NCBI GenBank assembly: GCA_040755895.1
Contig: JBFMAG010000120.1
Coordinates: forward strand, 1 to 33,357
DNA: 33,357 nucleotides
Origin: Actinomycetota bacterium
Lineage (GTDB): Bacteria > Actinomycetota > Aquicultoria > Subteraquimicrobiales > Subteraquimicrobiaceae
Reading direction: 5' to 3'
Shown in pieces: positions 1 to 33,357 of this stretch (its first letter is position 1; every line of letters starts with the position of its first letter). The translations under genes were made by a program, and so were the position numbers. The notes beneath the pieces are model-generated. The model was not told where the DNA came from and made no database searches. It worked only from the letters and a program-made list of their open reading frames with translations.

Positions 1-83
1 AATGTTGTTATTATTATGTCACTCTTTGTTTTATGGGATAGCCGTGAGAACAAATTGGTGATATTTTGAGAGATTGAAAAGGA

Positions 84-3000
84 GTGATTGTGGAGTTGAG
101 AAATTCAGATAAATTAAAAAGATATCTTGAGAACTACCTCAAGAAAATTCACAAGGTTTACATAGATGGAGACTTTACAGAAGAAAGTTTTTATTCTGCA
201 TTAAGCTACCTTATTGAAGAATGTTCTAAACTCTTTGGTAAACTAGCGGGCGTAACTGTTGTCCCCAGAAAAACCGAAGCAGGCATCCCCGATTTCCTTG
301 TTAAACGCAATGGAGAAATTATAGGTTATATTGAGGCAAAAGTTCCAGATGCAAACCTGAAAGACATAGAAGATTCTAAACAATTAAAAAGATATCTTGA
401 ATCGCTTCCGAATCTGGTTTTAACCAATTTTTTGGAATTCAGGCTATACAGACAAGGTAAATTTGTAGAGCAAGTAGAAGTTGGTCGCCAATTTATTTTA
501 CAAAGATTAGAATACCCACCTGTTCCTGAGAGGATAAAACAATTCTTTGAGCTCTTAGAGAAATTTTTCTCTTTTTCCACACCATCGATAAAAACTTCAT
601 TCCATCTCTCTATCGAACTCGCAAAAAGAACCCGATTCCTTGAACATCTCTTACAAGAAGAGCTTTCAAAAGAAAACGAAGAGATAAAAAGATTTTACAA
701 GGCTTTTCAAGAAGTATTGATAGGAACTTTAACCCCAGAGAGATTTGCCGATCTTTATGCTCAAACCATCACCTATGGATTATTCGCAGCAAGAATGCGC
801 GTTAAAAATGGGTTCAATAAAGATAACGCCTGGAGGTTTATTCCAGGAAGTTTGCTATTACTTAGGGATATCTTCTATTCATTTACAGGACCACATTTCC
901 CAGAATCGCTGTCCTGGATCGTTGATGACATCACCCAACTTTTAGAGAAAGCTGATGTTTCATCCATTCTTGAGGAATTTAAAACAACGCGTTGGGAAGA
1001 AGATCCCGTAATCCATTTTTACGAAACATTCCTTGCTACTTACAACCCCAAAGAAAGAGAGAGGCTTGGAGTTTATTATACACCTTTACCTGTGGTTTCT
1101 TATATCGTGAGATCAATTCATATCCTTTTAAAGGAAAGGTTTAATAAATCCGAGGGGCTCGCTAATAGAGATGTGACTCTTCTTGATCCAGCAGCTGGAA
1201 CTTTGACTTTTGTAGTCCAAGCAATTAAACAGACCCGGAATGAGTTAGAAGAAAAAAGAAAAGGTGGTCTTATAAGATCCTATATTGAAGAGCACATCTT
1301 ACCCCATTTTTATGCCTTTGAAATCCTTGTTGCTCCATATACAGTTGGGCATTTTAAGATCACAAGGATACTTGAGGAGATGGGCTATCAGTTTAAAGAA
1401 AACGAGCGATTCCAGTTCTACCTAACCAATACTTTAGAAATGAAGGAGCCTAAACAAATAAGCCTTCTTGTCGACCTTACCAAGGAGGGGCAAGCAGCTA
1501 AGAAGATAAAAGAGAAAATTCCTATCTTGGTTATCCTTGGAAACCCTCCGTATTCAGTAAGTTCAGAAAATAAATCTGAATTTATTGAAAAATTGATGGA
1601 GGACTATAAAGAGGATGTAAGAGATGAACGTAACATTCAGCCACTTTCTGACGATTACATTAAATTTATCCGCTTTGCCCATTGGAAAATTGACCAGGCA
1701 GGAAACGGAATTATTGGCTATATCTCCAATAACTCCTATCTTTCTGGAGTGATTCACCGAGGAATAAGACGAAAGCTCTTTGAGACGTTCGACGAGATTT
1801 ACATTTTGAACCTGCACGGCTCTTCAAGAATCAGGGAAAAGACACCTGAGGGCGGAAAGGATGAAAACGTCTTTGATATACAGCAAGGTGTCACCATTGT
1901 CCTTTATGTGAAACTTGAAAAACCACTTGAACAGAAGAAGGTTTATTATGCCGACCTTTGGGGAGTGAGAAGCGAGAAATATGGATACCTTTTTGAGAAC
2001 GACGTGTGCACAACCAAGTGGCAGGAACTCGAACCTGTCGCTCCCTACTACTTCTTCGTTCCCAAGGATTTCGCCTTGCAGGAGGAGTACGAGAAATTCT
2101 GGAAGGTGACGGAGATTTTTAAGGAGTGGTCGAGCGGGATAACAACGCATCGAGATCATTTCGTGGTGGGATTTACAAAAGAAGGGATACTCCAAAGGCT
2201 TAGGATATTCACGGGGAGATTACCCGATGAACTGGTTGCTCAAAGCTTGAACCTTAAGGATACAGGAACTTGGAAGTTAACTGAGGCAAGACAAAAGATT
2301 AGAGATCAAAGCCCTGAAGATAAGATTTATCCTTATGCTTACCGACCTTTCGATGTTAGATTTGTCTGCTACGAATCAACTTTAATAGATAGACCTAGAT
2401 TGCCTTTTATGAAGAATTTGCTAGCAGAAAATTTAGGTTTAGCATTGGTACGAATACTCTCTAAATTGCCATTCTCTCATGCCTTCGTCTCAAAATGTTT
2501 AACGAATAGAGAGCTTGTCTCTGTTAGAACAAAAGAAAGAACTTACGTTTTCCCACTCTACCTCTACCCGGATGAACCCGAAGGGCGGCTTTTTCGTGAG
2601 GGGGCGCCTGAAGCGGAGCGCGTCCCCAACTTCACCGCTGAGTTCCTGCAAGCTGTGAAAGAATCGCTGGGCACAGAGCCGACCCCAGAGGAGCTCTTCT
2701 ACTACATCTACGCTGTCCTCTACTCCCCCACCTACCGCAAACGCTACCAGGAATTTCTCAAAATAGACTTTCCCAGAGTTCCTCTCTCTGCGGATCATAA
2801 ACTTTTCAAGACTCTAAGCGGTCTCGGTAAGGAACTCGCTGAGCTTCATCTACTTAAACATCCGGCTCTCCAAGAAGCTGAAGTTGGTTTTCCAGAAAGT
2901 GGCTCCAATAAAATTGAGAAGATTCACTACGATGAAAAAAGGGGAAGGGTTTACTTCAATAAAGATCAGTATTTTGAAGGCATCTCAAAAGATATCTGGG

Positions 3001-3176
3001 AATATCGCATTGGAGCCTATCAAGTAATGGATAAATACCTAAGAGATAGAAAAGGACGTAGACTTTCTATAGATGAAATTGAGCACTATATGAAGGTCGC
3101 AAAGGCAATAAGATTAACGATCGATTTACAACAAAAAATCGATGGTATCTTCAAGGAAATAGTTTCTTCATTATAA
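84..3176 (+). CDS. Single-chain (Type IIG / ISP-like) restriction-modification enzyme with N6-adenine methylase
   Basis: A single polypeptide of about 1030 residues that probably cuts and methylates DNA at one recognition sequence. The N-terminus has a PD-(D/E)xK-like nuclease signature: PD at residues 69-70 and E84-A-K86. The methylase core shows motif I DPAAG from D368 (SAM binding) and motif IV NPPY at 487-490, the catalytic motif of amino-methyltransferases acting on adenine. The C-terminal half, with a YAYRPFD motif, resembles the specificity region of Type ISP/Eco57I-like enzymes. No helicase motifs are visible, so this is not a full Type ISP translocating enzyme. Start: GTG at 84 sits on the Shine-Dalgarno; GTG at 90, with AAAGGAG five bases upstream, is the better start. 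It lies just upstream of an integrase and looks like element cargo. GC content changes sharply inside the gene. Recognition specificity cannot be read from the sequence. Confidence 0.9.
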   Translation: MIVELRNSDKLKRYLENYLKKIHKVYIDGDFTEESFYSALSYLIEECSKLFGKLAGVTVVPRKTEAGIPDFLVKRNGEIIGYIEAKVPDANLKDIEDSKQLKRYLESLPNLVLTNFLEFRLYRQGKFVEQVEVGRQFILQRLEYPPVPERIKQFFELLEKFFSFSTPSIKTSFHLSIELAKRTRFLEHLLQEELSKENEEIKRFYKAFQEVLIGTLTPERFADLYAQTITYGLFAARMRVKNGFNKDNAWRFIPGSLLLLRDIFYSFTGPHFPESLSWIVDDITQLLEKADVSSILEEFKTTRWEEDPVIHFYETFLATYNPKERERLGVYYTPLPVVSYIVRSIHILLKERFNKSEGLANRDVTLLDPAAGTLTFVVQAIKQTRNELEEKRKGGLIRSYIEEHILPHFYAFEILVAPYTVGHFKITRILEEMGYQFKENERFQFYLTNTLEMKEPKQISLLVDLTKEGQAAKKIKEKIPILVILGNPPYSVSSENKSEFIEKLMEDYKEDVRDERNIQPLSDDYIKFIRFAHWKIDQAGNGIIGYISNNSYLSGVIHRGIRRKLFETFDEIYILNLHGSSRIREKTPEGGKDENVFDIQQGVTIVLYVKLEKPLEQKKVYYADLWGVRSEKYGYLFENDVCTTKWQELEPVAPYYFFVPKDFALQEEYEKFWKVTEIFKEWSSGITTHRDHFVVGFTKEGILQRLRIFTGRLPDELVAQSLNLKDTGTWKLTEARQKIRDQSPEDKIYPYAYRPFDVRFVCYESTLIDRPRLPFMKNLLAENLGLALVRILSKLPFSHAFVSKCLTNRELVSVRTKERTYVFPLYLYPDEPEGRLFREGAPEAERVPNFTAEFLQAVKESLGTEPTPEELFYYIYAVLYSPTYRKRYQEFLKIDFPRVPLSADHKLFKTLSGLGKELAELHLLKHPALQEAEVGFPESGSNKIEKIHYDEKRGRVYFNKDQYFEGISKDIWEYRIGAYQVMDKYLRDRKGRRLSIDEIEHYMKVAKAIRLTIDLQQKIDGIFKEIVSSL

Positions 3177-3215
3177 AGAGAAAGCTTCGCAAGAGGGATT
3201 TTAGATTTTAAATAG

Positions 3216-3227
3216 CCCCAAAAGGGG
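3216..3227 (+). promoter_or_regulatory. Short hairpin just upstream of the integrase ribosome-binding site
   Basis: CCCC-AAAA-GGGG forms a small perfect hairpin immediately before the purine-rich GGAAGGGGGTG that serves as the integrase ribosome-binding site. The CCCC could pair with either G-run, so it might dampen translation. A regulatory role is inferred from position only. Confidence 0.3.
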
Positions 3228-3245
3228 AAGGGGGTGAAATAAAAA

Positions 3246-4361
3246 ATGGCAACCGGTTTCGTGACTAAGAAAGGCGAAAATTATTATATCGTGTACCCAC
3301 ATCCCTTAACTAAAAAGCCGAAATGGAGAGCTGCTGGGAAAAATAAAAAGAATGCAGAGAGGATGTTAGCCGAGGTAATGAACGAGATCCATAGTGGAGT
3401 TTACCGAGACCCGAAGGAGATATCATTTACTGAATTTGCCTTAAAGTTCCTAAAGGACTATGCTCAAGGACAGGTTAAACCCTCAACCCTTCAAAGCTAT
3501 GAGGGATACATCAAGAACCATCTCATTCCCTATTTCGGGCAAGTAAAACTCATGCAGATTGGCGCCGATTTTGTTCAGGGTTTAGTATCCTCCAAGGTTG
3601 AAGAGAAAAAGCTTTCACCAAAGACAATCTCAAACATGGTCACCTTATTGAAGGAGATGTTCAAATATGCGGTCATTTGGGGATACTTAAAAGAAAATCC
3701 AGCGACCTACGTGAAAAAACCGAGGATAGAAAGATGTGAGATGAACTTCCTGACGCCCCAAGAGATGAGGCTCTTTTTGAACAATGTGAATCCCAAATAT
3801 TATTCCCTATTCTTAACGGCTTGTCTTACGGGGTTGAGGCGTGGAGAGCTTTTGGGTTTGAAATGGGATGATATTGACTGGAATTCCCACACGATCTTCG
3901 TAAGAAGGGCTCTTTACAAGGGTAGGTTTATAACTCCCAAGTCAAAAAATTCTATTCGCAGGGTGAACATGCCACCCACACTAAGAGATGTTCTTTTTGA
4001 GCATAAAATAAATGCTCCAGCGAGCGATAGGGATTTGGTGTTTACAACGAGCAAAGGCACACCCCTGGATCCGGATGTTTTAGTAAGGCGGGAATTCCTC
4101 CCGGCCTTAAGACGGGCTGGCTTGAGGAGGATTAGATTCCACGACCTCAGACACAGCTACGCAGCAATGCTCATACACCAGGGCGAGAACATCAAATACA
4201 TCCAGAACCAACTGGGGCATGCCTCAGCTCAAACCACACTCGACCGCTATGGGCATCTTCTACCCGAGGTCCACAATCACGCTTCCCTTAAATTAGAAAA
4301 GCAAATTTTTGGCAATTTCGATAGAAAAATAATAGAAATTGGCCAAAAAAGAAGCTTTTGA
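3246..4361 (+). CDS. int: Tyrosine recombinase / phage-type integrase
   Basis: A 371-residue site-specific recombinase. The N-terminal part has an arm-type DNA-binding region (about 1-60) and a SAM-like core-binding domain (about 62-150). The catalytic domain follows, with the expected residues: Arg in TGLRRGEL (about R198), a Lys in the beta-hairpin TPKSKNS region (about 232-234), HDLRH (H299, R302), LGHAS (H325) and the nucleophile Y335 in LDRYGH. Length and architecture match tRNA-targeting integrases of integrative elements. The gene runs toward, and ends 45 bp from, the 3' end of an initiator tRNA gene, the classic place for such an enzyme beside its attachment site. The element would therefore extend leftward and include the restriction-modification gene. 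No excisionase is visible in the window. Confidence 0.93.
   Translation: MATGFVTKKGENYYIVYPHPLTKKPKWRAAGKNKKNAERMLAEVMNEIHSGVYRDPKEISFTEFALKFLKDYAQGQVKPSTLQSYEGYIKNHLIPYFGQVKLMQIGADFVQGLVSSKVEEKKLSPKTISNMVTLLKEMFKYAVIWGYLKENPATYVKKPRIERCEMNFLTPQEMRLFLNNVNPKYYSLFLTACLTGLRRGELLGLKWDDIDWNSHTIFVRRALYKGRFITPKSKNSIRRVNMPPTLRDVLFEHKINAPASDRDLVFTTSKGTPLDPDVLVRREFLPALRRAGLRRIRFHDLRHSYAAMLIHQGENIKYIQNQLGHASAQTTLDRYGHLLPEVHNHASLKLEKQIFGNFDRKIIEIGQKRSF
4306..4350. repeat. Inverted repeat at the 3' end of the integrase gene, near the presumed att site
   Basis: Left arm TTTTTGGCAATTTC (4306-4319) and right arm GAAATTGGCCAAAAAA (4335-4350) are complementary with a single-base bulge and a 15-base AT-rich spacer. 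They overlap the last integrase codons. No T-run follows on either strand in the right phase, so a terminator is unlikely. The position beside the tRNA suggests integrase or accessory-factor binding, which is inference. Confidence 0.5.
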
Positions 4362-4406
4362 GATTTTGAATTTTTCAAGAACCTACAATTTTAGCTGGGG
4401 ATTTAA

Positions 4407-4483
<77 letters not shown>

Positions 4484-4495
4484 TCGCCAATATAA

Positions 4496-4523
4496 AATAT
4501 AGCACAATTTTTCCGGGTTGCAA
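4496..4523 (-). promoter_or_regulatory. Promoter for the initiator tRNA
   Basis: On the minus strand, TTGCAA (4518-4523) and TATATT (4496-4501) are separated by 16 bp and end 12 bp before the first tRNA base. This is a good sigma-70-type match in the expected position. Confidence 0.6.
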
Positions 4524-4589
4524 AGCGTCATGGCAGGTCGACAAATTGTTAAGATATTTTAATAGATATTTTTGAAGGAAAATGACGCT
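4524..4589. repeat. Spaced 8-bp inverted repeat in the tRNA/nlpC gap
   Basis: AGCGTCAT (4524-4531) and ATGACGCT (4582-4589) are exact complements separated by about 50 AT-rich bases. Apart from this and the terminator-like hairpin to its right, the gap 4484-4800 contains a promoter for the downstream gene and no convincing ORF. Confidence 0.3.
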
Positions 4590-4607
4590 AGCTGCAGAAA
4601 CTATTTT

Positions 4608-4648
4608 AAAAGGCTCCTGAACAGGGATTTACAATGAGGAGCCTTTTT
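4608..4648. terminator. Terminator-like hairpin with T-tracts on both strands
   Basis: AAAAGGCTCCT (4608-4618) pairs with AGGAGCCTTTTT (4637-4648) to give a strong stem. Five T follow the stem on the plus strand and four on the minus strand, so it could act in both directions. It is an orphan: the nearest genes on either side are transcribed away from it. Confidence 0.6.
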
Positions 4649-4714
4649 CATACCAAAAGGGAATGAATAATTTTAGAACGATTCTTAAGACATGAGATTG
4701 GGGAACTAAAAAAT

Positions 4715-4743
4715 TTGGCTTAGGTGTCGATTAAGAATATAAC
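4715..4743 (+). promoter_or_regulatory. Promoter for the NlpC/P60 gene
   Basis: TTGGCT (4715-4720), 17 bp, TATAAC (4738-4743): a good sigma-70-type promoter. It predicts a leader of about 50 nt that contains the GC-rich hairpin at 4775-4796. Confidence 0.55.
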
Positions 4744-4774
4744 GGGCATGAATCATGAAAACATCTGCGGGACC

Positions 4775-4796
4775 TGTCTGCCGAAAGGCAGGTGTG
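4775..4796 (+). repeat. Palindromic hairpin overlapping the RBS of the NlpC/P60 gene
   Basis: The sequence just before the start codon contains CTGCC-GAAA-GGCAG with flanking ACCT/AGGT, a GAAA-tetraloop hairpin. The only Shine-Dalgarno-like string (AGGTG) lies in the 3' arm, so folding should hide the ribosome-binding site. It resembles the GC-rich palindrome found inside mnmA at 25864-25902. Confidence 0.5.
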
Positions 4797-4800
4797 AAAA

Positions 4801-5958
4801 ATGAAAAAGAGATTCAGATTCATCGCACTTTTAATAATTCTGACGATTATCTCGTCTCCATGTAGCCAAGCCTTTGCGTATCCACAACCTCCTCAACAAG
4901 AAATGGATATCCCAGCCATTCAACGGGCAATAATGGACAAACAGTTGGAAGCGGAGCGGGTAAAGGCTGAGATAAAAGCATTGGATATAGAGCTTGAGAT
5001 AGCCATCGAAGCTTACCTCGGTATTCAGCAGGAATTGGAGAAAACTCAACGGGAATTGCAAGAAGCGCGCTACAGGCTCGAACAAGCCCAACGGGAGTTT
5101 AACGCTCAAAAGGACATTTTAAACAGGCGAATCAGCAACATTTACAAGCATGGCGATCATGATGTCTTAGAGATCCTGCTAAATACGAAAAGCTTTACCG
5201 ACCTTCTGGTCAGGCTCCGCTTTTTAATAATAATAGGGCAACAAGATGCGGATATCCTGGCAAAACTCCGTAGACAGAAGGAAAAAATAAGGAAAATAAA
5301 GATGGAATTGGAGGCATTAAAACAGGAAAAGTTGCAAGTTCGCCTCCAATTGGAAGCGAAGAAAACGGAGATCGAAAACAAGCTCGCCGAGCGAGAGCAA
5401 TACTTGGCAAATCTCAATGCAGAAATTCAGGGATTGATTCAGGAAGAAGAGGAAAGAAAAGCCCGTGAACAAAGGGAGCTTCTACAGCGGCTCCTCCAAC
5501 TGGGTGTAAATGGAGGTATAACCGTTGAACCCGGAACGGTGGTCCATACAGCCCTGAAGTATCTGGGGATTCCCTATCTTTGGGCAGGAGATAGTCCCGA
5601 AGAGGGCTTTGATTGCTCGGGTCTGGTTATGTACGTATTCGCTCAACATGGTGTCACACTTCCCCACCACAGCGCCACTCAATTCAAGATGGGAACCCCC
5701 GTGGAGATAGAGGAACTTCAACCCGGAGATGTGGTATTTTTTGGAAATCCCGTCCATCACGTGGGTATATATATCGGAGCTGGTTACTTCGTACATGCCC
5801 CAAAAACTGGAGATGTGATCAGGATAACCAGGCTGAGCGAGCGCTTAGATTATGCCGGGGCACGCAGATTCCCAGCAAAACCTATTCCGCAACCTCTCCT
5901 GGAGCAATCCATGGCACCACCCAACCAGTCCGTATCTTTACCCCAAAATAGCCCATAG
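4801..5958 (+). CDS. Secreted NlpC/P60 peptidoglycan endopeptidase with N-terminal coiled coil
   Basis: A 385-residue exported cell-wall hydrolase. A Lys/Arg start and hydrophobic stretch (about residues 5-20), then a small-residue region ending in AFA near residue 26, form a Sec signal peptide. Residues about 35-230 are a long charged coiled coil (heptads rich in E, K, Q and L), as in CwlO/RipA-type hydrolases. The C-terminal NlpC/P60 domain (about 245-360) has catalytic Cys272 in DCSG, His320 in HHVG and a third polar residue, His332 in VHAP. Such enzymes cut the D-Glu to diamino-acid bond of the stem peptide during growth and division, often under FtsEX-like control. It is transcribed alone from its own promoter, and the short gap to tldD (5959-6153) holds nothing convincing. 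Confidence 0.9.
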   Translation: MKKRFRFIALLIILTIISSPCSQAFAYPQPPQQEMDIPAIQRAIMDKQLEAERVKAEIKALDIELEIAIEAYLGIQQELEKTQRELQEARYRLEQAQREFNAQKDILNRRISNIYKHGDHDVLEILLNTKSFTDLLVRLRFLIIIGQQDADILAKLRRQKEKIRKIKMELEALKQEKLQVRLQLEAKKTEIENKLAEREQYLANLNAEIQGLIQEEEERKAREQRELLQRLLQLGVNGGITVEPGTVVHTALKYLGIPYLWAGDSPEEGFDCSGLVMYVFAQHGVTLPHHSATQFKMGTPVEIEELQPGDVVFFGNPVHHVGIYIGAGYFVHAPKTGDVIRITRLSERLDYAGARRFPAKPIPQPLLEQSMAPPNQSVSLPQNSP

Positions 5959-6153
5959 CTTACCATCCTATGAGCAGTTTCAAATTTCAAAACGCGTAAA
6001 TGAGCTCTCGGAAATCGTCATTGCCAATCGCCAAACACCCAAATGGATATCCCTTTTTTAATTATTCCTGTAGATGCACCAAAAGGAATCTGGATTGAAG
6101 AAGGAGATGGAAAAGAATATATTTATTCTGATAATAATCAAAGGGGAATAAGG

Positions 6154-7596
6154 ATGAGGGATTTAATCGATTTATGTTTAAATACCGCTTCTGTGCTTGG
6201 AGCGAGCTATACTGATATACGAATCGTCCACAACGAAAGGGAATCCATCACCCATAAAAACGGCAAGGTCGAAGATATCTCCATCTCAAGTGACTCTGGC
6301 TTCGGCGTCCGCATGCTCGTGAATGGAGCATGGGGATTCGCCAGCAGTTTTAAATTAGAACATCGGGAGATAGAGGAAATAACCGCACTCGCCTTTAAAA
6401 TCGCCAAGGCGAGTGCCCTGGCAAAGAAGGGAGATGTAACCCTAGCTCCGGCAAAACCCATCCAAGATAGATATAAAACCAAGGTGATTCTTGATCCCTT
6501 TAAGGTCCCTCTGGAGAAAAAACTAGATCTTTTGTCCACTGCCGAGGGTATCATGAGAAAGAATCGAGAGGTAAAAATCTCCCAAGCTTCCATGGACTCG
6601 TTCAAAAAGGAGCTGATATTCGCCAATAGTGAGGGGAGCTACATCGAACAAGAGATTACCTTCTGCGGCGCTGGAATCATGGCCATGGCCATAAGGAACG
6701 GAGATGTGCAAAAGAGGTCATATCCAAACTCCTTTAGAGGACAATTCGCTACCAAAGGTTATGAATTCATAGAGTCCCTGGGGCTTAAGGAAAATGCGGA
6801 ACGAATTGCCGAAGAAGCCGTGGTCCTCCTTTCCGCGAAGGAATGCCCGAATACCACAACCACACTCATCTTAGATGGATCCCAGCTGGCCCTCCAGATT
6901 CACGAATCCATCGGTCATGCAATAGAGTTGGACAGAATCCTTGGGATGGAGGCGAGTTTCGCTGGAACGAGTTTCTTACGCCCCGAGCATCTCCACACCT
7001 ACCAATATGGATCACCCTTGGTAAATATCACTGCCGATGCCTTGCTTGAAGGGGGATTGGGAACCTTCGGTTACGATGATGAGGGAGTGAAGGCTCAAAG
7101 GATTGAAATCGTCAAGGAAGGCAAACTGGATGGTTTCCTCACCTCGCGTGAGACCGCCACAATTTTAGGTCAAGAAAGCAATGGCACCATGCGAGCGGAT
7201 GGATGGAACAGGATCCCCCTCATCAGGATGACCAATATCAACCTTGAACCTGGAGACAAGAGTCTTGAGGAGATCATTGCGGAAACGAAGGATGGTGTCT
7301 TCCTCCAAACCACCAAGAGTTGGAGCATCGATGACAAGAGATTAAATTTTCAGTTCGCCACGGAAATCGGTTGGGAAATCAAAAATGGCAAGCTAATGTC
7401 GATGATTAAAAATGCAAATTACACTGGAATTACACCACAATTTTGGAGCTCGTGCGATGCCATCGCCAACAAAGATCACTGGCAGGTATGGGGGACGCCC
7501 AACTGTGGTAAGGGAGAACCCATGCAGGTTATAAGCGTTGGACACGGTACATCGCCCGCAAGATTTAGAAATGTCAGGATTGGGGTGGGAAAATGA
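6154..7596 (+). CDS. tldD: TldD-type metalloprotease
   Basis: About 480 residues, the active half of the TldD/TldE heterodimer, which degrades unfolded or modified peptides (known for microcin B17 maturation and CcdA turnover in Escherichia coli). The zinc-binding HExxxH motif is HESIGH at residues 250-255, followed by the usual AIELDRILG. A late Cys451 in TPNCGKGEPMQ fits the family's third ligand region. The open frame continues upstream to 6043. ATG 6154 is chosen because AAGGGG lies seven bases before it and the protein then begins at the usual family N-terminus. The stop overlaps the start of tldE by four bases (ATGA), so the two are translationally coupled. No substrate peptide gene is recognisable nearby. 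Confidence 0.9.
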   Translation: MRDLIDLCLNTASVLGASYTDIRIVHNERESITHKNGKVEDISISSDSGFGVRMLVNGAWGFASSFKLEHREIEEITALAFKIAKASALAKKGDVTLAPAKPIQDRYKTKVILDPFKVPLEKKLDLLSTAEGIMRKNREVKISQASMDSFKKELIFANSEGSYIEQEITFCGAGIMAMAIRNGDVQKRSYPNSFRGQFATKGYEFIESLGLKENAERIAEEAVVLLSAKECPNTTTTLILDGSQLALQIHESIGHAIELDRILGMEASFAGTSFLRPEHLHTYQYGSPLVNITADALLEGGLGTFGYDDEGVKAQRIEIVKEGKLDGFLTSRETATILGQESNGTMRADGWNRIPLIRMTNINLEPGDKSLEEIIAETKDGVFLQTTKSWSIDDKRLNFQFATEIGWEIKNGKLMSMIKNANYTGITPQFWSSCDAIANKDHWQVWGTPNCGKGEPMQVISVGHGTSPARFRNVRIGVGK

Positions 7597-8930
7597 TGAC
7601 CCGCGATGAAGTTGCCAAAATACTCTCTCAGACATTGGCGTATTCAGAGGCTGATCAAACTGAAGTGGCTTTGGTAATTAAAGATTCGTCGCTTACAAGA
7701 TTCTCCAATTCGTACATCCATCAGAATGTGGTCGAAAGGAATGTTAGGCTCACTGTGCGGGCAATAATGGGTAAGAAAATTGGCTGCGCCGATACAAACT
7801 CATTGGGTGATTCGTCCATCAAAGAAACGGTGGATTTGGCGCTGCAAATCGCCAGGCACACGCCTCCAAATCCCGACTTTGTCTCTCTACCTGAGAAGGT
7901 CAGAGTGCCCAGGGGCACATCCTTTGTTGAGGATACTGCAAGAGTGGACCCTGAACAGCGAGCTCAGACTATATCGGTGATCATCTCCAAAGCCTCAAAA
8001 AATAATTTGATTGCGGCGGGTGCCTTCAGTACCGGAACGATCGCGATTGGAGTGGCCAATTCTCTAGGAGTCGAAGCCATAGACCATTTAAGCGAGGCTT
8101 CTTTGAGCGTGGTCGTGATGTCCGAAAATAGTTCGGGGTATGCTGATTTCTTGAGCAAAGATGTGAAAGAGATAAACCCTGAAGTGATGGCGGATATCGC
8201 CATTGAGAAGGCATTGAGAGGCAAGAATCCCATATCCATCGAGCGGGGAACCTACAGCGTAATTTTGGAGCAATCCGCCGTTGCCAATCTCCTGGGCTAC
8301 TTAAGCTTCTGTGGATTGGGGGCTCTCTCGGTACAGGAGGGAAGGAGTTTTATGTGCCAAAAATTTGGTCAAAGAATCACGGGGGAAAGCATCACCCTGT
8401 GGGATGATGCTTTGGATGAGAGAACCCTGGGACTTCCCTTTGACTTGGAGGGGGTACCGAAACAAAAGGTCATGCTCATAGAAGATGGGATAGCCAAAAA
8501 TGTGGTCTATGATTCGTACACCGCGCACAAGGAAGGCAAAAAATCCACGGGACATGCCCTCCCCCTTCCCAATATCCACGGACCACTACCCTCAAATCTA
8601 TTCCTTAAAGCGGGGCATTCCTCCTTACAGGAGATGATCTCCTCCACGGAAAGGGGAATTCTGATCACGAGATTCCATTATCTAAATGTCGAAGATCCGG
8701 TGAAAACCATCCTCACGGGGATGACCAGAGATGGTACCTTCCTCATCGAAAAGGGCGAGATAAAAAGGGGAATTAAAAATTTGCGATTCACTCAAAGCAT
8801 TTTGGAAGCGCTATCAAATGTGGAAATGATCTCCAAAGACTTCAAATTAAAGGGAGATTCCTTCATCCTTTGCTGCGTGCCCACTCTAAAACTGAGCGAA
8901 TTTAATTTTACCGGAATCACCGAATCATAA
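7593..8930 (+). CDS. tldE: TldE/PmbA-type partner of TldD
   Basis: 445 residues, homologous in fold to TldD but without an HExxxH motif, as expected for the non-catalytic TldE/PmbA subunit that forms the proteolytic chamber with TldD. Family-like stretches include the N-terminal DQTEVALV region and the C-terminal part with FHYLNVEDPVKTILTGMTRDG, where metalloprotease family U62 proteins carry a conserved TG-MTRDG-like segment. It overlaps tldD by four bases; ATG 7593 and ATG 7596 are both possible starts. The pair forms a two-gene operon, and the next 60 bp downstream show no clear terminator. Confidence 0.88.
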   Translation: MMTRDEVAKILSQTLAYSEADQTEVALVIKDSSLTRFSNSYIHQNVVERNVRLTVRAIMGKKIGCADTNSLGDSSIKETVDLALQIARHTPPNPDFVSLPEKVRVPRGTSFVEDTARVDPEQRAQTISVIISKASKNNLIAAGAFSTGTIAIGVANSLGVEAIDHLSEASLSVVVMSENSSGYADFLSKDVKEINPEVMADIAIEKALRGKNPISIERGTYSVILEQSAVANLLGYLSFCGLGALSVQEGRSFMCQKFGQRITGESITLWDDALDERTLGLPFDLEGVPKQKVMLIEDGIAKNVVYDSYTAHKEGKKSTGHALPLPNIHGPLPSNLFLKAGHSSLQEMISSTERGILITRFHYLNVEDPVKTILTGMTRDGTFLIEKGEIKRGIKNLRFTQSILEALSNVEMISKDFKLKGDSFILCCVPTLKLSEFNFTGITES

Positions 8931-8990
8931 AATTTTCCCAAATTTAAAGGTAAAAGGTATAAGATACTGCTAAATTATCGATCCAGCTCG

Positions 8991-9170
8991 TTAGTTGATG
9001 ATCCACTTATGGCGGAAAAAATAAGTGCGGTTCCTTCGGCCCTGCGAGGCAAGTTTTTGTAGACAATCTTCACAAATTACCCAGATCTCATCGCCATTCC
9101 GGGCCCATAAATCTATCCCCGATAAATATTTCAATTGTTTCCCACAATATTTACATCTGGCAAGCTTCAT
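8991..9170 (-). CDS. Small zinc-ribbon-like protein (two CxxC motifs), 59 aa
   Basis: Reading the minus strand from ATG at 9168-9170 gives a 59-residue protein ending with TAA at 8991-8993. It starts MKLARCKYCGKQL and has CxxC pairs at Cys6/Cys9 and Cys33/Cys36 (VICEDCLQKL), the spacing of a small zinc ribbon. A modest Shine-Dalgarno (GAAGGGA) precedes the start. It is the next gene downstream of V-ATPase subunit D on the same strand, about 140 bp away, and could be read through from that operon. The function is unknown. This is the only gene-like content in the gap 8931-9308. Confidence 0.6.
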   Translation of the reverse strand: MKLARCKYCGKQLKYLSGIDLWARNGDEIWVICEDCLQKLASQGRRNRTYFFRHKWIIN

Positions 9171-9308
9171 TTTTCTTCCCTTCAGGAGGCAAAAAGACTA
9201 TTTTTAAATATATCGGTTAAAAAAAGAAAAATATTTAATCTGGAATCGAATTTGAGGGAACTGAGGAGATGAGGGCTCTGGAGCTCAGCTTCTGAACTCC
9301 TGAGCTGA

Positions 9309-9935
9309 TTAAATGGCGGCTTCGCTGACCATCTCTTTTATCACCATGAGCTGGGTGCGATAGGAGCGCTCCATCTCATCCAGCTTCATGGTCACGTAAC
9401 GAACGGCTTCTTCCAACTGCGGGATGAGGACGTGTTCCAAAGCGTTGACGCGGCGACGAGTCTTTTCTATCTCTAAAGCCAAGAGCTCTACAGCTTTTTC
9501 GACCTCTGCCAATTGGATCATCAACGGTAGGACTTTATTGAAGGTTTGTAGAGCATCATCCAAAATCGCTGGAGTAGTACTCAAACCATAGCAGTCGAAG
9601 GTTCCCTTCTGCTGCAATCCAATTTGTGGCACAGCCACTCCCATCAAGGTCTTCTGTAAGACATCAACGGAGACTTCAGCATGGGGATAAAGTAGAGCTT
9701 CTTCTATGACTTCAATGGCGACTTCGGATCGGGCAAGGGCAAATAATAAATAAGCCTGGGTCAGTTTCTCTTCCACTTCCTGTCGAAGGATACGATTTCT
9801 GCGAATGAGGATAAAGAACTGCTTCATCAGCTCATCTAACTTATCCTTAAGGAGCTTATGTCCTCGCTTTGCGATCTCCGTTCGCTTCTTCAACTTCAAT
9901 AATTCCATTCGATTGGGATTGACTTTAATCGCCAC
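9309..9935 (-). CDS. atpD: V-type ATP synthase/ATPase subunit D (central stalk)
   Basis: 208 residues, last gene of the V/A-ATPase cluster. Subunit D is the long coiled-coil shaft that, with F, couples rotation in the A3B3 head to the membrane ring. The N-terminal VNPNRMELLKLKKR motif, the long N- and C-terminal helices, and a central short-hairpin region are typical, and the length is normal for the family. An 80-bp gap separates it from atpB. Downstream, an imperfect hairpin around 9279-9308 (AGCTCAG/CTGAGCT) lacks a T-run and is not a clear terminator. Confidence 0.95.
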   Translation of the reverse strand: MAIKVNPNRMELLKLKKRTEIAKRGHKLLKDKLDELMKQFFILIRRNRILRQEVEEKLTQAYLLFALARSEVAIEVIEEALLYPHAEVSVDVLQKTLMGVAVPQIGLQQKGTFDCYGLSTTPAILDDALQTFNKVLPLMIQLAEVEKAVELLALEIEKTRRRVNALEHVLIPQLEEAVRYVTMKLDEMERSYRTQLMVIKEMVSEAAI

Positions 9936-10015
9936 TATTGTTCACCTTCGGCTCTAAGCTGTAAGAATTAAGCCAACATTAGCCAACCCTTTCCTTAATC
10001 CTTAATCGTGTATCT

Positions 10016-11413
10016 TTAGCTGCTGGCTGCCTCTTTAACAAGGTACTTGCTCATGTATTTCTCAACGTACTCACCACGCACTCTCTTGAGCTCTGCTCTG
10101 GGTAGGACGGAAATCAGCTCCCAGCCGAGATCCAAGGTTTCTTCGATGGATCTCTCTTCGTATTCTCCCTGGCGTACGAACCGATCTTCAAAGGCATCGG
10201 AAAAATCGGCGAATTGTTTATCCGCCTCAGATAAGGCGGCTTCTCCCAGAATGACGGCAAGTTCTTTGGCCTCCCTTCCTCGAGCATACGCGGCAAATAA
10301 CTGATTGGAAATGTCGGAGTGGTCCTCTCTAGTTTTTTCTGGACCGATTCCCCTTTCCTTCAACCTCGATAGAGAGGGTAATACATCGATGGGGGGATAA
10401 ATGCCCTTACGGTGAAGATCTCGGCTCAGCATGATCTGCCCTTCCGTAATGTAACCAGTTAAGTCGGGGATGGGATGGGTCTTGTCATCCTCGGGCATGG
10501 TGAGTATGGGAATCTGGGTGATGGAACCCTTCTTCCCCTTGATGCGACCGGCTCGCTCATACATCGTCGCCAGGTCAGTGTAAAGATAACCTGGATAACC
10601 CCTTCTTCCGGGAACTTCTTTTCTGGCAGCGGAAACCTCCCGAAGAGCCTCGCAATAGTAGGTCATATCGATCAGTATCACCAGGACGTGCATGTCCAAA
10701 TCGAAGGCGAGATACTCCGCCGCCGTCAAAGCAACCCTGGGGGTGGCAATTCGCTCCACCGCTGGATCGTCGGCAAGATTGATGAAAAGCACCGCTCTCT
10801 CAATTGCTGCGGTCCTTCGGAACTCAGTGATGAAGTAATTTGCTTCTTCAAAGGTGATGCCCATGGCGGCAAAAACCACAGCAAATTCCTCTTCCTTTCC
10901 CAAAACTTTACTTTGACGAGCTATCTGAGCCGCAATTTGTGAATGAGGAAGTCCAGCACCGGAGAAAACGGGAAGCTTTTGACCCCTAACCAGAGGGTTC
11001 AATCCATCGATGGCTGAAATCCCAGTTTGAATGAAGTCGGTGGGATAATCCCTGGCATATGGGTTTATGGGGCTACCGTGAATATCCATTCTCTTTTCGG
11101 GAATGATCTTGGGACCTCCATCGATGGGTCTTCCCAAGCCGTCAAAGATTCTCCCCAGAATATCTCGGGAGACGGCAAAATCCAATCCCCTCCCCAAAAA
11201 CTTCACCCTGGTCTGGGTGATGTTTAATCCCTGGGTACTTTCAAAGACCTGGACCAAAGCCGTTTCTTTGGAAACTTCCAACACATTTCCCAACCCCACG
11301 AATCCATCGGGGAATTCCAGCTCCACAAGTTCCCCATACTTCACATCCGTCACTTTCTCCACCAAGAGAAGGGGTCCCACAACATCGCGAATTGTCAGAT
11401 ACTCTTTGGGCAT
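10016..11413 (-). CDS. atpB: V-type ATP synthase/ATPase subunit B
   Basis: About 465 residues, the non-catalytic nucleotide-binding subunit alternating with A in the head. It lacks a true P-loop, having [12 protein letters not shown] instead, as is normal for B subunits. It also shows the family segments [15 protein letters not shown] and [22 protein letters not shown]. The frame is open to 11443, but ATG 11413 is the right start: GGAGGGGGGAG lies just upstream, and the subunit A stop is separated from this ATG by one base (TGA-T-ATG), giving tight translational coupling. It follows A directly, as in Thermus-type operons. Confidence 0.96.
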
Positions 11414-11414
11414 A

Positions 11415-13199
11415 TCAACTCCCCCCTCCACGAGCCATCTCACCTATAGGAGTGGGGGTCTTGAGCTCGGAAATTACCTCTTTCTCAAGCTCACCGAAGG
11501 TCTCCAACTCCCCCTCCGGAACATATTTAGCCTTGGCAATTTTCTCTCTAATGGGAGTGTTTAAGATATCCTGCAGGGGTTTGCCATCCTCCAGAGCCTG
11601 CAAGGCTTGATGATGGAAGGTCATGATCAACTTGAGCATCAGGTACTGCTTCTTAAGGGAAGTGAAGGTATCATCCATATGATACGCATTTTGCTGCAGA
11701 AAATCCTCCCTAATGGACTTGGCCGTTTCCATGACCACCCGCTCATGGGTGGATAAGGCCTCGATTCCAACGAGCCTTACTATCTCCTTCAGTTCGGATT
11801 CCCTCTGTAAAATTCTCATGGCCTCGTCATGTAAATCCCTAAAGTCTGGTGATATCTCCTCCGACCAATGTTCCTTTATCTTATCCAGATAGAGAGAATA
11901 ACTGATGAGCCAGTCGATTGCCGGGAAATGCCTCTGGTAAGCGAGCCAGTCCACCAATCCCCAGAAGACTTTGACGACGCGCAGGGTATTTTGAACCACG
12001 GGCTCGGAAAGATCGCCACCGGGTGGAGAAACGGAGCCTATTACGGTGATGGAGCCCTCACGATTTTTGCTTCCCAGACAGACTACTCTCCCTGCCCTCT
12101 CATAGAAAGCCGCGAGCCTCGTACCCAGATAAGCTGGGAAACCCTCCTCTCCGGGCATCTCCTCGAGCCTCCCCGATATTTCCCTCAAGGCTTCCGCCCA
12201 TCTCGAGGTGGAATCGGCCTGAAGAGCGACGTTGTATCCCATATCCCTAAAGTATTCGGCAATGGTAATTCCGGTATAAACGGATGCCTCCCTGGCAGCT
12301 ACGGGCATATTTGAGGTGTTGGCGATCAAAACCGTTCGCTTCATGAGGGGCTGTCCGGTATACGGATCGATGAGCTCGGGAAAATCTATCAAGACCTCGG
12401 TCATCTCATTCCCTCGTTCACCGCAGCCGATGAATAGGATTATTTCTGCATCCGCCCATCTGGAAAATTGATGTTGAATTACAGTTTTCCCGCTTCCGAA
12501 GGGTCCGGGGACACAAGCTGTTCCGCCTTTAGCCACGGGGAAAAAGGCATCCACCACCCGTTGTCCCGTGACCAATGGTATAGCAGGGGGTAGCTTCTCC
12601 TTATAGGGACGGGGTCTTCTCACGGGCCATCTCTGGAGCATTCTGATGGGATGCTCTTTGCCATCCTCGGATACCACGATGGCTACGGTATCCTCAACGG
12701 TAAACTCACCCGAGTATATCTCCTTGACCGCGCCTTCTATCCCCGGGGGGACCATGATGCGGTGTTCGATTATGGGAGTTTCCTGTACCACGCCTATGAT
12801 ATCACCGGGAGAGACCTTATCGCCGGAGGAAACCTTGGGTACAAAGGTCCATTTCTTTGTCCTATCCAAACCCGGCTCCTCCACACCGCGAACCACGAAA
12901 TCACCAATTTTGCTTCGGATGATATCCAGGGGGCGTTGCACTCCATCGTAAATGGATTGAAGAAGCCCTGGTCCAAGCTCCACACTTAGGGGCTCGCCGG
13001 TGTCATAAACGGGGTCTCCGGGACCCAATCCCACGGTCTCCTCGTAAACCTGGATGGATGCAGTATCTCCCCTGAGTTCGATGATCTCTCCCATGAGCCT
13101 CTGATGGCCCACTTTAACCAGGTCATACATCTTTGCACCCTCAAGGCCCTCGGCCACTACGAGGGGACCTGATACCTTTATGATCCTGCCTTGCCTCAT
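11415..13199 (-). CDS. atpA: V-type ATP synthase/ATPase catalytic subunit A
   Basis: 594 residues, catalytic subunit hydrolysing or making ATP. The Walker A motif GPFGSGKT is at residues 232-239. The non-homologous insert that distinguishes V/A-type A from F-type beta lies between about 110 and 190. The signature [20 protein letters not shown] is present, followed by [13 protein letters not shown]. Length is as expected. It is preceded by a 97-bp intercistronic gap that can fold into a long imperfect stem, and followed one base later by atpB. Confidence 0.97.
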
Positions 13200-13216
13200 T
13201 ACTCATCCTCCTCGCC

Positions 13217-13295
13217 TTGTGCCTCATCCTAGCTCCAGTTCCTATTCTTCACCATTTTTTACCGTGGAACAAGGAGCAAAAGCACAGAGGCACAA
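13217..13295. repeat. Fold-back (imperfect long stem) between atpF and atpA
   Basis: TTGTGCCTC (13217-13225) and GAGGCACAA (13287-13295) are perfect complements. Inside them, GCTCC-a-GTTCC pairs with GGAAC-aa-GGAGC, giving a two-part stem around a loop of roughly 25 bases. It occupies most of the only sizeable gap within the head-and-stalk genes F-A-B, so it may affect processing or relative expression. Alternatively it may be an inserted repeat. Confidence 0.55.
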
Positions 13296-13296
13296 A

Positions 13297-13623
13297 TTAT
13301 TCTTCCTCTTCTTTGGCCAGAATATCGACGCCAACCGCCTTTTCCACTATTCTTCTTAAGCGTTGCAAACCCAGACCGACGCCCCCAGTGGTTGGCGGTA
13401 TCACCACCATCGCTGGTTTGAGCTTTTCCGCAACCTCCGCGAACAAATCCTTTATCTCCAGATATATGGGCTCTGTGACGATGACCACACCATAATCCAG
13501 ATCTTTAATCCGGGGCCAAATATCCCTTGCTTCCTTTGTATTCACAACGGGATAGGCATCCATCCCCAAAGCCGTGAATCCCAAAACGGATGTTTTGTCT
13601 CCAATTATGGCGACCTTAGACAT
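13297..13623 (-). CDS. atpF: V-type ATP synthase/ATPase subunit F (central stalk)
   Basis: 108 residues, the small Rossmann-like stalk subunit that binds D. It begins MSKVAIIGDKTSVLGFTALG, contains the family VVIVTEPIYLEI segment, and ends in a short charged tail. The start overlaps the end of atpC by eight bases, which indicates translational coupling. Length is typical. Confidence 0.95.
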   Translation of the reverse strand: MSKVAIIGDKTSVLGFTALGMDAYPVVNTKEARDIWPRIKDLDYGVVIVTEPIYLEIKDLFAEVAEKLKPAMVVIPPTTGGVGLGLQRLRRIVEKAVGVDILAKEEEE

Positions 13624-14635
13624 ATAGATCTCGAATCCTTTCCCTTATTTTATCCTTGGGCACATTATTTAGCCTTCCGGTGAGGATTATCCTCACCATA
13701 TTTACCTCACTCTCCTTGGCTAAGATGTAACCTACCATTGGCTCCAAACCCACAGGGACATATTTCGCCTTCTTGGCGTGATTCAAAACGAAATTATCGG
13801 CCAATTTATCAAAAATGGATAAATCGATCCTCTTTTCCTCTTTAAAGATAGTTTTAAGAAGATACGCGTAGGGAGTATTCTTCAACCGCTCTAGTAAACT
13901 ATCCAAGGGTTCCTCATAAAGGGCGATGAATATTTCCTTGTCGATTGAACCATTATCGAACAAAGCTTGGAAAATAAAATCCTTCTTCCTCCCCAGGTTT
14001 TTGGCTCTTAAGAAAGTTTTGATATTTCCCAGGTCTATAAATATTTTAACCAAATCCTGAAGAAAATCATTTCTTTGCGAGACCGCCAATCCATATAACA
14101 GTTTATAAAGCTCTCCATCCAAAACGATGTCGATTTGCTGAGCATCCCTTTCCTTTTCGAACCGATGCATGGCCTCTTTTACGCCTTGGCGATAAACCTC
14201 AGGTAATTCATCCACAATTCCCTGCTCGATTGAATCCCTGGCTTTCTGCACATCCAAGAGTCCCAGATAAGACCAGATATGCTCTCCGGTCTCCTGCTTA
14301 TACTTGGTCTTAAGGAGGACTTTTAAATTGTGAAAATCGTATCTCAGCCGAAAGAATGAGATTATATTGCGCTCGCGAGTTAACTCATCCAAAAAATCGT
14401 AGACTCTGGCCAAATACTTGTGGAGGGCCTCTTCGATATCGTCAATCGTCCGTACGTTCTCAAAGAATTCCCCATAATCGGTCTCCGCCAATATCCGCAA
14501 CTGGTCGGAGAAATCATCCGCCTCCACCAACCTCTCCATCCTATGGCGAGTGAATAGTTTATTCTCAAGTACCTTTATCCTCCCAGTGGCGACACCATAT
14601 TTTATTGGATCAATAAAAATCTGCAACCTTGTCAT
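13616..14635 (-). CDS. atpC: V-type ATP synthase/ATPase subunit C (AhaC/NtpC-like)
   Basis: 339 residues, the funnel-shaped helical adaptor that links the central stalk to the rotor ring (the d-type subunit of eukaryotic V-ATPase). The sequence is all helical and charged, with YGVATGRIKVLE near the start and the family-typical RAKNLGRKKDFI in the middle. The start lies inside the unusual 3' extension of atpE (26-bp overlap), and the end overlaps atpF by eight bases. Confidence 0.92.
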   Translation of the reverse strand: MTRLQIFIDPIKYGVATGRIKVLENKLFTRHRMERLVEADDFSDQLRILAETDYGEFFENVRTIDDIEEALHKYLARVYDFLDELTRERNIISFFRLRYDFHNLKVLLKTKYKQETGEHIWSYLGLLDVQKARDSIEQGIVDELPEVYRQGVKEAMHRFEKERDAQQIDIVLDGELYKLLYGLAVSQRNDFLQDLVKIFIDLGNIKTFLRAKNLGRKKDFIFQALFDNGSIDKEIFIALYEEPLDSLLERLKNTPYAYLLKTIFKEEKRIDLSIFDKLADNFVLNHAKKAKYVPVGLEPMVGYILAKESEVNMVRIILTGRLNNVPKDKIRERIRDLYV

Positions 14636-15335
14636 TCTCTTCTTTTAAACTGGTTAGTGGCGTTGTTTGGTGATTAGTGATTCGCTTTCCTTCGTCCTTC
14701 GCCCCTCGTCCTTCGTCCTTCAACCTTGAACTTTCAACCTCTCCAAAGAGTGTTTTTAATACTTGGGGCTCTATTTCCTCTCTCAGTGTTTCGAGCAGTG
14801 CAGGGAAAGAGTTATTCGCCTCGATTTTATCCGACCTAAGGATAAAACCACCTCTTATATCCCTCGTTTCCTCGGCTAATTTTAAGTTGCCCTTCTTGCC
14901 TTGTTTAACTAAGATAGAATTTACCTCTTCCACAAAATTGTTGGTGATTCGCTCCCTATCGCGGGGTGAGAGGATGATTTCCTCCTTTCCCGTTGTCGCT
15001 GCATTTACTATCATCTTTTTCAACAGCTCTTGATATTCCTTGGATCGGAGAGATAAGAGTTTGTCCAAAGCTCCTTTAAAGGCGGCTCCCACAGCATCTT
15101 GTTTTTGAGAGAGGATGGAATTGCGAGCTTCCAGCCGAGCCAGAGATAATATCCTTTTCTTCTCCCCCTCAGCCTGAGCTTGAGCAGTGGCAAGAATTTT
15201 AGATTTTATGGATTCTGCTTCCTTCCCCGCCGACTCCAGGATCTCATCCGCCTTCGCCTTCGCCTCATCCCTTATGTAGCTGGCGTCTTTTTCAGCATCG
15301 CTTTTGATTCGCTCGAGTATTTTCTCTATAGGCAT
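14610..15335 (-). CDS. atpE: V-type ATP synthase/ATPase subunit E (peripheral stalk) with repeat-derived C-terminal tail
   Basis: 241 residues. The first 200 or so are a normal subunit E: a long N-terminal helix (IKSDAEKDASYIRDEAKAKA) that pairs with subunit H/G, and a C-terminal head ending about LKTLFGEVE. The last 40 residues (from SSRLKDEGRGAKDEG onward) are extra. Their DNA contains near-tandem GAAGGACGA units and then a run that reads on into atpC. The tail is low in complexity and unlike other E subunits I know, so I infer that an intergenic repeat removed the normal stop. It follows atpK by 24 bp. Confidence 0.92.
   Translation of the reverse strand: MPIEKILERIKSDAEKDASYIRDEAKAKADEILESAGKEAESIKSKILATAQAQAEGEKKRILSLARLEARNSILSQKQDAVGAAFKGALDKLLSLRSKEYQELLKKMIVNAATTGKEEIILSPRDRERITNNFVEEVNSILVKQGKKGNLKLAEETRDIRGGFILRSDKIEANNSFPALLETLREEIEPQVLKTLFGEVESSRLKDEGRGAKDEGKRITNHQTTPLTSLKEENDKVADFY
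14672..14740. repeat. GAAGGACGA-type short-period repeat read as the atpE tail
   Basis: On the minus strand, units close to GAAGGACGA occur four times in a row with small changes (including GAGGGGCGA), flanked by TTCAAGGTTGAAGG. A similar string (AGGTTCAAGGTTGAAGG on the minus strand) occurs in the intergenic gap near 32780-32800. That suggests a dispersed repeat rather than coding sequence. Confidence 0.5.
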
Positions 15336-15359
15336 TTGGAAACCACCAATTCCTTTAGA

Positions 15360-15848
15360 TTACATACCAGCTTTTATGGAGAGTAAGAGAATGATTGAGA
15401 CTATCAACGATAGTGCAGCGTAAGTTTCCACCAAGGCAGGGAGAATCAACGCTTTACCAGCTTCCTCTGTTCTTTTAGCAACCATGCCCGCGGCACCCAC
15501 CGAGGTCAATCCCTGATAAATCGCCGAAACCAGACACGCGAAACAGACTGGCATACATGCGAGGAAAATTTGAAATCCCTGAGGGGATGTTAATTTACCA
15601 CCCTCTCCACCAATGAGTCCAAAGAAGAAGACGACCAAAACGGCGGTGATGAAACCGTAAATTCCCTGGGTTCCAGGTATGGCACAAAGGGGAAGAAGCC
15701 CTCCAAATTTTTCAGGGTCTTCCACAAGTATTCCAGCTGCGACATTTGCTATGTAGGTGATGCCGATTGAGGAACCGATTCCTCCCCCAATTGCCGCGGC
15801 TGCTGCCCCTGCAAGAGCCCAATGAAATCCAGATAATCCCAAAATCAT
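15360..15848 (-). CDS. atpK: V-type ATP synthase/ATPase proteolipid subunit K (rotor ring, Na+-type residues)
   Basis: 162 residues in four transmembrane helices, a double-hairpin proteolipid like Enterococcus hirae NtpK. The ion-carrying glutamate is present only in the second hairpin (Glu141 in LVETYAALS). The residues that bind Na+ in NtpK have counterparts here: PGTQG gives Thr60 and Gln61, YQG gives Gln112, plus Glu141. The first ligand (a leucine backbone in NtpK) is Ile57. This set predicts Na+ rather than H+ translocation, though that is inferred from residues alone. Gly-rich GAAAAAIGGGIGSSIG in helix 1 is typical. It is followed by atpE. Confidence 0.95.
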   Translation of the reverse strand: MILGLSGFHWALAGAAAAAIGGGIGSSIGITYIANVAAGILVEDPEKFGGLLPLCAIPGTQGIYGFITAVLVVFFFGLIGGEGGKLTSPQGFQIFLACMPVCFACLVSAIYQGLTSVGAAGMVAKRTEEAGKALILPALVETYAALSLIVSIILLLSIKAGM

Positions 15849-15916
15849 ACCTTCTGCCCCCTTTCGCTTTTTAAAGAATAAACATACCCTCCTTCATTTT
15901 ATAAAATTCTCAAAAT

Positions 15917-18136
15917 TTAATCGTACTTGAGGATCAAATGCCTGGTTTGGAGCTTAAAGGGCTCGAATCTGCGACCTCCGTCGAAGTAAAAATACTTGAA
16001 GAATTCCACATACTGAAGCCTGAGTGGATGCACGAAGGCGCCAAGGAGATTTATCACAAAATTGAAGATATGCCCAACGGTCAAGAGCAGAACCATTAGG
16101 ATGATCCCCAAGAAAGGTATTCCCAACAACATCCTCCCGAGCATATTGATGACCCAACCAATTAAAATCGTCGCCAGACCTAAAGCCATGAGACGAGCAT
16201 AAGAAAGAAAATCCGTTATAAATCCGGACATTCCGTAAAGATTATATAGTCCACTTGCAAATCGCACTAATGCACTTCTTGAAGATTTACTGAAAAGCCC
16301 GACTAATATGGCAAAGCCGATTAATTTGAAAAAGACACCCGATGAAGTGTGGCCCGAAAGGAGCGTTAAAACCCAACCACAAATGGAAACCAGGAAAAAG
16401 ATGGAAAATACCATTCCCCAAAAACCTCGCAGGGCTTTGCCCAACTTTTCACCCTTTATGCCCTCACACATCTCACGCCATAAGGAGCAACAATTGCTTA
16501 AATATCTGCCTTGAAGGAAGATAACGAACAAGATTCCTAAACCCACCGCCCACGTAGCTTTTGGATAAAGATATTTGAACACGGGTGATGGGGTCTTGGA
16601 CATTTTCTCTCCTAGCCAACAACCCAGCCATAAGAGTACGGCGGGTAGAAACAGAAAGGTGGGAATCTGATCGAAGACGACATCTGTTATCCTTTGATTT
16701 TTAAGATTGTTGACGGCTTGGAGGGTTACTCCGAAACAGACGTGAATAATGCCCAAAGCGATGGAGAGAAACAAGAACAACTGAGCATCATCGACCGGAT
16801 CGATGAGGACTAATCTTTTCAAGAAAGAAGGCAAGGAAGCAACATCTATACAAAAGTAACTGCCCGTTGGTACCCCGACGATCATGGAGGCTATCCCACC
16901 ATAGGCGAGTAGGTGAAAGAACCTCTTGACGTTTTCACTGACCTCCAATTTCTTGCTCATCCACCAACATGCAAGCGCTAACATCAAGCCATATCCCACG
17001 TCGCCCAGGCAAATCCCAAAGAAAAGGAAGAAGAACGGAGCAAGATAAGGAGTGGGGTCAACCTCATTGTAATCGGGGAGCCCATAAAGTCTGGTGAGAA
17101 CCTCAAAGGGTCGGAAGATTGGTTTATTTTTTAAAACTATGGGTGGCTGCTCGCCCTCCATAGGATCGGTGAAGGTTACCTCTATTTCCTCGGATATTTG
17201 ATTTATTTTCTCCTGAAATTCGGGTAAGCGTTCTGCTTCTACCCATCCCTCGATCATGAAAGCTTCCCTGGTATTGGCAAAATTCGCCTGAATTTCGGCT
17301 TTTCTCCGCTTATTTTCCAAAAAGTCATGGAGGACCCAAAGATCGGATTTTAAATATAGCAAATCCCTTATTTTTTTGATGATGCCTTCCTTCTCCCTTT
17401 CCAACTGGCTGCATTCTTTCTCAATTCTTTCGATTTCCTCCCGAGGACTCTTTACCAAAGCGGGGAAAAAGACCTGACGAAAACCATGTTTCTGAAGGAT
17501 GCCATAGACCTGATCGGAGTGCCTCTTCAAGAAGATGAGAAGAAAGTTTGAATCCTTAAAATCCTGGCTAACCAGGGTTAAATCGCTTTCTGCGACATTT
17601 TCCTCCAACTCCTTCTGCAAATCAGCATATTCCGGTGTGGGAACCTGTCCAATGAGGACCACAGTTTGTGCAGTCTCCCCGAGATCGCTCAAGTTAAGAT
17701 CGAGAGGCAACCAGGGCAGAAGGTCCTCCCTCAAGGTTTTGAGACGGGTTATCTCATTGCGAATATGGGCGAGCTGATTGTCCAAATTTTCACATTCTTC
17801 ATAAATATTATTAAACTCGATTTTATCCTCGATCTCGTTGAAACTGGTCCAGGCGACTTTGACCTTCTCCTTGATTAAACCGGATAAAAATCCCCCTTTT
17901 CTTTCCTCAAAATCCGCCAAAAAATCGAGGACAAATTGCACCTTGGAGAGGAGGAGTTCCAGATGTCCCAAATCTGGCTGATAATCGACTAGGAGAGGTT
18001 CCCAATCGGTTTCTGCAATCTCCTCCCTTAAATTCATGATGTGTAGCAAGCCCTGCTCGTTTAAAGTATCAACGAGCACTTGTCTTAAGGAATTATGGGC
18101 AACGAGATAAACTTTTTTCATCTTCACTACGGCCAC
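15917..18136 (-). CDS. atpI: V-type ATP synthase/ATPase subunit I (membrane stator)
   Basis: About 739 residues, counterpart of eukaryotic subunit a. Residues 1 to about 360 form a cytosolic, coiled-coil-rich arm that binds the peripheral stalks. From about 365 (APFFFLFFGICLGDVGYG) the protein has seven or eight transmembrane segments holding the ion half-channels, ending in a short cytosolic tail. GTG 18136 overlaps the last base of the upstream H stop (TAGTG). ATG 18121 five codons later (MKKVYLVAHN) is an alternative start and fits the usual family N-terminus. A 68-bp gap separates it from atpK. Confidence 0.95.
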   Translation of the reverse strand: MAVVKMKKVYLVAHNSLRQVLVDTLNEQGLLHIMNLREEIAETDWEPLLVDYQPDLGHLELLLSKVQFVLDFLADFEERKGGFLSGLIKEKVKVAWTSFNEIEDKIEFNNIYEECENLDNQLAHIRNEITRLKTLREDLLPWLPLDLNLSDLGETAQTVVLIGQVPTPEYADLQKELEENVAESDLTLVSQDFKDSNFLLIFLKRHSDQVYGILQKHGFRQVFFPALVKSPREEIERIEKECSQLEREKEGIIKKIRDLLYLKSDLWVLHDFLENKRRKAEIQANFANTREAFMIEGWVEAERLPEFQEKINQISEEIEVTFTDPMEGEQPPIVLKNKPIFRPFEVLTRLYGLPDYNEVDPTPYLAPFFFLFFGICLGDVGYGLMLALACWWMSKKLEVSENVKRFFHLLAYGGIASMIVGVPTGSYFCIDVASLPSFLKRLVLIDPVDDAQLFLFLSIALGIIHVCFGVTLQAVNNLKNQRITDVVFDQIPTFLFLPAVLLWLGCWLGEKMSKTPSPVFKYLYPKATWAVGLGILFVIFLQGRYLSNCCSLWREMCEGIKGEKLGKALRGFWGMVFSIFFLVSICGWVLTLLSGHTSSGVFFKLIGFAILVGLFSKSSRSALVRFASGLYNLYGMSGFITDFLSYARLMALGLATILIGWVINMLGRMLLGIPFLGIILMVLLLTVGHIFNFVINLLGAFVHPLRLQYVEFFKYFYFDGGRRFEPFKLQTRHLILKYD

Positions 18137-18444
18137 TAAGAAATCAACCTTTCCACGATGAGGTTTATCGCCTTCCGTAAATTTTCGCCGGCTACCTTGC
18201 TGATTTGCTTTCTTTTCTCCTCCGCCTCTCTCCTGATGGAGAGGGCTTCTTTCTCCGCTTTTTGCTTTATTTCTTCCTTTACTTTTTTTGATTCTTCTCT
18301 TGCTTCTTTCCTCGCCTTTTCAATGATTTCGGTGCCCTCACGGCGAGCTTTTTCTATAATTTCCGCCGCCTCTTGTTTGGCGTCTTCGATTAGTTGGTTG
18401 GCTTCCTGTTCAGTTTCGCGGATGACCTTAAGACGCTGGAGCAT
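18136..18444 (-). CDS. atpH: V/A-type ATPase peripheral-stalk subunit H (G-like coiled coil)
   Basis: 102 residues of nearly uninterrupted coiled coil rich in Ala, Glu and Lys (LIEDAKQEAAEIIEKARREG), as in archaeal AhaH or Thermus subunit G, the partner of E in the peripheral stalks. The frame is open to 18510, but ATG 18444 has AAAGGTGA upstream at the right distance and gives the usual protein length. It is the first gene of the ATPase operon, read from the promoter at 18498-18526. Confidence 0.85.
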   Translation of the reverse strand: MLQRLKVIRETEQEANQLIEDAKQEAAEIIEKARREGTEIIEKARKEAREESKKVKEEIKQKAEKEALSIRREAEEKRKQISKVAGENLRKAINLIVERLIS

Positions 18445-18497
18445 AATGTCACCTTTAAAAATGCTTGAAAGCCTGCAATTTTGCAAAGTCGAAAAAT

Positions 18498-18526
18498 ATA
18501 TTAACACCAAATCCCATTTTAGACAA
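18498..18526 (-). promoter_or_regulatory. Promoter of the V-ATPase operon
   Basis: On the minus strand, TTGTCT (18521-18526), a 17-bp spacer and TAATAT (18498-18503) form a good sigma-70-type promoter about 55 bp before the first ATPase start codon. The short leader shows TTGCAAAATTGCAGG but no strong fold. Confidence 0.6.
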
Positions 18527-18570
18527 TCGATTTCATTTTACAAAATTTTGATTCTTCTCCATTTTTAGTG

Positions 18571-18730
18571 GATATCTTTTTCTCTCCTTTGATGGGAACA
18601 TATCTTTTTGTTTCCCTCCCTTGATAGTAGAAATCTTTTTGTCTTCCCCTCCCTTGATGGGAGGGGATTGAGGGAGGGTGCTCAGGTTTCAATCACCCCC
18701 ACCTTCATCCTCCCCCGTCAAGGGGGAGGA
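18571..18730. repeat. Degenerate direct repeats running into a large fold-back element
   Basis: Three degraded direct copies of a unit like TATCTTTTTGTCTTCCCTCCCTTGATGG-like sequence start near 18573, 18601 and 18633. The third runs into an imperfect inverted repeat. Its left arm, about 18645-18680, includes GATGGGAGGGGATTGAGGG. Its right arm, about 18694-18730, is the complement of GACGGGGGAGGATGAAGG. The loop is about 13 bases. The gap 18527-18782 holds no convincing gene, and the element lies between the ATPase promoter and the Cys-rich gene. Confidence 0.65.
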
Positions 18731-18782
18731 AAACATGGAGAAGAGCCTTAATTTTTGATTAATGTTTTTACATGAGGCAACA

Positions 18783-18992
18783 TCAATGTTTCTTTAGGGC
18801 TATGGGATAAACATGGCCCATTTTCCCCTGCAAATAAGCTTGGTAAAGTGTGCAAAATATGCAACGAGTTTTATCATTCCTTCTGCAACAGGGAACATTT
18901 ATCTCTTCCCAGCAATTCGTATCCTTTAGAAATGCAGGGCAATTAAAATATTGATTCGCTGGACATCCCTTCATATCCCGACAGAAATTCAT
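18783..18992 (-). CDS. Cys-rich small protein (8 Cys), 69 aa
   Basis: 69 residues from ATG 18992, chosen because AAGGTG lies six bases upstream (the frame is open to 19013). Cysteines at 4, 10, 18, 27, 35, 36, 44 and 47 give a pattern C-x5-C-x7-C-x8-C-W-E-x5-C-C-x7-C-x2-C. NCWEE, PCCRRNDK and CIFC look like a metal- or Fe-S-binding module seen in small uncharacterised anaerobe proteins. I do not recognise a named family. It is the last gene of the antiporter operon, about 30 bp after antiporter 1, and appears intact. Confidence 0.65.
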   Translation of the reverse strand: MNFCRDMKGCPANQYFNCPAFLKDTNCWEEINVPCCRRNDKTRCIFCTLYQAYLQGKMGHVYPIALKKH

Positions 18993-19025
18993 CGAAATCA
19001 CCTTCGGCAACAAATTTTACTACAC

Positions 19026-20229
19026 TTACTTCAGATACTCCTCCGGTACCTCTCCAGCTTTCACAATGGCCAATTTGGTACAGGGGGGACCGATAAACTC
19101 CAAGATAAATGTGGTGGCAGCAATGACATTTATAATCAAAATGCCTAAATGCGCACCCTGCGCCCCAAAATGTCTAAAGGTATGGGAGGCATCGATGGCC
19201 AGACCGATGGCCACACCCGCCTGAGGGTAGTAACCCCAATCCCACATACTTTCTCACGGTTTCTGGAGCATCTGTGATCGCTGCTCCGAAGTACGCGCCG
19301 AGACTTTTGCCCAGAGCCCTCATCAAGATGTAGATTAGACCAAGTAGACCAAGCTTGGGCAATAGACCGAGCTGCAATTTTACTCCCACGAGAACAAAGA
19401 AGAGGAGATAAATGGGAGGAGTAATATTCCTCATGGCATCAAACGCCACCCTATTCTTGGTCGAAAGGTTGATGAAAGTTATCCCCAAAGCCATATTTGT
19501 TAGGATTAGGGAAAAGTGGAATCGCAGTGCCAGACCTGCACACAGCATAATGGCACCCAAACAAATGATTAAAAACTCATACTGCTCACGAATCTTCGTG
19601 GCTACATAGTTTAATACGATTCCAATGGTCACACCAACAAGTAGAGAACCCAGAATTTCCAGCAAAGGACGGTCCATCAGGGAGAGGGCTAATAAATTTT
19701 TGGTGCCAACGATGAGCGCCTTTGCGACAGAGGAGGTAAAGGCATAGGTCATTAAAGCAGCGGCATCATCGAGACCGACCACGGCGAAGAGGGTTGTGGT
19801 TAAAGAGCCTTCGGCATGATATTGCCAAAGAACGCTCACGGTTGCCGCTGGAGCCGTAGCCGAAGCTATTGCGCCAAAAATGAGAGCGATGGGCCAACTC
19901 TTCGTCAAAAGGAATACAGAGAATAATACCAAGAGAGAAGCGGCTAAAGCCTCAAACACCGTGATGCTGAGGATACTCGTTCCCAACTCTCTTATTTCAC
20001 TGAATTTGAGTTCTCCCCCGATGGTGAAGCCTATAAGCGCCAGAGCTAAGTTGCTAATCACCCCCAGGTTTTCAGACATCCTTAAGGTGACCAGGTTGAA
20101 ACACGACGATCCCAACAAAACGCCGATGAACATATATCCCACAACATGGGGAATCCTTATTTTGCCGCTCAGCCATGCTCCACAAAATCCTAAAATGAGG
20201 AGTGTTCCTAATAACAAAAAGATGTTCAC
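19026..20229 (-). pseudogene. CPA2-type Na+(K+)/H+ antiporter, one frameshift
   Basis: A monovalent cation:proton antiporter of about 400 residues, with about 12 hydrophobic segments. The first 335 or so residues are read from GTG 20229 and include the ion-binding pair in GLDDAA and an unwound-helix segment ATAPAATVSVL. The frame then breaks: KYVGLGLLP continues as SGGCGH, whereas the other frame gives QAGVAIGLAIDASHT, the expected family sequence, and runs to a stop at 19026. Removing one C from the CCC at 19225-19227 (GGG on the plus strand) restores the protein. It may be a sequencing error or a recent mutation. The GTG start has AGGAGGTG unusually far upstream (14 bases). Confidence 0.85.
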
Positions 20230-20326
20230 TTCAGGTTTGGCAACACCTCCTAAAGGCTCTGAAAACCTTTTAAGGATAATTCATCGAAAATCGCAATTAA
20301 GTTTATAGGGTGAGATTAGCTAAAAT

Positions 20327-20765
20327 TTAACCTTCTTCCATAAGAGAGCGGCAGAGCTCAGCCCGGCTCACTACTCCCACCAGTTTTCCTTCCCTCACAA
20401 CAGGTAAAATCTTCAATCCCCTAGCCATCATAATCTCCGCTGCATGGAGGATAGTATCATCTTCAGTAACACAAACCGCTTCTTTGGTCATGAAATCCTT
20501 GACATAACGCTCCCCTACTTGGATCATCCTTCGAGCTAACACTGCAAAATCACGAACGAAAAACTCGTCCGTTCTGCCAAATTGCCCGGGAAAGGCGGAT
20601 TCGATTATGTCCTTTTCGGTGATGATGCCCATAAGTCGGTGCTCATCATCGACCACCGGCACGCCGGAAAATCTATGACGAGCCAATATCCTAGCTGCCT
20701 CTTTCAGAGTAGTATTCTCGGAAACAGCTGTGAGGTCGCGGGTCATGATGTCTTTAACCCTCCAC
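20327..20765 (-). CDS. Two-CBS-domain protein (probable regulator), frameshift near its start
   Basis: About 145 residues, nearly all of it two CBS domains (MTRDLTAVSENTTLKEAARIL then VKDFMTKEAVCVTEDDTILHA), which usually bind adenine nucleotides and control channels, transporters or enzymes. An uninterrupted frame starts only at ATG 20746, with no Shine-Dalgarno at the right distance. If one G of GGG at 20758-20760 is an extra base, GTG 20765 becomes the start and gives MEVKDIMTRDL, the usual CBS N-terminus, with AAGGAGG seven bases upstream. Lying between pfkB and antiporter 1, it may sense energy state for the antiporters (inference). Confidence 0.85.
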
Positions 20766-20778
20766 CTTTTTACCTCCT

Positions 20779-21705
20779 TTAACTGTACCCAATCAAGGAA
20801 TTGCTCACCTCTTGTCGGCTTTCTATCCTATTCTCAACCTTCCTAGCCACAGCTATTGAAGCAGCCATTCCCAGTCGGATGGCTTCATCGATCGCACCGC
20901 CCTTTGCCAAAACAAAAGCCATCCCACCTATCATAGCATCTCCTACACCCACTCTGCTCACTATCTCTAAACCAGGAGCACTCGCTTCCCATATTTGCTC
21001 CGGAGTAAGCACGATATGATTTATATGATCGGAGGCGATGACCACGACTTGAACGCCTTTGGCCAAAATCCTTTGAGCCACTTCCAGTCTTCGGCGATCG
21101 GAATTGAGCCTCACCCCCATGAACTGGTCCGTAGCCCGGATATCGGCTTGACAAGAAAAGGTTGGGCCTCCAGACCCCTGATAAGTGCGGGTTCTGTGGT
21201 ATTAAGAATGGTCTTTACCCCCCTTTCTCTGGCCATGGTGATCAGCTCAGCATAAATTCCTGGTTCCACACCTTTGGGGAGACTAACCCGCAATGACGAC
21301 CATTTCACTGCGGGAAAGCGCCCTCTTGAAGGCTCTCTCAAATTCTTGAATCTCCTCGATCGAAACAAGTGGTCCCCTCTCATTGACCTGCGTTTGAGTA
21401 CGACGTGTTTCGTCTAGAATGATGTAATTTGTCCTGGTCTCCTCGGCTATATGCACAAAACTGGTGGTGATTCCAGCTTTCCTGAGTTCCTCCTCAAGAG
21501 ATTGACCAGAAGTACCCCCAACAAATCCCATGGCGATGGCTTCGGAACCAAAAGCCTGCAGAAGATACGAGACGTTTACACCCTTGCCCCCCGCCGTAGT
21601 CATTAAAACCTCCGCCCGATTTAGCCTATTCAACCTCAAGCTAGAGACCCTTAAGATCTTGTCCACCGCTGGATTTAGAGTCACTGTGGTAATCAAGCCT
21701 ATCAA
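20779..21705 (-). pseudogene. PfkB-family hexose-phosphate kinase (1-phosphofructokinase/tagatose-6-phosphate kinase type), two frameshifts
   Basis: The 927-bp span matches a normal protein of about 308 residues. Part one (21705 to 21283) has TLNPAVDK and GGKGVNVS, substrate-binding motifs of the FruK/LacC branch. Part three (to 20779) has the catalytic GVGDAMIGG. The middle, SLPKGVEPGIYAELI, is in another frame. An extra T in TT (21285-21286) produces a TAG after VVIAG. A missing base near 21145 returns to the original frame, restoring KP-DIRATDQFMGV. The two shifts compensate, so only about 50 codons are out of frame, but several stops fall there. TTG 21705 is too close to the G-rich Shine-Dalgarno; TTG 21696 is a better start. 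Substrate is not certain. Confidence 0.85.
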
Positions 21706-21805
21706 CCCCCTCCCCCAAACTATATCCTAAAGCAACCAATTCTAAAATTCACTTTTAATGATCCTTTCCATCTGTTTCTGTCAAATCATACCATCACTAC
21801 CACTT

Positions 21806-22962
21806 CTATTTCTCCTGAACTTCGCCCGAAGCCACCAGAGCATACCTGGTACCTATGGGTCCTAGTAATTCGCAAACAGCTACAGCTGATAACTCTATAG
21901 CCGTAATTAGAGCTGCGAATTCCGGAAATTTGCTTTGGACGATGAGAACTAGTCCTATAGTGAGTCCAGCTTTGGAGAACATGGCAAATCCCAAATATTT
22001 CTGGACCACTTTTTCCGCACCAGAAGCGGCGCACCAGCAAATACTCCGCCAACTTTACCAATTCCCCAGGCTATAACATATATTAAGGGTATTAACCAGT
22101 TTGCAGTGAGCACATCAAGGCGTAGACTGGCACCAGTTAAGGCAAAAAATACCACAAATGTGGGTAGCTCTACATCTTCCAAGAGTGTAAACACTTCTGA
22201 GCTATGAAAGTTAGCCACCGTCAATCCCATCACCATACAAAGCAACAGAGCGGAAAATCCTACCATTTCGCCTATTTCTCCCCCCAAAAGCGCCCTACTA
22301 ATAATGCGAGTACCTCGTGTCTGTCTTTTACCAACTTAAGAACATAAACCATTATAAATCCCAATACGGCTCCAAAGATTATGGAACCGCCCACTCTAAA
22401 TAATGGTGTTGTGAACATCTCTGTACTAAAACCTTTTATGCCCACTACCGCCACCACGATGGTAAACAATGTGATGCACGCTGCATCATCCAAACCCACC
22501 ACCGCTAAAAGTGTGCTAGTGAATGGACCTCTAGCTTTATATTCTCTAATTACAGCCACTGGAGATGCGGGAGCTGTAGCCGAAGCCATAGCTCCCAATA
22601 GTAAGGATATAGGAAGGGACATGCCAAGAATAAACTTTGTGGTTAGAAATACTACTACGGAAGGCACCACCTACCTGAGCCAAGGTTATTACCGTGATAC
22701 TTTTACCCAATCTCTTCAGTTTCCCGAAGTGCAATTCTCCGCCAATGATTAAGGCAATCAAAGCCAATCCTAATACCTTTATGCCTCCCAATGACTCATT
22801 CAAACTCATAGGTATGATATTTGTAGCCAAGGGACCAAGGACGATTCCGGTTATGATGTATCCAGCTACCGCTGGGAGTTTAAACAGTCTAGCTATCTTT
22901 CCTCCCACATAACCAGCCAATAATAATATGCTTACTCCTATAATTTGCTCGTGGATAGCCAT
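21806..22962 (-). pseudogene. Second CPA2-type Na+(K+)/H+ antiporter, three frameshifts
   Basis: A paralogue of antiporter 1, about 385 residues when joined, starting at ATG 22962 (MAIHEQIIGVSILLLAGYVG). Four pieces in different frames are each well preserved. An extra G near 22670 separates ITLAQV from VVFLTTKFILG. A missing G near 22293 separates HEVLALLVG from GGEIGEMVGFSALL. A missing base near 22031 separates GGVFAGA from KVVQKYLGFAMFSKAG. The GLDDAA ion-binding motif is kept. No stops other than those caused by the shifts were found. It is first in the operon, behind a strong promoter and a foldable leader. Confidence 0.82.
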
Positions 22963-22967
22963 GATTT

Positions 22968-23021
22968 AGCCAAAACCACCCTTCAATTATCTTTGATGCC
23001 ACTAAGGGTAAGTCCTTGGCT
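22968..23021 (-). promoter_or_regulatory. Structured leader of the antiporter operon
   Basis: On the minus strand, AGCCAA (23021-23016) pairs with TTGGCT (22973-22968). Within it, ACCCTT (23009-23004) pairs with AAGGGT (22983-22978), giving two coaxial helices just before the ATG. The inner helix includes GAAGGGTGG, the only purine-rich string that could be a ribosome-binding site, so folding would hide it. I do not recognise a known riboswitch class; regulation is inferred. Confidence 0.45.
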
Positions 23022-23025
23022 GTAA

Positions 23026-23054
23026 ATAATAAAACAAAACTATAGCTGTATCAA
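23026..23054 (-). promoter_or_regulatory. Promoter of the antiporter/pfkB/CBS operon
   Basis: TTGATA (23049-23054), a 17-bp spacer and TATTAT (23026-23031) on the minus strand make a near-consensus promoter. Transcription would start about 60 bp before the first antiporter codon. The rest of 22963-23265 has no gene; the tRNA-Leu promoter should lie in its right part but was not clear. Confidence 0.65.
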
Positions 23055-23265
23055 TATATAGGCTATTTGGTTGTGTAGGAATTTTGAGTCATTTCATAAT
23101 CCATAAATCAAAATTGACACGGTGACATAGGGGAGATGTTGAGAGGATTTTTACATAAGAATTTAAGAGAGCAGATTTCTTGTATGTTGATCTTGTTTTC
23201 TGTGTTTGATATATTGATTTTGCTGTAGAATTTCTTGAATGGTGGTTATAGAGTTCGCAAATACG

Positions 23266-23353
23266 GGGGGTGTAGCCGAATCTGGTACAGGCAACGGACT
23301 TAAAATCCGTCGGCAGCGATGCTATGTGGGTTCGAATCCCGCCACCCCCACCA
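23266..23353 (+). tRNA. tRNA-Leu (UAA)
   Basis: An 88-nt class II tRNA. Acceptor GGGGGTG pairs with CACCCCC, followed by A73 and encoded CCA. The anticodon stem ACGGA/TCCGT encloses loop CTTAAAA with anticodon UAA (23301-23303). A long variable arm and a T-arm (GTGGG-TTCGAAT-CCCGC) are present. It is on the plus strand and convergent with sufB. Confidence 0.95.
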
Positions 23354-23393
23354 TTCAACATTTTTTGAAAAGCAGTTGTTTTTTCAAAGATAC

Positions 23394-24638
23394 CTAAAGC
23401 ACTTTCTCGGCTGTGAGTTGTACGATTCTCCTGATTTCCCGCTTTAAGTGATCAGGGAGATCCGGTATCTCGGGATCTAAAAAGCCTCGCACAATTAGGG
23501 AGGTTGCCTGCTCCTCGTTTAAGCCTCTCGACATCAGGTAATATAATTGCTCCTCTTCGATCTTTCCCACGGCTGCCTCGTGAGAAAGATCACACCCCTC
23601 GACTTTTCCTTCTAACTCCGGAATGGCATGAATCCTGGCTTTTTCGGAAAGGAGTAGACCTCGACAATCGAGATGAGCTCTAGTTTCAGTGCGCTCACCG
23701 ACCAGATGTCCCCGGGCGATTATTTGAGAGGAATCCCTAGCAATGGCCCGTGTGGTTACCTCAGCTTTTGCTCCTCTAGCTTTGAGAACCGCCCGATTCC
23801 CCACATCAATGAAGGAATCCCTGCACCCGTAGATTAGGGTATGATATCTGGCTTTACTATCGTCTCCTTGGCAATAAGCTACGGGATACATCTGGAGGGT
23901 CTTCACTGGGCGAAAGCAGACGTAATTGCTTAAAAATGTTCCGCCTCTTTCAATGACGGCACCCGTTCTCGGTCTGACCTCGATTTTGGGTGCCCAGCCG
24001 TGAATCATGGTGAAGGTGATGGTGGCTCCCTTCTTGATGTAAAACTCGGAAACACCGATGTGCATGCCGAAATCAACCGATGGATGGATTGTGCAGCCGG
24101 TGATGATGTGCAACTCGGAATCCTCCTCAGCGATGACGACATTATGGGGACATTGCAGTATTCCATAGCTTCCCATGAATAGACATGCTTGCACCGGTAG
24201 GGTGAGCCTTGCACCCGGTTCGGTTCGAATGAAGTAGCCCTCGGTTTGATTGATTTCAGCCATGGCCGTGTATTTATCCATGTCTACGGGAACAGCCTTC
24301 CACCAATAATCGGCAAGCCAGTCATATTCCTCCAAAGCCTGGTTCATGCCCATTATCTCTACACCGGGAATACCCTTCTGAGTCCGGGCAACGATAACGG
24401 AATGATCACACTGAAAGAAGGTTCCCAAACGCATGGCTTCATTGGAATCGATTCCAACCATCCTCGCGGCCTCTTGAATTTCCTGGGGAAGCTCCCCAGG
24501 AGTTGAAACTGTGGGATGATTTGGGGCTTCCCTTTCGAATTTATCGATATCCACATCGGGACCAAGTTTTGCCCGCTTCTCTCTTGCCGCTTCAGCTCTT
24601 TTGATGGATTCTCTTCTCCACTTGGGTAACTTGGTCAT
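23394..24638 (-). CDS. sufB: SufB/SmsB-type Fe-S cluster scaffold (minimal SUF system)
   Basis: 414 residues, a SufB/SufD-superfamily right-handed beta-helix protein that forms the Fe-S assembly complex with the ATPase SufC. The core has the usual repetitive beta-strand pattern (about 130-330). Cys325 in HLDCRGLLLSE aligns with the key scaffold Cys405 of Escherichia coli SufB. It is followed by PELEGKVEGCDLSHEAAVGKI, where the family has its conserved Glu and HEA motif. Only sufC and one sufB are present, without sufD, sufS or sufU, matching the minimal SMS/SUF arrangement of many anaerobes. Its start overlaps the sufC stop by four bases. An AT-rich weak hairpin near 23365-23390 separates it from the convergent tRNA. 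Confidence 0.93.
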   Translation of the reverse strand: MTKLPKWRRESIKRAEAAREKRAKLGPDVDIDKFEREAPNHPTVSTPGELPQEIQEAARMVGIDSNEAMRLGTFFQCDHSVIVARTQKGIPGVEIMGMNQALEEYDWLADYWWKAVPVDMDKYTAMAEINQTEGYFIRTEPGARLTLPVQACLFMGSYGILQCPHNVVIAEEDSELHIITGCTIHPSVDFGMHIGVSEFYIKKGATITFTMIHGWAPKIEVRPRTGAVIERGGTFLSNYVCFRPVKTLQMYPVAYCQGDDSKARYHTLIYGCRDSFIDVGNRAVLKARGAKAEVTTRAIARDSSQIIARGHLVGERTETRAHLDCRGLLLSEKARIHAIPELEGKVEGCDLSHEAAVGKIEEEQLYYLMSRGLNEEQATSLIVRGFLDPEIPDLPDHLKREIRRIVQLTAEKVL

Positions 24639-25423
24639 CGTCTCTCCTCCCTCTCAACCAACCTTTTCATCTCGGGTGGACAAATTTCAAGGTACTCACA
24701 ATAGCCCTTTTCCTCAATCTTTGAAAATATCTCATAGGGATCCCCGCTGGCAACGATCCGTCCATTACACATCACCGAGGCTCTATGTGGCCTGATGTAG
24801 GGAAGAATATGTCGATAATGGGTGACGACCAGAGAGGCACATCTCTTCTCCCTGATGTATTCACCAAGGTCAATCCCCAAAGTTTTTAAAGAGACGATAT
24901 CCACTCCGGAGTCCGGTTCATCCAGGATCATGAGTTTCGGATTAGCCGCAAAGACCTGGGCTAACTCCGACCGTTTTTTTTCTCCTCCCGAGAAGCCTAC
25001 ATTGACATCTCGAATCCAAAAGGTCTCAGGATCGAGTCCAACTTTGGATAAAAGGGCAGTAGCCAAGGTTTCCCGCTCCTCCTTTAGGGGATCCCAGGGA
25101 TCCTTTCCAGCAGCGATTCTGATCAAGTCCCTCAGTTTAACCCCTCTGATCTCGGGAGGAGTTTGAAAAGCGATGGAGATTCCCATCTTCACTCGTTCAT
25201 AAATGGGTTTGTCCTGAAGATCAATCCCGTTAAAGATGATTTTTCCCCTGGTCACCTTGTAATTGGGATATCCAAGGATGGTCATGATCAGAGTCGTCTT
25301 CCCAGAAGCATTTGGTCCCATGAGGACATGAACTTCTCCCTCTTCAACTGTGAAGTTCACATTGGTCAAAATCTCCTTACCGGAAACGGTAACGGTTAAA
25401 TCCTTTATCTCTAGTAAGCTCAC
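24635..25423 (-). CDS. sufC: SufC-type ABC ATPase for Fe-S cluster assembly
   Basis: 262 residues, soluble ABC ATPase that dimerises on SufB. Walker A GPNASGKTT is at 36-44, the ABC signature FSGGEKKR at 144-151, and Walker B LMILDEPDSGVD at 164-175, with the D-loop and switch His (VVTHYRH) following. The SufC-type Q-loop region AFQTPPEIRGV is present. It overlaps mnmA upstream and sufB downstream by four bases each, so the three genes form a tightly coupled operon. Confidence 0.95.
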   Translation of the reverse strand: MSLLEIKDLTVTVSGKEILTNVNFTVEEGEVHVLMGPNASGKTTLIMTILGYPNYKVTRGKIIFNGIDLQDKPIYERVKMGISIAFQTPPEIRGVKLRDLIRIAAGKDPWDPLKEERETLATALLSKVGLDPETFWIRDVNVGFSGGEKKRSELAQVFAANPKLMILDEPDSGVDIVSLKTLGIDLGEYIREKRCASLVVTHYRHILPYIRPHRASVMCNGRIVASGDPYEIFSKIEEKGYCEYLEICPPEMKRLVEREERR

Positions 25424-26565
25424 TTCCCTCTCCCCTCTCTGATATATCCAGAAATTGTTCCTCCGCCCACAACGATATTTCCATCGTAAAATACCGCAGC
25501 CTGACCGGGCGTGATTGCCCTTTGAGGTTCTTTAAATCTCACCCGAACCTTATCTCCTTCTAGGGGAATGATGGTTGCCGGGGCTCCCTCCGCTTTATAT
25601 CTAATCTTGACCGTAACACTCATTGGTCTTACTAATTTCTCCACCGATATGTAGTTTACCTCCTCGGCTACGAGCTCTTGCCGATATAAATCCCTTGAAG
25701 GACCCACGATGAGAGCATTTCTCTCCCCGTCGATGCTGACCACATAGAGTGGCTCCTTACCTGAAATACGCAGACCCTTGCGCTGCCCAATGGTATAAAA
25801 GAGTATCCCCCTATGCTTCCCTAGGATATTCCCCTGAGAGTCGAGAATGGGACCGGGATTGATGGCCCGCCTGCCCGTCCGGTAGGCGGGCCTGCCAGCA
25901 GGCGCGGCTTCCATATATCCTTTTAAAAACTTCCCGTAATCTCCGTCTGGGATGAAACAAATCTCCTGGCTTTCCTTCGTACCCGCAACGGGTAAGCCAA
26001 GCTTTACAGCAAGACGTCGCGTTTCATCTTTGGTGAAATTTCCCAAAGGCAATAGAATATGGGGGAGCTTCTCTTGGGTCAAGGTGTATAGGACATATGA
26101 TTGATCCTTCGTGGAATCGACACCTTTTTTTAGAATATATCTTCCTTTAAAGCTATTGAATTCGATCCTTGCGTAATGGCCAGTGGCAATAAAATCCGCC
26201 CCAAACTCCTTGGCTTTCTCAAGGAGAATACCGAACTTTATATGCTGATTGCACTTTATGCAGGGATTTGGAGTTCGACCACGAGCATATTCTCGGCAAA
26301 AGTAGTTGATCACCTTTTGAGCGAATGCTTCCCTGAAGTTCAAGGTGTAATGAGGAATATTCAGATGATCGGCCACCCGGTGCGCATCTCCTATCGCTTT
26401 GAGTGAGCAACATCCGCCAAATCTATCCACCCCCTGGGCAATTTTTGGGGATGGCCAGATTTCCATGGTTATTCCCATCACTTCGTAGCCCCATTGCTTG
26501 AGTAATGCAGCGGTGATGGAACTATCCACACCTCCACTCATAGCCACGATGACCCTCTCGGTCAT
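25420..26565 (-). CDS. mnmA: tRNA-specific 2-thiouridylase MnmA, with an in-frame palindromic insertion
   Basis: 381 residues. MnmA activates U34 of tRNA-Lys/Glu/Gln with ATP and adds sulfur. The PP-loop SGGVDSS is at 10-16. The catalytic region TPNPCIKCN gives Cys102 and Cys105, and SQEICFIPDG gives Cys203. Cys102 and Cys203 are the classical pair, and the three together match the cysteines proposed to hold an Fe-S cluster in some MnmA proteins. Residues about 219-235 (EAAPAGRPAYRTGRRA) do not belong to the usual MnmA sequence before PGPILDSQGNILG; they are encoded by a GC-rich palindrome. The insertion keeps the frame and lies in a loop between domains, so the enzyme may still work. GAGGTGG precedes the start. 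It leads the sufC-sufB operon. Confidence 0.94.
   Translation of the reverse strand: MTERVIVAMSGGVDSSITAALLKQWGYEVMGITMEIWPSPKIAQGVDRFGGCCSLKAIGDAHRVADHLNIPHYTLNFREAFAQKVINYFCREYARGRTPNPCIKCNQHIKFGILLEKAKEFGADFIATGHYARIEFNSFKGRYILKKGVDSTKDQSYVLYTLTQEKLPHILLPLGNFTKDETRRLAVKLGLPVAGTKESQEICFIPDGDYGKFLKGYMEAAPAGRPAYRTGRRAINPGPILDSQGNILGKHRGILFYTIGQRKGLRISGKEPLYVVSIDGERNALIVGPSRDLYRQELVAEEVNYISVEKLVRPMSVTVKIRYKAEGAPATIIPLEGDKVRVRFKEPQRAITPGQAAVFYDGNIVVGGGTISGYIREGRGK
25864..25910. repeat. GC-rich palindromic element inside mnmA
   Basis: GGCCCGCCT (25864-25872) and AGGCGGGCC (25884-25892) are perfect 9-bp complements around an 11-base loop, followed by a smaller palindrome CCTGC-CA-GCAGG (25891-25902). 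It is much richer in GC than its surroundings and encodes the non-family residues of MnmA. It resembles the hairpin at 4775-4796 near the NlpC/P60 start. Confidence 0.7.
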
Positions 26566-26652
26566 TCATTCCACCTCAGAAATGAAATTTTTCCCACCCA
26601 AGGAGATCGTTCAATTAACATATTAACACGAACATCAGTGGAAGGATCGACT

Positions 26653-27621
26653 TTAACCCTGACCCTTAACTAACGAGAGGATCAAACCATCCAAGATATC
26701 ACATTCACTGACGATTACCTCGCTTAGACCAATGCCCTTGAGAATCCCCAGAAGGATGAGGGCTCCAGCGATGATGACATCGGCTCGAGCTGGTTCCAAG
26801 CCCTTGATCTCTTTTCGCCGTTCCAGGGGAAGACTCTTCAACCTCCCCAATATTTCTTCCACTCGATTAACGGGTAACTTCGATCCATGGATTTTATCCG
26901 AGTCGTAAACCTCCATATTCTGATCTATAGCCGAAAGAGTGGTGATGGTGCCGGCCACTCCCACGGCCACCAATTCTTTTTCAGCCCTCATTTTCACTAG
27001 AACTTCTCGCGAGGTTTCCGTGACAAATCTTTGAAGGGCTTCGACCTCTCGATCCGATGGTGGATCGCTCCTTAAAAACATCTCAGTCAATCTAACACAG
27101 CCGATGTCCAAGCTAAAAATCTCCGAAATTTTTGGGGTTTTTTCGAGTCTTCCCAGGATAAGTTCGGTGCTTCCTCCTCCAATGTCGATGACCACGATCG
27201 GTCGATGGTCGAAAGTCGCCCAGACAGGCGCCCGTATGGGCGATTGACGAAGGATGTAGGTGGCGCCGAGAAAGGTGAGTTCCGCCTCACGTCTGCCCGT
27301 GAGGATATTCACATCGAAACCGATTTTTCTCCTAATTTGCATCAAAAAATCCCTTGCATTTCGGGCATCCCTCACAGCACTGGTTGCTGCGACTTTAACC
27401 CGGTTGGTACCATATTCTTTCAAGAGCTCCTTATAGTCCAGAAGTACTTCAAGGGTGCGATCCATTGCAGCTTGATTGATGAATCCATTTCGATCCACAC
27501 CCTCACCCAGACGCGTGATTACCGCCTTCCTAAGCAGCCATCTCAAACGACCGAGGGAATCGAGTTCGGCGATGAGAAGGCGGATGGAATTGGTGCCAAT
27601 ATCGATGGAGGCAAAATTCAC
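26653..27621 (-). CDS. ppx: Ppx/GppA-family phosphatase (exopolyphosphatase / pppGpp hydrolase)
   Basis: 322 residues, ASKHA-fold phosphatase acting on polyphosphate or pppGpp. The phosphate-binding motifs are ASIDIGTNSIRLL near the N-terminus and VIDIGGGSTELILG near the middle (about 143-156). The protein has only the catalytic two-domain core and lacks the C-terminal HD extension of the long Escherichia coli forms. It overlaps the DUF501 gene upstream by four bases. The last codons (VKGQG) are encoded by a short TTAAGGGTCAGGGTTAA palindrome-like repeat. Whether polyphosphate or pppGpp is the substrate cannot be decided here. Confidence 0.92.
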   Translation of the reverse strand: MNFASIDIGTNSIRLLIAELDSLGRLRWLLRKAVITRLGEGVDRNGFINQAAMDRTLEVLLDYKELLKEYGTNRVKVAATSAVRDARNARDFLMQIRRKIGFDVNILTGRREAELTFLGATYILRQSPIRAPVWATFDHRPIVVIDIGGGSTELILGRLEKTPKISEIFSLDIGCVRLTEMFLRSDPPSDREVEALQRFVTETSREVLVKMRAEKELVAVGVAGTITTLSAIDQNMEVYDSDKIHGSKLPVNRVEEILGRLKSLPLERRKEIKGLEPARADVIIAGALILLGILKGIGLSEVIVSECDILDGLILSLVKGQG

Positions 27622-28235
27622 TCCGACTCACACTCATTCTGACAGGAGCTTATCTCACCGATCTTCTTGTGAATCAACTCCCCAATGGGATTGATCCCAG
27701 TGGCCAAAAAGTGTGCGTAATGGGCATGGAGGCACTTTATCTTCCCAAAATCGCGTACTCCACCCACGCCGGTTTTTAAGAGGACCCTTTCCTTTGCTGG
27801 TGATAGGGACATTCTACTTGCCGGGAAAAGGAGCTGTTTGCGAAAGAGGCGGTAACTCTCATGGGCCTGAACAAATTTTTGATATAGTTCTTCGTCCTTA
27901 TCCAGTAAAGCTTGGAAGCAATCGATCCACCCCTCGCTCTCAAGCTTTGCGACCTCTTTAATTAAAACCGGACACGTGAGCCAAAAAACGGTGGGAAAGG
28001 GCGTTTTATCCTCCAAAATTGGGTTGGTGAGGATAACTAAGGGACGTCCTTTGAAGCAATGTTTTGCCACCCCCAGCAGCCCTTGAGGTGGTCGTCTAAG
28101 TTGGCTGGTTATAATTTCTTTCTCCTTAAACAAATTTCCCTTCATCTCCAAATGAAAGTTTAAAAGTACCCTCTCGGATACTTTTATCCCACTATTTATT
28201 ATACCCAGTTGATACTTTAAGCTCGGTTTATTCAT
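27618..28235 (-). CDS. DUF501 family protein
   Basis: Up to 205 residues. The DUF501 core begins near QLRRPPQGLLGVAKHC and shows the family features: LTNPILEDKTPFPTVFWLTCP, a conserved KTGVGGVRDFGKIKCLHAHYAHFLATG, and scattered Cys and His residues that may bind metal. Function is unknown. The first 40 or so residues are not typical, so the true start may be internal (for example ATG 28145), although no candidate has a convincing Shine-Dalgarno. Its place between ftsB and ppx is the usual actinobacterial order, the best taxonomic hint in the window. Confidence 0.88.
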   Translation of the reverse strand: MNKPSLKYQLGIINSGIKVSERVLLNFHLEMKGNLFKEKEIITSQLRRPPQGLLGVAKHCFKGRPLVILTNPILEDKTPFPTVFWLTCPVLIKEVAKLESEGWIDCFQALLDKDEELYQKFVQAHESYRLFRKQLLFPASRMSLSPAKERVLLKTGVGGVRDFGKIKCLHAHYAHFLATGINPIGELIHKKIGEISSCQNECESE

Positions 28236-28244
28236 TGTACCTGG

Positions 28245-28730
28245 TTAAGGAAGGTATGTCAAGAAGGGAAGATTTGGAGGAAAAATTTTCCAAAAAATCT
28301 TTATTCTCTCCCAAAAACTAGGTGAGTTTTTCTTCCTCTTCTTTGGTTTGACGGATTCCGTTCGCGCCTCATCCTCTTTCGGGGGAACAACCAAATAAGC
28401 GCTCTCACCCGGCTTAATGAGTCCTAAATCCTTTCGAGCGAGTTGCTCTATGTAGTCATCGGTTTTGAGGCGGGCGATTTCCTCCTTCAATGCCTTATTC
28501 TTCGCCCTGAGTTCGGCTATATTTTCCCGTAATCTCTCCGACTCTCGCTTTTGCTCCAATCTTTCTTTCAAGGGATAAAGAGCCCATAGAAGCATGAGAA
28601 CAATAATGGTAACCAGAACGATGTGGGATCTTATAACGCTAAACCTCGTTCTGGGCTTTAATCTTCGGATCTTTAAACCCTTCTGTGATGGCTTGGTTCC
28701 CTTTTTTGCCCTCGTTTTCCGGTATCGCAT
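28245..28730 (-). CDS. ftsB: FtsB/DivIC-type septum formation initiator
   Basis: 161 residues, a single-pass division protein. It has a basic cytosolic N-terminus (residues 1-32), one transmembrane helix (about 33-53, VIRSHIVLVTIIVLMLLWAL), a coiled coil (about 56-95, LRENIAELRAKNKALKEEI) and the family-typical ARKDLGLIKPGESAYLVV. It joins FtsL and FtsQ in the divisome. A Lys-rich and aromatic tail of about 40 residues follows. It starts 4 bp after the pyk stop and ends 9 bp before the DUF501 frame. Confidence 0.9.
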   Translation of the reverse strand: MRYRKTRAKKGTKPSQKGLKIRRLKPRTRFSVIRSHIVLVTIIVLMLLWALYPLKERLEQKRESERLRENIAELRAKNKALKEEIARLKTDDYIEQLARKDLGLIKPGESAYLVVPPKEDEARTESVKPKKRKKNSPSFWERIKIFWKIFPPNLPFLTYLP

Positions 28731-28734
28731 ATTT

Positions 28735-30150
28735 TTACTCCACCCGATGGACTTTTATCAAATTTGTGGTTCCGGGAACGTTCACCAGAACACCGGCGGT
28801 TATGATCACCGTATCTCCCCTCTTAACCAATCTGGCTTTTACCGTTGCATCCACGGCCAAACTCAACATATCATCGATATTTTCACTCGGTCTCACCTTC
28901 AATGGAACCACACCCCAGGAAAGCAAAAGCCGGCGGGTGACCTCGGGGTTGGGACTTACGGCGATGATTGGTGCCCCTGGACGATATTTGGAGACCTGTC
29001 GCGCGGTATACCCGGATTGAGTTGAGGTGATAATTGCTTTGGCCCTGAGGATACTGGCCAGGTGGCAGGCGGCGAAGGCGATTGCATCGGCGGTGGTGGC
29101 GTGCACCCAACGACTCTTCGCCTCAAGTAATCCCGCATAATCGAGGACCGATTCCGCCCTCTCAATCAATTTGGCCATGATTCGCACGCTCTCGATGGGA
29201 TAGCTCCCCACGGCCGTCTCCCCCGAGAGCATAACGGCATCTGTCCCATCGAAAATGGCATTGGCCACGTCACTTGCCTCAGCGCGCGTGGGACGGGGGG
29301 ATCTCACCATCGAATCGAGCATCTGCGTCGCAGTGATCACCGGTTTCCCGGCTCTAATGGCCCCATTTATTATCCTCTTCTGAACGATGGGGACTTCCTC
29401 GGTGGAAATCTCCACCCCCAAATCTCCCCTTGCCACCATGATCCCATCCGAGACCTCTATTATCTCATCGATGTTTTTCACAGCCTCATGCTTTTCTATC
29501 TTTGCCATAACCGGTATGGAAGCGCCCCTCTCCTCGATGAGCTTCTTCAAGGCCAAGACATCCTCCGCCTTCCTCACGAAGGATAGAGCCACCCAATCCA
29601 CACCCCGGTCTAGACCAAAAAATAGATCTTCCTTATCCTTCTGGGTTATGGAGGGTACACTCACCGTGACATCGGGAAGATTAACACCCTTACGGGGAGA
29701 AAGCTCACCTCCGGCAATCACCTCACATTTAACATCGCTCTCCGTCTTTTCTTTGACCAGGAGTTGAATGAGTCCATCATCTATGAAAATTGTATCCCTA
29801 GGTGAAATATCCTTAAGGATTTGCGGGAAATTGATGGAAACCCTTTCCTGATCACCTGGAACTCGTCGAGCGGTGAGGGTAAATTGTGAGCCTGCCTTGA
29901 GATGAACTTTCCCGGCGTGAATTCCACCGATTCGAATCTTCGGTCCCTGTAGGTCGATCAAAATGGCTATGGGAATACCGAGTTCCTTTGCGATCCGGCG
30001 TAGGTTGGAGATATTTCTCGAATGGTACTCCTTGGAGCCATAGGAGAGATTAAGGCGGGCGATATTCATTCCGGCTAGCATGAGTTCTTTTAAGATTTTT
30101 GGACTTTGGCTGGCTGGACCTATGGTGCAAACAATCTTGGTGCGACGCAT
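28735..30150 (-). CDS. pyk: Pyruvate kinase
   Basis: 471 residues, converts phosphoenolpyruvate and ADP to pyruvate and ATP, the last step of glycolysis. It begins MRRTKIVCTIGPASQSP, has catalytic-domain motifs MAKIEKHEAV (with the catalytic Lys) and MVARGDLGVE, and the loop GTDAVMLSGETAVGSYP. The length fits the short form without an added PEP-utiliser-like domain. The usual NFSHG near residue 35 is NLSYG here, a minor change. It lies between eno and ftsB on the same strand, so two consecutive glycolytic enzymes are neighbours, although 381 bp of repeat-rich DNA separates them. Confidence 0.95.
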   Translation of the reverse strand: MRRTKIVCTIGPASQSPKILKELMLAGMNIARLNLSYGSKEYHSRNISNLRRIAKELGIPIAILIDLQGPKIRIGGIHAGKVHLKAGSQFTLTARRVPGDQERVSINFPQILKDISPRDTIFIDDGLIQLLVKEKTESDVKCEVIAGGELSPRKGVNLPDVTVSVPSITQKDKEDLFFGLDRGVDWVALSFVRKAEDVLALKKLIEERGASIPVMAKIEKHEAVKNIDEIIEVSDGIMVARGDLGVEISTEEVPIVQKRIINGAIRAGKPVITATQMLDSMVRSPRPTRAEASDVANAIFDGTDAVMLSGETAVGSYPIESVRIMAKLIERAESVLDYAGLLEAKSRWVHATTADAIAFAACHLASILRAKAIITSTQSGYTARQVSKYRPGAPIIAVSPNPEVTRRLLLSWGVVPLKVRPSENIDDMLSLAVDATVKARLVKRGDTVIITAGVLVNVPGTTNLIKVHRVE

Positions 30151-30172
30151 TGTATCACCTTAGTCAAGAGTT

Positions 30173-30226
30173 AGTAGTCGGGAGTAAATACACCATTCAC
30201 TCCCCACTAACAGACTCCCCGACTAC
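30173..30226. repeat. Inverted repeat upstream of pyk
   Basis: GTAGTCGGGAGT at the left and ACTCCCCGACTAC at the right (to 30226) pair with one extra C. Between them is CACTCCCCACTAAC, a partial repeat of the right arm. It sits directly in front of the pyk start in the eno-pyk gap. Confidence 0.55.
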
Positions 30227-31862
<1,636 letters not shown>

Positions 31863-31867
31863 AGATT

Positions 31868-32641
31868 TCACTTTTCCAACTTTTTCTTCGCCTCTTCCCA
31901 GAGCTCATCCTGCTCCCTGAGGGAGAAATCCTTCAAATTTTTATCCTTGATCCGAACCTCTTTCTCCATATGTTCAAAGCGGCGACGAAATTTATTGGCC
32001 ACCCTTCTCAAGGCACTTTCTGGATCGATGTCCAGATGGCGTGCCACATTGACCACGGTGAACAAAAGGTCTCCCATTTCGTCCTCCAAATCCCCTTTCC
32101 CAGCCAGAGCCGCCTTTAGTTCCCCAACTTCCTCTTCCAACTTATTTATGATATCTTCTTTCCTGGTCCAATCGAAGCCAACCAATGCAGCCTTTCCCTG
32201 GAGCTTGAGGGCATAAAGAAGCGCCGGTAATGACCTTGGGATATCCGCCAGGAGGGATTCTTTCTCACTTTCTTTTTCCTTGATCTCCTCCCAATGAGCG
32301 ATCACTTCCCGCGAAGATGTCACCTTAACATCGGCAAAGATATGAGGATGGCGTCTTATGAGCTTCGAGACGATATCCTCCAAAACATCTTCAATGGTGA
32401 ATTTCTCCTCTTCTGAGGCGATTTGGGCATGGAAAACTATCTGCAGGAGTAGATCGCCAAGTTCCTCTTTGAGATGGGTAAAATCCTCTCGGTCTATGGC
32501 TTCTATGGTCTCGTAGGCCTCTTCGATGAGATGACGTTTTAAAGACCTGTGGGTTTGTTCTTTATCCCAAGGGCAGCCCGATGGACCCCTTAACTTGGAC
32601 ATTATCTCCACTAACTCTTCAAAAGTGTAGTTATCCTTCAT
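31868..32641 (-). CDS. mazG: MazG nucleoside triphosphate pyrophosphohydrolase
   Basis: 257 residues in two MazG domains, hydrolysing (d)NTPs, including aberrant ones, to NMP and PPi. The N-terminus has LRGPSGCPWDKEQTHRSL. The first catalytic metal site is EEAYETIEAI followed by EELGDLLLQIVFHAQIA; the second is EEVGELKAALA followed by DEMGDLLFTVVNVAR. The length is typical. It lies between the foldase gene and eno, a common actinobacterial neighbourhood. Confidence 0.95.
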   Translation of the reverse strand: MKDNYTFEELVEIMSKLRGPSGCPWDKEQTHRSLKRHLIEEAYETIEAIDREDFTHLKEELGDLLLQIVFHAQIASEEEKFTIEDVLEDIVSKLIRRHPHIFADVKVTSSREVIAHWEEIKEKESEKESLLADIPRSLPALLYALKLQGKAALVGFDWTRKEDIINKLEEEVGELKAALAGKGDLEDEMGDLLFTVVNVARHLDIDPESALRRVANKFRRRFEHMEKEVRIKDKNLKDFSLREQDELWEEAKKKLEK

Positions 32642-32698
32642 GTTCGCAAATCCACTTTAGAACCTCTTATAGGGGTGGTTCATTCACGCAAATTGGTC

Positions 32699-32733
32699 GG
32701 GGATAAACCTAACCATTTTGGTGGGGATAAACC
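32699..32733. repeat. Direct repeat of GGGGATAAACC between foldase gene and mazG
   Basis: GGGGATAAACC occurs at 32699-32709 and 32723-32733. The second copy lies in a small palindrome TGGG-GATAAA-CCCA. The neighbouring DNA to 32803 also carries CAACCTTGAACCT, related to the atpE tail repeat. Confidence 0.5.
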
Positions 32734-32803
32734 CACGACCCCCACTTTATCACGAAATAAAACCGGATTACCTCCGCCTCAAACCTTCAACCTTGAACCT
32801 CAT

Positions 32804-33357
32804 CTAAATGTAAATCTTGATTTTTGCCTTCTTTCTCAATTTTTTAACCCAGGCTTGATACTTTTTCCTTTGTCTCTCTCGGAGCAACTCCCGCTTGACC
32901 TGTTCCTTCACCTCTTCGAAGGATTTTTGGTGTTCGGTTTTTTTCTCCTCTAATTTTATGATGTGAAAACCGAACTGAGTCTTAACCACATCACTGATTT
33001 CCCCAGGATTTAGTCGAAAGGCGGCATCAGCAAACTCCGGAGCCAATTGCTCCCTGGCCATCCAGTCCAAGCTTCCACCCTGATCCTTAGTCGCTGTATC
33101 CATTGAATATTTCTTGGCTAATTGAGCAAAATCTTCACCGTCTTTAAGTTTTTTCAAAATATCCTTTGCCTCTTTCTCGCTTCCCAGAAGAATGTGTCTC
33201 GTTTTCGCTTTTTCGGGTTCCTTGTATCTATTCTTATTCTTTTCATAGTACTTCGCCATTTCTTCCTCTGTTACTTCAATGCCCTTTGTGACCTTGGTCC
33301 AGATTTTATCCATGAGAAGTTGCTCCCTTAAGCGTACTTTAAATTTACTCGGAGTTA
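32804..33357 (-). CDS. PpiC/parvulin-type peptidyl-prolyl isomerase (SurA/PrsA-like), N-terminus outside window
   Basis: The frame is open to the right edge of the window, so the gene is partial; the in-frame ATG at 33313 is internal (VRLREQLLMDKIW reads through it). The visible 184 residues hold a SurA-like helical segment (TEEEMAKYYEKNKNRY), a parvulin rotamase domain of about 90 residues (KTRHILLGSEKEA through TQFGFHIIKLEE, with GGSLDWMAREQLAPEF) and a basic C-terminal helix. These proteins help fold exported proteins. A signal peptide or lipobox would lie beyond the window. Confidence 0.9.
   Translation of the reverse strand, partial: TPSKFKVRLREQLLMDKIWTKVTKGIEVTEEEMAKYYEKNKNRYKEPEKAKTRHILLGSEKEAKDILKKLKDGEDFAQLAKKYSMDTATKDQGGSLDWMAREQLAPEFADAAFRLNPGEISDVVKTQFGFHIIKLEEKKTEHQKSFEEVKEQVKRELLRERQRKKYQAWVKKLRKKAKIKIYI

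Follow-up and report, generated by a model that had tools for sequence, protein, structure and literature searches.

Reading-frame breaks in a Na+/H+ antiporter operon of a Candidatus Subteraquimicrobium genome: recent gene loss or a poorly assembled stretch

Eight reading-frame breaks are concentrated in four adjacent genes of one operon in a MAG of the genus Candidatus Subteraquimicrobium (Actinomycetota), and we judge, with slightly better than even confidence, that they reflect a recent pseudogenisation of the operon. The operon was independently lost or eroded in both same-genus sister genomes, by one large deletion in the first and by two deletions in the gene for antiporter 1 in the second. 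The phenomenon is ordinary in kind: either an operon is being lost, or a stretch of the assembly is poor.

Results

The genome under study (G000) comprises 1.39 Mb in 156 contigs (completeness 97.8, contamination 1.5). The window referred to below is the whole stretch of DNA that was analysed, namely the entire contig C120 of 33,357 bases. The operon lies on the minus strand in the order antiporter 2, PfkB kinase, CBS protein, antiporter 1, and it is flanked by tRNA-Leu and suf-type genes (23.27-25.4 kb) on one side and by a V-type ATPase operon (9.3-18.5 kb) on the other. Its genes, and the segments that are absent from the two sister genomes (G001 and G002), are as follows.

21806..22962, minus strand: antiporter 2, a CPA-type Na+/H+ exchanger (PF00999 in three separate frames)
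20763..21705, minus strand: PfkB-family hexose kinase (PF00294 in two frames; best NCBIfam model TIGR03168)
20327..20761, minus strand: CBS-domain-pair protein (PF00571, two stretches)
19026..20229, minus strand: antiporter 1, CPA-type (PF00999 positions 5-328 of 375)
19098..22998, no strand: segment absent from sister G001 (blastn of the window against G001:C69, and the junction sequence)
19397..20070, no strand: antiporter 1 segment absent from sister G002 (blastn of the window against G002:C14)

Both antiporters belong to the CPA Na+/H+ antiporter family PF00999, with antiporter 1 scoring 99.8 bits and the three fragments of antiporter 2 scoring 32-40 bits against a curated cut-off of 26.2. 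The intact PfkB orthologue of G002 (322 aa) reaches 279 bits with TIGR03168 (cut-off 216). A search of the operon for Rfam families returned none.

The breaks were placed by aligning antiporter 2, PfkB and CBS with their intact counterparts in G002, and antiporter 1 with eight intact relatives. The homology of each gene is spread over two to four overlapping frames, and no one frame covers antiporter 2, PfkB or antiporter 1 from end to end. Three breaks fall in antiporter 2 (about 22660, 22294 and 22031), three in PfkB (near 21286, 21146 and 20806), one in CBS and one in antiporter 1. The antiporter 2 break near 22294, which the original prediction had taken for a one-base indel near 22293, proved in the alignment to be a four-base loss within short repeats. 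PfkB had been described as broken twice; the breaks at 21286 and 21146 were recovered, and the third near 20806, at 95% of the gene, had been missed. In CBS, the break expected at 20758-20760 was located at 20763, on the start codon, where it costs the first six residues only; because an internal ATG at 20746 leaves 139 of the 145 codons open, the CBS protein may still work. In antiporter 1, 351 codons are open before the break near 19225, only the last transmembrane part is lost, and the C-terminal part runs on, in a different frame, as far as a stop at 19026. The C-terminal homology of this shifted frame (19223-19038) to the eight intact relatives bears out the shift proposed at 19225-19227. 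Every break on the earlier list was confirmed against an intact same-genus copy, the total being eight rather than seven, so that the observation was well made, with one break missed.

Apart from the four-base loss, each break sits in a run of only one to three bases, and where the broken stretch contains six to seven consecutive G or C residues the sequence is unharmed. These contexts are unlike homopolymer errors of the pyrosequencing or nanopore type. Read in the G002 frames, the broken genes contain no in-frame stops. The frame disruption relative to intact orthologues by which bacterial pseudogenes are recognised was observed in the genes of the operon.

The base rate of such breaks was taken from 148 G002 genes (about 139 kb) with counterparts in the sampled parts of G000 or in the window. 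On the G000 side, only antiporter 2 and PfkB had sustained interior breaks; the other genes of this set, with interiors amounting to about 105 kb, had none. With eight breaks in about 3.5 kb and none in those roughly 105 kb, the clustering goes far beyond chance; uniform placing would give it a probability of about 1e-12. The remaining listed cases were gaps whose frame is restored a few codons further on, differences in the start region and shadow ORFs. Apparent breaks near gene starts elsewhere were rejected as start-codon choices or shadow ORFs, and a seeming break near 14697, in V-ATPase subunit E, was left out of the count because it sits in a variable, repeat-like tail. Barring such small gene-end differences (the V-ATPase E tail and gene starts), the claim that the remaining 29 kb of the window hold no comparable break stands. 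In the reverse direction, a 730-aa ORF of G000 (L128:6078-8270) is frame-broken in G002 (L149:13154-15334), the only clearly sustained interior break outside the antiporter genes.

Relaxed selection was not found in the broken genes by dN/dS, by stops or by an excess of amino-acid changes on the G000 branch. The dN/dS values of the three comparable genes (0.134-0.155) rank 64-95 among the 148 genes, whose median is 0.139, and the G000 genes, when read in the G002 frames, keep a strong third-position bias. With G003, a genome of the same order, as outgroup, 23 amino-acid changes in the operon fall on the G000 branch versus 29 on the G002 branch; the corresponding counts for the flanking genes are 52 and 39. 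Only 2 of the 23 changes on the G000 branch are radical, versus about 29% expected for random mutation. A very young pseudogene need not show relaxed selection, yet it would be expected where eight independent indels have accumulated.

The non-coding DNA of G000 and G002 differs by 116 small indels and 612 substitutions, that is, 0.19 indels per substitution. At that rate, seven neutral indels across the three comparable genes should be accompanied by about 38 substitutions (95% 16-75), and eight by about 40. The observed amino-acid counts have P values of 0.002-0.02 with a neutral phase versus 0.08-0.21 without one, subject to the caveats that the G002 operon may itself be relaxed, that gene-specific constraint varies and that part of antiporter 2 looks recombined. 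Because the expected substitutions are absent, either the breaks are very young or the 4-kb stretch contains indel-only sequence error. The earlier argument that the lack of stop codons speaks against old decay was right, and it has now been quantified. Within antiporter 2, identity to G002 is about 99% at 22350-22450 and far lower at 22600-22800, where synonymous sites are saturated. This suggests a recombination tract within 22350-22800, which is probably why single dN/dS windows are saturated in the first third of the gene; these were not used alone.

The sister genome G001 is Candidatus Subteraquimicrobium carltonvillense UBA2594 (Actinomycetota, Ca. Aquicultoria), of the same genus as G000. 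Here the operon is gone through one 3.9-kb deletion that joins about 19097 to about 22999 (window coordinates), with the antiporter 1 tail kept on one side and the antiporter 2 leader on the other. Since this tail remains, the operon was present in the ancestor. In G002, also of the genus, positions 19021-19154 and 19397-20070 of the window are deleted, so that antiporter 1 is a remnant, and the syntenic locus holds an intact antiporter 2 (386 aa, L020:8885-10045), PfkB (322 aa) and CBS (145 aa), the CBS orthologue overlapping the PfkB end. Elsewhere in G002, an antiporter gene on contig C3 carries one frameshift, its counterpart on G001:C97 being intact. In G003, antiporter 2 carries one frameshift (G003:C11; cassette L022). 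The PfkB-CBS-antiporter order is kept intact in class-level relatives. Scans of genome contigs confirmed no relative with antiporter 1 and revealed no further genome with the operon when the SufB-like neighbour was used. The operon is thus lost or broken in close relatives, as is expected of dispensable genes, and the comparison with same-lineage genomes that had been proposed as a check found it deleted in G001 and its antiporter 1 eroded in G002. Because the locus is lost or eroded in the sisters and intact in class-level relatives, we regard it as an old cassette that is dispensable in the genus, and the damage in the sisters and in other assemblies points to its repeated loss.

Discussion

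What produced the eight breaks? Since this operon has also been deleted or eroded in two sister species, ordinary recent gene loss is the explanation to which we incline. The Ca. Subteraquimicrobium lineage would no longer need this Na+/H+ antiporter operon, and small slippage-type insertions and deletions would recently have broken all four genes, the CBS protein perhaps still being made. Purifying selection would have acted normally on the genes until a short time before sampling, and the breaks would therefore be young, while the same cassette would have been destroyed independently in both sister genomes. If so, the breaks would lie in the DNA of the cells and not in the assembly. This reading is favoured by the confinement of eight breaks to four adjacent genes, with none sustained in about 146 other compared genes, and by the young frameshifts, one in each case, that antiporter genes carry in two further assemblies (G002:C3 and G003:C11). 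It is weakened by normal selection despite the indels, and by the presence of three breaks in each of two genes. The collective inactivation suggested at the outset therefore gains from the independent destruction of the operon in both same-genus genomes and suffers from the missing neutral-phase substitutions.

Local sequence or assembly error is a serious contender, to which we assign a substantial probability short of one half. The operon would then be truly intact, and the 4-kb stretch would have been built from few or uncorrected indel-prone reads, for example in long-read gap filling, its coverage perhaps lowered by strains without the operon. The main argument for such an error is that the genes carry indels alone: the underlying frames show purifying selection at a normal level, and neither substitutions nor stops are in excess. 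Otherwise the breaks would have to be so recent and so numerous as to require some special cause. Among bacterial genes that look like pseudogenes, many are products of misassembly, to an extent that varies with platform, assembler and coverage (PMC11017572). A strain-variable locus could have low coverage, G001 lacking the operon altogether. However, the other signs of an artefact are absent: the same assembly has no comparable errors in about 105 kb of other gene interiors, the breaks occur in runs of one to three bases with no stops, and the long homopolymers of the stretch are unharmed. Poor short reads, moreover, mainly raise internal stops rather than frameshifts (PMC11017572). The broken stretch also matches an operon that both sisters have lost or eroded, although low coverage of a variable locus could weaken this point, and two further assemblies, made independently, contain frameshifted antiporter genes. 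The earlier suspicion of low-quality assembly is thus sustained by a substitution pattern without a neutral phase and undermined by the absence of similar errors elsewhere.

A third explanation, which we consider improbable, is that the assembler merged strains with different young loss-of-function indels into a composite consensus, each real cell carrying one or two breaks. This would reconcile the many indels with the few substitutions, and it fits the recurrent loss of the operon in the genus and the single young antiporter breaks in G002 and G003; yet it needs strong parallel loss within one population, and heterogeneous indels usually break contigs and are seldom merged. Programmed ribosomal frameshifting, raised originally as the less likely option, would keep the genes functional and accords with the conservation of the frames on both sides of each break, but its probability is close to nil, as it would require up to three dispersed sites per gene, comprising gains and losses in differing contexts, with no common slippery motif seen at the break sites and no shift site in the G002 orthologues, which are read in one continuous frame.

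The pseudogenisation that we favour can be compared with known systems. In bacteria, divergence is normally accelerated little or not at all in young pseudogenes, and 346 of 378 Salmonella pseudogenes carry a single inactivating mutation (PMC2916853). The operon resembles the young pseudogenes of Salmonella (Kuo and Ochman 2010, PMC2916853) in its small indels, their restriction to one genome, the low divergence and the deletion in relatives. In contrast to them, two genes have three breaks each where most in Salmonella carry one, a whole operon is affected, and no break is a stop codon. With the spurious pseudogenes created by assembly errors (Cooley and Wright 2024, PMC11017572) it shares frame breaks without relaxed selection, and only reads separate these from real ones; unlike them, the breaks are limited to one operon, with none elsewhere in the sampled assembly and no internal stops, and sister genomes have lost or eroded this operon as well. 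The PfkB-CBS-CPA antiporter cassettes of related Actinomycetota (L006, L009, L017 and L022) have the same gene order, and their homologues share 33-67% identity with the proteins of G002 or the window, whereas in Ca. Subteraquimicrobium the cassette is broken, eroded or deleted; antiporter 2 of G003 (L022) also has one break.

Why might the operon have become unnecessary? Its loss was probably buffered by other ion-handling systems. All three genus members have a gene of the Mrp-type MNHE family, and G000 and G002 have a membrane pyrophosphatase gene (H_PPase family); the NhaC-type antiporter family PF03553 was found in none of G000-G004. In G000, PF00999 detects no CPA antiporter genes besides the broken ones, although the assembly may lack one further locus; contig C139 of G000 stops at the border of the region that holds the second antiporter (G001:C97, G002:C3). 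The rotor K subunit of the adjacent V-ATPase (window 15360-15848) contains PGTQG, the glutamine of YQG, and VETYA, which look like the Na+ ligands of Enterococcus hirae NtpK (Thr64, Gln65, Gln110 and Glu139; PMC2359735), and by residue likeness this would be a Na+-type motif. It is conceivable, though we think it unlikely, that in this order of subsurface Actinomycetota the loss of CPA-type antiporters has been favoured rather than just tolerated. The Na+/H+ economy would have moved to other pumps, with recurring young losses (frameshifts in G000, G002 and G003; deletions in G001 and G002), and the sampled population may hold several alleles.

Three closely related uncultured genomes present one operon at three stages of loss, namely frame-broken, partly eroded and cleanly deleted. 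Setting the non-coding indel/substitution ratio against the selection signature offers a read-free way to weigh pseudogenes against assembly error. Losses that are real and recurrent would have a bearing on sodium and proton handling in these bacteria.

Several other differences among the genomes were noted around the operon. V-ATPase subunit A (11415-13199) has, at about 12487, an in-frame intein-like insertion of 1.4-1.66 kb in G001 and G002, which sits at the P-loop (GPFGSGK, then C...) and ends in HSN or QSN before T; in G000 the insertion site is empty. Just downstream of the operon, at 18543-18782, is a roughly 240-base repeat-rich insertion (CTCCCTTGATGGGAG units) that is absent at the same place in G001 and G002, and parts of it match several other G002 and G001 places. 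A tRNA methyltransferase (MnmA-like) gene at 25420-26565, between sufC and an exopolyphosphatase-like gene, is missing there in G001. At 84-4483, a Type ISP restriction-modification gene and a phage-type integrase lie beside tRNA-Met; because the match to the G002 contig starts only at 4405, this region looks like a lineage-specific island. Finally, a dispersed repeat of about 270 bases is common to G000 and G002, occurring at L076:6210-6483 on G002:C3 and at about fifteen places in G000.
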